Assembly (NCBI GenBank): GCA_018241725.1
Contig: JAFEDI010000101.1
Span: forward strand, 1 to 64,000
Origin: Pseudomonadota bacterium
GTDB lineage: Bacteria > Pseudomonadota > Gammaproteobacteria > Burkholderiales > Rhodocyclaceae
Length of the DNA: 64,000 bases
Direction of reading: 5' to 3'
Shown here in pieces: positions 1 to 64,000 of the stretch. Both the position numbers and the translations under genes were made by a program. Below the pieces are notes generated by a model, which was not told where the DNA came from, searched no databases, and saw nothing but the letters and a program-made list of their open reading frames with translations. The stretch's first letter is position 1; each line of letters opens with the position of its first letter.

Positions 1-410
1 TCCTCGATCCACATGAAGATCTCGGTATAGACGGTCTGCGGGCACGAATAGCCGCACCACAGCCGCCCCGCCACCGCCGTGAAGAAGAACAGCGAATACG
101 CGCTGATGATCAGCAGGATCGCCAGGAAGAACACGTCCTGCGGCCAGAAGATCCAGCCAAAGATGTAGAACTTGCGCTGCACCACATCCAGCAGCACGGC
201 CTGCCGCTCGTTCCACGGCAGCCAGCACAGCCCATAGAACAGAATCTGCGTCGCCCACACCAGAATCCACCGCCAGGTGGCGAAACGGCCCGTCACCGCA
301 CGGGGGTAAACCTTCTGGCGGACCGCGTAGAGGGTGTCCTCGACTTCAGCGGCCTGCGGCGCGGTCGAAGGGCTGGTCTTCTTGGCAGTCTGGGGGTCTG
401 GCTGGCTCAT
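1..410 (-). CDS. ccoG: CcoG, cbb3 oxidase accessory polyferredoxin (N-terminal part)
   Basis: The N-terminal 136 residues of CcoG (RdxA/FixG type), a membrane-bound polyferredoxin that helps assemble cbb3 oxidase; in the family it has been linked to copper reduction. The visible part has a Thr/Pro-rich cytoplasmic start, a hydrophobic segment at about residues 46-64, a second at about 90-114, and the family stretch GYSCPQTVYTE. The 4Fe-4S cysteine motifs lie beyond the window edge. The ATG at 408-410 begins the conserved protein. It lies about 100 bp after ccoP in the same direction, so it belongs with the ccoNOQP operon. Truncated only by the window edge. Confidence 0.93.
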   Translation of the reverse strand, partial: MSQPDPQTAKKTSPSTAPQAAEVEDTLYAVRQKVYPRAVTGRFATWRWILVWATQILFYGLCWLPWNERQAVLLDVVQRKFYIFGWIFWPQDVFFLAILLIISAYSLFFFTAVAGRLWCGYSCPQTVYTEIFMWIE

Positions 411-510
411 GATCGCAATATCAAAATATTCTTATATTTGAACACAAAAACACCCCGGGACCAGCCCGGGGAGTTCTTGACAGCGAGCAATGTCGCGTCT
501 CGCCAAAAGC

Positions 511-1434
511 TTATTTCTTCTCTTCGGCCGGAGCCGCGGCATTCTTGGAAAGGCTCAGCACATAGCCGGCGAGCAGATGCACCTTGTCCTCGCCGAGGAA
601 GTCCTTCCAGGCCGGCATGCGGTTGGTACGTCCATGGGTCACGGTCTCGATGATCGTGGCTTCGGACGAGCCATACAGCCAGGTCTTGTCGGTCAGGTTC
701 GGAGCGCCGACTGCCGGGGTGCCCTTGCCTTCCGGACCATGACATGCGACGCAGTTCTGGGTGAAGATCTCCTTACCGCGCTGGGCGCGCAGGGAGTCAT
801 TGGCCAGACCGGACAGGGAACGCACGTAGTTGGCCACATCCTTGACACCGTCAGCACCAAGCGCCGGGCCGAACGGGGGCATCATGCCCTGACGACCTTC
901 CAGAATGGTAGTTTTGATGGTTTCCGGCTCACCGCCATACAGCCAGTCATTGTCGGTCAGGTTCGGAAAGCCCTTGGCACCCTTGGCGTCAGCACCGTGA
1001 CACTGGGCACAATAGGTCAGGAACATGCGATGGCCCATGGCGTTGGCTTCCTTGTCGGCAGCCACGGCATTGAGGTCCATGCCACGATACTTGGCGAAGA
1101 TCGGGCCATACTTCTCGGCCGCAGCCTTCTGTTCCGCTTCCCACTGACCGGCCGAAGACCAGCCCAGCTTGCCCTGATTGTTGCCGAAGCCCGGGTAGAG
1201 AGTCAGGTAGGTGATCGCGAAGATGATCGTGATCCAGAACATGTACATCCACCAACGCGGCAGCGGATTGTTGTACTCCTGCAAAGTCTCGTCCCACACG
1301 TGATCGTGCAGGCCGACCGGGCCCGAGGTCCGCTTGGTCGTGTTGGAAATCAGCACGAACACGCAGAACCCGATGCTCAGGAACACCAGCACCATCACCC
1401 AGGCGTTCCAGAAACCGCTAACGAAGTCAGCCAT
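511..1434 (-). CDS. ccoP: CcoP, diheme cytochrome c subunit of cbb3 oxidase
   Basis: Membrane-anchored diheme cytochrome c (307 residues) that passes electrons to the CcoN catalytic subunit. The N-terminal CcoP domain has membrane helices near residues 9-27 and 57-75, and the periplasmic part carries two c-type heme motifs, CAQCH and CVACH, with Met-containing segments after each. An in-frame ATG lies 47 codons upstream, but the ATG at 1432-1434 starts the conserved MADFVSGFWN sequence and overlaps the end of ccoQ by 8 bases, as expected in this operon. Length is normal for the family. Confidence 0.96.
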   Translation of the reverse strand: MADFVSGFWNAWVMVLVFLSIGFCVFVLISNTTKRTSGPVGLHDHVWDETLQEYNNPLPRWWMYMFWITIIFAITYLTLYPGFGNNQGKLGWSSAGQWEAEQKAAAEKYGPIFAKYRGMDLNAVAADKEANAMGHRMFLTYCAQCHGADAKGAKGFPNLTDNDWLYGGEPETIKTTILEGRQGMMPPFGPALGADGVKDVANYVRSLSGLANDSLRAQRGKEIFTQNCVACHGPEGKGTPAVGAPNLTDKTWLYGSSEATIIETVTHGRTNRMPAWKDFLGEDKVHLLAGYVLSLSKNAAAPAEEKK

Positions 1435-1618
1435 TTTTATTTCCTTCCTTGGTTTGCCGCCCCGAATCGGAGGGCGGCAAGTCGTCCTCGCCGAACGGCA
1501 GGAGCGCAGCCTCGTCGAATCCCTTTCGTGCACGACCGCTGTACGCCCACAGGCTGATACAGATGAAACATACAAAGCCCAAGACGGTTACGACCGTACG
1601 TGCGTCATTGATATCCAC
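1427..1618 (-). CDS. ccoQ: CcoQ, small cbb3 oxidase subunit
   Basis: A 63-residue single-span membrane protein; CcoQ stabilises the cbb3 complex in known systems. The open frame runs further upstream, but I start it at GTG 1616-1618: a CAGGAG ribosome site lies 6 bases upstream and the protein then reads VDINDARTVVTVLGFVCFIC, a typical CcoQ start with one helix at about residues 8-25. A charged tail rich in D and E follows. It overlaps the ccoP start by 8 bases, which suggests translational coupling. Confidence 0.88.
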   Translation of the reverse strand: MDINDARTVVTVLGFVCFICISLWAYSGRARKGFDEAALLPFGEDDLPPSDSGRQTKEGNKNG

Positions 1619-1646
1619 GATGTGCTCCTGCGTTCTCCGAATTGGA

Positions 1647-2345
1647 TTACTGTTTTTCCGGAGCCGCGGGGGCCGGAGCGGCAGCCGCCTCAGCCGGTGC
1701 AGGCGCAGCGGCCGCGACAGCCGGAGCAGCCGGCTTGCCGGCATTCAGCGCGGTGCCGAGACCTTGCAGGTAGGCGATCACGGCCTCCAACTCGGTCTTG
1801 CCTTCCAGCGCCTTGCGGGCACCCTGAATTTCCTCATCGGTGTAAGGAACGCCGACCTTGCGCAGCGCGTTCATCTTGGCCTCGATGTCATCGATCTTCG
1901 CCGGGCGGTCAAGCCACGGGAAGGCCGGCATGTTGGACTCGGGGACGACGTCGCGCGGGTTCAGCAGGTGGATGCGGTGCCACTGATCGGAATAACGGCC
2001 ACCAACGCGGTGCAGGTCGGGACCGGTACGCTTGGAGCCCCACTGGAAGGGGTGGTCGTACACATATTCACCGGCGACGGAGTAATGGCCATAACGCTCG
2101 GTTTCGGCACGGAACGGACGAATCATCTGCGAGTGGCAGTTGTAGCAGCCTTCGCGGATGTAGATGTCACGGCCGACAAGGCGAACGGGGTCGTAGGGCT
2201 TGAGGCCTTCAACCGGCGTGGTGGTGGACTTCATGTGGAACAGCGGCACGATTTCCACGAGACCGCCGACACTGACAGTCAGCAGCGTGAAGACGATCAG
2301 CCAGCCAACCTTACGTTCGATAAAGTCGTGATTCGATTGAGCCAT
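1647..2345 (-). CDS. ccoO: CcoO, monoheme cytochrome c subunit of cbb3 oxidase
   Basis: Monoheme membrane cytochrome c (232 residues). One N-terminal helix (about residues 14-34) anchors a periplasmic domain with the heme motif CYNCH followed by the conserved SQMIRPF sequence. The C-terminal end is Ala/Pro-rich. The ATG at 2343-2345 gives the conserved [15 protein letters not shown] start; the 20 extra upstream codons in the open frame are not conserved-looking. It lies 19 bp downstream of ccoN and about 28 bp upstream of ccoQ, inside the ccoNOQP operon. Confidence 0.96.
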
Positions 2346-2364
2346 GATTATTCTTTCCTCCCGA

Positions 2365-3786
<1,422 letters not shown>

Positions 3787-3887
3787 GTGAGTCACCTCAT
3801 CAAAAGAAAACAAAACCCCCCTGACTGCTCGACGGACGGACCGGCGGCAGGCTTCGCGGAAGGATACGCCGCGATAAGGGCGGCATT

Positions 3888-3901
3888 TTGACACAGATCA
3901 A
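3888..3901 (-). promoter_or_regulatory. FNR/ANR-type box upstream of ccoN
   Basis: TTGACACAGATCAA matches the FNR/ANR consensus TTGAT-N4-ATCAA with one mismatch. It lies about 100 bp upstream of the ccoN start, a usual place for oxygen-controlled activation of cbb3 operons. Binding itself is inferred. Confidence 0.75.
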
Positions 3902-4047
3902 CTTTATTGCGCCGCAAGAAGACCTGGGCGAAGTGGCGGAGCAGGAATTCTTGAAAATAAGCCCCTACTCGTGAATCGGCTTTATGAAGAGATAAGGAAA
4001 GCCTTTAAAACCTTTACATTAATAGGGTTTTCTCTCACGGATATTCC

Positions 4048-4063
4048 TGTCGGATTTACGACA
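4048..4063 (+). promoter_or_regulatory. NifA upstream activator site before rnfH
   Basis: The sequence TGT-N10-ACA (TGTCGGATTTACGACA) matches the NifA binding consensus exactly. It is 82 bp upstream of the -24 element at 4146. A near copy with an 11-base spacer (TGT at 4066-4068) follows directly. NifA is encoded a few kb downstream. Confidence 0.6.
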
Positions 4064-4145
4064 ATTGTAGGAATTCGCAACACAACCTCCCGCGACATGT
4101 GGAAGAACCCCATTGTTTCATATGGGAAAAAACTGCAACTCAAGG

Positions 4146-4160
4146 TGGCACAAGATGTGC
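4146..4160 (+). promoter_or_regulatory. Sigma-54 (-24/-12) promoter toward rnfH
   Basis: TGGCACAAGATGTGC has the -24 GG and -12 GC with the required 10-base spacing, and a perfect TGGCAC; the -12 block is GTGC rather than TTGC. It lies downstream of a perfect NifA site. The leader to the rnfH start would be about 170 bases, which is long. Confidence 0.55.
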
Positions 4161-4339
4161 ACTTGCGTTCGCTGAACAGTAAGGCAGCGTTGCGGCAGTC
4201 CTTCCAGACTTCGGTGAGATCCGACTGACACGGCGCACTTCAAGTAAATAGCCGAGCCCTGGACAGCCATGCTTGCGGGAATCCGAATCCCATAGGCACC
4301 CACCCGGCCAGGGCCCGAGCACATCAGGAGTTCCGAACC

Positions 4340-4618
4340 ATGCAAGTCGGCGTTGCTTATTCCGAACCGTCCCAGCAGGTCTGGCTGACCATAGAAGTAC
4401 CGGACGGCGCATCCGCCCGCGAAGCCATCGAAGCCTCCGGGATACTCAGGCAGTTCCCCCATATCGACCTCTCCAGCCAGAAAGTCGGCGTGTTCGGGAA
4501 GCTGGTCAAGCTGGAGGCCCCCCTGAAGGCGGGCGACCGGGTGGAGATTTACCGCGGGATCATCTGTGATCCTCAGACCGTGCCGCGTCGCCAGCTGGAC
4601 GATGACGATGACGATTGA
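4340..4618 (+). CDS. rnfH: RnfH family protein
   Basis: A 92-residue RnfH (UPF0125) protein with a ubiquitin-like beta-grasp fold inferred from the family. RnfH genes commonly accompany the Rnf electron-transport complex, which supplies reductant for nitrogenase in several diazotrophs; its own biochemical role is not established. The conserved core (WLTIEVPDGASAREAIEASG and VGVFGKLV) is present, and the protein ends in a run of six or more Asp. The ATG follows an AGGAG site. No other rnf gene is in the window. The NifA-type promoter upstream supports a nitrogen-fixation role here. Confidence 0.87.
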   Translation: MQVGVAYSEPSQQVWLTIEVPDGASAREAIEASGILRQFPHIDLSSQKVGVFGKLVKLEAPLKAGDRVEIYRGIICDPQTVPRRQLDDDDDD

Positions 4619-4854
4619 ACACATTCACCGCCGCATGCCATGACAGGGCGCCGGGGCCATCGCTCCAGCATCCGTTCGCAGCACCGCCGGCCATCGGGCT
4701 ATCAAGTGCCTCGGCACGCCCCCACAGGATTTGTCACCTCGCGCGCGCTCCTTCCACGCGCCCACCCCGGCTTGCTGCCTGCAGACCGGGGTTTCGAATG
4801 CGAGCCTTGTTCATATTCCCTCAAGCCACAGCCAGAAATAGAAGGAGCACGCCC

Positions 4855-5829
4855 ATGAACGCGAACCCGAGCTGGACCGAGCGCACCAAGGCACTCGAAG
4901 CGTCCGTTGTCGAAGTCTGCACTCTTGTCCCAGTCTCAGCCGGCCCCGGAATCCTGGCCAAAGAGCTGGCCCGCCATATTCCGGAACTCCATTTCCGTCG
5001 AACCCTCTGCCGCGGCGGCTGGTATCGCCTCGGTGGCGTCCTTGCCGCAAACGGGGTACGCATCTCCGACGACCTAGAAAGCTGGGCGGAGATGACGCTC
5101 GCGGCCAGCGACGGGGATTTCGAGGCCCTGCGCGAGGAGTACGCGGGGAAGGAACTGATCGCAACCCGCCGCGTGGGACGCACGCACTACTTTGTCGCCG
5201 CCACTGGCGACAAGTCCACCGATTTCCTGCAATTGGAGATCGAAGACCTGCAAGAGACCCAGGCCCATACACTGTTCGCGCAGGTGCCCGCGCCGAGCGC
5301 CATCGACGAACTTATCGATCCGGATCTCGGCCATCATAACGGGCAGCCGGTCGGACTCCCCTATTACACCTTCCGCCGGCTCACCCACATCGGCGATCTG
5401 CTGGCCCGGCTGCGGCAACAAACCCCCGACGCCCAGCCCATCCACCGCTTCAGCGACGACTGGAGTGAATCCAGCGCCGGGCACGCCACAGCCTTCAGCA
5501 ACCAGTGGGTCATCGCGGTGCGCGAACATCTCGACCGCTTCCAGCAGAACGTCATCCGCGCCCAGCCGGTACCCGCCATCGACGGCGAGCCGCCAGTCTT
5601 CAGCGCACGGGAAGGCACCCGGGAACTGGCCCTTCACGACGCACTTGTATCCTTCGACCGGGCAGCCGGCTACCCCTTTGCCTGGTACTTCCACATGCTG
5701 ACGACCAAGGCCGTGCCTCACTGGGTTGCACGCGTGGTGATGGAAGATGCCAACGCGGGCTTCGCGTACCTGCCCCGCCGCGACGAAGACGTCGTGCGCC
5801 GCTGGCTGCACTCGCCTTACGCACTGTAA
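4855..5829 (+). CDS. Conserved-looking protein of unknown function in the nif regulatory block
   Basis: I do not recognise this 324-residue protein. It is soluble, with no signal peptide or membrane segment, rather acidic, and has few cysteines (near residues 22 and 52). There is no Fe-S or nucleotide-binding motif that I can name. The ATG at 4855 follows an AAGGAG site; the open frame extends 80 codons upstream through sequence that does not look coding. It lies between rnfH and nifL on the same strand and is downstream of a NifA-type promoter, so an accessory role in nitrogen fixation is a fair inference from position alone. The 236-bp gap from rnfH leaves operon membership open. Confidence 0.75.
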   Translation: MNANPSWTERTKALEASVVEVCTLVPVSAGPGILAKELARHIPELHFRRTLCRGGWYRLGGVLAANGVRISDDLESWAEMTLAASDGDFEALREEYAGKELIATRRVGRTHYFVAATGDKSTDFLQLEIEDLQETQAHTLFAQVPAPSAIDELIDPDLGHHNGQPVGLPYYTFRRLTHIGDLLARLRQQTPDAQPIHRFSDDWSESSAGHATAFSNQWVIAVREHLDRFQQNVIRAQPVPAIDGEPPVFSAREGTRELALHDALVSFDRAAGYPFAWYFHMLTTKAVPHWVARVVMEDANAGFAYLPRRDEDVVRRWLHSPYAL

Positions 5830-7788
<1,959 letters not shown>

Positions 7789-7806
7789 GCCAATGCACGC
7801 CATTGA

Positions 7807-9387
7807 ATGGACCCGACGCCCGTGAGCGAAAATCTGATCCAGGCCCCCGGCGCCCTCCTTGAGGCAGAGCTGGATACGCTATTCAGCGTCAGCCAGATCC
7901 TGTCCCGCTCCCTCGACTTGCAGGACACCCTCAAGGAAGTGCTCCAGGTCATCGGCGAAGGCTGCGGCCTGCGCCTGGGCCTCGTCGCCCTCCTCAGCGA
8001 CGAAACCGGTAACGAACTCTTCATCAGCGCAGCCCACGGCCTCGACGTGGAAGCCGCCGGCCACATCCGCTATTCCCGCGGTGAAGGCATCCTCGGCTTG
8101 GTGCTGGAACGCGGTCGCAGCGTGATCCTCGACGAAGTCGCCCGCGAACGGCGCTTCCTCGACCGCCTCGGCGCCTACGCGCCCGACAAACCCTTCATCG
8201 CGGTACCGATCCGCATCGGCTCCGAACTGGTCGGCGTGCTGGCCAGCCAACCCGAGACCTCGGACGACGGCCTCCTCGACGAGCGCGCCCACTTCCAGGA
8301 GATGGTCGCCAACCTGATCGCCCAGAGTGTGCGACTGGCCCGCCAGGTCGCCAAAGAGAAGCGCGACCTGGTGGACGAGCGTGACGACCTGCGTCGGGCG
8401 GTACGCGGCCAGTACGGTTTCTCGTCCATCGTCGGGCGCTCCGAGCCAATGAAGCGGGTCTTCGACCAGCTCCGGCAGGTCGCCAAGTGGAACACCACGG
8501 TACTGATCCGCGGCGAGACCGGCACCGGTAAAGAGCTGATCGCCAGCGCCATCCACTACAACTCGCCACGCTCGGCAAGCCCTTTCGTCAAGCTCAACTG
8601 TGCGGCGCTGCCCGAAAACCTGCTTGAGTCCGAGCTCTTCGGTCACGAGAAAGGCGCCTTTACAGGTGCAGTTTCCCAGCGCAAGGGGCGTTTCGAGCAG
8701 GCCGACGGCGGCACCCTCTTCCTCGACGAAATCGGCGAAGTCTCGGCCGCCTTTCAGGCCAAGCTGTTGCGCATCCTGCAGGAAGGCGAACTCGAACGGG
8801 TCGGCGGCAGCCGCACGCTTAAAGTAGACGTCCGCGTCATCGCCGCTACTCACCGCGACCTGGAAATGGCCGTCGAGGAAGGCAAGTTCCGCGAAGACTT
8901 GTACTACCGCCTCAACGTGATGCCGATCTACGTGCCGCCCCTGCGCGACCGCATCGAGGACATCCCGGAGATCGCCAACTTCCTGGTCACCAAGATCGCC
9001 AAGCTGCAAGGCCGCGAACTGGGAATCACCGACAGCGCGCTACGCCTGCTGACCCAGCACATGTGGCCGGGCAACGTACGCGAACTGGAAAACTGTCTGG
9101 AGCGGGCCGCAGTCATGTGCGAAGGCTCGCACATCGACCGCGACCTCGTTCTGTTGTCCGGTATCGAGGAACGCCTGCAGCCGCCTCGTCCGCGCGCAGC
9201 CAGCACCGCCGCCCCTGTTAGCAACGTGGATCTGGGCGACGAGAACATGGACGAGCGGGAGCGTGTCATCGCTGCGCTGGAGCAGGCTGGCTGGGTGCAG
9301 GCCAAGGCCGCGCGCCTGCTTGGCATGACCCCACGGCAGATCGCCTACCGCATCCAGACCCTCAACATCACGGTCAGGCAGATCTGA
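7807..9387 (+). CDS. nifA: NifA, sigma-54-dependent activator of nif genes
   Basis: Master activator of nitrogenase genes (526 residues). Domains in order: N-terminal GAF (about 20-175), central AAA+ sigma-54 interaction domain (about 205-435) with Walker A GETGTGKE, the sigma-54 contact loop GAFTGA and Walker [11 protein letters not shown], and a C-terminal Fis-type helix-turn-helix (about 480-526, [19 protein letters not shown]). The linker after the AAA+ domain lacks the C-x4-C pair of the oxygen-sensitive rhizobial NifA type, so oxygen control should come through NifL. Start ATG at 7807; a GTG at 7822 is an alternative. Exact NifA sites occur upstream of nifB and rnfH in this window. Confidence 0.96.
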
Positions 9388-9399
9388 CCACCACGCCGC

Positions 9400-9699
9400 T
9401 CAGTTGATGACCCGGGCCGACGGCACCAGCGGTTCGGGCCCAGGCTGGCTGAGCAAGATCAGCGCCTCCCAGTTGTTCACCAACTGGGCAGCGCATCCCC
9501 TGAGAATGCCATCCAGGCGTTCGTCCGCGCTAACCACCCGCAGATGTGTGACGATCGACTGGGCCACCGCGGCACTGCGTTGAGCAGGGAAACTGCTCAT
9601 CAGTGTGAGCAATGCGGCCAGAGCAAGGTCGGGGGACGTCTCATAAGCGGGCAAGCCGTCTTCCTCACTCTCACCTTGGCAGTAGCACGGAATACTCAT
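9400..9699 (-). CDS. Hypothetical protein coupled to the S4 paralogue
   Basis: A 99-residue protein that I do not recognise. It starts MSIPCYCQGESEED, has no signal peptide, and contains a mildly hydrophobic helical stretch at about 24-35. Its ATG (9697-9699) overlaps the stop of the upstream S4-like gene as ATGA, so translation is probably coupled. The open frame extends 50 codons further upstream but that part only mirrors the S4 gene in another frame. Convergent with nifA, ending 12 bp from it. Confidence 0.65.
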   Translation of the reverse strand: MSIPCYCQGESEEDGLPAYETSPDLALAALLTLMSSFPAQRSAAVAQSIVTHLRVVSADERLDGILRGCAAQLVNNWEALILLSQPGPEPLVPSARVIN

Positions 9700-10307
9700 A
9701 TCCGCACCGCGTAGTATTCGACCACATGCTGGACTGCCACTGGGAAAGGCACCTCGCTGGCCTCCGGCAGACGGGTCACGACTGCCTGGAAAACCTTGCC
9801 GTCGCTGCTCAGCCACTCGGGGTGCGTCAGGGCCGGCTGCTCGACGCACTCCAGCACCATCGGCATACGCCGTGCCTTGTCGGTGAGGACGATGGCGTCA
9901 CCCGGCTTGATCCGGATCGACGGGATATTCACCGGCAGACCGTTGAGCAGCACATGCTTATGGCGCACCAGTTGGCGGGCCGCCACCAGCGTCGGCGCAA
10001 AGCCAGCGCGGAACACGAAGTTGTCCAGACGACGCTCCAGCAGTTCGAGCAGCTTGTTGCCGGTGGGTGCCTTGGCGCGCTTGGCCTCCCGGAATAGCCG
10101 CTGCAACTGGGCTTCGGTCAGCCCGTAGTTCATGCGCAGTTTCTGCTTCTCGATCAGCTTGAGACCGTAATCCGACTTGCGCCGCGGACGCGCACCATGC
10201 TGGCCGGGCGGGTAATCCCGCTCGCCGAGGGACTTGCGGGACAAGCCGGGCAACTCGCACCCGAGGGCGCGCATAACCTTCAAACGGGGACCGGTATAAC
10301 GAGACAT
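9696..10307 (-). CDS. Ribosomal protein S4 paralogue
   Basis: A 203-residue S4 family protein: N-terminal S4 region (MSRYTGPRLKV, PPGQHG, KSDYGLKLIEKQKLRMNYG) and the S4 RNA-binding domain (about 93-155, LDNFVFRAGFAPT). It is not in a ribosomal protein operon and its sequence departs from the usual betaproteobacterial S4, so a second copy is likely; the main rpsD would be elsewhere (inference). It has no N-terminal zinc-binding Cys set, with a single Cys near residue 17. It is divergent from the heme-uptake operon and shares the Fur-type site. The ATG at 10305-10307 is the family start. Confidence 0.85.
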   Translation of the reverse strand: MSRYTGPRLKVMRALGCELPGLSRKSLGERDYPPGQHGARPRRKSDYGLKLIEKQKLRMNYGLTEAQLQRLFREAKRAKAPTGNKLLELLERRLDNFVFRAGFAPTLVAARQLVRHKHVLLNGLPVNIPSIRIKPGDAIVLTDKARRMPMVLECVEQPALTHPEWLSSDGKVFQAVVTRLPEASEVPFPVAVQHVVEYYAVRI

Positions 10308-10355
10308 CGACAGATATTCCTTGGAAGAAAACGGGAGGGGTTCAAGCACCGAAGA

Positions 10356-10430
10356 TCACAACGGCCCTGCCACCAGCACCCCCGACAGCAGCAGTGCCAG
10401 CAAGCAGACGTTGAACAGCATCGATCGCAT
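10356..10430 (-). CDS. Possible 24-residue hydrophobic small protein
   Basis: The ORF reads MRSMLFNVCLLALLLSGVLV and ends after AGPL, so it is a Met/Arg start followed by a single membrane-like helix. A CAGGAGTCAGGAA stretch precedes the ATG at 10428-10430. It lies between the Fur-type site and the S4 paralogue on the same strand as the latter. It could be a real small membrane protein or a leader peptide, or chance; no family is recognised. Confidence 0.35.
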   Translation of the reverse strand: MRSMLFNVCLLALLLSGVLVAGPL

Positions 10431-10478
10431 TTCCTGACTCCTGTAACGGGGAACCGGAATCCATCTTAGATGGGGAGT

Positions 10479-10513
10479 GAATAAATGTAAACGATAATGA
10501 TTTGCATTTATTC
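10479..10513. promoter_or_regulatory. Fur-box cluster between the S4 paralogue and the heme operon
   Basis: GATAATGATTTGCATTTAT (10493-10511) matches the Fur consensus GATAATGATAATCATTATC at most positions. It is nested in a longer inverted repeat with arms GAATAAATG (10479-10487) and CATTTATTC (10505-10513), as expected for overlapping Fur dimers. It is placed to repress both divergent transcripts when iron is plentiful. Confidence 0.8.
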
Positions 10514-10640
10514 ATCAAGACGGGTAGATTTCCCACTCCGGCAGCCTGCCTGCCCCCTCGCCCCCACCCGCGTCAAGCCAGCCAGCCCGGGCCTTCCGCA
10601 CGCCAGCTAGCCAGATGTTCTCGATATCTGGAGATCCGCC

Positions 10641-12920
10641 GTGCCCGGTACCCGTCCCTCTTCCCGCTTCAGGAAGTCCCCCCTTGCCCTCTTCGTCGGC
10701 GCAGCGCTTGCCGGAAACGCCTGCCTTGCCGCCGCTGGCGACGAAAGCGCCACGCTCGGCACCGTGATCGTCTCGGCCAACCGCACCGAGACCACCGCCG
10801 ACAGCGTCCCCACCACCGTCACTGCGATCGGAGCGGAGGACATCGCCCGGCGCCTGCCCCACGACGAAGCCGCGCTGTTCGAAGACGAGCCGGACGTCAC
10901 CGTCGCCCGCGATCTGCGTCGCTTCGGCGCGAGCTCGGTCAACATCCGCGGCATCGAGGGCAACCGGGTCCTGCAACAGGTGGATGGCGTACGCCTGCCC
11001 GACTACTACAACGGCGGCGGCCCCTCCAACGCCACCACCTCCAGCTCCGACAGCCCCGAGTTCGATTTCCTCAAGCGCGTGGAAGTCCTGCGCGGCCCGG
11101 CCTCCAGCCTCTATGGTTCCGATGCCCTCGGCGGCGTGGTCAGCTACCTGACCCTCGATCCCCGCGACATCCTCGGCGAGCGCGACGTCGGCGTCCGCTA
11201 CAAAGTCACTTGGCGCGGCGCAGACAACAGCCTGCAGAACACCGCCTACTTCGCCGGCAGCAACGACACCATCGAAGCACTGCTGGCCCTCACCCGGCGC
11301 ACCGGCAGCGAACTGGACAACCGGGGCGAGACCGGCGGCAGCAGCGCCGGCCGAGAGTTGCCCAACCCCCAGGACAACCGCTCCCGCGGCACCCTCGCCC
11401 GGCTCGTCGTCAAGCCAGCCACCGGCCACCGCTTACGCTTCACCTACGAGGACCGCTACCAGCACACCGATAGCGAACTGCTGCGCCTGTCCACCTCCCT
11501 GCCCCGCGTCAGCGCCGCCGACGGCAGCGAGGATGCCCGCCGGGAGCGCTTCTCCGTCGACTGGGAATGGAAGCCCACGGCCGGCCTGGTGGACCGCCTG
11601 CTCCTGTCGGCCTACCACCAGAGCGCCGCCAACCAGACCTACACGCTGCAGAAACGCAGCGCCACCACCAGCGGCTGCTCCGGCACGAGCGGCGGCAGCA
11701 ACACCTGCCTGGTGGACATGAACTTCGACTTCCGCCAGCAAAGCACCGGCCTGGGCCTGCAACTGGAGAAGGGGCTGAATACCGGCACCCTCGACCACTT
11801 CATCGTCGTCGGCGCCGACTGGCGCCGCCACGAACTCGCCGAGATCCGCGACTACACGATCACCAACCAGACCACCGGCAGCGTCGGCAAGAGCCTGGCC
11901 GGCGACACCTATCCCCTGCGCGATTTCGCGCCGGGCGAATCGGACAGCCTGGGCCTCTTCGCGCAGGACGAGATCAGCATCGGCCGCCTCAGCCTGACCC
12001 CCGGCCTGCGCCTCGACAGCGTCAAGCTCCGCCCCGACGCCACCAGCAAGACCATCGGCGCACAGAGCTTTTCGGCCAGCAGCCAGGATCACTCCGCCGC
12101 CTCGCCCAAACTTGCCGCCGTGTGGCGCCACAGTCCGGCGACGTCGTTCTACGGGCAGGTCGTGCGCGGCTTCCGGGCACCCAACTACGAAGAGGTCAAC
12201 GGCCTGTTCTACAACGCTGCCCAGAACTACGCGAGCCTTCCCAACCCGAACCTGAAGCCCGAAACCAGCACCGGCATGGAAGTGGGCACCCGCTTCAAGC
12301 TGGCGGGCGGCGATGTGCAACTGGCCCTGTACAACAACAGGTACAGCAACTTCATCAGCAACGAACTGGTCTGTTCCACCCCGAGCGGGGCTAGCGCACC
12401 AGCCTGCCTGGGCAACTCGGTGCGCTCGGTGTACCAGTCGGTCAATCTGACCAGCGTCCGCATCCGCGGCGCGGAACTGCGTGGCCAGTGGGCCCTGCCC
12501 CACGGCTTCCGCACCGCCGGCGCCATCGCCTGGGCCGACGGGGACGTAACGTCCGCCGGCCAGCCGCTCAACGCCGTCGATCCCGCGCGCCTCTACCTCA
12601 ATCTCGGCTGGGACGGCCATGCCGCCAGCCGCCCCCTGGCCGTGGATGCGCGCCTGCGCGCCGCCCGTAAGAAGGACCAGGTGGACCGCAGCGAGGTCGA
12701 TTACTTCCGGACACCTGGCTACGCAGTGCTCGACCTGTCCGCCAGCCTGCAAGTCCATCGCAACGCCAGGCTCAACCTCGCCCTCAACAACCTCTTCGAC
12801 AAGAAATACTGGCTGTGGAGCGACATCCGCCAGGTCGCCCTCACCAGCACCGACGCCGGCCCGGCCTTCTTCACCCAGCCCGGCCGCAACCTGAGCGCCT
12901 CCCTCCAGGTGGATTTCTGA
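10641..12920 (+). CDS. TonB-dependent receptor of the heme/hemoglobin family (HmuR-like)
   Basis: Outer-membrane TonB-dependent receptor (759 residues) that I assign to heme import. A signal peptide covers about residues 1-32, a TonB-box-like TVIVSA lies near 41-46, the plug domain is about 50-170 and the rest is a beta-barrel ending in a C-terminal Phe (LQVDF). The FRAP and NPNL motifs of heme receptors are present (GFRAPNYEE, PNPNLKPE), but the His usually found between them is missing. The start is a GTG with a GGAG site 7 bases upstream. It follows a Fur-box cluster and leads an operon with a CobN-like gene 2 bp downstream. A different tetrapyrrole or metallophore remains possible. Confidence 0.85.
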   Translation: MPGTRPSSRFRKSPLALFVGAALAGNACLAAAGDESATLGTVIVSANRTETTADSVPTTVTAIGAEDIARRLPHDEAALFEDEPDVTVARDLRRFGASSVNIRGIEGNRVLQQVDGVRLPDYYNGGGPSNATTSSSDSPEFDFLKRVEVLRGPASSLYGSDALGGVVSYLTLDPRDILGERDVGVRYKVTWRGADNSLQNTAYFAGSNDTIEALLALTRRTGSELDNRGETGGSSAGRELPNPQDNRSRGTLARLVVKPATGHRLRFTYEDRYQHTDSELLRLSTSLPRVSAADGSEDARRERFSVDWEWKPTAGLVDRLLLSAYHQSAANQTYTLQKRSATTSGCSGTSGGSNTCLVDMNFDFRQQSTGLGLQLEKGLNTGTLDHFIVVGADWRRHELAEIRDYTITNQTTGSVGKSLAGDTYPLRDFAPGESDSLGLFAQDEISIGRLSLTPGLRLDSVKLRPDATSKTIGAQSFSASSQDHSAASPKLAAVWRHSPATSFYGQVVRGFRAPNYEEVNGLFYNAAQNYASLPNPNLKPETSTGMEVGTRFKLAGGDVQLALYNNRYSNFISNELVCSTPSGASAPACLGNSVRSVYQSVNLTSVRIRGAELRGQWALPHGFRTAGAIAWADGDVTSAGQPLNAVDPARLYLNLGWDGHAASRPLAVDARLRAARKKDQVDRSEVDYFRTPGYAVLDLSASLQVHRNARLNLALNNLFDKKYWLWSDIRQVALTSTDAGPAFFTQPGRNLSASLQVDF

Positions 12921-12922
12921 GC

Positions 12923-15900
12923 ATGCGCGCCGCCCACCGGCTGTTCATGCGGCTCGGCCGCCTGCTCGCCCCCGTGCTCTGCCTCATCCTGCTCAGCGGC
13001 AGCGGTGAAGTGTTCGCCGGGCGCATCCTCGTCATCAGCACCTCGCCGGTCCAGCCGGGCAAGTTCCTCAAGCTGGCCGAAACCGCCAAGGCGCACGGCC
13101 TGCAACTAGAGGCCCGCTTCGCCGAGAAGCTGCCGGCCGACAGCGGGCCGGCCCTGTTCCGCGGCTACGACCTGGTGCTCTTCGACACGCCCCGGGAACA
13201 TCTGCAGGCCTTCGTCGAGACCCGCCTGGCCGGAGCCCTCCCCGGCCTCACACAGCCCGTCCTGTGGCTGCACGAAGGCAATCCCCGCTGGCAAGGCCTG
13301 CCGGACGGGCTGGCCCGGCGCCTGCACACCTATTATGTAAATGGCGGCGCCCTCAACTTCGACGCCTTCCTGGCCACCCTCGCCGCGCATCTGGACGGCA
13401 AGCCGACCGGCGGCATCCGCGAGCCCATCGTCTTCCCCAAGAGCGGCATCTATCACCCGGACCATCCCGGCTTGGTCTTTGCCGAGCCCGTCGCCTACCT
13501 GCGCTGGAAGACCGGTAGCGCCACGCCCATCGCGCCGGTGATCGCCATCGCGCTGCACCAGCAGTACATCGCCGCCGAGCAGACTGCCTTCATCGACGAT
13601 CTGATCCGTCGCATCGAACGCAGCGGCGCCGTGCCCCTACCCTTCTACAGCCCGGTCATGGACCCGGACGCCGTGCGGCGCATGCTGCGCGTCGACGGGC
13701 GCACTGTTGCCAACGTGCTGATCAACACCCAGATCATGCTCAACCCGGATGGGCGGCGCACCGAATTCGCCGACCTGGGCATCCCGGTCGTGCAGGCCAT
13801 GCCCTACCGCAAGGGCGACGAAGCCGCCTGGGCCGCCGATCCGCAAGGCGTGGCGCTGATGGACGTGCCCTTCTACCTGGCCCAAGCCGAATACGCCGGC
13901 GTCACCGACATCCAGATCGCCGCCGCCACCCGCAAGTCCGACGACCAGATCGCCCCCATCGCCGGACAGGCCGCCGCCGTCGTCACCAAGGCCGTGCGGC
14001 TGGCCCACCTGCAGCGCACCGCCAATGCCGACAAGAACCTGGCGATCTTCTTCTGGAACTACCCGCCGGGCGAAAAAAACCTCTCCGCCTCCTTCATGAA
14101 CCTGCCGCGCAGCCTCGTCGGCACCCTCGCGGCCCTGCGGGCACACGGCTACAGCACCGAGACACCGGGCGAGACCGAGCTCACCCTGTCCCTGCAGCGC
14201 CTGCTCGCCCCCTACTACCAGCCCCCCGGCGACCAGCGGGAACTGGAATCCCTGCTGCGCGACGGCCTCGCCGAACGCCTGCCGCTGACGGCCTACCGGC
14301 ACTGGCTGGCCGGCCTGCCCGAGGGCGTTCAGAAACAGATGAAGGACCGCTGGGGCGAGCCCGAACGCTCGTCGATGCTCGTCCGTCAAGACGGCCAGAC
14401 CTGGTTCGTCATCCCCCGCCTGAAGCTGGGGCGCGTCAGCCTGCTGCCCCAGCCGCCCCGCGGCGAACGCGGGGAAAGCAAGGAGAAGGCGCTCTACCAC
14501 TCCTCCAGCGCCGCCCCGTCCCACTTCTACATGGCCGCCTATCTGTGGGCCCGCGAACAGGCCAAGAGCGATGCCTTCATCCACTACGGCACCCACGGCA
14601 GCCAGGAGTGGTTGCCCGGCAAGGAGCGAGGGCTAGCCGTCAGCGATTTTCCGATGCTCGCCGTCGGCGACGTGCCGGTGCTGTATCCCTACATCGTGGA
14701 CAACATCGGCGAAGCCACCCAGGCCAAGCGGCGCGGCCGCGCCACCATCATCAGCCACCAGACGCCGCCCTTCGCCCCCGCCGGCCTGCATGCCACGCTG
14801 ACCCGCATCCACGACCTGCTTCACAGCTGGCTGGCCCAGGACGACGGCGCCGTGAAGGACAAGCTGCGCGCCGAGTTCCTGGCCGGGGTGCGCAAGGAAC
14901 ACATCGAGCGCGACCTGGGCTGGTCCGACGCCCGCATCGAGGCGCAATTTCCGGCTTTCCTCAACGAAGTGCACGACCACCTCCATGAACTGGCCCGCAC
15001 GGCCCAACCCCTCGGCCTGCACACCTTCGGCCAGGGCGCCGGCGAGGACGCACGGCTGGCCACGGTGCTGATGATGGCCGGCAAGGACTTCTGGGACGGT
15101 GTCGCCGGCCCCGGCGAAGAGGCCGACGAAATGCTGGTCGGCGACTACACGCGCCTCAAGGAATCGACGCCTTACCGACGGCTGAAGGAGATCGTGGCCG
15201 GCCTGGCCAATCTCGCAGCCCTTTCCCCCAAGGCACGCGCCGCCGCAGAACGGACCCGCCAATGGTATGCCGCGCTGAATGCGGCCCCCGAGATGGCAGC
15301 CCTGCTCGACGGTCTGGAAGGCCGCTACATCCCGACCAGCTACGGCGGTGACCCGATCAAGAACCCCGACGCCCTGCCCACCGGACGCAACCTGTACGGC
15401 TTCGACCCCTCCCGGGTGCCGACGCAAGCGGCCTGGGAGGCTGGCCGCGACGCCTTCGAGCAACTCCTCGCCACCCACAAGGCCAAGAGCGGCAGGCTCC
15501 CGCAGAAGCTCACCTTCACGCTGTGGTCGGTGGAAACCATGCGCCACTTCGGCCTGCTCGAAGCCCAGGCCCTGTGGGCCATGGGAGTGGAACCGGTATG
15601 GGATGCCGGTGGACGGGTCGAGGACGTCAGGCTCGTTCCGCGGCAAACGCTCGGCCGCCCGCGGGTGGACGTGGTGCTGTCTGCCACCGGGCTCTACCGG
15701 GATCACTTCCCCAACGTGATGCGCCTGCTCGCCAAGGCAGCCCGGCTCGCCGCCGAGGCCAACGACGAGGCAGACAACCCGGTGGCCGCCAACACCCACC
15801 GGATCCAGGCCGAGCTGCGCGCCCGCGGCTGGGGCGAAGCCCAGGCCGTCAATGCCGCCCAGACCCGCATCTTCTCCTCCGAGTCCGGCCGCTACGGCAC

Positions 15901-16897
15901 CGGACTGGACGACGCCGCGCTGGCCACCGACACCTGGAAGGGCAAGGCCGAAGGCGACCGCAAGCTGGCCCGCCTGTACCTGTCGCGCATGCAGTTCGCC
16001 TACGGCCCGGACGAAACGAGCTGGGGCCAGCCCGGCGCCGGCGGCGAGAACCTCTACGCCACCCACCTGAAAGGCACCGAAGGCGCGGTGCTGTCGCGCA
16101 GCTCCAATCTCTACGGCATGCTCACCACCGACGATCCCTTCCAGTACCTGGGCGGCATCGCCCTCGCCGTCCGCCATCTGGATGGCAAGGCGCCGGAGCT
16201 CTACATCTCCAACCTGCGCGGCCAGGGCGGTGGCAAGGTGGAAGGCGCCGCCGGCTTCCTGGCCAAGGAGCTGGCCACCCGCAACTTCCACCCCGGCTAC
16301 ATCCAGGGCCTGATGAAGGAAGGTTACGCCGGCACCCTGCAGGTGCTCGACGGCATCAACAACTTTTCCGGCTGGCAGGCCGTGGCGCGGGAGATCGTGC
16401 GCGACGACCAGTGGCAGGAGTTCGTGGACGTCTATGTGCGCGACAAGCACCGCCTCGGCCTGCGCAAATGGTTCGAGCACCACAACCCTCACGCCCTCGC
16501 CCAAAGCATCGAGCGCATGCTGGAGGCCGCCCGCCAGGGCTACTGGCAGGCCGACAAGGCCACCGTGGAGGAACTCAAGGCCCGCTACCGGGAGCTGGCC
16601 GAACGGCACCAGGTCCGCAGCGACAACGCCGCCCTGCGCAGTTTCGTCGGCTTCGGTGTGACCCAGGCCCACCCCGCCGCCACCTCCGCGGACGGTGCCA
16701 CCCGTGCCGCGAAGGCGGCCGCTGTGCCCGACGCGCCAGAGGCACCGGCAACACCACCCTCCGTCCAGGGCCTGCGCCTCGACAAGCTCACCCCGCCGGC
16801 TCCGCAAGTCCCCGCCCGCGCCGCCGCCGGCCTGCTCCTCATCACCCTGGCCGCGCTGGGCGGCGCGCTGCGGGGCCGCCGCCTGCCCTTCCCCTGA
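12923..16897 (+). CDS. Exported CobN-like protein, candidate heme dechelatase (HmuS-like)
   Basis: A 1324-residue CobN/BchH family protein. The core motif GTHGSQEWLPGK is at about residues 555-566. Unlike the cytoplasmic cobaltochelatase subunit CobN, it has an N-terminal signal peptide (about 1-31, ending near GEVFA) and a C-terminal membrane helix (about 1297-1316) followed by basic residues, so the body should face the periplasm. No cobST genes are adjacent. The gene order receptor, CobN-like, ExbB-like, DUF2149 matches the hmu heme operons of Bacteroidota, where the CobN-like HmuS removes iron from heme (known). The same reaction here is an inference. The ATG at 12923 is 2 bp after the receptor stop. 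Confidence 0.8.
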   Translation: MRAAHRLFMRLGRLLAPVLCLILLSGSGEVFAGRILVISTSPVQPGKFLKLAETAKAHGLQLEARFAEKLPADSGPALFRGYDLVLFDTPREHLQAFVETRLAGALPGLTQPVLWLHEGNPRWQGLPDGLARRLHTYYVNGGALNFDAFLATLAAHLDGKPTGGIREPIVFPKSGIYHPDHPGLVFAEPVAYLRWKTGSATPIAPVIAIALHQQYIAAEQTAFIDDLIRRIERSGAVPLPFYSPVMDPDAVRRMLRVDGRTVANVLINTQIMLNPDGRRTEFADLGIPVVQAMPYRKGDEAAWAADPQGVALMDVPFYLAQAEYAGVTDIQIAAATRKSDDQIAPIAGQAAAVVTKAVRLAHLQRTANADKNLAIFFWNYPPGEKNLSASFMNLPRSLVGTLAALRAHGYSTETPGETELTLSLQRLLAPYYQPPGDQRELESLLRDGLAERLPLTAYRHWLAGLPEGVQKQMKDRWGEPERSSMLVRQDGQTWFVIPRLKLGRVSLLPQPPRGERGESKEKALYHSSSAAPSHFYMAAYLWAREQAKSDAFIHYGTHGSQEWLPGKERGLAVSDFPMLAVGDVPVLYPYIVDNIGEATQAKRRGRATIISHQTPPFAPAGLHATLTRIHDLLHSWLAQDDGAVKDKLRAEFLAGVRKEHIERDLGWSDARIEAQFPAFLNEVHDHLHELARTAQPLGLHTFGQGAGEDARLATVLMMAGKDFWDGVAGPGEEADEMLVGDYTRLKESTPYRRLKEIVAGLANLAALSPKARAAAERTRQWYAALNAAPEMAALLDGLEGRYIPTSYGGDPIKNPDALPTGRNLYGFDPSRVPTQAAWEAGRDAFEQLLATHKAKSGRLPQKLTFTLWSVETMRHFGLLEAQALWAMGVEPVWDAGGRVEDVRLVPRQTLGRPRVDVVLSATGLYRDHFPNVMRLLAKAARLAAEANDEADNPVAANTHRIQAELRARGWGEAQAVNAAQTRIFSSESGRYGTGLDDAALATDTWKGKAEGDRKLARLYLSRMQFAYGPDETSWGQPGAGGENLYATHLKGTEGAVLSRSSNLYGMLTTDDPFQYLGGIALAVRHLDGKAPELYISNLRGQGGGKVEGAAGFLAKELATRNFHPGYIQGLMKEGYAGTLQVLDGINNFSGWQAVAREIVRDDQWQEFVDVYVRDKHRLGLRKWFEHHNPHALAQSIERMLEAARQGYWQADKATVEELKARYRELAERHQVRSDNAALRSFVGFGVTQAHPAATSADGATRAAKAAAVPDAPEAPATPPSVQGLRLDKLTPPAPQVPARAAAGLLLITLAALGGALRGRRLPFP

Positions 16898-16923
16898 TCT
16901 CCAACAAGCCAACACTGCCGACC

Positions 16924-17403
16924 ATGAACCATCAACTCGAAAACACCATGTACGACGTGGCCCAGCTCTTCCTGCTGCCCACGCTGATCCTGATCGCCCT
17001 GCTATTCCTGTTCGCCTTCTGGACCCTCGGGGAATTCGCCCGGCTGGCCTGGCAGCGGCGAGGCGACGGCGGCCGGCCGCTGCTAAGTGCCTTTCGCGGC
17101 AACCCGACCCTCACCGAAGACGAACTCGATCTGCTCGCCCACACCCTACTCGAATCACCTCGGATCGCCAGCCGCGTCACGCCCATGCTGGGACTGGTCG
17201 CCACCATGATTCCCATGGGGCCAGCCCTCAAATCCCTGTCCGACGGTGATCTGGCCCAGGTCTCCCACAACCTGACGGTGGCCTTCTCGGCGGTCATCCT
17301 GGCCCTCATCGCAGCCTCCATCACCTTCTGGGTCACCAACGTGCGCCGCCGCTGGCTGGCCGAGGAGATCGTCCACATCGCGCGCCTGCGCCAGGGGGCC
17401 TGA
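16924..17403 (+). CDS. MotA/TolQ/ExbB-family proton channel protein
   Basis: A 159-residue inner-membrane protein with three predicted helices (about 12-34, 82-102 and 116-138), the last two with the Gly/Pro/Ala-rich pattern of the MotA/TolQ/ExbB family (MLGLVATMIPMGPAL). It is shorter than typical ExbB. It presumably energises the TonB receptor or the CobN-like protein together with the DUF2149 protein, which starts 3 bp downstream. The ATG at 16924 is chosen because the long open frame upstream only mirrors the CobN-like gene. A second Met at residue 9 is possible. Confidence 0.82.
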   Translation: MNHQLENTMYDVAQLFLLPTLILIALLFLFAFWTLGEFARLAWQRRGDGGRPLLSAFRGNPTLTEDELDLLAHTLLESPRIASRVTPMLGLVATMIPMGPALKSLSDGDLAQVSHNLTVAFSAVILALIAASITFWVTNVRRRWLAEEIVHIARLRQGA

Positions 17404-17406
17404 AGC

Positions 17407-17745
17407 ATGGGACTCAAACTCCTGCACGAACCGGAAACCGAAGATCCCATCCTGTCGGTGGTCAACCTCATCGACATATTCCTGGTGGTCATCGCCGCGC
17501 TGCTCATCACCATCGCCAAGAATCCGCTGATGAATCCCTTCAGCCGGCAGGACGTCACGGTGATCAGCGATCCCGGCAAGCCGACCATGGAAGTCGTCAT
17601 CAAGAAAGGCGAGAAGGTCGAGCGCTACAAGGCCAGCGGCGCCATCGGCAGCGGCGACGGTGAAAAGGCCGGGGTCGCCTACCGCATGAAGGACGGCGCC
17701 ATCGTCTATGTTCCGGAAGGCGGCGACGCCCCTGCGCAACGCTGA
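17407..17745 (+). CDS. DUF2149 family protein (HmuV/ExbD-like position)
   Basis: A 112-residue protein with one N-terminal membrane helix (about 17-37, SVVNLIDIFLVVIAALLITI) and a small extracytoplasmic domain, the layout of ExbD/TolR. Sequence and position match DUF2149, a family found next to CobN-like and ExbB-like genes. An Asp in the helix (NLIDIF) is where ExbD/TolR proteins carry their proton-linked Asp. It probably partners the preceding ExbB-like protein; the function of the family is not proven. Confidence 0.8.
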   Translation: MGLKLLHEPETEDPILSVVNLIDIFLVVIAALLITIAKNPLMNPFSRQDVTVISDPGKPTMEVVIKKGEKVERYKASGAIGSGDGEKAGVAYRMKDGAIVYVPEGGDAPAQR

Positions 17746-17844
17746 GCACGGATAGGCGCACCCAGCGCACCGCGAACTCCCGACCGCCGACTGGCGTCCA
17801 CAGGCAGCCCGCAGACTTCGACGGCACAACCGAGCCCCTGAACC

Positions 17845-18708
17845 ATGAAACTACGCCTGATCGCCCTCCTCGCCGGCATCGTCCTGTGTTGCGCCGCCCA
17901 GGCCAATGCCCCCGCCGGCGAGCGCATCGTCGATACCCGAACAGGGCAGACGCTCACCCAGCCCGAACTGCTCGCCCGTCTCCGCCAGGCGGATTTCCTG
18001 CTCCTCGGCGAGATCCACGACAGCCCACTGCACCACCGCCTGCGCGCCGAGCTGATCGCCGCCCTCGGCGCACAGAACGTGGCGGCCGAACACCTCGACA
18101 GGGGGCGGCGTCTCGGCGCCGGCCCCGTCGAACGCCTCCAGGCCGACCTGGAGGCCGCCGGCTTCGACACCAAGGCCTGGCAGTGGCCGGTGCACGAACC
18201 GCTGTTCGGCGGGCTGGCGCGGGCCGGCATCAACGTCATCGGCGCCAATCTTTCCCGCGAACAGGCGCGTAACGTGGTGCGTAATGGTATCGCTGCCCTG
18301 CCGTCCGACCTCGCCGCCGCGCTGGCGGCCGGTCCGCTGTCCGACGCCGCCACACGGGCGCTCGACGCCGATCTGCTGGACAGCCACTGCGGCCAGTTGC
18401 CGGCTAGCCGGGTGCCCGGCATGCGCCTCGCCCAGCGCGCCCGTGACGGTGCCATGGCCACCGAACTGACGCACCTCGCCGAGCGTCCGGCCGTCCTGGT
18501 CGCCGGCAACGGCCATGTGCGCGGCGACTATGGCGTTCCACAGTTGCTGTCCCGCCTCCGGCCCGACGCCCGCATCGTCAGCGTCGCCTTCGAGGAGACC
18601 GGCGACCGCCCGAACACGAGCGGCACGCCCCGCCCCTATTCCTACATCTGGTACACCGCCCCCACACCGAGAACCGATCCGTGCGCCGGCTTCGGCTCCA
18701 AGCCTTGA
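17845..18708 (+). CDS. ChaN-like heme-binding/iron-regulated protein
   Basis: A 287-residue ChaN family (haem-binding uptake, Tiki-like fold) protein. A signal peptide covers about residues 1-21 (LCCAAQANA); whether it is lipidated is unclear because the lipobox is not clean. The family motif LLGEIHDSPLHH is at about 52-63, and VLVAGNGHVRGDYG near the end is also typical. ChaN of Campylobacter binds heme and supports iron uptake (known). It lies 100 bp after the DUF2149 gene on the same strand, so it is probably part of the same heme operon. The start ATG at 17845 is the only good one. Confidence 0.82.
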   Translation: MKLRLIALLAGIVLCCAAQANAPAGERIVDTRTGQTLTQPELLARLRQADFLLLGEIHDSPLHHRLRAELIAALGAQNVAAEHLDRGRRLGAGPVERLQADLEAAGFDTKAWQWPVHEPLFGGLARAGINVIGANLSREQARNVVRNGIAALPSDLAAALAAGPLSDAATRALDADLLDSHCGQLPASRVPGMRLAQRARDGAMATELTHLAERPAVLVAGNGHVRGDYGVPQLLSRLRPDARIVSVAFEETGDRPNTSGTPRPYSYIWYTAPTPRTDPCAGFGSKP

Positions 18709-18848
18709 TGCAAGCGGTTCTTCAACTCAGGGGCAAATCAAGCTTCATTCAATTTTTTTCGAACAATAACTACAGGCAATTCTGATTTTATTTAACACAG
18801 ACAGTCGCTATCCTTCATCGGTCGCTACCCCAATCACAGGAGACACGC

Positions 18849-19781
18849 ATGAAATCCTTTGCCCTGATGGGCGCCGCCCTGGCGCTGGGCCTGACCCTCG
18901 TAACCGGCGATGCAGACGCCGCCAAGCGCTTTGGTGGCGGCAAGTCCTCGGGCATGCAGCGCCAGGAACTCAGCCAGCCCAAGTCCCCCAACGCCACGCC
19001 GGCAACCCCGGCCCAGGCGCCGGGTGCGGCCGCCGCTCCCCACGCCCAGCCGGCCGCCGGTGCTGCGGCGGCCGCCGCCACGCCCAAGCGTTCGTGGATG
19101 GGCCCGCTGGCCGGTCTCGCCGCCGGTATCGGCCTGGCCGCGCTGGCCTCCCACTTCGGCTTTGGTGAAGAACTTGCCTCGATGATGACGATGGCTCTGA
19201 TCGCCTTTGCCGCCATCGCGCTGATCGGCTTCTTCATGCGCCGCCGTGCGGCCTCTCAGCAGCCGGCGCTGGCCGGTGCGGGTGCGAGCCCGATGCAATA
19301 TTCCAGCGCGCCCCAGTCCTACGGCAGCACCAGCAGCGCGACGCCCGCTTTCGGTGGCGGCAGCGCGGCACCGGCAACGCCTCTGGCCGCGACGCGTGCC
19401 GGCAACATCCCGGCCGATTTCGATGCTGAAGGCTTCGTGCGCCACGCCAAAGTGAACTTCATCCGCCTGCAGGCCGCCAACGATGCGCGCAACCTGGACG
19501 ACGTGCGGGAATACACCACGCCGGAGATGTTCGCCGAGATCAAGATGGACTGGATGTCCGAGCCGGCCTCGGCGCAGAAGACCGACGTGGTCTCCCTCAA
19601 CGCCGAAGTCATCGACGTCGCCGAGGAAGCCGAGCGTTACATCGTCACCGTGCGCTTCACCGGCCTGCTGCGCGAGGATCCGAACGCGGCACCGGAAGGC
19701 ATTGACGAGTTGTGGCACCTCACCAAGCCGCGCAGCGGCAACGGCGGCTGGCTGCTCGCCGGCATCCAGCAGAACGGCTGA
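18849..19781 (+). CDS. Tim44-like domain membrane protein
   Basis: A 310-residue protein with a signal peptide (about 1-24), an Ala/Pro-rich linker, two hydrophobic segments (about 84-102 and 108-130) and a C-terminal Tim44-like domain (about 190-308, FVRHAKVNFIRLQAAND to LWHL). Bacterial members are inner-membrane proteins of unclear function. An AGGAGA site precedes the ATG. It is followed by a terminator that it shares with the convergent nhaR-like gene. Confidence 0.85.
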   Translation: MKSFALMGAALALGLTLVTGDADAAKRFGGGKSSGMQRQELSQPKSPNATPATPAQAPGAAAAPHAQPAAGAAAAAATPKRSWMGPLAGLAAGIGLAALASHFGFGEELASMMTMALIAFAAIALIGFFMRRRAASQQPALAGAGASPMQYSSAPQSYGSTSSATPAFGGGSAAPATPLAATRAGNIPADFDAEGFVRHAKVNFIRLQAANDARNLDDVREYTTPEMFAEIKMDWMSEPASAQKTDVVSLNAEVIDVAEEAERYIVTVRFTGLLREDPNAAPEGIDELWHLTKPRSGNGGWLLAGIQQNG

Positions 19782-19824
19782 TCCTTCTTCAAGCAGCAGT
19801 AGTACCAACCGGCCACTACCCTCG

Positions 19825-19863
19825 CCCTGCCCGCGGCCTTCCGGCCCGAGCAGGGTTTTTTTC
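19825..19863 (+). terminator. Rho-independent terminator after the Tim44-like gene
   Basis: A CCCTGC stem (19825-19830) pairs with GCAGGG (19850-19855), followed by eight T residues. The T run touches the stop codon of the convergent gene. Confidence 0.75.
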
Positions 19864-20791
19864 AATCTGGCTCCGCCTGGGCCACGACACCGCCGCTGCC
19901 CATCGCCTCCAGTCCCGCCTTGGCCGCATCGGAGATGGCCAGCACACAGGGGTGGGTCAGGCGCCGCTCGACCGAGATCGCGTAGTACTCGATCCGCACC
20001 TCCTCTGCCCGCCCCAGCACCAACAGGTCGCCGGTGCCGAGAATTTCCTGCTCGATCGCCGTAGGCACCACGAAGGCCCCGACGCCGGCACGACCAAAGG
20101 CTGTCATCAGTGCAGTGTCGTCGAACTCGCCGACGATGCGCGGCCGAAGCCGCTTGCGATCCAGCCAGTCCTCGAACTTGCGGCGGATCGCCGAATCCTC
20201 GCCCGGCAGCAGTGTCGGCAGACTCCCCATGCAGGCCGGAAACTCCGGAAGCTGCTCGCCGAGCAGCGAACGCGCGGCGATGAAACTCAGACCCGACTCG
20301 CCGAGGCGATGGTTGTAGGCCCGCACATCGACGCTGGGCGGGATCGGTGAATCGGCGATCACCAGATCAAGCTTGTGCACCGCCAGCTCAGTCAGCAAGC
20401 GATCCAGCCGCCATTCCCGGCAGATGATGCGCACCGGGTCGGTCGGATCTACCGCCGGCCGCAGCAGGCGATAGGCGATCGACTTGGGCACAGCATCCGA
20501 CACGCCAACCCGGAATTCCACCGGCCGTCCCTTTGGATAATGGCGCAAGGCCTGCTCCAGTTCGGCGCTCAGCGAAAACATCTCGTCGGCGTACTCCATC
20601 GCCATGCGCCCAGCTGGCGTCAGTTCCAGGCTCCGCCCGTCGCGGGTGAACAATTGGGTGTCCAGGCTGTCTTCCAGCAGGCGGATCTGGCCGCTGATGG
20701 TCTGCGGCGTGACATGCAGCGCCTCGCCAGCCTTGACCACGCCGCCGCTGCGCGCGGTCTTCCAGAAATAGAACAGATGCTTGAGATTCAC
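19862..20791 (-). CDS. nhaR: LysR-family regulator, NhaR-like
   Basis: A 309-residue LysR-type regulator. The N-terminal helix-turn-helix (MNLKHLFYFWKTARSGGVVK, then TPQTISGQIRLLE) is characteristic of NhaR, the sodium-responsive activator of nhaA in Escherichia coli; the substrate domain follows from about residue 90. No nhaA is present in the window, so the target here is unknown. It runs convergent to the Tim44-like gene and divergent from the HPF-like gene. Confidence 0.82.
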   Translation of the reverse strand: MNLKHLFYFWKTARSGGVVKAGEALHVTPQTISGQIRLLEDSLDTQLFTRDGRSLELTPAGRMAMEYADEMFSLSAELEQALRHYPKGRPVEFRVGVSDAVPKSIAYRLLRPAVDPTDPVRIICREWRLDRLLTELAVHKLDLVIADSPIPPSVDVRAYNHRLGESGLSFIAARSLLGEQLPEFPACMGSLPTLLPGEDSAIRRKFEDWLDRKRLRPRIVGEFDDTALMTAFGRAGVGAFVVPTAIEQEILGTGDLLVLGRAEEVRIEYYAISVERRLTHPCVLAISDAAKAGLEAMGSGGVVAQAEPD

Positions 20792-20910
20792 GGCCCGCCA
20801 CAGCTTTTGTAAAGCTTCGAATATATCGAAACAAAGCTTCGATTAATACGCCTTTACCTGATTCATTGATGCCCATACAGTGAACCCTCCAAAACGCAAA
20901 GGAGATACGA

Positions 20911-21264
20911 ATGGAAGTCCAGATCAAGGCCAAGGGCCTGCCTGCTGCCAAGACCCTGCGTACCCATGCTGCTCAGCGCATCCAGGGCGCCCTTGGTCGC
21001 TTCGGCCATGTCGTCCAGTCCGTCAGCGTGCGCCTGTCCGACATCAACGGCCCCCGTGGTGGTGGTGCCGACAAACTGTGCCGCATCGTCATCCAGATGA
21101 AGAACCGCTCCCTCGTGATGGAAGAGCTCGGCGACGACATGCGCCGTGTCATCGACCGCATCACTGAACGCGTGCAGTACAACGTCATCCGGCAGATCGA
21201 GAGGCTCTCCGCCATCAATCGCAAGCTGATGCCGGAACCCGCGCTGGTACCGGTCCGCGCCTGA
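20911..21264 (+). CDS. HPF/RaiA-type ribosome-associated protein
   Basis: A 117-residue member of the ribosome hibernation factor family (sigma-54 modulation/S30EA domain). Only the N-terminal ribosome-binding domain is present; there is no long C-terminal dimerisation domain. A conserved-looking beta-alpha pattern runs from MEVQIKAKGLP to the end. The ATG follows an AAAGGAG site. It sits just upstream of the nifB promoter but has its own terminator-like hairpin, so linkage to nif is only by position. Confidence 0.78.
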   Translation: MEVQIKAKGLPAAKTLRTHAAQRIQGALGRFGHVVQSVSVRLSDINGPRGGGADKLCRIVIQMKNRSLVMEELGDDMRRVIDRITERVQYNVIRQIERLSAINRKLMPEPALVPVRA

Positions 21265-21292
21265 TACCGGATTGCCCGTCAGCGCGAAAATT

Positions 21293-21314
21293 CGCGGCCT
21301 CCCGGCCGCGGTTT
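21293..21314 (+). terminator. Hairpin after the HPF-like gene
   Basis: CGCGGCC (21293-21299) and GGCCGCG (21304-21310) form a strong short hairpin followed by GTTT. The T run is weak, so termination may be partial. Confidence 0.5.
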
Positions 21315-21357
21315 CGTACGTAGCTGTCGCATTCCTCACGCTACGGGCCGATGAACC

Positions 21358-21373
21358 TGTGACATTCGCGACA
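21358..21373 (+). promoter_or_regulatory. NifA upstream activator site before nifB
   Basis: TGTGACATTCGCGACA is an exact TGT-N10-ACA NifA site, 62 bp upstream of the -24 element of the nifB promoter. Spacing is within the normal range for DNA looping. Confidence 0.8.
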
Positions 21374-21435
21374 GGTAGGCCCCACAGAAACACTACAAGC
21401 ATTTAATTTCAAATACTTAGATAAAAACCCCGAGC

Positions 21436-21450
21436 TGGTACGCGGCTTGC
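21436..21450 (+). promoter_or_regulatory. nifB: Sigma-54 promoter of nifB
   Basis: TGGTACGCGGCTTGC matches TGGCACG-N4-TTGC with one mismatch (T for C) and the correct GG-to-GC spacing. It is 40 bp upstream of the nifB start and downstream of an exact NifA site. Confidence 0.85.
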
Positions 21451-21490
21451 AATTCCACTCCCACAAACGAACCGAGTGGGGACCCCAACC

Positions 21491-23008
21491 ATGGAACTGC
21501 CAGTGATCAGCAATACCGCCGAATCCGGCGGCGGCGGGTGTAGTTCGCATTCCTGCGGCTCGACCGCGGACCAGCTCAATCAGATCCCGGACGAAATCCT
21601 GCAGAAGGTGTTCAACCACCCCTGCTATTCGGAAGACGCCCACCACCATTTCGCACGGATGCACGTTGCCGTCGCCCCGGCCTGCAACATCCAGTGCCAC
21701 TACTGCAACCGCAAGTACGACTGCGCCAACGAATCCCGTCCCGGCGTGGTCTCGGAACTCCTCACGCCCGACCAGGCCGCCAAGAAGACATTGGTCGTCG
21801 CCTCGGAGATCCCGCAGATGAGCGTTCTGGGCATCGCGGGGCCGGGAGACCCCTTGGCCAACCCCGAGCGTACCTTCGCGACCTTCCAGATGCTCAGCGA
21901 ACACGCTCCGGACATCAAGCTGTGCGTATCGACCAATGGTCTGATGCTGCCGCAGTCGGTGGACGAGATCGCCAAACACAACATCGACCACGTCACGATC
22001 ACGATCAACTGCGTCGACCCTGACGTGGGAGCCAAGATCTACCCGTGGATTTTCTGGAACAACAAGCGCATCAAGGGCCGCGAGGGCGCCGCGATCCTCA
22101 TCGAGCAACAGCAGAAGGGCCTCGAGGCGTGTATCGCCAAGGGCATTCTGGTGAAGGTGAACTCGGTGATGATCCCCGGCGTGAATGACGAGCACCTGAA
22201 GGAAGTCAGCCGCGTCGTGAAGTCCAAGGGCGCCTTCCTGCACAACGTGATGCCGCTGATCGCCGAAGCCGAGCACGGCACCTTCTACGGCCTGACCGGC
22301 CAGCGCGGCCCCACCCAGGACGAACTGCAGGCCCTGCAGGACGCCTGTGCCGGCGACATGAACATGATGCGCCACTGCCGCCAGTGCCGTGCCGACGCCG
22401 TCGGCCTGCTTGGCGAGGACCGGGGTGCCGAGTTCACGCTCGACAAGATCGCCGAGTACGAGCTCGACCTGGAAGGTGCAGCCGCCCGCCGTGCCGAGGT
22501 CCGTGACCGCATCGCCGCCGAACTGGAAGAGAAGCGCAACGCCAAGGCTGCCGCACCGGCACCGAAGCTGGTCGCCCTCGACATGAGCGGCCTTGCCACC
22601 AAGGAGCCCCTGCGGCCGGTCAAGATGGCCGTGGCCACCAGCGGCGGCGGAGTGATCAACCAGCACTTCGGGCATGCCAAGGAGTTCCTGGTCTACGAGG
22701 CCTCCGAAAACGGCGTTCGCTTCCTCGGCCACCGCAAGACCGACCTCTACTGCAGCGGCGGCGACACCTGCGGCGACGCGGACACCACCCTGCAGCAGAC
22801 CGTCAAGACGCTGGAAGGCTGCGAAGTGGTGCTGTGCTCGAAGATCGGCTACGAGCCCTGGGGCCTGCTGGAAGAAGCCGGCATCGCACCGAACGGCGAG
22901 CACGCCATGGAAGGCATCGAGGACGCGGTGATGGCCGTGTATGCCGAGATGGCCGCCGCAGGCAAGCTGGTCGCCCCCGTCGAAGCACCTGCCCAGTCTG
23001 CCGCCTGA
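21491..23008 (+). CDS. nifB: NifB, nitrogenase FeMo-cofactor core synthase
   Basis: Radical SAM enzyme that builds NifB-co, the carbide-containing Fe-S core of the nitrogenase cofactor. The 505 residues show the radical SAM motif CNIQCHYC near residue 65, an N-terminal Cys-rich start ([11 protein letters not shown]), a C-terminal [13 protein letters not shown] segment and a C-terminal NifX/NafY-like domain (about 375-490, [18 protein letters not shown]). I choose the ATG at 21491; a GTG at 21476 in frame lies inside the ribosome-site region. Transcription is driven by the NifA/sigma-54 promoter directly upstream, and the gene leads the fdxN to draG cluster. Confidence 0.97.
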
Positions 23009-23109
23009 GTCTCCAGCCCTGACTCAGGCATGCAGACCGCTCCCGGAGCGCCGTCCGCCAGAGCGGCGCCCCGGGAGCCCCACCCAAGCCCATAACAAGG
23101 AGCGCTGCG

Positions 23110-23409
23110 ATGGCACTCGAAATCAACGACCTGTGCGTGAACTGCTGGGCCTGTGAGCCCCTTTGCCCCAACAAGGCGATCTACTCCGCTTCCCCGCACT
23201 TCGAGATCGATCCCGACAAGTGCACCGAATGCGCCGGCGACTTCGCGGATGCCCAGTGCGCGGCGATCTGCCCCATCGAAGGTGCCATCGTCGATGAGCT
23301 GGGTGATGCCCTCAACCCACCAGGCTCCCTGACCGGCATCCCGCTGCAACTGCTGATGGAAGCCGCCGGTGCGCTGGAAGGCACCGCTGCCAAGGTGAGC
23401 AGCAGCTGA
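23110..23409 (+). CDS. fdxN: 2[4Fe-4S] ferredoxin, FdxN type
   Basis: A 99-residue ferredoxin with two 4Fe-4S binding sets: CVNCWACEPLCPN near residues 9-21 and CTECAGDFADAQCAAICP near residues 38-55. The longer spacing in the second set is typical of nif-linked ferredoxins. Such proteins supply electrons to NifB or nitrogenase in other diazotrophs (known for FdxN). An AAGGAG site precedes the ATG. It lies 101 bp after nifB in the same direction and is probably in the same transcript. Confidence 0.92.
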   Translation: MALEINDLCVNCWACEPLCPNKAIYSASPHFEIDPDKCTECAGDFADAQCAAICPIEGAIVDELGDALNPPGSLTGIPLQLLMEAAGALEGTAAKVSSS

Positions 23410-23421
23410 CGGGAGCCCGCC

Positions 23422-23855
23422 ATGACGACCATCGAGTTCTTCGAAAAGCCCGGCTGTTCGACGAACACGAAGCAGGTGGCCAGCCTGCGGGCTGCGGGGT
23501 GCGAAGTCGCCCCCCGCAGCCTGCTCACGTACCCGTGGACCGCCGACAGCCTGCTCGCCTTCCTCGCCCCGCACCCCTCGGCATCCTGGTTCAACCGAGC
23601 CGCCCCCAGGGTCAAATCGGGCGAGATCGTTCCCGAAGTCCTGTCCCGCGATGAAGCCCTTGCCGCGCTGCTGGCCGAACCGCTGCTGATCCGCCGCCCG
23701 TTGATCCGCATCGGCGACACCCACCTGCTCGGCTTCGACCCGGCCGCCATCGCCGCCAGCCTGGGCCGCTCGCCCGACGGCTTCCTCGGAACGCCGCCCG
23801 GCGAAGGCTGCAGCCACAAGCCCGACACGCCGCCCTGCGGCAGCGGAGGCCCCGG

Positions 23856-23859
<4 letters not shown>
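23422..23859 (+). CDS. NifO-like protein of the ArsC/Spx family
   Basis: A 145-residue thioredoxin-fold protein of the arsenate reductase (ArsC/Spx) family, of the kind called nitrogenase-associated protein or NifO in Azotobacter, where nifO affects molybdenum use. The N-terminal site KPGCSTNTKQ carries a single active-site Cys, and the RRPLIRIGDTHLLGFD end of the ArsC fold is present. A Cys-containing Gly-rich tail follows. It starts 12 bp after fdxN, and its stop overlaps the next start as ATGA. Confidence 0.82.
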
Positions 23860-25479
<1,620 letters not shown>

Positions 25480-25582
25480 GGCCCCCAAGGAGCATCCCCA
25501 CCAGCGACAGAGAGAATCGTTGTGGAACCCGCGGCCTCCGCCATACCGGCTCCGGCCGCATCACTCACGTAGGAGGAAAACC

Positions 25583-25942
25583 ATGGCTCTCATCACCTTC
25601 ACCAGCCCGATGCACAAGGACAAGACCGTCTACGCCGTGGCTGGCAGCCACAAGAAGACCGTCCTTGAACTGGCCAAGGAGAACCACGTCCCGATCGACT
25701 TCGGCTGTCAGAACGGCGAATGCGGCACCTGCCTGTGCAAGGTCACCAACATCACCAAGGGCGGCACTGTCCACGCCGGCCCGCTGACCAACAGCGAGCG
25801 CAAGACCCTGAAGGAACTCGGCAAGCTGTCCGCCGAGGAGGAAGCCAAGATGGACGTGGACGACTTCCCGACCCCGTGGCGCCTGGCCTGCCAGATGATC
25901 GTCCGCGACGAGGACGTCACCATCGAGTATCCCAGCGCCTGA
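25583..25942 (+). CDS. FeSII (Shethna protein II) homologue, nitrogenase-protective 2Fe-2S ferredoxin
   Basis: A 119-residue 2Fe-2S ferredoxin that resembles Azotobacter FeSII in length and layout: cluster ligands in GCQNGECGTC (residues 42-51), a long inserted helical region with KTLKELGKLSAEEEAKMD and the last ligand in RLACQM. FeSII binds MoFe and Fe proteins when oxidised and gives conformational protection against oxygen (known). Its place between nif genes and draG supports the same role. The ATG follows a near-perfect TAGGAGGAAA site. Distinguished from the neighbouring ferredoxin by the insertion between the third and fourth ligands. Confidence 0.87.
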   Translation: MALITFTSPMHKDKTVYAVAGSHKKTVLELAKENHVPIDFGCQNGECGTCLCKVTNITKGGTVHAGPLTNSERKTLKELGKLSAEEEAKMDVDDFPTPWRLACQMIVRDEDVTIEYPSA

Positions 25943-25955
25943 ACGTCGGCGGCCG

Positions 25956-26909
25956 ATGATGCAGCGCTCCATGTCCGACTCGCATGCTGTAATGGAGCCA
26001 TCGGCCGCTGACGTCGCCGCCGCCCGGGCCGAGGCCGCCTATCTGGGCCTCGCCTTGGGCGACGCATTGGGCGCCACCGTGGAGTTCATGACGCCACGGG
26101 AGATCCAGGCTCAGCATGGCTGCCACCGCACGATCCGCGGCGGCGGCTGGCTGAAGCTCAAGCCCGGCGCGGTCACCGACGACACCACCATGGCGCTGGC
26201 CCTCGGCGACGCGATCCTGGCCGCCAACGGCATCGACGCCCGCGCCATCGGCGAGTCCTTCGACGCGTGGATGCGCGCCAAACCGGTGGACATCGGCAAC
26301 ACCGTTCGGCGTGGCATCATCGAATTCCGCCGCACCGGCCGCCTTGCAGCCCCGCCCAGCGAGCACGACGCAGGCAACGGCGCCTGCATGCGCGTGCTGC
26401 CAGTCGCTCTAGCCACCCTCGGTCAGCCGGAAAACGCGGTGCGCACCGCCTGCCGCGTGCAGGCCCACCTGACCCACAACAATCCCCTCTCCGATGCCGG
26501 CACCGAGACCATCGTGCTGATGGTCCAGGACGCGCTGCACGGCGCCGACCGGGACGTGCTGATCCGCCACCGCCTGCAGCCACTGGTCGCCGCCTTCCCG
26601 CTCTTCGACCCGGCCGGCAAGCGCGAGGAAAACCCCTCCGGTTTCATCAAGGACACGCTGCGTGCGGTCTTCCAGGCCCTACTCGACACCGACAGCTTCG
26701 AAACGTGCCTGATCAACGTAGTCAACCGCGGTGGCGATGCCGACACCACCGGCGCCATCGCCGGCATGCTGGCCGGCGCCCTGTACGGCCCCAGCAGCCT
26801 GCCCGAACCCTGGCTGGCCGCCCTCGACCCCGACGCCCGCCGGGCCTGCGCGGTCCAGTCCCGAGCCCTTCTCGCACAAGCTTGCAGCAACACCACCGGT
26901 AAACTGTAA
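25956..26909 (+). CDS. draG: DraG, ADP-ribosyl-[dinitrogen reductase] glycohydrolase
   Basis: Removes ADP-ribose from the nitrogenase Fe protein and so reactivates it. The 317 residues carry the ADP-ribosylglycohydrolase signatures: GLALGDALGATVEF, the metal-binding GAVTDDTTMAL, GNGACMRVLP and GGDADTTGAIAGMLAGALYG. Metal ligands (TDDT and DADT) are intact. Three in-frame ATG codons near the start (25956, 25959, 25971) leave the exact N-terminus open. It starts 13 bp after the FeSII gene. The partner transferase gene draT is not in the window. Confidence 0.92.
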   Translation: MMQRSMSDSHAVMEPSAADVAAARAEAAYLGLALGDALGATVEFMTPREIQAQHGCHRTIRGGGWLKLKPGAVTDDTTMALALGDAILAANGIDARAIGESFDAWMRAKPVDIGNTVRRGIIEFRRTGRLAAPPSEHDAGNGACMRVLPVALATLGQPENAVRTACRVQAHLTHNNPLSDAGTETIVLMVQDALHGADRDVLIRHRLQPLVAAFPLFDPAGKREENPSGFIKDTLRAVFQALLDTDSFETCLINVVNRGGDADTTGAIAGMLAGALYGPSSLPEPWLAALDPDARRACAVQSRALLAQACSNTTGKL

Positions 26910-26951
26910 AATCGCGGCCCGAAAGCCATCTGCGGGACCAACTACCCCGCC

Positions 26952-28568
26952 ATGACCGCCATGTTGCGCATCTCCGAACTCCGCCTGCCCCTCGACCACC
27001 CGGAAGAGGCCCTGCCCGCCGCCATCGTCCAGCGCCTCGGCATTTCCGCCGACCAGCTCATCAGCTTCAAGGTCTTCAAGCGCAGCTACGACGCGCGCAA
27101 GAACGTGCGCCTGTGCTTCATCTACATCGTCGACCTGGAAGTGACGAACGAGGCCGCACTGCTGCAGAAGTTTGCCGACGACATCCACGTCAAACCGACG
27201 CCGGACACCGAATACCACTTCATCGGCAAGGCCCCGCCCAACTTCACGCACCGCCCGATCGTCATCGGCTTCGGCCCCTGCGGCATCTTCGCGGCACTGA
27301 TCCTGGCCCAGATGGGCTTCAAGCCGATCGTGCTCGAACGCGGCAAAGCGGTGCGCGAGCGTACCCAGGACACCTGGGGCCTGTGGCGCAAAAACACCCT
27401 CAACCCGGAGTCGAACGTGCAGTTCGGCGAAGGCGGTGCCGGCACCTTCTCGGACGGCAAGCTGTACAGCCAGATCAAGGACCCCAAGCACTACGGCCGT
27501 AAGGTCCTCACTGAGTTCGTCAAAGCCGGCGCACCGGAGGAGATCCTCTACGTTTCCAAGCCCCACATCGGCACCTTCCGGCTGGTTGGCATGGTCGAAA
27601 CCATGCGCGCCGAGATCACCGAGCTCGGCGGCGAGATCCGCTTCCAGCAGCGCGTTACCGACCTCATCGTCGAGGACGGCCAGGTGCGCGGCGTGCGCAC
27701 CTCCACCGGCGACGAGCTGCGCAGCGACCACGTGGTGCTGGCCCTCGGCCACAGCGCCCGCGACACCTTCGAGATGCTGCACGCCAAGGGCGTCTTCATG
27801 GAAGCCAAGCCCTTCTCGGTGGGCTTCCGCATCGAGCATCCGCAATCACTGATCGACAAGGCCCGCCTCGGACCCCACGCCGGCCATCCGCTGCTCGGCG
27901 CCGCCGACTACAAGCTGGTGCATCACGCCTCCAACGGCCGCGCGGTATACAGCTTCTGTATGTGCCCGGGCGGCACGGTGGTGGCCGCCACGTCGGAACC
28001 GAACCGCGTCGTCACCAACGGCATGAGCCAGTATTCGCGCAACGAGCGCAACGCCAACGCGGGCATCGTGGTCAGCATCGATCCCGAGAAGGATTACCCC
28101 GGCGGCCCGCTGGCCGGCATCGAGTTCCAGCGCAAGCTGGAGAGCCACGCCTTCGTGCTCGGCGGCGGCACCTACGAGGCGCCGGCCCAACTGGTCGGCG
28201 ACTTCCTGCGCGGCAAGGCCTCCACCGCGCTGGGCGGCGTCGAGCCGTCCTACAAGCCGGGCGTGCTGCTCGGCGATCTGGCCACGGCGCTGCCCGACTA
28301 CGCGATCACCGCGATGCGCGAGGCTATCCCGGCCTTCGACCGCCAGATCCGCGGCTTCAACATGTACGACGCGGTGCTCACCGGCGTCGAGACGCGCACC
28401 TCATCACCGCTACGCATCACCCGCGGCGAGGATCTGCAGAGCCTTAACACCAAGGGCCTCTACCCGGCCGGCGAAGGTGCCGGCTACGCGGGCGGCATCC
28501 TGTCGGCCGGCGTGGACGGCATCCGGGTCGCGGAAGCCGTCGTCGCCAGCCTGCTCCAGCCGGGCTGA
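26952..28568 (+). CDS. FAD-dependent dehydrogenase of the COG2509 type
   Basis: A 538-residue NAD(P)/FAD-dependent protein. An N-terminal domain of about 100 residues precedes the dinucleotide-binding site GFGPCGIFAA (near 113-122), followed by LERGKAVRERT, the conserved FGEGGAGTFSDGKLYSQI stretch and a C-terminal YPAGEGAGYAGGI segment that closes the FAD site. Members are widespread and uncharacterised. It is 42 bp downstream of draG on the same strand, so it might be co-transcribed with the nif cluster, but nothing ties its function to nitrogen fixation. Confidence 0.85.
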   Translation: MTAMLRISELRLPLDHPEEALPAAIVQRLGISADQLISFKVFKRSYDARKNVRLCFIYIVDLEVTNEAALLQKFADDIHVKPTPDTEYHFIGKAPPNFTHRPIVIGFGPCGIFAALILAQMGFKPIVLERGKAVRERTQDTWGLWRKNTLNPESNVQFGEGGAGTFSDGKLYSQIKDPKHYGRKVLTEFVKAGAPEEILYVSKPHIGTFRLVGMVETMRAEITELGGEIRFQQRVTDLIVEDGQVRGVRTSTGDELRSDHVVLALGHSARDTFEMLHAKGVFMEAKPFSVGFRIEHPQSLIDKARLGPHAGHPLLGAADYKLVHHASNGRAVYSFCMCPGGTVVAATSEPNRVVTNGMSQYSRNERNANAGIVVSIDPEKDYPGGPLAGIEFQRKLESHAFVLGGGTYEAPAQLVGDFLRGKASTALGGVEPSYKPGVLLGDLATALPDYAITAMREAIPAFDRQIRGFNMYDAVLTGVETRTSSPLRITRGEDLQSLNTKGLYPAGEGAGYAGGILSAGVDGIRVAEAVVASLLQPG

Positions 28569-28582
28569 ACCCGAACGTAGCG

Positions 28583-28826
28583 GCGGCCAAACCGCTACTG
28601 CTGCGCACGATGATCTCCAACCTGGCGGACAACGCCTTGCGCTACACGCGTGCCGGTGGCGTCGTGACAGTGCAGGTGGATGTTCAGGCAGACGATGCCG
28701 GCGCGCCGCCGATGGCCCCGCCTGCGCGTGGAGGATGACAGCCTGGGGGCAGCCGACCGGCCGGGGCTGGCCGTCACCGTGCGCCTGCCCCTCGCCGCCT
28801 CGGCGGACTCAGCGCACGACGAATGA
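28583..28826 (+). pseudogene. Remnant of a sensor histidine kinase ATPase domain
   Basis: One frame from 28583 reads LLLRTMISNLADNALRYT, the N-box of a QseC/TctE-type histidine kinase, then runs into a stop near 28736. A second frame near the end reads GLAVTVRLPLAAS and stops at 28824-28826, matching the last strand of such a domain. The G-boxes between them are missing, and there is no start codon or upstream kinase core. This is therefore an internally deleted, frameshifted fragment. Its 3' end overlaps the stop of the minus-strand gene. Confidence 0.7.
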
Positions 28827-29753
28827 ACGGAAGCTGTTTTCCTTGCCGAGGACGAGCCGACCGAACTCGTCCAGCAGCTCGGGGCCGATGGCGTCCGCCG
28901 GCACGCGACAGGAGGCAAAGCCGAAGCGCTCCAGGTTGCGCGACTCGATGACTACCTGGCGGTTCTCGAAGTCGGCCCGCCACACCACCTGCACGCTGAT
29001 CTCGTCGCTCACCGTGAAAGTGCCGAGCTCCAGCTCACGCTGGCGATTGCGCCGCTCGACGCATTCGAAACGCAACCCGAGGTCGAACAGCATCTGGCGC
29101 AGGCGTTCGACCGCATGGCCGGCACGCTCGATGATGCGCACACCGCCGCCCTTCAGCGTGTAGCCGAAGGTCACCCTCTCGATGCGGCCGCCATCGCTCT
29201 CGGCCTGAGTACGGAAATCTGCGAAACCCTCCAGCCAAGCCAGGTTGCGAAACGCATCGTCGGCATTCAGGAAAATGTAATTGCGCGCCACCTGGGGCTT
29301 GAGATAGTTGAGCTGGGTGCTCAGGTCGTGGAAATATTCGAAAGCCGCGCGCAAGCGCCGGTCCAGGCTGGTCTTGGCTGCGTCGACCCGTTCGAACGCA
29401 TCTTCGACGGCCCGCTGGCGGGTCTCCACCTCACCGCGCAACTGGTCCAGCAGACCGCCGCTCCGCACCGTCGGCAGCGGCTCCTCGTCCTTTTGAACGG
29501 CAGCTGCCTGGCCCGCCAGGCGCACCGGCGGGAAGTCGTTGCCCGGGACCTCGTGATAGGTCTCCCTCGAACGGGGCAGGCCGGTGTAGCGGGAGTCGAT
29601 CTCCTGCACGCGTTTGCGCGCTGCCTCAAGGTCAAAGGAATTGATGTCGGCGAGCAGGGCCTCGGCCTCCGCATCCAGGGCGTCGGCATTCGTGTCCTCG
29701 CATTGGCTCCGGTCCCTGTCAGAACAGGCGTCAGGAAGAGAAGACGAGGCCAT
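28809..29753 (-). CDS. Hypothetical protein with coiled-coil segment
   Basis: I do not recognise this 314-residue protein. It has no signal peptide or membrane helix. The first part is charged with helices predicted to form coiled coils (about 100-150, EVETRQRAVEDAFERVDAAK and onward), and the second half (about 155-310) alternates strands and helices. The ATG at 29751-29753 is chosen; the open frame continues far upstream through the riboswitch region, where it cannot be coding. It stands alone, convergent with the FAD gene remnant region and divergent from the cobalamin operon. Confidence 0.7.
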   Translation of the reverse strand: MASSSLPDACSDRDRSQCEDTNADALDAEAEALLADINSFDLEAARKRVQEIDSRYTGLPRSRETYHEVPGNDFPPVRLAGQAAAVQKDEEPLPTVRSGGLLDQLRGEVETRQRAVEDAFERVDAAKTSLDRRLRAAFEYFHDLSTQLNYLKPQVARNYIFLNADDAFRNLAWLEGFADFRTQAESDGGRIERVTFGYTLKGGGVRIIERAGHAVERLRQMLFDLGLRFECVERRNRQRELELGTFTVSDEISVQVVWRADFENRQVVIESRNLERFGFASCRVPADAIGPELLDEFGRLVLGKENSFRSFVVR

Positions 29754-30032
29754 GCCGCGGCCGGGAGGGAAAAAGGGATCGGGTTGCACGGCAGTCAAGA
29801 CACCACGGGATATTGATCCGCTGGAGGGACCGGGGTTATTACAGATGCAAGTATTCCGCTGCCTGCGGGCCGGGTCAATCCCGGAATGGTGCGGGATTAC
29901 CCTCCAATCCCTGTGAAAAATTCCCAGTCCCGGAAATTCTATCCCCGAAACGGGCAAAACCCAGCATCGATCCCTGCCTGCCGCCAGGGAAGCTTGCACG
30001 CGTAAAGAACATGCAGTTAGACTCCGCGCCGT
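29754..30032. other. Intergenic stretch before the cobalamin riboswitch
   Basis: About 280 bp with no gene that I can support. It must contain the divergent promoters of the unknown minus-strand gene and of the riboswitch transcript. Several short inverted CCCGG/CCGGG matches occur near 29876-29960, but no clear terminator or operator. Confidence 0.45.
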
Positions 30033-30222
30033 TACGGGTGCCGACCCTGCGTCTGCAGGGAAGGTGAAACGGGAAGTCCGGTGACGTCGGGAGCATGCTC
30101 TCCCCGACCATTCCGGCGCAGCCCCCGCTGCTGTAAGCCTGACGAATCTGCTCCACGCCACTGGGTTTTCCCGGGAAGGCCAGCAGAAGAGAGTGAAGGC
30201 GAGCCAGAAGACCGGCCTGTGA
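30033..30222 (+). ncRNA. Cobalamin (B12) riboswitch
   Basis: The stretch contains the ordered elements of an AdoCbl/B12 riboswitch: GGTGAAACGGGAAGTCCGGT (30063-30082), a variable hairpin, the core GCAGCCCCCGCTGCTGTAAG (30118-30137), CCACTGGG with GGGAAGGC (30158-30180) and the B12 box GAGCCAGAAGACC (30201-30213). It lies about 200 bp upstream of cbiM and the cobalamin genes. When B12 is bound the family shuts down expression in cis, so the operon below is expected to be repressed by cobalamin. Limits are approximate. Confidence 0.93.
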
Positions 30223-30423
30223 CGATTGGGTGTGGTACCGGCCCCGGGGTGTGGGCAGATCCGACCGATGGGCTTGCCCAGACCCGTTGCCGTCCTGTTC
30301 CCTCCGCTGTTTCCCGGAACCGTCGCCGCCACAGGTCCGCACCCGCCTGGTCTGTATGCGTTTGTTCTGCACATCCCCGTTGCCCTGCCGCACTTCGTTC
30401 AATCGACACGAAGGAAAGCAAAC

Positions 30424-31050
30424 ATGCACATCGAACCGGGGTACGTCGCCAGTGCCAAGATCGTCGCCGCCAACGCCGCCGCCGTGGCGCTGCTAGGCAG
30501 CCAGTCCGTCCACCTCCTCAAGCAGCCGCAGCTGATCGTCCGCACGCTTATCGCCGGCGTCCTGTTCACGCTGTTCATGCAGGCCTTTCACCTGAAGGTC
30601 GGCCCGTCCGAACTGCACTTCCTCGGCGCCATGCCGATCTACCTTTCCCTCGGCTTCGTGCCGGCCTTGTTCGGCTTCGCCATCGGCCTGCTGGCCCAAG
30701 GGCTGATCTTCGAGCCAACCGACCTGGTGCACCTGGGCGTCAACACCCTGTCCCTCGCCGTGCCGCTGATGCTGGTGCATGCCACCTTCGGCCAGCGCCT
30801 CGCCAAACTGGACGTGCGCAGCATCCTCAAGCTCGACGCCGCCTACTACAGCGGCGTGACCCTGATGGTCGGCTTCTGGCTCGCCATCGGTGAAGTCGCC
30901 ACACCCTTCTCCGCCTGGCTCGCCTTCGCTTCGTCCTACGCTGCCATCGTGATGGTCGAGCCGATCTTCACGCTGCTGGCCCTGCAGGCCATCGGCCGCC
31001 GCCAGGACAACCCGGTGGTGCGCTTCTGCTTCGCCGCGAAGGCTGCCTGA
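30424..31050 (+). CDS. cbiM: CbiM-like cobalt ECF transporter permease
   Basis: A 208-residue inner-membrane protein with about six helices, starting MHIEPGYV as in the CbiM substrate-binding components of cobalt/nickel ECF transporters, where the N-terminal Met-His region binds the metal. A GAAGGAAAG site precedes the ATG at 30424; the open frame upstream is riboswitch leader. No cbiN, cbiQ or cbiO follows in this operon, so it may work with modules encoded elsewhere or alone, as reported for some CbiM-type proteins. Stop and next start overlap by one base. Confidence 0.82.
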   Translation: MHIEPGYVASAKIVAANAAAVALLGSQSVHLLKQPQLIVRTLIAGVLFTLFMQAFHLKVGPSELHFLGAMPIYLSLGFVPALFGFAIGLLAQGLIFEPTDLVHLGVNTLSLAVPLMLVHATFGQRLAKLDVRSILKLDAAYYSGVTLMVGFWLAIGEVATPFSAWLAFASSYAAIVMVEPIFTLLALQAIGRRQDNPVVRFCFAAKAA

Positions 31051-31850
31051 TGGCCGGCAAGGTCTGGTTCGTGGGCGCCGGTCCGGGCGACCCGGAGCTG
31101 CTCACCGTGAAGGGCCGCCGCCTGCTCGAAGAAGCCGGCGCGATCCTCTTCGCCGGCTCGCTGGTGGATCAGGCGGCGACGCTGTTCGCGCCGCCCGGCT
31201 GCGAGATCCGCGACTCCAAGGACATGACGCTGGAAGAGATGAGTGCCTGGCTCCTCGACCAGACCGCCCGCCACGCCACCGTGGTGCGCCTGCAGACCGG
31301 CGACCCCGGCCTTTACGGCGCGCTGGTGGAGATGACCCGCCCGCTCACCGCCGCCGGCATCGAATGGGCGGTGGTGCCGGGCGTCTCGTCGGCCTTCGCC
31401 TCGATGGCGGCGGCCGGCGAGACCCTGACGCTGCCGGAAGTGACGCAGACGGTGATCCTGACCCGCGTCGCCGGGCGTACGCCGATGCCGGCGGGCGAGG
31501 AACTGGAAGCCCTGGCCGCCCATAGGACGACCCTGTGCATCTTCCTGTCGATCACCCTGCTCCACGAGGTGCAGCGCGCGCTGCGCGCCGCCGGCTGGGC
31601 CGAGGACGCGCCGATCGTGGTCGTGCAAAAGGCCAGCTGGCCGGGCGAGGAAAAGATCGTCCGTGGCACCCTCGCCGACATCAAGAAACGCTGCCAGGCT
31701 GAGAAGATCGCCAGCCAGGCAATGATCATCGCCAGCCCCACGCTGGGCGCCGCCGACTGGCCGACCCTGGCCCGCTCCAAGCTCTACGATCCGGCCTTCG
31801 GCCACCGCTTCCGCAAGGCTTCGGCCGCTTCTGAAGAGACTTCCGCATGA
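31050..31850 (+). CDS. cobM: Precorrin-4 C11-methyltransferase
   Basis: CobM/CbiF methylates C11 of (cobalt-)precorrin-4 using SAM. The 266 residues show the tetrapyrrole methylase motifs GAGPGDPELLTVKGRRLLEE near residue 9, TGDPGLYG near 85 and VPGVSSAFASMAA near 109. Length is normal. Start overlaps the cbiM stop (TGATG) and its stop overlaps the cbiX start (ATGA), so the genes are translationally linked. Confidence 0.95.
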   Translation: MAGKVWFVGAGPGDPELLTVKGRRLLEEAGAILFAGSLVDQAATLFAPPGCEIRDSKDMTLEEMSAWLLDQTARHATVVRLQTGDPGLYGALVEMTRPLTAAGIEWAVVPGVSSAFASMAAAGETLTLPEVTQTVILTRVAGRTPMPAGEELEALAAHRTTLCIFLSITLLHEVQRALRAAGWAEDAPIVVVQKASWPGEEKIVRGTLADIKKRCQAEKIASQAMIIASPTLGAADWPTLARSKLYDPAFGHRFRKASAASEETSA

Positions 31851-32737
31851 ACGACACCACCCTGCTCCTCGTCGGCCACGGCTCCCGCAACCGGGACGGC
31901 AACAAGGAAATCCTGCATTTTGCCGCCCAGTGGCGCGAACGCCATCCGGCCTGGCGCATCGAGGTGTGCTTCATCGAGCACGCCGACGTGCTGCTCGCCG
32001 AAGGCCTCGACCGCGCCGCCACGGGCAGCCGCCGCGTGGTGGTGCTGCCCTTCATCCTCAACGCCGCCGGCCACGTGAAGATGGAGCTGCCGGCCGCCAT
32101 CGAGGACGCCCGCGCCCGCCACCCCGGCGTGGACTTCGGCTGCACCCGCCACCTGGGCATGGGCCGCGAGATCCTCGCCGTGCTGCAGGGCCAGCTCGAC
32201 CGCCTGATGAAATCCCTGGCGATGCCCGACCCGCAGACCACCGGCGTGGTCCTGCTCGGCCGCGGCTCGTCGGACGCCGGCGCCAACGGCGAACTGGCCC
32301 GCATGGCGCGCTGGCTCTTCGAGGACAACGACCACGAGCTGGTGGACCTGGCCTTCACCGGCGTCACCTGGCCGCGCCTCGAAACCATCGTCCAGCGCCA
32401 GGTTCGCCTGGGCATGACGCAGATCTGCGTGGTGCCGGTGTACCTGTTCACCGGCGTGCTGATCGAACGCATCCACGCCCAGCTGGAACGCCTGCGTCAG
32501 CAGTACCCGCAGGTCGCCTTCGCGCTGGGCACCCACTTCGGCTTCGACAAGGGCATCTTCGACCTGCTGGACGCCCGCGTCGCCGGCGCCGAATTTCCGG
32601 AAGGCGGCCTGCTCGAATGCGACGGCTGCAAATACCGCCAGGCCGCCGAGGCTGAGCACCTGCACGACCACAGCCATACCCACACGGGCCATGCCGGCTG
32701 CGGCCACGACCACCCCCATGAACACGCCCACGCCTGA
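31847..32737 (+). CDS. cbiX: CbiX-type sirohydrochlorin cobaltochelatase with His-rich tail
   Basis: Inserts Co2+ into sirohydrochlorin, the entry to the anaerobic cobalamin route. The 296 residues hold two CbiX-like domains: LLLVGHGSRNRDGNKE with the active-site His at the start, and GVVLLGRGSSDAGANGE near residue 132 in the second half. The C-terminal about 26 residues are His-rich (HLHDHSHTHTGHAGCGHDHP), a likely cobalt store or delivery tail. Presence of CbiX rather than CobNST supports the early-cobalt pathway. Overlaps cobM by 4 bases. Confidence 0.94.
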   Translation: MNDTTLLLVGHGSRNRDGNKEILHFAAQWRERHPAWRIEVCFIEHADVLLAEGLDRAATGSRRVVVLPFILNAAGHVKMELPAAIEDARARHPGVDFGCTRHLGMGREILAVLQGQLDRLMKSLAMPDPQTTGVVLLGRGSSDAGANGELARMARWLFEDNDHELVDLAFTGVTWPRLETIVQRQVRLGMTQICVVPVYLFTGVLIERIHAQLERLRQQYPQVAFALGTHFGFDKGIFDLLDARVAGAEFPEGGLLECDGCKYRQAAEAEHLHDHSHTHTGHAGCGHDHPHEHAHA

Positions 32738-32744
32738 GCCCGCC

Positions 32745-33419
32745 ATGAGCGCCAACACCGTCACCGAACAGCTCACCGCCGCCGGCCGCGCCATCGAGCA
32801 CGACTCCTTCGCGATCATCGACCGGGAAGCCGGCCCCCACGCCTACAGCGCCGAGCAATGGCCGCTGGTGCGGCGGATGATCCACGCCAACGCCGACTTC
32901 GAATTCAACGGCCTCACCGCCTTCCACCCGCAGGCCATGCAGGCCGGGCTGGAGCGCATCCTGGCCGGCAATACGCCCGTCGTCGCCGACGTGGAGATGA
33001 TCTGCGTCGGCTTGTCGAAACCGCGCCTCGCGCACTTCGGCATGACGACCCACCAGTTCATCTCCGACCCGGACGTGATCGCCGCCGCCCAGGCCGAGGA
33101 CACCACCCGCGCCGTGCAGGCCATGCGCAAGGCCCACCGGCACGGCCTCCTCGACGGGGCCATCGTCGGCATCGGCAACGCCCCGACGGCGCTGATCGAG
33201 GTCGTCCGCCTGATCCGCGAAGAAGGCGTGCGCCCGGCCCTGGTCGTCGGCATGCCGGTCGGCTTCGTGTCGGCAGCCGAATCCAAGGACCTGCTGATGG
33301 AGCTGGACGACGTGCCGTGGGTCGCCATCCGCGGCCGCAAGGGCGGCTCGACGCTGGTCGTCGCCGCCATCCACGCGATCCTGGGACTGGCCGAAGAACG
33401 CCAGCGCCAGGCTGACTGA
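32745..33419 (+). CDS. cobH: Precorrin-8X methylmutase
   Basis: CobH/CbiC moves the C11 methyl to C12 to form (cobalt-)hydrogenobyrinic or cobyrinic acid. The core includes SFAIIDREA near residue 25, the conserved DVEMICVGLSK, GNAPTAL and PVGFVSAAESK stretches. I choose the ATG at 32745 (224 residues, typical length, 7 bp after cbiX); the ATG at 32718 inside cbiX would add 9 residues. Eight bp separate it from cbiD. Confidence 0.93.
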   Translation: MSANTVTEQLTAAGRAIEHDSFAIIDREAGPHAYSAEQWPLVRRMIHANADFEFNGLTAFHPQAMQAGLERILAGNTPVVADVEMICVGLSKPRLAHFGMTTHQFISDPDVIAAAQAEDTTRAVQAMRKAHRHGLLDGAIVGIGNAPTALIEVVRLIREEGVRPALVVGMPVGFVSAAESKDLLMELDDVPWVAIRGRKGGSTLVVAAIHAILGLAEERQRQAD

Positions 33420-33427
33420 GGCCACCG

Positions 33428-34579
33428 ATGGCTGCAGGTCACGCCCTCCCCGAGAAGATCCGCAAGGGCGATCCGAAACGGGATCGCGGCAACCGCACGG
33501 GCTTCTCCACCGGCGCCAACTCCGCCGCCGCCGCCGCCGCCGCGACCCTCGGGCTGGTGCAGGGCCGCGTACCCGAGGCGATTGAATGCGTGCTGCCCAA
33601 CACCCAGCGGGTACGCTTTTCCATCACCGACGGCTGGACCGACGGCCTGCACGCCCGCGCGGTCAGTATCAAGGACGCCGGCGACGATCCGGACGCCACC
33701 AATGGTGCCCACCTCACCGCCGAAGTCGAGCGCCTGCCTGGCGCCGCCGGCCAGATCGTGCTCCGCGGTGGCCCCGGCGTCGGTACCGTCACCAAGCCCG
33801 GCCTCGGCCTCGACGTGGGCGGCCCGGCGATCAACCCGGTGCCCCGCCGCAACATCACCGACAACGTGCGCGCCGCCGGCGCCCCCATCCTCGAGGCCGG
33901 CGACGGCATCGCGGTGACGATCTCGGTGCCCGGCGGCGAGGAGATGGCCAAGAAGACCCTCAACGCCCGCCTCGGCATCCTCGGCGGTATCTCCATCCTC
34001 GGCACCACGGGCATCGTGCGCCCCTACTCCACCGCAGCCTTCCGGGCCAGCGTGGTGCAAGCGGTGGACGTGGCCGCCAACCAGGGCCAGACCAGCGTGG
34101 TGTTCACCACCGGCGGGCGCACCGAGAAATGCGCGATGCGCTGCTTCCCAGAGCTGGACGAAGCCTGTTTCGTGCAGATGGGCGACTTCGTCAAGGCCGC
34201 CTTCCAGACCGCCGTCGCGCAGGGCATGCAGCACATCATCGTCGGCGCGATGGTCGGCAAGCTCACCAAGATCGCCCAGGGCCTGTCCGTCACCCACGCC
34301 TGGCGCGAGGAGGTGGACCGGGCACTGATCGCCTCGGCAGCCGCCGAAGTCGGCGCCCCGCCCGATCTGGTCGAGGAGATCCGCGCCGCCGAAACGGCCC
34401 GCTTCGCCGCCGAGCGGCTGGCCGAGTTGGACCTCACCGTGGCCTTCCACCGGGCCCTTGCAGAGCGCGCCATCCGCAGCCTGCGCGAGCGCTACCCCGG
34501 CCCCCATCGCCTCACCGTGCTCGCCTGCAATTTCGAAGGCGTGCCCATCGTCACCGTCGAAGAACATGAACTCGCCTGA
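33428..34579 (+). CDS. cbiD: Cobalt-precorrin-5B C1-methyltransferase
   Basis: CbiD methylates C1 in the anaerobic pathway. The 383 residues begin with the family site RTGFSTGANSAAAAAAAT near residue 22 and contain the GIVRPYSTAAF and TTGGRTEKCAM segments. The presence of CbiD instead of CobF marks the anaerobic (early cobalt insertion) type of pathway. Its 3' end overlaps the cobL start by 14 bases. Confidence 0.95.
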   Translation: MAAGHALPEKIRKGDPKRDRGNRTGFSTGANSAAAAAAATLGLVQGRVPEAIECVLPNTQRVRFSITDGWTDGLHARAVSIKDAGDDPDATNGAHLTAEVERLPGAAGQIVLRGGPGVGTVTKPGLGLDVGGPAINPVPRRNITDNVRAAGAPILEAGDGIAVTISVPGGEEMAKKTLNARLGILGGISILGTTGIVRPYSTAAFRASVVQAVDVAANQGQTSVVFTTGGRTEKCAMRCFPELDEACFVQMGDFVKAAFQTAVAQGMQHIIVGAMVGKLTKIAQGLSVTHAWREEVDRALIASAAAEVGAPPDLVEEIRAAETARFAAERLAELDLTVAFHRALAERAIRSLRERYPGPHRLTVLACNFEGVPIVTVEEHELA

Positions 34580-35957
34580 AGTCTGCCGCATCGTCGGCAT
34601 CCTCGATGACGGCTGGTTCGGCCTGGGCGACCCGGCCCGCACCGTCCTCATCGAATCCGATCTCCTCATCGGCGCCCGCCGCACGCTAGATCTCGTGGCC
34701 CCCTACCTCCCTCCCAGGGTGGAACTGCGAGACATGGACGGCCAACTCGGCCGTGTCCCCGACTGGGTCCGTGCGGCGCGCGGCGCCGGCCACACCAGTG
34801 CCGTGCTGGCCACCGGCGATCCCCTGTGCCACGGCATCGCCAGCTTCCTGGCCGGCAAGCTCGGTGCAGACGCCGTCACGGTGCACCCTGCGGTGTCCAC
34901 GCTGCAACTGGCCTTCGCCCGCTTCAAGAAGTGCTGGCAGAGCGCCGCCATCGCCTCAGTACACAGCCGCGACGCCGGCGAATGGCAGGTCGGCGCGACA
35001 CCCGAGCACGGCCTCTACCCCCTCGTCCGCGCCGCCGCCCGGCATACGCTGATCGGCGCCTTCACCGGCCCGGACAACAACCCGGCGCGCATCGCCCGGG
35101 CGCTGATCGCCGCCGGCCACAAGGACGATTTCCGCCTGTCGGTCGCCGCCCGCCTGTGCCTGCCGGACGAAACGCTGTTCGCCGATCTGCCGCTGTCCGA
35201 CGCCGCCGGCATGGGCTTCCCCGATCCGAACATCGTCGTGCTTGAGCGCATCACGCCGCCCGACGGCCGCGCCACCTTCGGCTTCGACGACACCGACTTC
35301 GTGCAGCGCGCCCCCGAGAAAGGCCTCATCACCAAGCAGGAAGCCCGCGCCCTGTCCCTCGCCAAGCTGGGCCTGCGCCCCGACAGCCGGGTGTGGGACA
35401 TCGGCGCTGGCTCCGGCTCGGTGGGCCTGGAGGCGGCCCGCCTGGCCCCCGACGGCCACGTGTGGGCCATCGAAAAGAACCCCGGCGACGCCGACAACGC
35501 CCGCGAGAACGCCCGCCGTCTGAAGGCCAGCAACTACACGCTGATGGAAGGCAAGGCGCCGGCCGGGCTGGACCAATGGCCGGACCCGGACGCCGTTTTC
35601 ATCGGCGGCTCCGGTGGCGAGCTGGCCGAGCTGATCCGCCTGGTCCTCGCCCGCTTGCGCCCCAACGGACGCCTGGTGATGAACTTCGTGACGCTGGAAA
35701 ACCTGGCCACCGCCACCGCCGCGCTCAGCGCCGCCGGTGCGACGTGGGACGTGGTCCAGCTGCAGGCCGCCCGCAGCCAGCCCATCCTCGACATGCACCG
35801 CCTCGCCGCACAGAACCCGGTGTGGATCGTCTCTGCCCGTGGGGGCGAATTCATTCGCCCGCGGACTTCGATTGACGCGCGAAGGGCGAATGAATTCGCC
35901 CCCACGGAGACTCCACCCTCGGAAATTACGCCCCAACAGCCAGGAGCCGCCCAATGA
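34566..35957 (+). CDS. cobL: Precorrin-6Y C5,15-methyltransferase/decarboxylase (CbiE-CbiT fusion)
   Basis: Bifunctional enzyme, 463 residues. The N-terminal CbiE domain (about 1-205) has LATGDPLCHGIASFL; the C-terminal CbiT domain (about 235-420) has the SAM motif VWDIGAGSGSVGLEAARLAP and a decarboxylase fold. The last about 38 residues are not family-like: they are encoded in part by the inverted repeat at 35838-35906, which was apparently inserted in frame and extended the protein. The ATG at 34566 starts inside cbiD. The final codon overlaps the cobI start as ATGA. Confidence 0.93.
   Translation: MNSPEVCRIVGILDDGWFGLGDPARTVLIESDLLIGARRTLDLVAPYLPPRVELRDMDGQLGRVPDWVRAARGAGHTSAVLATGDPLCHGIASFLAGKLGADAVTVHPAVSTLQLAFARFKKCWQSAAIASVHSRDAGEWQVGATPEHGLYPLVRAAARHTLIGAFTGPDNNPARIARALIAAGHKDDFRLSVAARLCLPDETLFADLPLSDAAGMGFPDPNIVVLERITPPDGRATFGFDDTDFVQRAPEKGLITKQEARALSLAKLGLRPDSRVWDIGAGSGSVGLEAARLAPDGHVWAIEKNPGDADNARENARRLKASNYTLMEGKAPAGLDQWPDPDAVFIGGSGGELAELIRLVLARLRPNGRLVMNFVTLENLATATAALSAAGATWDVVQLQAARSQPILDMHRLAAQNPVWIVSARGGEFIRPRTSIDARRANEFAPTETPPSEITPQQPGAAQ
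35838..35906. repeat. REP-like inverted repeat inside the 3' end of cobL
   Basis: Two perfect 23-bp arms (35838-35860 and 35884-35906), with core GGGCGAATGAATTCGCCCC in the right arm, flank a 23-bp loop. The arms can form a long stem. The GGGGCGAATTCATTCGCCC type core resembles REP elements of Pseudomonas and related genera. It is read in frame as the tail of CobL. I see no other copy in this window. Confidence 0.85.
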
Positions 35958-36733
35958 ATAGCCCCCGCCTCGGACGCCTGATCGGTGCCTCCCTCGGCCC
36001 CGGCGATCCCGAACTCATTACCCGCCGCGCGTGGGCCGCGCTGCAGTCTGGTGCGCGCTGGCTGTACCCGGTGAAGAAGGCCGAGGAGTCCTCCTACGCC
36101 CTCGGCATCGTCGAACGCGGCGGCCTGGCCGTGCCGGAAGATGCCGAAGCACTGGTCTTCCCCATGACCCGCGATCCGGTCGCCCTCGCCAAGGCCTGGT
36201 CCCGCGCGGCCCTCCGCACCGTCGAGCTGCTGCGTGAGGGCCGTGACCTGGTCTTCCTGGTCGAAGGCGATGCCTCCACCTTCGCCACCTTCGGCCACCT
36301 GGCCCGCGTGGTGCGCGAGCTGGCGCCGGAGGTCGAGGTCGACACGATCCCCGGCGTGAGTTCCTTCGCCGCCGCCGCGGCCGGCACCGGACTGTCCCTC
36401 GCCGAGGAGGACGAGACCTTCGCGGTGATCCCCGCCGCCTACGGCGTGCCGGTGGTCGAACGCCTGCTCGACGAGTTCGACACGGTGGTACTGCTGAAGG
36501 TCAAGCCGCTGCTCGACGAGATCCTCGACCTGCTGACCCGCCGCGGCCTGCTCGCCACCAGTTGCTTCATCGAGAAGGTCGGCTCGCCGGACGAACGCAT
36601 CGTCCGCGACGTGGCCAGCCTGGCCGGTCAAAAGGTCAATTACCTGTCCCTGATGCTGGTGCAGAACCCCAAGCGGGTCCGCGGCGAGCTGCGCCGTGGC
36701 TGCCGCAAGCACGCGCCGGCCGCCACCGCCTGA
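35954..36733 (+). CDS. cobI: Precorrin-2 C20-methyltransferase
   Basis: CobI/CbiL adds the C20 methyl to (cobalt-)precorrin-2. The 259 residues show SLGPGDPELITRRAWAAL near residue 13, EGDASTFATFGHL near 98 and IPGVSSFAAAAAG near 130, all typical of the tetrapyrrole methylases, and the ending MLVQNPKRVRGEL. The substrate form (with or without cobalt) cannot be read from sequence, but CbiX, CbiD and CbiG nearby favour cobalt-precorrin-2. Confidence 0.94.
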   Translation: MNSPRLGRLIGASLGPGDPELITRRAWAALQSGARWLYPVKKAEESSYALGIVERGGLAVPEDAEALVFPMTRDPVALAKAWSRAALRTVELLREGRDLVFLVEGDASTFATFGHLARVVRELAPEVEVDTIPGVSSFAAAAAGTGLSLAEEDETFAVIPAAYGVPVVERLLDEFDTVVLLKVKPLLDEILDLLTRRGLLATSCFIEKVGSPDERIVRDVASLAGQKVNYLSLMLVQNPKRVRGELRRGCRKHAPAATA

Positions 36734-36793
36734 GCGGCCATCGCAGCCAAACAACAATTCAAGCAAGAACACGCCCCCAACGGAACCCCGAGC

Positions 36794-37564
36794 ATGTCCC
36801 AGCACCTGCCCTTCCCCACCAGCCGCATCGCGGTCGTCTCCATCACCCGCCACGGCATCGCGCTGGCCGGCCGCGTGGTCGCCGCGCTGCCCGGCGCGCG
36901 CCTGTTCGCCCCCGAGAAATTCGCCGCCGAGGCCGAAGCCGCCGCACCGGGCGCCGCCGCCTGCTACGCCGGCAAGACCGGCGAGCAGATCCCCATCCTG
37001 TTCTCCAATTTCGACGGCATCGTCGCCATCGTGTCCCTCGGCGCGATGGTGCGGCTGGTCGCGCCCTACCTGGTCAAGAAGGAATCCGACCCCGGCGTGG
37101 TGGTCATCGACGAAGCCGGACGCTTCGTAATCCCGATGCTGTCCGGCCACCTGGGCGGCGCCAACGCGCTGGCCGGCACCATCGCCAGCGCCCTCGACGC
37201 CACGCCGGTGCTCACCACCGCCTCCGACGCACGCCAGACCCTGGCCGTCGATCTGCTCGGCCGCGAACTGGGCTGGACCTTTGAAGCCAGTCACGACGAG
37301 GTCGTGCGGGCCAGCGCCGCGGTGGTCAACGACGAGCTGGTCGCCGTCGTGCAGGAAGCCGGCAGCCCCGACTGGTGGCGCAAGCACGCCAACGGCCGCA
37401 GCGGCCCGCTGCCCGGCAACCTCGTTCCCTTCTCGCGCCTGGAGGACGTGGAGCCGGAGCGCTTCGGCGCCGTGCTGTGGATCAGCCATCGGGACGAGCC
37501 GGCCGAACTGGCCCCGCGCCTCGCCGGCAAGCGGGTCATCTACCGTCCGCCGGTCGCTCCATGA
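36794..37564 (+). CDS. cbiG: CbiG, N-terminal and central part (cobalt-precorrin-5A hydrolase)
   Basis: CbiG opens the delta-lactone of cobalt-precorrin-5A and releases acetaldehyde in the anaerobic route. The 256 residues hold the N-terminal domain (RIAVVSITRHGIALAGRV) and the central domain (FDGIVAIVSLGAMVRLVAPYL, SGHLGGANALAGTIA). The usual C-terminal domain is a separate gene immediately downstream with an ATGA overlap, so CbiG is split in two here. The reading frames are clean on both sides, which argues for a natural split rather than a sequencing error. Confidence 0.92.
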   Translation: MSQHLPFPTSRIAVVSITRHGIALAGRVVAALPGARLFAPEKFAAEAEAAAPGAAACYAGKTGEQIPILFSNFDGIVAIVSLGAMVRLVAPYLVKKESDPGVVVIDEAGRFVIPMLSGHLGGANALAGTIASALDATPVLTTASDARQTLAVDLLGRELGWTFEASHDEVVRASAAVVNDELVAVVQEAGSPDWWRKHANGRSGPLPGNLVPFSRLEDVEPERFGAVLWISHRDEPAELAPRLAGKRVIYRPPVAP

Positions 37565-37968
37565 ACCCCCGCCAGCCCGTCGCCCTCGGCATCGGCTGCG
37601 ACCGCGGCACGCCGGCGGCCAGCCTGGCCTGGGTCGTCGTCGAGGCGCTGGCCCTGTGCGGCGCCACCCTGCAGGACGTAGCCGCCGTCGCCAGCATCGA
37701 CCTGAAAGCCGACGAACCCGGACTACAGGCATTTGCCCACTGGCAGGGCTGGCACATCACCTTCTACCCGGCAGCCGCGCTGGCCGGCATCGAAGTCCCC
37801 AACCCGTCGGAAACCGTCCGCAAATACACCGGCACGCCGTCCGTCTCGGAAGCCGCCGCGCTGCTGGCGGCCGGTACCGACCTGAGCCAGCTGCTCGTCG
37901 AAAAACACAAATACCGCGGCCCCGACGGCCGTAACGCCACCGTCTCCATCGCGAGGATTCCCCAATGA
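37561..37968 (+). CDS. cobE: CobE / C-terminal CbiG domain protein
   Basis: A 135-residue protein equal to the C-terminal domain of CbiG, also known as stand-alone CobE. Family features: ALGIGCDRGTPAASL at the start, ASIDLKADEPGLQAFA, and the end region VSEAAALLAAG then VEKHKYRGPDGRNATVSIAR. Its ATG overlaps the cbiG stop by 4 bases and its stop overlaps the cobJ start by 4 bases. It presumably works with the preceding protein in the lactone-opening step. Confidence 0.9.
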   Translation: MNPRQPVALGIGCDRGTPAASLAWVVVEALALCGATLQDVAAVASIDLKADEPGLQAFAHWQGWHITFYPAAALAGIEVPNPSETVRKYTGTPSVSEAAALLAAGTDLSQLLVEKHKYRGPDGRNATVSIARIPQ

Positions 37969-38951
37969 ACGACATCGCCTCCGCCGCCCCCCGCGGCAAG
38001 ATCATGCTGGTCGGCCTCGGCCCGGGCAGCCACGAACACCTCACCGCCCGTGCCCGCGCCGCCATCGCCGAAGCCGACACAGTGATCGGCTACGTCACCT
38101 ACATCCGCCTGGTCGCCGACCTCGTCGAGGGCAAGGAAGTCATCAAGAAGTCGATGACCGAGGAGCTCGACCGGGCCATCGAGGCCCTCGACCGCGCCCG
38201 TCAGGGCAAGAAGGTGGCGCTTATCTCGTCCGGCGACGCCGGCGTGTACGGCATGGCCGGGCCGACCTTCGAGGTGCTGTTCCAGGCCGGGTGGACGCCG
38301 GACTCCGACATCGACGTGGAGATCATCCCCGGCGCATCGGCCATCAACACCTGCGCGGCGCTGGTCGGCGCCCCGCTGACCCACGACTTCTGCGCGATCT
38401 CCCTGTCCGACCTGCTGACCCCGTGGCCGACCATCGCCCGCCGCCTGGAGGCGGTGGCCGCCTCCGACTTCGTGGTGGCGCTCTACAATCCCAAGAGCGG
38501 ACGCCGCACCCGCCAGATCGTCGAAGCCCGCCGCCTGTTCCTGCGCCACCGCCGGCCGGATACGCCGGTGGCCATCGTCAAGTCGGCCTACCGCCCCAAG
38601 CAACGCATCGAATTCACTACCCTCGAGCACATGACCGACTGCGACATCGGCATGCTGTCCACCGTGCTGATCGGCAACTCCAACACCTTCGTCAAACACG
38701 GCCTGATGGTCACGCCGCGCGGCTACGCCAACAAGTACGACGTAGACAGCGGCACCACCCGCGACGGCGAGAAGGCCGGCCGCTCCCTGTCCACCGGCCT
38801 CGACGGCTGGCTCGCCACCATCCACGCCAGCGGCCTGTCCGCCGCCGAACTGGCACAGGAATACCGCCTGCCCGAGGACTACATCGCCGAGCTGCTGGCC
38901 GAACCTTTCGAGGCCTCCAGCGCTGCCCCCGCCGAGGAGGCCGAGGCATGA
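37965..38951 (+). CDS. cobJ: Precorrin-3B C17-methyltransferase
   Basis: CobJ/CbiH methylates C17 and contracts the ring. The 328 residues have VGLGPGSHEHLTARARAAI near 17, ISSGDAGVYGMAG near 87 and IPGASAINTCAALVGAPL near 119. The protein is about 75 residues longer than the minimal family; the C-terminal extension ends Glu/Ala-rich. In some bacteria extended CbiH proteins carry Fe-S domains; no Cys motif is visible in this extension, but a 2Fe-2S protein is encoded directly after it with an ATGA overlap. Confidence 0.93.
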   Translation: MNDIASAAPRGKIMLVGLGPGSHEHLTARARAAIAEADTVIGYVTYIRLVADLVEGKEVIKKSMTEELDRAIEALDRARQGKKVALISSGDAGVYGMAGPTFEVLFQAGWTPDSDIDVEIIPGASAINTCAALVGAPLTHDFCAISLSDLLTPWPTIARRLEAVAASDFVVALYNPKSGRRTRQIVEARRLFLRHRRPDTPVAIVKSAYRPKQRIEFTTLEHMTDCDIGMLSTVLIGNSNTFVKHGLMVTPRGYANKYDVDSGTTRDGEKAGRSLSTGLDGWLATIHASGLSAAELAQEYRLPEDYIAELLAEPFEASSAAPAEEAEA

Positions 38952-39289
38952 GCGAGCCCGTCAAGCCGAAGATCGGCGGCTACCGCCGCCACCTGCTGGT
39001 ATGCACCGGCCCGCGATGCACCGCCGACGGCCAGTCGCAGGCCCTGTTCGACAGCCTCGGCGCCAAGTTCAAGGCGGCTGGGCTGGACGGCGGCGAGCTG
39101 CGCGTCAAGCGCACCCGGGCGGCGTGCTTCGCCGCCTGCAAGGGCGGCCCGATCCTGTGCGTGCAGCCGGACGGCACCTGGTACTACGGCGTCACCGACG
39201 CGGTGATGGACCGCATCGTCGACGAGCATCTGGTCGGCGGCCAGCCGGTGGCCGAGCACGTCTTCCACCAGGCCGGCGAGCCGGACTGA
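38948..39289 (+). CDS. (2Fe-2S) thioredoxin-like ferredoxin, CbiW-like position
   Basis: A 113-residue thioredoxin-fold 2Fe-2S protein: C-x5-C in VCTGPRC near residue 20 and C-x3-C in ACFAAC near 60, followed by GPILCVQPDGTWYYGV, all usual for this family. Similar proteins (CbiW and relatives) occur in cobalamin operons and are thought to serve redox steps; the exact reaction is not settled. The ATG overlaps the cobJ stop. Confidence 0.83.
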   Translation: MSEPVKPKIGGYRRHLLVCTGPRCTADGQSQALFDSLGAKFKAAGLDGGELRVKRTRAACFAACKGGPILCVQPDGTWYYGVTDAVMDRIVDEHLVGGQPVAEHVFHQAGEPD

Positions 39290-39302
39290 CCGTAACGCCA
39301 CG

Positions 39303-40748
39303 ATGTCCGCACGCATCTCCCGCCTCCTGCATCTTTTCCACCGCTGGCTCGGCATCAGTGCCGGCCTGCTGGTGCTGGGCTGGTTCGTCTCCGGCCTGGT
39401 GATGCTGTATTCGCCCTTTCCGCGCCTGACCGCGGACGAGCGGGTCCAGCACCTGGAAGTTCTGCACGGCGAGGCGCTGCGGATCAGCCCCGCCGAGGCG
39501 GCCACCCAATGCCCCGGCACGCCGCGCGGCGCGCGTCTGGCCATGCTCGCAGGGCGTCCGGTCTACCACTTCAACGGCGGCAAGACGGCCTGCAGCGTGT
39601 GGGCCGACGACGGCCGCTGGGTCGGCCCAGTGTCTGCCGACATGGCCCGCGAGGCGGCCCGACGCTTCCTGCCTGGCGTGCCGCTGGCGGAACCGGAACC
39701 CATCGAGCGCGACCAGTGGAGCGTCTACACCAGCTACAACGCCCACCGTCCGCTGTACCGCATCGCCGCTGAAGACGATGCCGGCACCGTGCTCTACGTA
39801 TCGTCGAAGGGCGGCGAGGTGCTGGCCGACACCAACCGCCGCGAACGCCTGCTCGGCTGGCTGGGCAGCGTGCCCCACTGGATCTACTTCACCTCGCTGC
39901 GCGGCGACGACCTGGGCACCTGGCGCGTGCTGCAGCTGTGGCTGCCGCCCATCGCGTTGCTGACCGCCGTCGCCGGCCTGGCGCTGGGCATCCAGCGGCT
40001 GCGTGTGAGCCGACGCTACCCGCGCGGCCAGATCACGCCCTACCACGGCTGGAAACGCTGGCACCATCTGGCCGGGCTGGCCGTTGGCGGCTTCGCCGTC
40101 ACCTGGCTGCTGTCCGGCTGGCTGTCCAACCACCCCTTCGGCCTGCTGGAGATGAGCAGCCCGCCGCCGGGCAGCGCCCAGCGTCTGGCCGGCGGCCCCT
40201 TCCGCCCGTCCGCCGACGTGGATCTGCTGCACCGCCAGCTGGCCCAGGTGGCAGACGCCCGCGAGGCCGAGTGGTATCGCTTCGGTGGGCGGGAGTACCT
40301 CGAAGTGCGCACGCCTTCCGGCCCCCAGCGCTTCGACGACCAGGGCCACGCCGCCGCCCCCATCGACGTCGCCACCCTCGCTACCGCCGTCGCAGCCATC
40401 GAGCACCAGTCGGTGGCCCGTGCCGAGCTGATCGACCGCGAAGACCTCTACCACTACGGCCGCAACAGCCCGGCGGTGCTGCCCGCCGCGCGCATCCGCC
40501 TGGCCGACGCCCAGGACACCACCTGGTACCTGGACCCGGCCACCGGCCGCATCCTGCAGCGCATCGACAATGCCAACCGCTGGCACCGCTGGGTCTTCAA
40601 CGCCCTGCACCGCCTCGACTTCCCGCCCCTCGCCGGGCTGCGCGAGGGGCTGATCACCTTGCTCTGCCTGCTCGGCGCCAGCCTGGCCGGCAGCGGCTGC
40701 GTCATCGGCTGGCACCGGCTGTTCCGTCGGCGCCGCCGCTCCGCCTAG
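39303..40748 (+). CDS. PepSY-domain membrane protein
   Basis: A 481-residue inner-membrane protein of the PepSY-associated TM family. Helices are visible near residues 16-38, 213-232, 255-276 and 448-470, with large periplasmic PepSY-like domains between (YISSKGGEVL-type strand patterns and WYLDPATGRIL). Relatives are linked to iron or siderophore reduction in the membrane. It starts 13 bp after the ferredoxin gene, so it is probably the last gene of the cobalamin operon; a role in cobalamin or metal uptake is inferred. Confidence 0.78.
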   Translation: MSARISRLLHLFHRWLGISAGLLVLGWFVSGLVMLYSPFPRLTADERVQHLEVLHGEALRISPAEAATQCPGTPRGARLAMLAGRPVYHFNGGKTACSVWADDGRWVGPVSADMAREAARRFLPGVPLAEPEPIERDQWSVYTSYNAHRPLYRIAAEDDAGTVLYVSSKGGEVLADTNRRERLLGWLGSVPHWIYFTSLRGDDLGTWRVLQLWLPPIALLTAVAGLALGIQRLRVSRRYPRGQITPYHGWKRWHHLAGLAVGGFAVTWLLSGWLSNHPFGLLEMSSPPPGSAQRLAGGPFRPSADVDLLHRQLAQVADAREAEWYRFGGREYLEVRTPSGPQRFDDQGHAAAPIDVATLATAVAAIEHQSVARAELIDREDLYHYGRNSPAVLPAARIRLADAQDTTWYLDPATGRILQRIDNANRWHRWVFNALHRLDFPPLAGLREGLITLLCLLGASLAGSGCVIGWHRLFRRRRRSA

Positions 40749-41238
40749 CCACCTAGCCGCCTCGAAAGAGCCTCCATGAAAAGACGTTTCGCCCGCCTCT
40801 CCGGGGGGGGGGCGCGGCGTCTGCGCCGGCCCGCACATCGGCTTCCGAACCGGCGCAATTCATATGGCGCATCGCGAACCAACTTCCGGCATGGCATAAC
40901 GGCTTTCATGGCATGCCGAATCAAGTTCGCACATGCCAGATAAGACTTCGGCCCACTCCGAATCGTCTTACCCACAGGCCGATCTTGAATCAGGGATTTC
41001 CGAATTCGACATTGCCAAGTGAAAATTCGATGTGATCGCGCCCACATTGAATGTTTCCCCCGATATGCCGATAAAGCTGGCATGTACAAGCATGCCGCCG
41101 CCGCGACATCGTCATCGCACCCTGTTCGTGACGCAACAGACTTGAACGCTTCAAGGCGATGGAGGATCCTTGATCTGTCGCCCGCCAATGGACGGCACAT
41201 AACAACAACAGCACTACATGAGCTTTCGAGGAGCCGCG
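40749..41238. other. 490-bp gap with a G10 tract
   Basis: No gene of known family. A 55-codon ORF at 40776-40943 starts MKRRFARLSGGGARR and contains a run of ten G (40803-40812). Changing the tract by one G gives other short frames, the longest (eleven G) running to about 85 codons without a recognisable product. The CATGGCAT/ATGCCGAA repeats near 40895-40920 form an imperfect inverted repeat. The promoter of the downstream diguanylate cyclase should be near the right end. Confidence 0.5.
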
Positions 41239-42810
41239 ATGGGCACTGCCCTGGAGACGCTTCTCCACTACTTCGGACGCTTCGTCCTGCCCTGTCTGAT
41301 CGCATTCGGCTCAGCCGGCCTGGCCCACGGCGAGGACGCACAGCAAGTCTTCCGCGTCGGCATCACTTCCTTCCGTGACAAGTCGGTCACGCTGCGGGAA
41401 TGGGGGCCGACGATGGATTACCTGGCGGAGAAGATTCCCGGCAGCCGCTTCGTCGTCGTGCCGATGGGCCTGCAGGAATTCGAGGCCGCCCTCAGCCGCA
41501 ACGAGATCGACTTCGTCATCACCAACCCTGAGCACTACATCGTGATGGAGGCGCGCCATGGCGTGTCCCGCGTTGCGACGCTGGTGAAGCGCGAGAATGG
41601 CCGCCTGGTCAACCAGTTCGGCGGCGTGGTGTTTGCGCGTAGCGACCGCCATGACATCCACGGTCTGGAGAACCTGAAGGGGAAACGGATCGCTTCGGTG
41701 GACCGCACGTCCTTCGCCGCCTACCTGCTGCAGTACGATCTGCTGAAGGAGCACGATGTGGACATCGACCGCGACTGCCAGGTGGATTTCCTCGGTTTTC
41801 CCCAGGACCTGAGCGTCACCGCGGTGCTGGAAGGACGCGCCGACGTCGGCTTCGTCCGCACCGGTGTGCTGGAGGCGATGGCCCGCGAAGGGCGGATCGA
41901 CCTGGCGCAGATCCAGATCCTGCATGCCGTGCCGAAAGACAACTTCCCCTTCCTGATCTCGACCGGGCTTTACCCTGAATGGCCTTTTGCTGCCGTGCCG
42001 CGGGTGCCGATCGACATCCGCAACCAGGTTGCCGCAGCGCTCCTGCTGATGCCGCCAAACACGCCGATGGCGCAGAGCGCACGCTATTACCGCTGGTCCA
42101 CGCCGGTGGAGTATCTCAGCGTACAAAGCCTGATGCGGCGGCATCACATCTACCCCTTCGACAAGGTCGAGGCGATCACGCCGGCGCAGATCTTCCGGCG
42201 CTATACGCCCCATATCCTGCTGGTCGCACTGGCCGTTGTACTGCTGATGGCCACGCTGTACTTGCGCGCGCGCCGTCTGAACCGTGCATTGGTCCAATCC
42301 CGCCGGCAGCTCGACCACCTTGCCCATTACGACGCCCTCACCGGCCTGCCCAACCGCAATCTGCTCGACTACGATCTCGAAAGGGCCCTTAGCCAGGCAC
42401 ATCGTGGCGGACAGGAGTTTGCGCTATGCCTGATGGACCTGGACGGGTTCAAGCCGATCAATGACCGCTGGGGCCACAAGGTCGGCGACGAAGTGCTGCG
42501 GGAGATCGCCCAGCGCCTGCAGGGCAGCCTGCGTACCGGCGACCGGGTGGCCCGCTGGGGCGGCGATGAATTCGTTCTGCTGCTCAACGGGGTTGCCACC
42601 CGGCAGCAGCTGGCTGAAATCATCGAGCGCATCCTGCACGTGGTGGCCAGGCCGCTCGACAGTTGCAGCGGTGCCCACGTCTGCGCCAGCATCGGCGTCA
42701 GCCTGTACCCGCGAACGGCGAAGGACGCCGACGGCCTGCTGAAGGCTGCCGACGAGGCCATGTACAAGGCCAAGGGCGCCGGCGGTAACCGCTGGGCCGC
42801 CCAGGCATAG
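41239..42810 (+). CDS. Diguanylate cyclase with PhnD-like periplasmic sensor domain
   Basis: A 523-residue membrane signalling protein. A signal/anchor segment (about 5-33) is followed by a PhnD-type ligand-binding domain (about 36-290), a helix (about 326-344) and a GGDEF domain (about 365-520) with intact GGDEF and an RxxD inhibition site (RTGD) five residues before it. It should make c-di-GMP in response to a periplasmic ligand, perhaps a phosphonate- or phosphite-like oxyanion (inference). The ATG at 41239 has a GAGGAG site; an upstream in-frame ATG at 41218 does not. Confidence 0.9.
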   Translation: MGTALETLLHYFGRFVLPCLIAFGSAGLAHGEDAQQVFRVGITSFRDKSVTLREWGPTMDYLAEKIPGSRFVVVPMGLQEFEAALSRNEIDFVITNPEHYIVMEARHGVSRVATLVKRENGRLVNQFGGVVFARSDRHDIHGLENLKGKRIASVDRTSFAAYLLQYDLLKEHDVDIDRDCQVDFLGFPQDLSVTAVLEGRADVGFVRTGVLEAMAREGRIDLAQIQILHAVPKDNFPFLISTGLYPEWPFAAVPRVPIDIRNQVAAALLLMPPNTPMAQSARYYRWSTPVEYLSVQSLMRRHHIYPFDKVEAITPAQIFRRYTPHILLVALAVVLLMATLYLRARRLNRALVQSRRQLDHLAHYDALTGLPNRNLLDYDLERALSQAHRGGQEFALCLMDLDGFKPINDRWGHKVGDEVLREIAQRLQGSLRTGDRVARWGGDEFVLLLNGVATRQQLAEIIERILHVVARPLDSCSGAHVCASIGVSLYPRTAKDADGLLKAADEAMYKAKGAGGNRWAAQA

Positions 42811-42831
42811 GCATGGGCGGCCCAGCGGCAC

Positions 42832-44517
42832 TCAGACGCTGAACTGCTCGACCGAGGCCTTGAGCTGCTGGGCCAGGCTGGCCAGATCCTCGGCGGCAGC
42901 CGACACGTCCCGCACGATACCGGAGGTTTCCTCGGACATCTCCACCGTGCGCTGGACGTTGCCCGCAATCAGGTTGCTCGTCGCACTCTGCTCGTGCAAC
43001 GCGGTCGAGATTTCCGCCACCGACGCCAGCACCTGTTCGATGCTGCCCTGGATCTGCCCCATCGCCGTATCGGCCTGGCCGGCCATCTGGACGCCTTCCT
43101 CGACACAGGCTAGACCGCCGTTCATACCTTCGACGGCGGCCTGGGTGTCGCTCCAGATACGCTCGATCATCCCGGCGATTTCCTGGGTGGACAGCGCCGT
43201 CCGCTCGGACAGCTTGCGCACCTCGTCGGCCACCACCGCAAAGCCGCGCCCGTGCTCCCCGGCGCGGGCGGCCTCGATGGCGGCATTCAGCGCGAGCAGA
43301 TTGGTCTGGTCGGCAATCTCCTTGATGACGCTGACGATGCGCGAAATCTGGTTGGAGCTTTCACCGAGGGACGTCACGCGTTCCGACGAGCGCACCACCG
43401 CCCCGGAAATCTTCTGCATCTCCCCAACCATCTCCTGCACCGCCTGGGTCCCGCTGCGGGCCAGGGAGCCCGTCTCCGACGCATGGCGGTCCACCTCCGA
43501 CGCATTGTCGGCGATGTTGCCGATGCAGGCCGTCAGTTGCTCGACCGATGCCGCCGATGCGGCGGACGCGTCGTTCTGGCGTTCCGTCGCCTGCAGCATC
43601 GCGCTCGACGAGGCGGACAGGCGCTGTGCCGAGGTGGCGAGCTCAGCGGCGCTTCGCACGATGCGCCCGACGATCTCCCGCAGCCCAGCCTGCATCTGCC
43701 GGGTCGCAAAGAGCAGGCTGGAGTCATCCCCCGGCCGCGTGACGATCTCCTCCGACAACTTGCCCTGGGCGATGTGCCGCACGACGTCTATGACGTAGCG
43801 TGGCTCGCCGCCCAGTTGCCGGAGCAGGCGGCTGACAATCAACCCGATGAGCAGGAACAGCACGAACTGCAGCAGCGCCTGGCCGATCCACAGGCCGCGG
43901 TTGAGCGTTCGCAGGGCCGCCATGTCGCTTTCGATATCGATCGTCACGCTGGCCCCGCCCAGCACGAAGCCCTCCTCCACACCGTGGCACTTGAGGCATT
44001 CGATGCTGCGGAAATTCTTCATCGCCACATAGGGAACGACAACACGCAACTGAGTGCCCCCCGACGGCGGGTGGAACAGACGGATTTCCTCTTTGCCGGA
44101 TTGCAGTATCCGCTGGTCCAGTTCGTCCGCCGGCAACTCCTGCGGTAGCGCCGGCGGAAACTCCTCGTCCAGTTGCTTGGCACGGAAGACACGCAGTTCG
44201 CGGATGAATTCAGACTTGCCGATCTTCTCGATATACAGCGTGCGACTCTTCTGATCGCTGATGACCTCGCTGTCGCCAGCCTTGGTGATCATCAGCGTAT
44301 TGAGGCCGTTGATGGCACCATCGGCAACCATCCGCGCCCGATCGGCGGCAGCGGCCAGGGTCTGCCGCTCGAGGTGCTGCATGAGCCACAACTGCATCAG
44401 GACGAAAACCAGCACCAGCGCCCCCTGGATCAGAAGCTGGAGTCTGGCCCGAAGCCCGAGTTGCTGCCACCACGATGCAAGCCAATCCAAAATATCCCCC
44501 TGCAAGGCATTGCCCAT
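42832..44517 (-). CDS. Methyl-accepting chemotaxis protein with c-type heme sensor domain
   Basis: A 561-residue chemoreceptor. TM1 (about 26-46), a periplasmic DUF3365-type domain (about 47-215) that contains CLKCHG (CxxCH, c-type heme motif near residue 175), TM2 (about 217-238), a HAMP-like region and a C-terminal signalling domain with the hairpin tip [21 protein letters not shown] heme in the periplasm points to sensing redox state, O2 or NO (inference). It ends 21 bp from the convergent diguanylate cyclase gene and starts near the left end of the integrated element. Confidence 0.93.
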
Positions 44518-44595
44518 TATGTCTATAAGGGAATTAGATCACATGGCATCCACCACAGCCATTTGCAGGCACCTGTCCGCCCTGCGAACAAAAGC

Positions 44596-44645
44596 AAAAA
44601 CGCCCCGAAAGGGGCGTCTTTACTGGGTATCTGGCGGAAGCGGTG
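44596..44645. repeat. Left attachment repeat (attL)
   Basis: A 50-bp copy of the tRNA-Ser 3' end and its terminator hairpin (CGCCCC-GAAA-GGGGCG), matching 53662-53711 except for C instead of T at 44618. Sequence just inside still shows a decayed TCGAACTCACG match to the tRNA T-arm. Confidence 0.88.
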
Positions 44646-44774
44646 TCCGCCCTCCGTCGAACTCACGGTTTTCCACGACATCCCATATCGTCCACATTCT
44701 CCTTTGTTAACATCAATTTGACGTAGTGCTATGTACACGTGGGACAGCATGGAATAACATGCAATCACCCCCTG

Positions 44775-44786
44775 AATGGCATACAG
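44775..44786 (+). repeat. Candidate integrase arm site, left
   Basis: AATGGCATACAG occurs here, 19 bp before the integrase start, and twice near the right end (53633 and 53645). Its presence inside both ends suits integrase or excisionase arm binding. Confidence 0.5.
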
Positions 44787-44804
44787 ATTGATCTACAAGG
44801 AAAT

Positions 44805-46064
44805 ATGGCGGAGATGGGCAAGCGCGACCACGAACCGGGCAAGCTGGTGCCGGTAACTCTCAGGAAATTGCCCGACGGCTGGCACGCCGATGGCGGCAAT
44901 CTGTACCTGTTCGTACGGGGTGCAAGTCGCACCTGGGTATTCAGGTTCACCGCACCCGACGGCAAGCGTAAGAACATGGGCCTTGGGTCGCTGGCCGACG
45001 TCGGCCTAGCCCAAGCACGTGATCTGGCAAAGCAGCTGCGGGCCAAGGTCAAAGACCCGACGGCGCCGACTGATCCCCAGCGCGAGCGCATAGAAGCTCG
45101 GCAGGCGGTCAAGCTCGAACAGGCCCGGCGGATGACCTTCAAGCAGTGCGCGGAGGCATGCATCGAAGCCCTGCGTCCTGGCTGGAAGAATCCGAAGCAC
45201 GGGCAGCAATGGGAGAACACCCTCAGCGCCTACACCTACCCGATCATCGGCGACTTGCCGGTGGCGGACGTCGACACCCCACTGGTCGTCAAATGCCTGG
45301 GGCCGATCTGGACCACGAAGAACGAGACGGCGAGCCGCCTACGTGGGCGCATCGAGGTCATACTCGACTGGGCCAAGGTGAACAAGCTCCGGAGCGGCGA
45401 GAACCCAGCACGCTGGAAAGGACACCTCGACAAGCTACTGGCGGCGCCGACGAAAGTCCAAAAGGCCGGGCATCACGCAGCGCTTCCCTATGCGCAGATG
45501 GGCGAGTTCATGCAGGGGCTTCGAACCAAGGAAGGCATGGGGGCGCGCGCCCTGGAGTTCGCCATCCTGACGGCGACCCGCTCCGGTGAGGTACGCGGCG
45601 CCAAGTGGTCGGAGATCGACCAGCAGGCCCGCACATGGACGATTCCAGCGGATCGGATGAAGGCGGGGAAGGAACATCGAGTTCCCCTGTCCGACGCAGC
45701 CATGGCCCTCCTGACGGCCTTGCCGAGGCTCGACGACGAAGACCTTGTGTTCCCCAGCACCAAACGCGGCCGGCCGCTGTCAGACATGACCTTGACCGCA
45801 GTCCTGCGCAGGATGGAACGCGGCGACCTGACCGCCCACGGCTTCCGGTCCACGTTCCGCGACTGGGCCGGCGAAACAACCGCCTACCCCCGGGAAGTCA
45901 TCGAGCACGCCCTAGCCCACCAGTTGCGGGACAAAGCCGAAGCGGCCTATCAGCGCGGCGACCTGCTCGAGAAACGGCGGCGACTCATGGGGGACTGGGC
46001 CAACTACTGTGAGACGGTCCACAGCACGACGGCGAACGTAACGCAGTTGCGGGGTGCAGCATGA
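44805..46064 (+). CDS. int: Tyrosine recombinase (integrase) of the P4 type
   Basis: A 419-residue tyrosine recombinase that should integrate and excise the element. An N-terminal DUF4102-like arm-binding domain (WHADGGNLYLFVRGA), a core-binding domain (about 110-200) and a C-terminal catalytic domain are visible. Catalytic residues: Arg in TATRSGEVRG, His-x-x-Arg in AHGFRSTFRDWA, and the Tyr in EAAYQRGD. The ATG at 44805 follows AAGG; 22 extra upstream codons are less likely. The stop overlaps the next gene as ATGA. Confidence 0.95.
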   Translation: MAEMGKRDHEPGKLVPVTLRKLPDGWHADGGNLYLFVRGASRTWVFRFTAPDGKRKNMGLGSLADVGLAQARDLAKQLRAKVKDPTAPTDPQRERIEARQAVKLEQARRMTFKQCAEACIEALRPGWKNPKHGQQWENTLSAYTYPIIGDLPVADVDTPLVVKCLGPIWTTKNETASRLRGRIEVILDWAKVNKLRSGENPARWKGHLDKLLAAPTKVQKAGHHAALPYAQMGEFMQGLRTKEGMGARALEFAILTATRSGEVRGAKWSEIDQQARTWTIPADRMKAGKEHRVPLSDAAMALLTALPRLDDEDLVFPSTKRGRPLSDMTLTAVLRRMERGDLTAHGFRSTFRDWAGETTAYPREVIEHALAHQLRDKAEAAYQRGDLLEKRRRLMGDWANYCETVHSTTANVTQLRGAA

Positions 46065-46834
46065 GTGCTGGCCCCTTCTGGCGCTACACCGACGACGGCA
46101 CCAAGCGTATCTGCGTGCATTGCGGAGCGGCATTTCCGCTGGCGTTCACTCCGTTCATTCCCGAGCGTGAAGCCCCCGAACGGGACATAGAGGCCCAGTC
46201 CCGGCCCGTGATCGCGTCGCAGACGTTCCACTGGTTCCTTCAACTGGCTGGCACGCCGAACACCCCCGACGAAGTCGCCAAGTTCGCGGACGAACTGCGC
46301 ACGACGGTGACGCCGAATAACGCCAGGGTACAAACAAACCGCGTGTTCCGGAGGCGCGGCCCCGCTGTCCGCGCGGCCCTTGTGTGGCTGACGGCCCCCG
46401 ACCTTCTCGACGCAATCAAAGCGAAGGGCTGCACGCTCACCAGTGAGACGCACGAAGCCACGGTGACAGCGTTCCGACAGATAGTCGACGGAGACTTGCC
46501 GACGGAAGCACTCGGCATGGTCCAACAACGTGGGCGAGACGTCGGGCTACCCGTGACGCAGGAAGCCGCCGCGTTCGTCGAATACCTAGTGACGGCGAAG
46601 GGCGGCGGATACTCACGGAACCGCGCCGAAGAAATCGCGGCGCAACTCTTCAAGGTGAGAGCCGACGGCATCAGGAAACATGCAGGCATCGCCGCGATGA
46701 ACGAGACGTCGGCCGCCGCACTGGCGCTCTGGGGGCTGGCCCGGATACACGGAGCAAACCCCGGCGCCGTAGATGCCGTCACCGACCTAGACGCCCTGAA
46801 GGAGGCTGCGACATGGCGCCCCTCTGAGTGGTAA
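46061..46834 (+). CDS. Hypothetical protein next to integrase
   Basis: A 257-residue protein that I do not recognise. A possible zinc pair CVHCG lies near residue 18; the rest is helical and has no membrane segment. Its ATG overlaps the integrase stop by 4 bases, so it is co-translated with the integrase and may be an element-specific accessory factor. The name is left open. Confidence 0.7.
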   Translation: MSAGPFWRYTDDGTKRICVHCGAAFPLAFTPFIPEREAPERDIEAQSRPVIASQTFHWFLQLAGTPNTPDEVAKFADELRTTVTPNNARVQTNRVFRRRGPAVRAALVWLTAPDLLDAIKAKGCTLTSETHEATVTAFRQIVDGDLPTEALGMVQQRGRDVGLPVTQEAAAFVEYLVTAKGGGYSRNRAEEIAAQLFKVRADGIRKHAGIAAMNETSAAALALWGLARIHGANPGAVDAVTDLDALKEAATWRPSEW

Positions 46835-46905
46835 CGATTAGCCCCCCGGAGCGATATGGCGCGTAGTGCGAACCTAGGGACTCATTCACTCCCCGAGGTA
46901 TCACC

Positions 46906-47112
46906 ATGCACCAAACTACTCGCCGTGCTCTTCGCGTCCGGCAAGTCCTCGAAAAAACCGGCCTGAGTCGCACCCACCTGTACCGCCTCCAGCAGCAGGG
47001 CGACTTCCCCCCGTCGGTCAAGCTGTCGGAACGTGTCGCGGTCTGGGACGAAGCCGCTGTCGATGACTGGCTGGCCGCGAAGTTCTCCAGCACCTGCAAG
47101 GAGGGCGAATGA
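46906..47112 (+). CDS. AlpA-family regulator/excisionase
   Basis: A 68-residue MerR/AlpA-type helix-turn-helix protein (RVRQVLEKTGLSRTHLYRLQ then GDFPPSVKLSERVAVWDEA). AlpA proteins act as activators or excisionases in P4-like elements. A CGAGG site precedes the ATG, and the stop overlaps the primase start as ATGA. Confidence 0.87.
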   Translation: MHQTTRRALRVRQVLEKTGLSRTHLYRLQQQGDFPPSVKLSERVAVWDEAAVDDWLAAKFSSTCKEGE

Positions 47113-48065
47113 GCACGAAGGGGAGCCAGGCCCCGGAGTTCTGCCGCTCTATCCTGGGCGATGGCATCCGCTTCGCCTTCACCTTGCCCAATGGCCGGCA
47201 CCACGCATGCGCCGATGATGTGGAACTGATCGCCACCACGGCCCGGATGGACGCAGAAGGCAAGACCGTCTATTTCGCCTGCGCGACCTACGCGGAGCCC
47301 TACATCACCGGACCCGATGGGAAGGCCCGCTTCCGCACGAAGGACAACGTGTCCCAGGTGAAAGCCATTTGGCTGGATATCGACTGCGGGGCGGACAAGG
47401 CCGCCAAGGGGGCAGGCTACAGCACGAAGAATGAAGCCTTCCAAGCCTTGAAAGACTTCTGCAAAGCCGCTGTCCTGCCGATGCCCACATGGATCGTGGA
47501 TAGCGGCAACGGCCTGCACCTGTACTGGGCACTGATGGGAGCAACGGCCCGCGAGCCATGGGAGGCCACTACTGGGAGGCTGAAGCAGGTTTGCCAGCGC
47601 CTGGGCTTCCTGGCGGACCCGAGCCGCACAACCGACGCGGCATCGGTGCTGCGCCTGCCTGGCACCACGAACCGCAAAAACCCGGCCAACCCGAAGATGG
47701 TGAAGCTCAAGCACAAGGGCAAGCCCGTGAGCCTGGAAGCGTTTGACGCTGCCGTGTGCGCTGCGCTGGCCCGCATGGGCGAGGAGAAGCCCCACGAGGT
47801 GCAGGAGCTGCCGGAAGGGATCGGCGCCCCGCCAGCCTGGGCCAAGGCCAGCGGGGGCACGGGGAACATCGTTGAGGCAGCACCGCAGCGCCGTCAGCAT
47901 ACCATCGAGGAAGCCGAAGAAGACCTGCGGTACATCGACCCCGATTTGCCCCGCGACGAGTGGCGCGCTGTCCTGGCGGGCCTCAAATACGAGTTCGGTG
48001 AAGCGGCAAAGGATCTTGCCCGCCGCTGGAGCATGGGCGCACTCTGGAAAGGCGGAGCAGCATGA
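47109..48065 (+). CDS. Prim-Pol/RepB-type DNA primase
   Basis: A 318-residue protein with the archaeo-eukaryotic-type primase signatures of plasmid and phage-satellite primases: the metal site WLDIDCG (D-x-D) near residue 79 and SGNGLHLYW with the conserved His near 140. RTTDAASVLRLPGTTNRKN is a family stretch. A small C-terminal helical region (DLPRDEWRAVLAGLKYEFGE) resembles primase C-terminal modules. It should prime element replication together with the ATPase gene that overlaps its stop by 4 bases. Confidence 0.82.
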   Translation: MSTKGSQAPEFCRSILGDGIRFAFTLPNGRHHACADDVELIATTARMDAEGKTVYFACATYAEPYITGPDGKARFRTKDNVSQVKAIWLDIDCGADKAAKGAGYSTKNEAFQALKDFCKAAVLPMPTWIVDSGNGLHLYWALMGATAREPWEATTGRLKQVCQRLGFLADPSRTTDAASVLRLPGTTNRKNPANPKMVKLKHKGKPVSLEAFDAAVCAALARMGEEKPHEVQELPEGIGAPPAWAKASGGTGNIVEAAPQRRQHTIEEAEEDLRYIDPDLPRDEWRAVLAGLKYEFGEAAKDLARRWSMGALWKGGAA

Positions 48066-49387
48066 CCGAAACCGCGACCGCGACGAAGTGGAACAACGGC
48101 GTGCCGTTCGAGAAGGAATGGAGCGGACTCGGAGGAAAGGGGGAAGGCGGCATTACATACGCCACCGTGCGCCACAAGGCCATCCAAGGCGGCTGGAAGC
48201 CCAAGCAGTTGGCCCACAGCGTCGCCCAGATCGGCACACCCACACCGGCGCGCCGTCTGATGCTGGAAGGTGGCACGCTGGCCGTTCAGTCGACGCCGCC
48301 CCCGCCCCGTGACTATGTGCTCGAACCGCTGATCGTTTCCGGCAAGTCAGCAATCCTCGCCGGCCTGGGTGGCGTCTCGAAAACCCAACTGATGATTCAG
48401 ATTGCCGCCCACATTGCACTTGGCTTGCCGTTTGCCGGCCTGAAGGTGGGTGAGGGCTGCGTGATCCTTTTCCTCGGTGAGGAAGACCGCGAGGAGATCG
48501 GCCGCCGGTTCGGCGCTGTTGCTGCAGACATGAAGCTGACGCCGGAACAGCGCGCCAAGCTGGAGGCACGCATTCGCGTCTTTCCGATGATCGGCCAAGA
48601 CATGCGCCTGACGAACTTCGCATCCGGCGCGTTGGAGGCATCGGGGTTCGCCGACGAAATTATCGCAGTGTCTCAGGATCTGGCAGCGGCAACCGGCGTG
48701 CCGATCCGCATGGTCGTCCTGGACCACGCGGCGATGATCCACGGGGGCGACTTCAACAAACGCGAGGATGTGGCGCAGACCATGCGCGAGGTAAATCACA
48801 TCGCGCAGACCACGGGGGCGGCGGTCGTCGCCTTGGCGCACAGCCCCAAGGCCACCATCAACGCGGAAAAGTCGAGTGTCGCAGACGTCGCCGGCAATGC
48901 TGCCTGGACCGACATGGCCCGGGGCGCAATGGTGCTTAACGCCATGCGCGATGAAGAAGGTAAGAAGTTCGGCATTGTCCCTGAGCTGCGCAGCCGCTAC
49001 GTCTCGCTGAACGTGGTCAAGAATAACTATGGCCCCACCGGCGGTGCGTTCTGGTTTGAACGTGTCGCGATGCCTCCGTGGGGCGTCAGTCCGTTGCACC
49101 ACATTCAGCTGACCCCTATGCCGAAGGCGCCCACCGGCAATGACGCAAAGCTCCGTGAGCGCATCTTCGAGCTGATCCGCTCGCACCCGATGCTGACGAA
49201 AAATCAGCTCGAACAGAAGTGGGCTGGCACCGACGGCGTGCTCAAGGCCAGCAAGGCGGCGGTGCGCTCCGAGGTTGAAGCGATGACGGCCGAGGGGGTT
49301 CTGGAGTTCCGGATGCCGACACAGGAGGAACGCGCTGCGCGTGGCATCAAGGGCAAGACGTCGGGGATTTTCGTTATCTCCACATAG
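48062..49387 (+). CDS. RepA-like AAA_25/RecA-fold ATPase
   Basis: A 441-residue RecA-fold ATPase of the AAA_25/RepA type. The Walker A loop reads GLGGVSKTQ, where the usual Gly before Lys is Ser; the Walker B is MVVLDHA, and ALAHSPK matches the following motif. A winged-helix-like domain is predicted at the C-terminus (about 360-435). It is probably the replicative helicase of the element, coupled to the primase. A repeat-rich region follows directly. Confidence 0.83.
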   Translation: MTETATATKWNNGVPFEKEWSGLGGKGEGGITYATVRHKAIQGGWKPKQLAHSVAQIGTPTPARRLMLEGGTLAVQSTPPPPRDYVLEPLIVSGKSAILAGLGGVSKTQLMIQIAAHIALGLPFAGLKVGEGCVILFLGEEDREEIGRRFGAVAADMKLTPEQRAKLEARIRVFPMIGQDMRLTNFASGALEASGFADEIIAVSQDLAAATGVPIRMVVLDHAAMIHGGDFNKREDVAQTMREVNHIAQTTGAAVVALAHSPKATINAEKSSVADVAGNAAWTDMARGAMVLNAMRDEEGKKFGIVPELRSRYVSLNVVKNNYGPTGGAFWFERVAMPPWGVSPLHHIQLTPMPKAPTGNDAKLRERIFELIRSHPMLTKNQLEQKWAGTDGVLKASKAAVRSEVEAMTAEGVLEFRMPTQEERAARGIKGKTSGIFVIST

Positions 49388-49620
49388 CAAATATGACATT
49401 AAGCCCGCCGCAAGCCCGCCAGATTAAGCCCCCCGAGCCGGCGGGCTTGGAATCCCGACGGGGGGCTTGCAACCCGCGCCGACACTGGGTTTGAGCCCTC
49501 CATGCCAAGCCCGCCGTTTTTTCGACATTTCGCGGCGGGCTTGGAACCCGCGCCGGCACTGGGTTTGAGCCCTCCACAACAAAACCACGTCTATCGACGT
49601 GTAGCCCCGTGCAGCGGGCT
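49388..49620. repeat. Origin-like repeat region downstream of primase-helicase
   Basis: This non-coding stretch contains two 38-bp direct repeats (49465-49502 and 49539-49576, two mismatches), five copies of AAGCCCGCC or its complement (49401, 49412, 49440, 49507, 49534), and nested inverted pairs such as AAGCCCCCCG (49426-49435) with CGGGGGGCTT (49459-49468). Clustered iterons and stems next to a primase and RepA-like ATPase suggest a replication origin. The function is inferred. Confidence 0.6.
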
Positions 49621-49679
49621 TACATCGTCGGACGATTTGACTATATCTCGAATGCATAACCCTTAAAGTGCAACCACCT

Positions 49680-50030
49680 ATGAACTCACCCCCACCTCGT
49701 CCGGCCAGCGGCTTCCTCGCGCGTCTGGCACACCGCGCAGCAGAACTTCAGAACGCACCGCGCGCCAAGCCGCAACCCAAACCCGTAAAGCCGGCACCGC
49801 CTCCGCCCCTCATAGACCAGATCCGCAGTCTTCTGGCGACGATGCCGGCGAACCAACGCGAGAAGCTGCACATCCCGATGATCGTGCCGCACCTCCAAGG
49901 CCGGTATCGCGAACGCCCCCACATGCTCCGAGTCGCCGCCGCACTCAAGCAATTGGGCTACAGGCAAATCCGCGTGTGGTCTGGCGCCGACGCCGGCCGC
50001 CGCTTCTGGATTCCCACCACCCCGAAGTAA
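49680..50030 (+). CDS. Hypothetical protein, Pro-rich N-terminus
   Basis: A 116-residue protein without recognised family. The first about 45 residues are Pro/Ala/Lys-rich and the rest looks like a small winged-helix fold (LLATMPANQREKLHIPMIVP to RRFWIP). That fold would suit a DNA-binding accessory protein for replication. The start may be ATG 49680 or GTG 49668; no good ribosome site separates them. Confidence 0.6.
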   Translation: MNSPPPRPASGFLARLAHRAAELQNAPRAKPQPKPVKPAPPPPLIDQIRSLLATMPANQREKLHIPMIVPHLQGRYRERPHMLRVAAALKQLGYRQIRVWSGADAGRRFWIPTTPK

Positions 50031-50061
50031 TCGCAACCACTACTGTGAGGAAACTCCGTTC

Positions 50062-50685
50062 ATGACGACGCAACTGCCCTCTTGGATCGACCGCGACAGG
50101 GACACCATCCGCCGTGACAACGCCTTGGTGATCGACAGTTACCACCGCTCTTATGCCGACGCGCAGCGCCGCCTGGCTCGCCCTGGCGAGAAGGACAACA
50201 TCGACTCAGCCGTCTACTACCTGGAGCACATGGTCGACGAAGTGCTCATGTACAGCTTCGACGCCCTGGTGAGCCACAGCAATCGCCCCACGAAGCCAGC
50301 AAAGGGCCAGATCCTGGAGGGGTTCCGCTGGATCGGCTGGGTGCCCCATTACCTCGCGCACGGCATGGGCTGGCGCATGCGCCCAGCCTTCGAGATATTC
50401 GCCCGCCACGGCCACCCGGCGATCATCGAGGACTTCCATACGTGGGCGGACGCCTTCCTTGTGCGCGTGCAAACGATGCTGGACGCGCATAACGCCCTGG
50501 GACGCAAGAAAAGCCGCATGACCGAGGCGCCGGTCCAGTTGTTCGAAATCCTGCTGGTGGAGGCGATGGAGGCTCTGGTTCGACTGGTCGGCATGCTCTG
50601 CCTGGACCCGAAGACCGCAAAGCGCTTTGTCCACTTCAACAAGCTCGTCAGCCAATACAAGGCGAAGGGCCAGCGACTGGGCTAG
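50062..50685 (+). CDS. Hypothetical protein
   Basis: A 207-residue, mostly helical, soluble protein that I do not recognise (MTTQLPSWIDRDRDTIRRDN start). A GAGGAAA stretch precedes the ATG. It is the last gene of the rightward replication block and is followed by a strong bidirectional terminator. Confidence 0.68.
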   Translation: MTTQLPSWIDRDRDTIRRDNALVIDSYHRSYADAQRRLARPGEKDNIDSAVYYLEHMVDEVLMYSFDALVSHSNRPTKPAKGQILEGFRWIGWVPHYLAHGMGWRMRPAFEIFARHGHPAIIEDFHTWADAFLVRVQTMLDAHNALGRKKSRMTEAPVQLFEILLVEAMEALVRLVGMLCLDPKTAKRFVHFNKLVSQYKAKGQRLG

Positions 50686-50700
50686 AACCTTCAATCAATC

Positions 50701-50726
50701 ACAAAGCCGGGGTGCCCCGGCTTTGT
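50701..50726. terminator. Bidirectional terminator between convergent genes
   Basis: A perfect stem ACAAAGCCGGGG with CCCCGGCTTTGT and a two-base loop. It serves the rightward gene ending at 50685 and the leftward ORF ending at 50734. Confidence 0.8.
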
Positions 50727-50733
50727 CGCCTCA

Positions 50734-50904
50734 TCATTTATAGCGTGCAGCAATCCTTCGGTAGCTTGCGGGCCCTGCGCACAACGAACACTTCTTCACC
50801 GACGACACCCAGCAGTTGGTGACACACACCAACTTCCCACAATGCGAGCATCGCCGCCGTGGTGAATGCGGAATGCACCCGCAGCGCTGACATTGATCTT
50901 TCAA
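50734..50904 (-). CDS. Possible small Cys-rich zinc-ribbon protein downstream of HNH gene
   Basis: A 56-residue ORF with a TTG start and a GGAGG site 4 bases upstream. It has nine Cys, mostly in zinc-type pairs: CQRCGC near residue 5, CSHC near 19, CVTNC near 27 and CSLC near 39, with basic residues at the end. It ends 8 bp from the shared terminator and lies 47 bp after the HNH endonuclease on the same strand. The regular Cys spacing makes chance unlikely, but the weak start codon leaves doubt. Confidence 0.55.
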   Translation of the reverse strand: MKDQCQRCGCIPHSPRRRCSHCGKLVCVTNCWVSSVKKCSLCAGPASYRRIAARYK

Positions 50905-50951
50905 GTCGCCTCCACAACCTCCAATATCTGACGTTCCAAACGGATAACAGG

Positions 50952-51680
50952 TTACGGTTTGTAGAAGCCGCCCGGTCGGATTCGCAATCCATGCCGCTGG
51001 CGATATCGCAGGAATTCGTCGGCGCTCTTCCGACCTTTGACCTGATTACATGAACGGCAGGCCAAGACTAGGTTCTTCGGGTCGTCGGTGCCGCCGCCAT
51101 CTTTGGGCACGACGTGATCCAGTTGCCCATCCCGGCCCAGCGAATCACCGCAGTAAGCACATGTGTTGCCTTGCTGTTCCCGCCGTCGCATCGTCGTAAG
51201 CTCAACGAAGCGGGCATCGTCGTTGCGAGAAGCGCCCAGACGCGCCGCCCGCTCCCGGCCTATCGACGGATCAGCAGAATGGTAGTCCTTGGTTTCGCCA
51301 CGCAAACATGCCTTGCACTTCGTTTTGACCTTCCCATCCCGAAAACCAAACCCGAAGTAAGAGTCGTCGGCCGGCTTTCGCATACCGCAACCACGGCATA
51401 CATGCCAAGCAAGGGAAGAGTCGGACTTCGCCTGCGCGAAATGCTCCGCTTGGAGCGCGGCCTCCCTCTGCTTCGTGGCGCCTAACAAATCACCTGCCGC
51501 CTGTAGAACACCGCTGGAATGCGTGTCAGAAGCGTTCAATACCCTGGATGCTTCAGTACGAAACTTCTTGAGACCTTCCGCGGTGGACTTCCCTATTGCC
51601 GGCACCATCTTGGTTAGCTTCTCGATCAATGCACGCTCGTTAGCCATCTGTCGTCGTCGAACGCAGGAGACATCCAGCAT
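50952..51680 (-). CDS. HNH endonuclease with N-terminal helical region
   Basis: A 242-residue nuclease candidate. The C-terminal HNH domain (about 165-225) has CAYCGDSLGRDG, LDHVVPKDGGG with the catalytic His, NLVLACRSCNQVKG and zinc Cys pairs. Before it is a second zinc ribbon (CRGCG near 95 and CKACLRG near 117) and an N-terminal helical part. A shorter form starts at Met 12 (51647). It could be a packaging-type, homing or defence nuclease; the neighbour DUF4062 gene is divergent. Confidence 0.85.
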   Translation of the reverse strand: MLDVSCVRRRQMANERALIEKLTKMVPAIGKSTAEGLKKFRTEASRVLNASDTHSSGVLQAAGDLLGATKQREAALQAEHFAQAKSDSSLAWHVCRGCGMRKPADDSYFGFGFRDGKVKTKCKACLRGETKDYHSADPSIGRERAARLGASRNDDARFVELTTMRRREQQGNTCAYCGDSLGRDGQLDHVVPKDGGGTDDPKNLVLACRSCNQVKGRKSADEFLRYRQRHGLRIRPGGFYKP

Positions 51681-51850
51681 GTCAGACCCAACTTGGGTGG
51701 CGCAGTGAAGAAAGTCATTGCCTGGCGAGGTGCGTCTAGTTTCGACTACTGACGACTACATCCGAAGCGCTCAAAGGACAAACATCCCAAGACCAAACCG
51801 AGCGCCCCGACGATGCCCAGCGACCTTTGACATAGAAAGACCCGCAACTT

Positions 51851-52672
51851 ATGAGCTTTCAAGCTACGGTTTTAAAGGTGATGATCGCGTCACCCGGTGA
51901 TGTTGCCGACGAGCGCGCAATAATCCAGAACGCGATATACCAGTGGAATGCCACTCACGCGACAGATCGCAAGGTCGTGCTGTTGCCCGTAGCTTGGGAG
52001 ACACACTCATCGCCACAGATGGGCGACCGCCCCCAGGCCATCATCAACAAGCAGATACTGTTTGATTGCGACATTCTGGTGGCCGCGTTCTGGACGCGTA
52101 TAGGCAGCCGCACAGGTGCCGCGCAGAGCGGAACAGTTGAGGAAATCCAGGAGCACCTTGCGGCCGGCAAGGAAGCCCTGATCTACTTCTCGAATGCACC
52201 GGTCAGGCTAGATAGCGTCGACTCCGCCCAGTACGAAGCGTTGAGAGCATTCAAACAGACCTGCCGAACTGACGGCCTTGTCGCAGACTACGAGACGCTG
52301 TCCGAATTTACAGAGAAGGTAACTCGAAATCTGGCGCAGACCGTCATCCGCCTTACCGAGACTGGGGGCATCCCCCCGACCAAAGAACCGACACTGCCCG
52401 CCCGACTTTCCAGTGAGGCCGAAACCCTTCTAGCAGCAGCAGTGGAGGGCGATGGCTCGATAATGTGCGTGGGGACACTCGAGGGGCTTCTTCTGCAAGT
52501 AGCAGACAAGAACTACACCGAGGGTGCCAATCCTCGAGAGGAAGCCCCGTGGCGCGCCGCCGTCGCCTCGTTGCAGCAAAACGGCTACATCGAAGACCGA
52601 ACTGGAATGGGCCAAGTCTTCTTCTTAACGCACGACGGATACCAGCTTGCCGAAGCCATTGCAAAACAGTGA
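51851..52672 (+). CDS. DUF4062-type protein with C-terminal winged-helix-like domain
   Basis: A 273-residue protein. The N-terminal about 155 residues match the DUF4062 type, a Rossmann-like fold related to TIR and nucleoside-processing domains: VMIASPGDVADERAIIQNAI at the start, FDCDILVAAFWTRIGSRTG in the middle and SGTVEEIQEHLAAGKEALIY, with the conserved Glu. The C-terminal about 70 residues look like a winged helix. DUF4062 is frequent in immune and stress proteins, so a defence role is a reasonable hypothesis, not shown. It has no neighbour that is clearly a sensor. Confidence 0.72.
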   Translation: MSFQATVLKVMIASPGDVADERAIIQNAIYQWNATHATDRKVVLLPVAWETHSSPQMGDRPQAIINKQILFDCDILVAAFWTRIGSRTGAAQSGTVEEIQEHLAAGKEALIYFSNAPVRLDSVDSAQYEALRAFKQTCRTDGLVADYETLSEFTEKVTRNLAQTVIRLTETGGIPPTKEPTLPARLSSEAETLLAAAVEGDGSIMCVGTLEGLLLQVADKNYTEGANPREEAPWRAAVASLQQNGYIEDRTGMGQVFFLTHDGYQLAEAIAKQ

Positions 52673-52675
52673 AAG

Positions 52676-52945
52676 CTCGGCAAGCTGGTGCCTGCCGACA
52701 AGCAGCTCTCAGCTAAGGTACTCACGCAGGCGGTGGACCAGGCGCTTGCACAGCTGGCGCACCGGCCCAAGGTGCACATCCTCGACAGCGTGCGCGACCT
52801 TTTCCGTCGGGAGGAACCGGGGGCCACGATGGGGGTCGTCTTCAAAAACGAAATCTACCTCTTTCGCGACGCCATCGACAATCTCGATACCGCGAACGAC
52901 ACGCTCTGGCATGGGCCGGCCTCCATAAAATGCAGAGCATGTTAA
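52676..52945 (+). pseudogene. Truncated fragment of a phage/plasmid metallopeptidase-type domain
   Basis: The frame after the DUF4062 gene reads KLGKLVPADKQLSAKVLTQA and continues to NDTLWHGPASIK. The part up to DTLWH resembles domains of large phage or plasmid proteins that continue as an HExxH zinc site; here the sequence leaves that pattern directly after the His. An ATG exists at 52688 (85 codons), but the fragment looks like a 3'-truncated remnant. The parent family is my best guess only. Confidence 0.45.
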
Positions 52946-53088
52946 CAGTGATGGAAATTTGACCAAATCATGCGCGAAGGGGGAGCACCCCCGCCACCCC
53001 TCGCCCGTCGTTGGTCCCACCCGGGGGGCACCCCGCCGGCCACCCTGCCGGTCTACCTAACCGAACGTCCGTCCAACTAGGTACACGT

Positions 53089-53102
53089 GCTAACGTGTTA
53101 GC
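53089..53102. promoter_or_regulatory. Palindromic operator candidate
   Basis: GCTAACGTGTTAGC is a perfect 14-bp palindrome 26 bp upstream of the -35 element at 53128. It is a candidate site for a helix-turn-helix regulator, perhaps AlpA or another repressor; no data link it to one. Confidence 0.4.
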
Positions 53103-53127
53103 TTGTTAAGCAAAATCAACAACTTAC

Positions 53128-53156
53128 TTGCACAAATCTTCCGGTGTGCGTAGAGT
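53128..53156 (+). promoter_or_regulatory. Sigma-70-type promoter for the right-end gene
   Basis: TTGCAC (53128-53133) and TAGAGT (53151-53156) with a 17-bp spacer, upstream of the ORF at 53250. The leader of about 85 bases contains a GCGGGAGG-rich inverted repeat near 53190-53213 (GCGGGAGG-TGCAA-CCTCCCGC). Confidence 0.5.
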
Positions 53157-53249
53157 GCGGCCCCTGTCGAAATGACAGAAGCGGCGAAGCGGGAGGGTGC
53201 AACCTCCCGCCCGCCTAGATCACAGCCACGCTTAACAAGGAAGCGAACC

Positions 53250-53558
53250 ATGACCTACGCAAATACTACCCCGGCCCAACGTGAAGCCGAAGCAATGCTC
53301 GACGCCATCATGATGGGAACGGCCGACGTCGCCGCCCTACTCGCCAGCAAGCGGTTCAACGCGAACCAGAAGGCGTGCATCGAGTTCGCAGACCGGGCCA
53401 GCCGCACCAGAAGCACCAGCGCAGCCGACAAGCTCTCAAGCGCGTGGGGTGTGGCACTCGACCGGATCAGCGCCGACGCAGCGGACGCAAGCGAGATGAC
53501 CTGCGAACTGGTCACGATGGCCGATGCCTGCGTCGAGACTGCGCTGATGCATCACTGA
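53250..53558 (+). CDS. Hypothetical protein at the right end of the element
   Basis: A 102-residue, mainly helical protein of unknown family (MTYANTTPAQREAEAMLDAI start). The ATG at 53250 follows an AAGGAAG site; the open frame extends 26 codons upstream but lacks such a site. It has its own promoter and a CCCGC-GTG-GCGGG hairpin with TTTT just downstream (53582-53600). Confidence 0.62.
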   Translation: MTYANTTPAQREAEAMLDAIMMGTADVAALLASKRFNANQKACIEFADRASRTRSTSAADKLSSAWGVALDRISADAADASEMTCELVTMADACVETALMHH

Positions 53559-53581
53559 CCGACTGACGAGCACCAGAACCG

Positions 53582-53600
53582 ACCCGCGTGGCGGGTTTTG
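53582..53600 (+). terminator. Short terminator after the right-end gene
   Basis: ACCCGC and GCGGGT pair across a GTG loop and are followed by TTTG. It is a modest terminator close to the right arm repeats. Confidence 0.55.
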
Positions 53601-53632
53601 TTTGTCAGGAGTGCCATTTCTACCGGCCGCAG

Positions 53633-53656
53633 AATGGCATACAAAATGGCATACAG
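53633..53656 (+). repeat. Candidate integrase arm sites, right
   Basis: Two AATGGCATACA copies, starting at 53633 and 53645, one helical turn apart (12 bp), 6 bp inside the right att repeat. A third copy is near the left end. Confidence 0.5.
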
Positions 53657-53661
53657 AAATG

Positions 53662-53711
53662 AAAAACGCCCCGAAAGGGGCGTTTTTACTGGGTATCTGG
53701 CGGAAGCGGTG
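53662..53711. repeat. Right attachment repeat (attR) with tRNA-Ser 3' end
   Basis: The right copy of the 50-bp repeat, made of the tRNA-Ser terminator (CGCCCC-GAAA-GGGGCG with T run) and the last 14 bases of the tRNA. The tRNA itself stays intact. Confidence 0.88.
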
Positions 53712-53785
53712 AGATTCGAACTCACGATGGGTTTCCCCACGCCGGTTTTCAAGACCGGTGCATTCAACCACTCTGCCACGCTTCC
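53698..53785 (-). tRNA. tRNA-Ser (anticodon TGA)
   Basis: An 88-base tRNA on the minus strand starting GGAAGCGTGGCAGAG and ending CGCTTCCGCCA, with encoded CCA. The anticodon loop is CTTGAAA (anticodon TGA), the long variable arm of class II tRNA is present and the T-arm reads GAGTTCGAATCTC. It is the integration site of the element on its left. Confidence 0.95.
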
Positions 53786-53941
53786 AATGCATTGCCTGTG
53801 CGCATATGCAGGGCGCGCATTCTACCATGAGAGCCCGATTCGCCAAGCTGCATGAAATCGGGCCACGGTTGAAACTTCCTGGAGCCTTCGCTACTCTCAA
53901 TCCGTGCAGGCTATCCTGCTAATGTCATTCGGAGGATTTAC

Positions 53942-54628
53942 ATGCAACTCGACACTTACGGTCAGCAAACGCAGGTCTTGTCGCAAGGCGCCAACCGCGT
54001 GCTGCGCAACACCTATCTGCTGCTCGCACTTTCCATGGTGCCGACCGTTGCCGGTGCGCTGATCGGCGTACAGATGCAGTTCTCGTTCCTGGCGGGCAGC
54101 CCGCTGATGAGCTTCCTGCTCTTCATGGGCATCTCCTTCGCCTTCTTCTACGGAATCGAGAAGAACAAGAACAGCGGCCTCGGCGTGGCCCTGCTGCTGG
54201 CCTTCACCTTCTTCATGGGCCTGATGCTGTCGCGCATCCTGCAGGTGGCGCTCGGCTTCTCCAACGGCGGCTCGATGATCGCGCTGGCCGGTGGCGGCAC
54301 CGCGGCCATCTTCGCGACGATGGCCGGTATCGCCAGCGTCTCCAAGCGTGATTTCAGCAGCATGGGCAAGTTCCTGACCGTCGGCCTGGTGGTCGTGCTG
54401 ATCGCGATGGTGGCCAACATCTTCCTGCAGATGCCGGTGCTGCATCTGGTCATTTCTGCGGTCGTGGTACTGCTGTTCTCGGGTTACATCCTGTACGACA
54501 TCAGCGCCATCGTACAGGGCGGCGAGACCAACTACGTGACCGCCACGCTGGCTGTGTATCTGGACATTTACAACGTGTTCGTCAGCCTGCTGAACCTGAT
54601 CATGTCCTTCACCGGCGAGCGCGACTGA
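53942..54628 (+). CDS. Bax inhibitor-1/YccA family membrane protein
   Basis: A 228-residue inner-membrane protein with about seven helices, of the BI-1/YccA family (LLALSMVPTVAGALIG, GTAAIFATMAGIASVSKRDFS, ending YLDIYNVFVSLLNLI). In Escherichia coli YccA interacts with the FtsH protease. A CGGAGG site precedes the ATG. It is followed by the terminator that the IS remnant disrupted. Confidence 0.93.
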   Translation: MQLDTYGQQTQVLSQGANRVLRNTYLLLALSMVPTVAGALIGVQMQFSFLAGSPLMSFLLFMGISFAFFYGIEKNKNSGLGVALLLAFTFFMGLMLSRILQVALGFSNGGSMIALAGGGTAAIFATMAGIASVSKRDFSSMGKFLTVGLVVVLIAMVANIFLQMPVLHLVISAVVVLLFSGYILYDISAIVQGGETNYVTATLAVYLDIYNVFVSLLNLIMSFTGERD

Positions 54629-54674
54629 GCGTCGTCGGCCCCGCAGGGATCAGCAAAAACCCCGCTTCGGCGGT

Positions 54675-54710
54675 AATGCCGTTCAGTTAACACTGAACGG
54701 CATTTTCTTT
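54675..54710 (+). terminator. Hairpin at the IS left end, terminator-like
   Basis: AATGCCGTTCAG (54675-54686) and CTGAACGGCATT (54693-54704) pair across a six-base loop, followed by TTCTTTTC. It may stop read-through from the BI-1 gene now that the old terminator is split. Confidence 0.6.
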
Positions 54711-54760
54711 TCTTGCCAAGTTGTTGTAAACAATAAACAAGGCTGTTAACCTCGGACTGA

Positions 54761-55317
54761 ATGCCATCGAGTCCGCTTCATGCTTTGTCAGAAGTTCTGC
54801 CGCTGGCCGGGATAGACCGGTTGGCGGAGCATTTGCCGCAAACGTGGATCGACGAGGCACTTGCAGCCACGGGCAGCGCGAGCATCCGCCGAAGACGCTT
54901 GCCCGCAGAGCAGGTGGTCTGGCTGGTGATCGCACTGGCGCGGTATCGACACCAATCGATGCCCGAGGTGTTGGCGACGCTGGATCTGGCGCAGCCAGCT
55001 GCCTCAAGGAGTCGAGCAAGAAATCTGGGGCGCACTGATCGCTTGCAACCTGGTGCGCCTGGAGATGGCCAAAGCGGCAATCGTGGCAAAGGTCGAGCCG
55101 ACCGATCTGAGCTTCGTGCGCGCGCTGCATATTCTGCAACACGAGATGATTTGGGCCGTCGGCATGGCCCCGGGAAAGCTGCCTGCCCACCTGATACGAC
55201 TGCACACCCAGATGCAGTTTGCGGTCGTCGAAAAACGACAGGGGCGTCAAAGCCCCCCGTGTCGTCAAAGCACGCCCGGCTCGTTACACCGTCCGGCTTC
55301 TGAAGAAAAGACCCTAA
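54761..55317 (+). pseudogene. IS4-type transposase, internally deleted and frameshifted
   Basis: The first frame (54761 to about 54998) reads MPSSPLHALSEVLPLAGIDR and LPAEQVVWLVIALARYRH, the N-terminal domain of IS4 transposases. From about 55003 another frame reads EQEIWGALIACNLVRLEMAK and on to the family C-terminus, followed by a further shift in a run of C near 55255 and a stop at 55315-55317. The DDE catalytic core between the two parts is missing. The element cannot move by itself. Confidence 0.8.
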
Positions 55318-55373
55318 CTGAACGGTATTACCGGCTTGCCGGGGGTTTTTGTTTGCGGTCTGGTCCTGAACGC

Positions 55374-56702
55374 TCAGTCCCGCTCGAACAATGCAATGGA
55401 CTCCACGTGGGAAGTCTGCGGGAACATGTTGGCAATGCCCGCGCCCTTCAGCTTGTAGCCCTTCTCCTTGGTGAGCACGGCGGTGTCGCGGGCCAGCGTG
55501 GCCGGGTTGCAGGACACATAGACGATGCGCTTCGGCGCCTGTTCGCCGAGAGCCTTGACCACCGCGATGGCGCCCTCCCGCGGCGGGTCGATGAGCATCT
55601 TGTCCAGATGACCAAGGGCCGCGAGGCTGTCCTCGGTGGCCTCGAAGAGGTTGGCGGCGTAAAACTCGCAATGCTCCGCGAGGCCATTCGCGGCGGCGTT
55701 CTCGCCGGCACGGCGGACCAGCGCCTCGCTGCCCTCCACACCAACCACGTGGGCGCCCAGCGCGGCGATCGGCAGGCTGAAGTTGCCGAGGCCGCAGAAC
55801 AGATCGGCAATGCGTTCACCGGGCTGCGGATCGAGCAATTGCATCGAGCGCCGCATCAGCACGCGGTTGATCCACATATTGACCTGTGTGAAGTCAGTCG
55901 GCCGGAAGGCCATCGACACACCGAACTCCGGCAGCGTATAGGCCAAACCGGGTGCCTCGGCAGGATGCAGGCGACGAGCAGAATCCGGCCCGTGGGGCTG
56001 CAGCCACACCTGCACCTGCTCGGCTTCTGCAAAGGCCTTCAGACGCGCAGTATCGGCTTTGGTGAGCGGCACAATGTGACGGAACACCAGCACCGTGATC
56101 CCTTCGCCGACGGCGATCTCGATCTGCGGCAGCCGGTCGGGCGCAGACAGGCCGGCCACCAGCTCACGCAGGCGCGGCACCATGTCCGAGACATGCGGCG
56201 GCAGGATCGCGCAGCTCTCCATCGGCGCCACATAGCTGCTGCGCCGCTCGTGGAAGCCGATCAGTACGCCGCCTTTGCTGGGCACATCGCGTACGGTGAG
56301 ACGGGCGCGATAACGGTAGCCCCAATCCGGCCCGACGATGGGCGGGTATAGCACGTCGGGCTTGGTGCGGCCGATATGCCACAGGGCATTCTCCAGCACG
56401 CGCTGCTTGGCGGCCACCTGGGCACCCGACTCCAGGTGCTGCATGCTGCAGCCACCGCAGACGCCGAAATGCGCGCAGAGCGGTTCGACGCGCTGGGAGC
56501 TGGATTTCAGGACACGGTCCACATCCGCCAGTTCGTAGTTAGGCTTGACCTTGTGGGATGTAAACGTCACCCGCTCCCCAGGCAGGGCACCTTCGATGAA
56601 GATCGTCTTTCCATCGAGATGGGTGACGCCACGCCCCTCGTGGTCGAGGGATTCGATGACCGCTTCGCGCATGGCCGGGAGTCCAGAAATGAAGGGCGCC
56701 AT
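55374..56702 (-). CDS. rlmD: RlmD, 23S rRNA (uracil-1939-C5) methyltransferase
   Basis: A 442-residue TrmA/RlmD family enzyme that methylates U1939 of 23S rRNA. It has an N-terminal TRAM domain, the Fe-S cysteines ([10 protein letters not shown] near residue 75 and a later Cys in ESCAILP), the SAM site [14 protein letters not shown] and the catalytic Cys in [12 protein letters not shown] start at Met 11 (56672, [15 protein letters not shown]) is the more family-like N-terminus; the longer ATG at 56702 is also possible. Divergent from roxA. Confidence 0.94.
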
Positions 56703-56750
56703 TTTAGCGGCGGGGCCGGTCTTTGCAAGGCGAACGGCTATAATCGCGCG

Positions 56751-57881
56751 ATGACGAATACACTTCTAGGCGGCCTGACGGCGGAGGAATTCCTCGCCGA
56801 ATACTGGCAAAAAAAACCACTGCTGATCCGCCAGGCAGTTCCCGGCTTCACCGGTGTCGCGACCAAGGACGAACTCTTTGAACTGGCCCGCGACCCTGAC
56901 GTGGAATCCCGCTACGTCACCCACGACAACAAGTCCTGGGAAGTCATCCGCGGCCCACAGAAGGCCTCCGACCTGCGCCGCAAGAAGCACCCGTGGACGG
57001 TGCTGGTGCAGGGCCTCAACCTGTTCTGCCCGGATGGCGACGACCTGCTGCACCGTTTCGACTTCATCCCCCAGGCGCGCCTGGACGATTTGATGGTCAG
57101 CTACGCGATCGATGGTGGCGGCGTTGGCCCGCATTTCGACAACTACGACGTGTTCCTGCTGCAGGGCATCGGCCAGCGCCGCTGGCTGATCAGCAACCAG
57201 GACGACCGCAGCCTCGTCGAGGATGCGCCGCTGAAGATCCTGCAGAACTTCCAGCCCGTCCACGACTGGGTGCTGGAATCCGGCGACATGCTCTATCTGC
57301 CGCCGCACTGGGCTCACAACGGCATTGCGATCGGGGAATGCACAACCTATTCGATCGGCTTCCGTTCACCCACATCCCAGGAACTCGCCCAGCAGTTCAT
57401 GGGCCATCTGCAGGAAACGATTCAAATCGACGGTATCTACGCCGACCCGGATCTGAAGCTCCAAACCCATTCGGCCGAGATCAGTGACGCGATGATCGAT
57501 CGCGTGGCTGACACTCTCAAGCGCATCACCTGGACCCGCGAGGACGTACGTGACTTCCTCGGCGCCTATCTCACCGAGCCAAAGCCCCACGTCTTCTTCG
57601 ACTGTCCCGACGAACCGCTGGAACATGAAGAATTCACCGCCGCTTGTCTGGCCGATGGCTACCGGCTTGATGCGCGCAGCCTGTTGCTATTCTCCGACGG
57701 CCGCTTCTTCATGAACGGCGAACCGGTTCCCGTCGAAAAGGAAGACCTCGCAATCCTGCAGAACCTGGCCGATCAGCGCCGGCTCGACTCCGTCGTCGGC
57801 TTGTCCGAGGAAGGCTTGGCACTGCTCTATGACTGGTACTGCTGCGGCTTCGCACACCCATCAAAATCGCTGATGGAATGA
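56751..57881 (+). CDS. roxA: Ribosomal protein L16 arginine hydroxylase (RoxA/YcfD-type JmjC)
   Basis: A 376-residue Fe(II)/2-oxoglutarate-dependent JmjC protein, which hydroxylates an Arg of L16 in Escherichia coli. The facial triad is visible: H-x-D in GPHFDNYD (near residue 125) and the distal His in PPHWAHNG (near 186), with a C-terminal winged-helix region. The ATG at 56751 is used; the long upstream frame mirrors rlmD. TATAAT at 56739-56744 ends only 6 bp before the ATG, so the transcript could be leaderless. Confidence 0.92.
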
Positions 57882-58054
57882 GGCGGACGTTTGATCAAAG
57901 CGCTTGACAATTGCTTATCCCTGTTGCGGCAACGCAACAATGTCTTTATTCAAGCACTTCGTCCGTGATAGCATTCGAAGCAGATCGGGTCCCCCACCTG
58001 ATTGCTCCTACATTTAGGTTGTTGTACTTCATTTATCGATAAGGGAAATCAACA

Positions 58055-58312
58055 ATGAAACAATCTCTCCTGGTTGCTGCTCTCGTTGCACTCGCTGTTT
58101 CCGCTTGCGGCAAGAAGGAAGAGCCGAAGCCCGTTGAAGCTCCGGCCCCCGCTCCCGCTGCTGCTCCCGCTCCGGAAGCCAAGCCCGCTGAAGCTGCTCC
58201 CGCCGCTGCTCCGGCTGCTGACGCTGCCAAGCCCGCTGATGCCGCCGCTGCTCCGGCTGCTGACGCTGCCAAGCCGGCTGACGCCGCTGCCGCTCCCGCC
58301 GAGAAGAAGTAA
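58055..58312 (+). CDS. Small Ala/Pro-rich lipoprotein
   Basis: An 85-residue lipoprotein: signal peptide with lipobox (VALAVSACGKK, Cys 19), then a mature part made almost only of Ala, Pro, Lys, Glu and Asp. The unit APAADAAKPADAAA is repeated twice in tandem (42-bp repeats at the DNA level). No function is recognised; such proteins may act as spacers at the outer membrane. An AAGGGA site precedes the ATG, and a strong terminator follows. Confidence 0.8.
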   Translation: MKQSLLVAALVALAVSACGKKEEPKPVEAPAPAPAAAPAPEAKPAEAAPAAAPAADAAKPADAAAAPAADAAKPADAAAAPAEKK

Positions 58313-58331
58313 TCAGGTTTTCTCCGGAAGC

Positions 58332-58363
58332 AAAAAAAGCCAACCTGCGGGTTGGCTTTTTTG
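58332..58363 (+). terminator. Rho-independent terminator after the lipoprotein gene
   Basis: A-rich strand plus GCCAACC pairs with GGTTGGC and a TTTTTT run (58332-58363). Strong stem with a three-base loop. Confidence 0.88.
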
Positions 58364-58420
58364 TTGCCGTTTTCTGGCCTTGTTTTACGCAGGCATTCCC
58401 GAATTGCAGAGGCTGGGCAA

Positions 58421-58449
58421 AAAAATGCCGGGGCATGCCCGGCATTTTT
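58421..58449 (-). terminator. Terminator of bamC
   Basis: ATGCCGGG and CCCGGCAT form the stem with A and T runs on either side, so it can act on both strands. It lies 23 bp after the bamC stop. Confidence 0.83.
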
Positions 58450-58472
58450 GTAACAACAAGCAACAAACAGTC

Positions 58473-59654
58473 TTACTTGAGCTGGTCGAACAACAGCCCC
58501 AGGATCTTTCGAGCTGAGTCGGACGTGTCCGTGCCACCCTCGCGGGTCAGCACCTGCACCGACGAACCACCATCGCTGTTCTTCACGTAGATGCGATACT
58601 GGTTGCCGGTCTGAATCGACTGTTTGGAATCGCTGCTGCGCCAGAAGGCCAGCTTGGACAGCAGGCCTTCGTCACCCTTCTTCTTGACGTCGACTTCCGG
58701 ATCCACGTAACGCACGTAGTAGATGCCCTGGGAGCGATCCCGGTCTTCCACAGTAAAGCCTACGCGGTCAAGGGCCAGCCCCACACGCCGCCATGCACGA
58801 TCAAAGCCTTCCTGCACCTGCAGCACGGAAGCACCACCAGACGCGCTCTGCAATTTGGCCTTGTCGGCGACCGGCGCCGCAGCGATCTGCGCCTTGGCGC
58901 GCGTCTCGTCAGCGCCAAGACGAATCATCAGACGTTGCAGGAACTCAGCTTCCAGCTCGGGATCCGCCGGACGCGGTTGCCAGATCGTACGATCCTTGGC
59001 TTCGTTTGGATAAATTTCCATCATGCCGCGATGGCTGATGTAGATCTCGACCGAGCCGGGCTCGTTCCCGGTTTCGAGGCGGGTACGGAATTTGTCACGC
59101 TCGGGGGTCGAATACAGGCCATCGATTACCTTGCCGAGCGTGCGGCGAATGATGTCGCTATCGATCTTGGCACGATTCTCGGCCCAGTCGGTCTCCATCA
59201 CGCCGATCTCGGGACGATCAACATTCAACAGAAAACCGTTTTCCTGCCAGAACTCACGGACTTGCGGCCACAGCTTCTCAGCCGTACCCGGCACAACCAA
59301 CCAGCGCTGGCTGCCAGAGCGCTCAATGCGCATCTTGTCAATGGCTTGGGGAGCAACGACATTCGCGGCCGGCTTGGCTGCCGTGGCCGCACTTCCGGCC
59401 TGCTGCCCGCTACGTTCCGCGTTGTAGGCGGAGAACGTGGCAGAACCCTTGGGGTTCAAGTCCGGGACGGCATAGCGATCATCCGCAGCAGGCGTGGTGA
59501 GATCGGGCGGAACCTCCAGCGAAGGCAGCGTAGCGGCAGTCGCCGCACTCTTGTAATCGATTTTCTTCGATTCCAGCAAGGAACCGGAGCAACCGGTCAA
59601 CGCAATCGTCGCTACAACGATTGCCGAACCGGAAGCCAGCTTTCGGCTTTGCAT
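58473..59654 (-). CDS. bamC: BamC outer-membrane assembly lipoprotein
   Basis: A 393-residue lipoprotein of the BamC (NlpB) family, part of the complex that inserts beta-barrel proteins. The signal peptide ends in a lipobox (ALTGCSG, Cys near 22); the mature part has the unstructured N-terminal segment (SLEVPPDLTTPAADDRYAVP) and two helix-grip domains (about 110-225 and 280-390). The ATG at 59652-59654 gives a normal signal peptide, 11 codons inside the open frame. It lies 29 bp downstream of dapA, a common bacterial pair. Confidence 0.9.
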   Translation of the reverse strand: MQSRKLASGSAIVVATIALTGCSGSLLESKKIDYKSAATAATLPSLEVPPDLTTPAADDRYAVPDLNPKGSATFSAYNAERSGQQAGSAATAAKPAANVVAPQAIDKMRIERSGSQRWLVVPGTAEKLWPQVREFWQENGFLLNVDRPEIGVMETDWAENRAKIDSDIIRRTLGKVIDGLYSTPERDKFRTRLETGNEPGSVEIYISHRGMMEIYPNEAKDRTIWQPRPADPELEAEFLQRLMIRLGADETRAKAQIAAAPVADKAKLQSASGGASVLQVQEGFDRAWRRVGLALDRVGFTVEDRDRSQGIYYVRYVDPEVDVKKKGDEGLLSKLAFWRSSDSKQSIQTGNQYRIYVKNSDGGSSVQVLTREGGTDTSDSARKILGLLFDQLK

Positions 59655-59683
59655 GCGTAACCCTCGGGATGGGAAATACAAAC

Positions 59684-60562
59684 TCAAACTTCGAGGCCGG
59701 CCTGACGCATCGCGTCACGCACGCGCTCGTGAAACCCCTCGGACAAGCGCGTCAGTGGCAGGCGGATGCCGGACCCGATGAGACCCATCTGTTCGACAGC
59801 CCACTTGACCGGGATCGGGTTGGCTTCGCAGAACAGGTGGCGGTGCAGACCGACCAACTTGGCGTTGGTCTCGCGGGCCTTCACGCCATCACCGGCGGAA
59901 GCGGCGACGCACAGCTCGTGCATCAGGCGCGGCGCCACGTTGGCGGTAACGGAGATCGTGCCATGACCACCCAGCAGGATGAAGGCCAGTGCGGTCATGT
60001 CGTCGCCTGTGTACAGCGCGAAATCCTTGGGGGCACGGGCGATCAGGTCGCAGGCACGGTCGATGTTGCCAGTAGCGTCCTTGATGCCGATGATGTTGGG
60101 GATTTCGGCCAAACGCAGCGCGGTGTCATTGGACATGTCCGCCACGGTGCGCCCAGGCACGTTGTACAGAATCATTGGCAGCGGGCTCGCCTCGGCGATG
60201 GCACGGAAGTGCTGGTACAGGCCTTCCTGCGTCGGGCGGTTGTAGTAAGGCACGACCGACAGGCTGGCGATCGCCCCGGCTTCGCGCGCGAACTCGCTCA
60301 GCTCGATGGCTTCGCGGGTGGAGTTTGCGCCCGTGCCGGCGATGATGGGAATACGTCCAGCGGCGTGCTCGACGGCAACGCGGATCAGTTCGCAGTGCTC
60401 CTCGACGTCCACCGTGGGCGATTCGCCAGTAGTGCCGACGACGACGATGCCATCGGTGCCTTCCTTGACGTGGAAGTCGATGAGGCTGCGAAAACGGGAA
60501 ATATCCAGGCTGCCATCTTCGAGCATCGGGGTAACGATGGCGACAATCGAACCGGTAATCAT
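59684..60562 (-). CDS. dapA: Dihydrodipicolinate synthase
   Basis: 4-hydroxy-tetrahydrodipicolinate synthase, the first committed step of lysine and diaminopimelate synthesis. The 292 residues have GTTGESPT near 43, the catalytic Tyr in YNVPGRT near 133 and the Schiff-base Lys in IGIKDATGN near 161. Length is normal. It is in an operon with bamC. Confidence 0.97.
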
Positions 60563-60685
60563 GAGCTAGTGCTGGAGAGGGAAAGTTGGGTATTGTACCC
60601 AATCACTTCGAGAAGCATAGACGGGTGCAAACAGCGGTTACCAAAAGGCAGCTACGACCGTGACGAAGTCACGCCAGCCATGAAA

Positions 60686-60706
60686 CAAAAAACCCGCCGA
60701 AGCGGG
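60686..60706 (-). terminator. Terminator of the HDAC-like gene
   Basis: On the minus strand ACCCGC-TTCG-GCGGGT is followed by a T run (A run at 60686-60692 on the plus strand). It lies 24 bp after the stop of the gene at 60731. Confidence 0.8.
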
Positions 60707-60730
60707 TCTGTAATGGGCGACGCGACCGGC

Positions 60731-61657
60731 TTACAGGTCTGCCAGACTCTTGACGTGGGCAACCACGCTGCGGGCCAGCGAGGACAGGGAGTATCCACCC
60801 TCCAGCAGGGACACGATGCGGCGCCCGGCGCATTCGGCCGCAACGGTCTTGAGTTGTTCGGTGGCCCACACGTAGTCGGCCTCGACCAAGCCCATGGACC
60901 CCATGTCGTCCTCGTAATGCGCATCAAAGCCCGCCGAGATGAAGATCATCTCGGGTGCGTGGTTGCGCAGGGCCGGCATCCAGATGTTGGTGACGACTTC
61001 GCGGAACACGTCCCCCCGACTGCCCGCCTTCATCGGCACATTGACCATGTTCGGGGCCGGGTTGTCCGCTCCGCTGTACGGGTAGAAAGGGTGCTGGAAG
61101 ATGCTGACCATCAGCACACGGGGATCATCCTTGAAAATGTCCTCCGTCCCGTTGCCGTGGTGCACATCGAAATCCACGATCGCAACTCGCTTCAGGCCGT
61201 GCTCTTCGAGCGCATGCCGGGCAGCCACCGCCACGTTGTTGAAGAAGCAAAAGCCCATCGCCTTGCCGGCCTCGGCATGGTGGCCGGGCGGACGGATTGC
61301 ACAGAAGGCGTTCTCTGCCTGGCCGGACAACACCAGATCGGTGGCGTAAACACCTGCCCCCGCAGACCTCAGCGCAGCCTTCATGGTGTTGGGGCATAGG
61401 GCGGTATCCGGATCCAGGTGACGGATGCCGTGCTCGGGCACGCTGGCCAGCAATTCCTCGACGTGCTCGCGGGGGTGCGCGCGGGAAAGCTGCTCTATCG
61501 TGGCCTGCGGCGCATCGTGGAAGGCCAGGTACATGTCGAGCCCCGCTGCGATCAGACGGTCGTTGATCGCACCGAGACGCTCCGGGGATTCCGGGTGATG
61601 TTCACCCATGTTATGCAACCAGCAATCCCGGTGCGTGATGAATGCGGTACTCGTCAT
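60731..61657 (-). CDS. Histone deacetylase-like amidohydrolase family protein
   Basis: A 308-residue zinc hydrolase of the HDAC/acetylpolyamine amidohydrolase family. Zinc ligands and active-site residues are present: RPPGHHAE (two His), DFDVHHGNGTE (Asp, His), SAGFDAH (Asp) and the Tyr in GGYSLSSL. In bacteria the substrate is an acetylated small molecule or protein Lys; here it is unknown. The ATG at 61655-61657 follows GGGGAGAG; seven upstream codons are not needed. Confidence 0.9.
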   Translation of the reverse strand: MTSTAFITHRDCWLHNMGEHHPESPERLGAINDRLIAAGLDMYLAFHDAPQATIEQLSRAHPREHVEELLASVPEHGIRHLDPDTALCPNTMKAALRSAGAGVYATDLVLSGQAENAFCAIRPPGHHAEAGKAMGFCFFNNVAVAARHALEEHGLKRVAIVDFDVHHGNGTEDIFKDDPRVLMVSIFQHPFYPYSGADNPAPNMVNVPMKAGSRGDVFREVVTNIWMPALRNHAPEMIFISAGFDAHYEDDMGSMGLVEADYVWATEQLKTVAAECAGRRIVSLLEGGYSLSSLARSVVAHVKSLADL

Positions 61658-61834
61658 AAACTCTCCCCTGCCTCTCACAGTGTTTTGTTATACGTCGCGA
61701 ATGCTGGCACTCTCCGGCGCACGCCTTGTCCGGCGCGAACTCCACGACTTTGTGCCGGTCTGTGGAGCACGGCGCCGAGAGCGCTGTTGTGGAATCATTA
61801 TCCCCTTAACTCCAGCCTGAAAAAAGCCCGCCCC

Positions 61835-62755
61835 ATGCCGCATCAGATTGCCAATCGACTTGCCGAAGCCACATGCCGGGTCATTCTTGGTAAGGAACAT
61901 GCCGTCCGTCTCGCCCTTGCCTGCGTGTTGGCCCGCGGCCACCTGCTGATCGAGGACATCCCGGGCGTCGGCAAAACGACCTTGGCTCATGTCCTCGCCC
62001 GCGTGCTGGGTCTGCAGTTCCAGCGCATCCAGTTCACCAGCGACATGCTGCCTGCCGACATCGTCGGCGTGTCGGTCTTCGACCAGCGGGAGGGCGCCTT
62101 CCGCTTCCATCCGGGCCCAGTGTTCTCCCAATTGGTGCTGGCCGACGAGATTAACCGCGCAACACCAAAGGCCCAGAGCGCCCTGCTCGAAGCCATGGAG
62201 GAACGCCAGATCAGCGCAGAAGGCCGCACCTGGCCGCTGCCCGAGCCATTCTTCGTCATCGCCACGCAGAATCCGGCCGAACAGATCGGTACCTTTCCGT
62301 TGCCGGAGAGCCAGCTGGATCGCTTCCTGATGCGCATCTCCATGGGCTATCCGGACCCCGTCGCGGAACGCGCGCTGCTTGCCGGGGAAGATCGTCGGGA
62401 TATGCTGGCGCGCCTGCAACCCGAACTCCAGGCCGACGAACTGGCCGGCCTGTTTGCCGCCGTACGCCAGGTTCACGCCGCCCCCCGTCTGCTCGATTAC
62501 GTGCAGGCGCTCCTTGCCCACAGCCGCCAGGGCTCGGGCTTTGCCATCGGATTGTCGCCCCGGGCCGGCCTGGCCCTGCTGGCGGCCGCCCGGGCGTGGG
62601 CCCTGCTGGCCGGACGTGATCATGTACAGCCCGAAGATGTGCAGGCCGTCCTGCCAGCTGTTGCCGGCCACCGCCTGCGCGCAGCCGACGATGCTCCGCT
62701 GATGCCGGACCAACTGGCACGTCGCCTGATCGAAGCGGTGCCGCTGCCCGGATGA
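61835..62755 (+). CDS. MoxR-type AAA+ ATPase
   Basis: A 306-residue MoxR family ATPase, thought to act as a chaperone for a partner complex. Walker A GVGKTT near residue 44, Walker B LVLADEINRA near 102, sensor 1 IATQNP near 142 and the C-terminal lid (AAA_lid) are visible. It is followed by a DUF58 and a TgpA-type gene with 4-base and 8-base overlaps, the standard MoxR-DUF58-transglutaminase operon. The ATG at 61835 is chosen; the upstream frame mirrors the divergent gene. Confidence 0.93.
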   Translation: MPHQIANRLAEATCRVILGKEHAVRLALACVLARGHLLIEDIPGVGKTTLAHVLARVLGLQFQRIQFTSDMLPADIVGVSVFDQREGAFRFHPGPVFSQLVLADEINRATPKAQSALLEAMEERQISAEGRTWPLPEPFFVIATQNPAEQIGTFPLPESQLDRFLMRISMGYPDPVAERALLAGEDRRDMLARLQPELQADELAGLFAAVRQVHAAPRLLDYVQALLAHSRQGSGFAIGLSPRAGLALLAAARAWALLAGRDHVQPEDVQAVLPAVAGHRLRAADDAPLMPDQLARRLIEAVPLPG

Positions 62756-63729
62756 AGCTCGCCCCCCTGTACACGGCCTTCCAGCGCTGGCTGTTCCGCG
62801 TCAGCACCCCGGAGGCACCGCCTATATTGTTGGGCCAACGGCGCATCTTCGTGCTGCCCACACGCTTCGGACTCGCTCTCGGCGGCACCCTCGCGGTGAT
62901 GCTGCTGACGTCGATCAACTATTCCCTGAGCCTGGGCTATGCCCTGACTTTCCTGATCGGCGGCGTCGCCTGGATGAGCATCCACCACGCCTTCCGCAAT
63001 CTGGTCGATCTGAGCGTTACCCCCGGCCGCGTCGAACCGGTCTTTTGCGGCGCCCCTGCACACTTCGGCATCCTGCTGAACAACCCGACGACACGTCCCC
63101 GTGTAAGTCTTCAACTGAGACCAACACGCATCAAGCCTGCCACGACACCAGAACACTTCGATTTGCCAGCAGCCGGCCAAGCCCTGCAGCACGTCGCGAT
63201 CGCCACTACGCGTCGCGGGTGGCTCCAACTCCCCCGCCTGACCCTGGAAACCCAGCATCCACTCGGCCTGATCCGCGCCTGGAGCCTATTCCAGCCCGAC
63301 CTGCGCGGACTGGTCTATCCCACACCGGCCCCCCATGCCCCCGGCCTTCCTTACGGCCTGGACGACCTCCCCGGCGACAGCCCCCGCAGCCACGGACAGG
63401 ACGACTTCGCCGGTCTGCGCCACCACCAACTGGCCGACTCGCCACGCCACGTGGCCTGGAAAGCCGTGGCCCGGGGCGGCCCGTGGCGCACCAAGACTTT
63501 CGATGGCGGCGGACGCAGCACGATCTGGCTCGACTGGCAGGCCTTGCCCGCCAGCCTGGACATCGAGGCTCGCCTGTCCCGCCTGACTCGCTGGGTGATC
63601 GACGCCGAGCAGGCCGGCCTCGAATATGGTCTGCGGATTCCCGGCACGACGCTTCGTCCGGCCCACGGCGCGCCCCACAGGCACGCCTGCCTTGTCGCTC
63701 TGGCGCTATTTGGCCCAAACCATGACTGA
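62752..63729 (+). CDS. DUF58 domain protein
   Basis: A 325-residue membrane-linked protein with hydrophobic helices near residues 40-55 and 60-78 and a C-terminal DUF58 domain (FAGLRHHQLADSPRHVAWKA), the usual partner of MoxR ATPases. The last 8 bases overlap the start of the tgpA-type gene. Function in cell envelope or stress resistance is presumed for the operon type. Confidence 0.88.
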   Translation: MKLAPLYTAFQRWLFRVSTPEAPPILLGQRRIFVLPTRFGLALGGTLAVMLLTSINYSLSLGYALTFLIGGVAWMSIHHAFRNLVDLSVTPGRVEPVFCGAPAHFGILLNNPTTRPRVSLQLRPTRIKPATTPEHFDLPAAGQALQHVAIATTRRGWLQLPRLTLETQHPLGLIRAWSLFQPDLRGLVYPTPAPHAPGLPYGLDDLPGDSPRSHGQDDFAGLRHHQLADSPRHVAWKAVARGGPWRTKTFDGGGRSTIWLDWQALPASLDIEARLSRLTRWVIDAEQAGLEYGLRIPGTTLRPAHGAPHRHACLVALALFGPNHD

Positions 63730-64000
63730 CACCCGCCTGCGCCCCGACCAGGCCGGCTGGCTGATCGCCAGCGCAGCCATCAGCCTGGCCCCCCACGTCG
63801 AGCACCTGCCACCCGCCCTGGCGACCATCTGCTCGCTGCTGCTGGCATGGCGCGGCGTGATCGCTGCCGGCAGAGGCCGCTTGCCACACCGTTTCGTATT
63901 GCTGAGTCTGGGTACCGTGGTTGTGGGCCTGGTCTTGCTGGAGTACCGGCATCTGTTCGGCAAAGACCCCGGCATTACCTTCCTCGCGGGGCTACTGAGC
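63722..64000 (+). CDS. TgpA-type transglutaminase membrane protein (N-terminal part)
   Basis: The first 93 residues of a membrane protein that begins MTDTRLRPDQAGWLI and has three predicted helices (about 12-28, 34-48 and 60-76). This matches the N-terminal multi-helix part (DUF3488) of TgpA-type proteins that carry a periplasmic transglutaminase domain; that domain would lie beyond the window. The operon context (MoxR, DUF58) supports the call. Truncated only by the window edge. Confidence 0.78.
   Translation, partial: MTDTRLRPDQAGWLIASAAISLAPHVEHLPPALATICSLLLAWRGVIAAGRGRLPHRFVLLSLGTVVVGLVLLEYRHLFGKDPGITFLAGLLS

What the first reader, a model, noticed from the sequence alone, without database searches (positions are those of the whole stretch)
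10479..18708. Fur-controlled hmu-type heme operon in a diazotrophic betaproteobacterium
Seen: Fur-box cluster, TonB receptor with FRAP/NPNL motifs, CobN-like gene, ExbB-like gene, DUF2149 gene and ChaN-like gene in one direction with gaps of 2, 26, 3 and 100 bp. Known: the same order (HmuR, HmuS, ExbB-like, DUF2149) makes the hmu operons of Bacteroidota, in which CobN-like HmuS removes iron from heme. Inference: this bacterium imports heme and strips its iron without a heme oxygenase, possibly to feed nitrogenase and cbb3 oxidase.
Basis: partly seen in the sequence, partly recalled or inferred. Interest (0 to 1): 0.8.

Follow-up and report, generated by a model that had tools for sequence, protein, structure and literature searches.

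The report
CobN-like heme-iron uptake operon
A bacterium with nitrogen-fixation genes carries a gene set, probably switched on by iron starvation, that looks built to take up heme-like iron rings and pull the metal out just inside the cell; it resembles a system known from gut bacteria but has a different active site.

Summary
In detail: receptor, CobN-like, ExbB-like, DUF2149 and ChaN genes in one direction (gaps 2, 26, 3, 99 bp) behind the best Fur-like site of the 64 kb. The receptor passes both NCBIfam heme-receptor cut-offs. The genome shows no CobT, no second CobN-like gene, no PF01126 or HugZ heme oxygenase, no HemS; the window carries early-cobalt B12 genes, so a B12 role is unlikely. 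A heme-iron operon is the likeliest reading, but "hmu-type" is too strong: of HmuS's defining features only the superfamily histidine and membrane ends are kept; His1209/Glu1212 are Asp/Gln as in true CobN, the Met79/His254 site, Met-rich insert, hmuY and hmuT are absent, and the receptor lacks the His expected between FRAP and NPNL. Distant relatives carry the CobN-like/ExbB/DUF2149 core behind cobalamin riboswitches or under Zur (P. aeruginosa, published). Of 28 DUF2149 places 27 have a CobN-like gene and 22 a receptor nearby. ExbB-DUF2149 may be a proton-driven motor for the chelatase (odds 0.3). New variant of a known kind; no function is shown.

The parts
10487..10511 (.). Fur-like operator, two overlapping sites (13/19 at 10487, 14/19 at 10493), between the divergent S4 paralog and the receptor gene
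   Evidence: the same or nearly the same sequence upstream of the operon in L028, L029, L032, L064, L084
10641..12920 (+). TonB-dependent receptor of the heme/hemoglobin family
   Evidence: TIGR01786 433 bits (cut-off 323.75), TIGR01785 407 bits (cut-off 316.85); best solved relative PhuR 8the, E 1.6e-92
12923..16897 (+). CobN-like class I chelatase-family protein, 1324 aa, with a signal-peptide-like N-terminus and a C-terminal hydrophobic segment; H558 = HmuS H538; D1071/Q1074 = HmuS H1209/E1212
16673..16897 (+). C-terminal tail of the CobN-like protein (approximate bounds): Pro-rich linker, GLRLDK motif, hydrophobic segment, GALRGRR end
16924..17403 (+). ExbB-like proton-channel subunit, 159 aa
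   Evidence: PF01618; an ExbB-like hit lies within 1 kb of DUF2149 in 28 of 28 DUF2149 places
17407..17745 (+). DUF2149 protein, 112 aa, ExbD-like in layout: one helix (14-38) with invariant D23, then strands
   Evidence: PF09919; D23 invariant in 40 rows; helix from a low-confidence model (mean pLDDT 59.4); side by side with an ExbD
17845..18708 (+). ChaN-like protein (Cofac_haem_bdg)
   Evidence: PF04187; a ChaN hit near the operon in 22 of 61 loci with more than 5 kb downstream

Best explanation
An iron-starvation operon for heme or a heme-like iron chelate. Seen in the sequence: a Fur-like operator, a heme-family outer-membrane receptor, a class I chelatase-family protein with export signal and C-terminal anchor, an ExbB/ExbD-like pair and ChaN. 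Inferred: under low iron Fur releases the operon; the receptor brings heme (or a close porphyrin) into the periplasm; the CobN-like protein binds it in its central cleft and takes out the iron, using H558 and probably D1071 in place of HmuS's two histidines; the iron enters through an inner-membrane Fe(II) importer encoded elsewhere; ChaN handles heme; ExbB-DUF2149 supplies proton-motive energy.
For: Both heme-receptor models passed; PhuR the best solved relative. Fur-like site. Chelatase fold on a model of mean pLDDT 82.7 (CobN 7c6o TM 0.79, HmuS 9d26 TM 0.76); best sequence match in the PDB is HmuS (405 bits, CobN 377). The catalytic His is kept: H at the H558 column in 85 of 87 rows outside L021-L026, gap in 2, and in 6 of 6 of L021-L026. 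Hydrophobic segments at both ends in 26 of 26 chosen ExbB/DUF2149-linked proteins and in none of 5 control CobN from cob clusters. B12 use unlikely: CbiX, CbiD, CobM/CbiF, CobI/CbiL, CbiM and a cobalamin riboswitch in the window, no CobT (46), one CobN-like gene. No PF01126, HugZ or HemS (45, 118, 49). Top FeoB_N hit in a 730-codon frame. The tree puts the window among heme-receptor rows. HmuS, a homologue, is reported to de-chelate heme (PMC12583661, abstract and passages).
Against: HmuS-defining residues are absent and the second site is CobN-type. By fold the model is slightly nearer CobN than HmuS. No His between FRAP and NPNL. Distant relatives of the core stand behind cobalamin riboswitches, so the chemistry may differ. 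The NCBIfam model passed is named cobaltochelatase CobN (NF004644, 1463 bits, cut-off 1248). IsdG-type oxygenases were not searched; two radical-SAM frames match TIGR04107 at 174 and 171 bits, below its cut-off of 400. 31 of 51 heme-type relatives and 12 of 16 CirA-type ones had no Fur-like site of 13/19 in the stretch scanned. No experiment.
Confidence: 0.5

Rival explanations
1. A heme or porphyrin importer in which the CobN-like protein binds or hands on the ring but does not remove the metal; iron is released elsewhere.
For: HmuS-type second His and Glu are Asp/Gln; ChaN is present; a His (H93) sits in the head-domain loop that aligns with HmuS Met79 in 47 of 54 heme-receptor rows and 1 of 17 CirA-receptor rows.
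Against: The superfamily's catalytic His is kept; no HemS, PF01126 or HugZ protein was found to take over. The H93 association is close to one deep split: of 4 independent pairs 1 goes with the receptor and 3 do not differ.
Confidence: 0.2
2. A cobaltochelatase for B12 synthesis, as the database name says.
For: NF004644 'cobaltochelatase subunit CobN' above cut-off; CobN-type Asp/Gln motif.
Against: Export signal and C-terminal anchor; no CobT (CobS not searched); early-cobalt pathway genes with CbiX in the same window; heme-type receptor and Fur-like site; the ATPase/VWA neighbours of four control CobN genes replaced by ExbB/DUF2149.
Confidence: 0.04
3. A zinc- or cobalt-chelate system like P. 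aeruginosa PA1922-PA1925, only placed under Fur here.
For: Same four-gene order, published as Zur-controlled (PMC4542158, PMC9431628; passages). Three of ten related upstream stretches have Zur-like matches of 11-12 of 14 (L157, L158, L159), all with CirA-like receptors; not tested against shuffles.
Against: The window's receptor is heme-type, PA1922 is called CirA in PMC9431628; the window's best Zur score (12) lies inside the Fur site. L017, CirA-type, has a Fur-like site (13) and a Zur score of only 9.
Confidence: 0.12

Closest known systems
hmuYRSTUV operon of Bacteroidota (HmuS heme de-chelatase)
   Same: Receptor, CobN-like protein with both ends hydrophobic, ExbB-like, DUF2149; iron control; superfamily His
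   Different: No hmuY, no hmuT, ChaN added; HmuS H1209/E1212, M79, H254 and Met-rich insert absent; different phylum. PMC10100974 (passages) says the intact operon is confined to Bacteroidetes
P. aeruginosa PA1922-PA1925
   Same: Receptor, CobN-like, ExbB/ExbD-like, DUF2149 in this order (PMC9431628, PMC4542158; passages)
   Different: Zur-controlled, receptor called CirA; role 'remains to be determined' (PMC4542158). Its sequence was not compared here
Aerobic cobaltochelatase subunit CobN
   Same: Fold and active-site motif type
   Different: No hydrophobic ends in 5 of 5 controls, ATPase/VWA gene beside 4 of 5, all in cob clusters

Membership tests
HmuS heme de-chelatase | Superfamily motif with catalytic His538 | tested here: met
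   HYGTHG, H558
HmuS heme de-chelatase | LSLDHxxEFMGG with His1209 and Glu1212 | tested here: not met
   LTTDDPFQYLGG; at the 1209 column Asp in 84, His in 1 (L018) and gap in 2 of 87 rows outside L021-L026, Asp in 6 of 6 of those. The motif is in L115, L116, L118, and a His/Glu version in L107 and L114
HmuS heme de-chelatase | Met79 and His254 heme site in head and neck | tested here: not met
   Window residues aligned with MG and HGR are PR and IM; alignment of these domains is weak
HmuS heme de-chelatase | Methionine-rich insertion | tested here: not met
   At most 5 Met per 120 aa against 30 in L116; but L115 (10) and L118 (9), which keep HGR and the His1209 motif, lack it too
HmuS heme de-chelatase | Membrane segments at both ends | tested here: met
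   Hydropathy 1.95 at the N-terminus, 1.76 at the C-terminus; a hydropathy scan, not a topology predictor
HmuS heme de-chelatase | Complete hmuYRSTUV operon | tested here: not met
   No gene between receptor and CobN-like or between CobN-like and ExbB, no HmuY gene next to them
HmuS heme de-chelatase | Heme to PPIX conversion | not testable with these tools
   needs purified protein
TonB heme/hemoglobin receptor | TIGR01785 and TIGR01786 over curated cut-off | tested here: met
   407 and 433 bits
TonB heme/hemoglobin receptor | His between FRAP and NPNL (recalled, from no call) | tested here: not met
   1 of 54 aligned receptors has one (L102), the window has none; Tyr at the Y530 column in 53 of 54
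CobN of the CobNST cobaltochelatase | CobT partner, no export signal, late-cobalt pathway | tested here: not met
   no PF06213; hydrophobic ends (110); early-cobalt genes (89, 91). CobS was not searched
ExbD/TolR-type subunit (for DUF2149) | One N-terminal transmembrane helix with an acidic residue | tested here: met
   D23 invariant in 40 rows, Glu in Runella; helix 14-38 in a poor model
ExbD/TolR-type subunit (for DUF2149) | Match to the ExbD profile PF02472 | tested here: not met
   no PF02472 match at E <= 0.01

The most novel reading that the evidence does not exclude
ExbB-DUF2149 is a proton-driven motor that acts on a membrane-tethered periplasmic class I chelatase, in place of the ATPase that drives CobN and ChlH; this three-gene core has been fitted to different metals (iron-heme under Fur, cobalt behind cobalamin riboswitches, zinc under Zur, perhaps nickel among hyp genes), and the C-terminal Pro-rich linker, GxxLxK motif and hydrophobic segment is the docking module.
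Probability: 0.3. Interest if true: 0.85.

Novelty: new variant of a known kind. Interest (0 to 1): 0.6.

Why it matters
If true it extends heme de-chelation, described in the papers I saw for Bacteroidota, to a lineage of betaproteobacteria with a different active site, and gives a natural test of which residues are needed. It also suggests what ExbB-DUF2149 does: PMC12583661 (section 23) says most clusters of the superfamily cannot be reliably annotated, and PMC13227078 (passages) says the electron source of HmuS in vivo is unresolved and that HmuT, HmuU and HmuV may affect its activity. PA1922-PA1925, a zinc-starvation operon of undetermined role, would fall into the same frame.

Tried and rejected
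B12 cobaltochelatase: rejected (rival 2). Cobalamin riboswitch at the operon: none; the only one found in the window is at 30019-30234. Fold search for DUF2149: not done, the model was too poor. Receptor type as driver of the H93 loop: 1 of 4 independent pairs agrees, so not used as evidence. Structural re-ranking with VIA: library absent. HmuT as a DUF2162 relative: for 3 HmuT proteins Pfam gave one match, to another family, at E 0.07. Archaeal loci, a clean test because archaea lack TonB receptors (recalled), were not reached: the single genome-contig scan went to near relatives. Only the control hits of Methanosarcina acetivorans to PF02514 and PF09919 and Table 3 of PMC10100974 (HmuV in Methanomicrobia; passage) speak to it, and adjacency there was not examined.

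Caveats of counts. The 80 loci are the best 80 of 315 relatives, so kin of the window dominate. Fur statistics used 51 heme-type and 16 CirA-type loci; the other 13 of 80 were dropped for lack of a receptor or of upstream sequence, and starts are those of the longest frames. One search scored one orientation of a nearly palindromic consensus; one search scored both. The 26 proteins were chosen for diversity, not drawn. The 28 DUF2149 places come from two samples; stretches differ in length and L016 is cut by a contig end; L015 and L016 hold CobN-like fragments. The tree is FastTree with long branches flagged. In one search hits to CobN-like fragments were set aside by eye before naming the best other hit.
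Full report
Observation. Gaps are 2, 26, 3 and 99 bp. The CobN-like gene is the only PF02514 match found in the genome. The nearest relatives in named genomes are Zoogloea (92% for Zoogloea sp. LCSB751 and for MAG SZAS-77), so the host is probably Zoogloea or near it (inference). NifA and NifB are in the window.

Control. The stretch between the divergent S4 paralog and the receptor holds two overlapping Fur-like sites, 14/19 and 13/19, the best in 64 kb; 11 of 2000 dinucleotide shuffles do as well. Upstream of relatives with heme-type receptors 20 of 51 have a site of 13/19 or better, against 32 of 615 control regions (Fisher p 2e-11); for CirA-type receptors 4 of 16. Related loci are not independent, so the p-value is too small.

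Receptor. It passes TIGR01786 and TIGR01785 and PhuR is the best solved relative. But the His expected between FRAP and NPNL (recalled from work on other heme receptors) is missing in 53 of 54 heme-type receptors, where Tyr is kept at the Y530 column in 53. Heme is the likeliest ligand, not a proven one.

CobN-like protein. By sequence HmuS is the best solved match (405 bits), CobN next (377); by fold CobN comes first (TM 0.79) and HmuS second (0.76), on a model of mean pLDDT 82.7. The HmuS paper (PMC12583661; abstract, introduction, section 23 and passages) defines HmuS by the Met-rich insert, Met79, His254 and a series of body motifs including LSLDHxxEFMGG. The first four of these are not in the window protein; the superfamily's His538 is (H558). 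In place of His1209/Glu1212 stand D1071/Q1074, as in the true CobN of Azotobacter, L122. The column is Asp in 84 of 87 rows outside L021-L026, with 1 His and 2 gaps. So HmuS membership fails; working like HmuS is not excluded. A His-plus-acid pair is what ferrochelatase uses (recalled), so D1071 is compatible with iron-porphyrin chemistry (inference).

Not B12. The window holds CbiX, CbiD, CobM/CbiF, CobI/CbiL, CbiM and a cobalamin riboswitch, the early-cobalt route, and the genome has no CobT match. No PF01126 or HugZ match and no HemS were found. Two frames match the radical-SAM model TIGR04107 far below its cut-off, as 14 of 14 control genomes do at the search's threshold (1 over the cut-off). 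The top FeoB_N hit lies in a 730-codon frame, so an Fe(II) importer is likely.

Family and neighbourhood. In 80 loci (best 80 of 315) ExbB-like and DUF2149 genes lie within 8 kb downstream in 60 of 61 with more than 5 kb of sequence there, a receptor upstream in 63 of 68 with more than 4 kb there, a ChaN hit near in 22 of 61. On a FastTree tree the window sits among heme-receptor rows, and heme and CirA-like receptors change 4 times. Scans for DUF2149 alone gave 12 of 185 genomes of the class and 17 of 398 of the phylum, 28 distinct places in all. An ExbB-like hit lies within 1 kb in 28 of 28, a CobN-like gene or fragment in the fetched stretch in 27, a receptor in 22. The place without CobN, L020, is in the window's own genome.

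Other metals. Plasmid relatives: Trichlorobacter has receptor-DUF2162-ExbB-DUF2149-CobN-ExbB-ExbD-TonB behind two cobalamin riboswitches. A Comamonadaceae plasmid has ExbB-DUF2149-CobN without an adjacent receptor, behind one riboswitch of 40.2 bits. Runella has the core among hyp genes with a membrane protein that matches NicO only below its cut-off. Azospirillum has CobN-ExbB-DUF2149 about 7 kb from nikR, with a riboswitch and ABC and receptor genes between, so its metal is unclear. P. aeruginosa has PA1922-PA1925 under Zur (PMC4542158, PMC8456098, PMC9431628, PMC11761036; passages). PMC10100974 (passages) reports an hmu-like operon with a cobalamin riboswitch in B. fragilis and HmuV in Proteobacteria and Methanomicrobia. 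In 16 further loci scanned with Rfam, counting these, no other cobalamin riboswitch was found.

Motor hypothesis. For: (i) five control CobN proteins, four of them beside an ATPase or VWA gene, lack hydrophobic ends, while 26 of 26 chosen ExbB/DUF2149-linked ones have both (lowest linked C-terminal score 1.26, highest control 1.04). (ii) The CobN-like tail carries a Pro-rich GxxLxK-hydrophobic module in many members, and the best match of a tail profile outside CobN-like proteins (E 0.007) is the end of a Sel1-repeat protein encoded just before the second ExbB-DUF2149 pair of the window's genome. (iii) Trichlorobacter and L019 carry TonB-, ExbB- and ExbD-like genes besides ExbB-DUF2149 (in L019 the ExbD is named by eye), and the window's genome has 6 ExbD matches, so the pair is not needed for TonB. 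(iv) L120 has the trio without an adjacent receptor. (v) DUF2149 keeps an acidic residue where ExbD has its Asp. Against: purified HmuS without its membrane ends converts heme with NADH and no partner (PMC12583661 passages); PMC10100974 and PMC12583661 give HmuU/HmuV to TonB; a receptor is near in 22 of 28 places; DUF2149 does not match PF02472.

Literature. Searches for CobN + TonB-dependent receptor + DUF2149 (2 papers), DUF2149 + CobN (53: 2), cobN + methanogen + ExbB (54: 4, listing only), cobN + Fur + TonB-dependent + heme + Betaproteobacteria (90: 0), HmuS + Proteobacteria + heme + chelatase (92: 3) and cobaltochelatase + ExbB + TonB + Fur regulon (93: 1, listing only) showed me no description of a Fur-type heme-receptor operon with a CobN-like protein in Betaproteobacteria. 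Most subscription journals are outside that library.

Noticed in passing
window 9696-10349 (-); L027, L029, L031, L032, L035, L054, L069, L074, L082, L084, L096: A second ribosomal protein S4 gene (the genome has two matches) lies divergent from the operon across the Fur-like site. An S4 paralog lies near the operon in 11 of 80 loci (L044 too by eye), in some of them co-directional downstream of DUF2149, often with one gene between, or between CobN and ExbB (L035). Why is unexplained.
   Followed up: partly
L020:9998-11866 (-) (G000:C27): The window's genome has a second ExbB-DUF2149 pair, preceded not by CobN but by a Sel1-repeat protein whose C-terminal tail resembles the CobN-like tail.
   Followed up: partly
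L066, L074, L082, L083, L085, L086, L100: A second protein of about 700 aa sits between the CobN-like gene and ExbB or the next gene; in L066 Pfam calls it a TonB receptor, in the others judged by eye.
   Followed up: partly
L068:7545-19434 and L082:9022-20286: Two CobN-like systems side by side: convergent in L068, tandem CobN-like paralogs in L082.
   Followed up: no
CobN-like residue H93 (window 13199-13201): A PRxH loop aligned with HmuS Met79 goes with heme-type receptors (H in 47 of 54) and rarely with CirA-type (1 of 17), but it follows clades rather than receptor changes.
   Followed up: yes
window 9400-9849 (-); L035:13019-13291, L069:12487-12765, L074:16800-17078: A small protein accompanies the S4 paralog; the L035 copy has no Pfam match; likeness of the window's frame to it is judged by eye.
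   Followed up: no
L102:8914-12885: The CobN-like gene is split into two frames; left as found.
   Followed up: no
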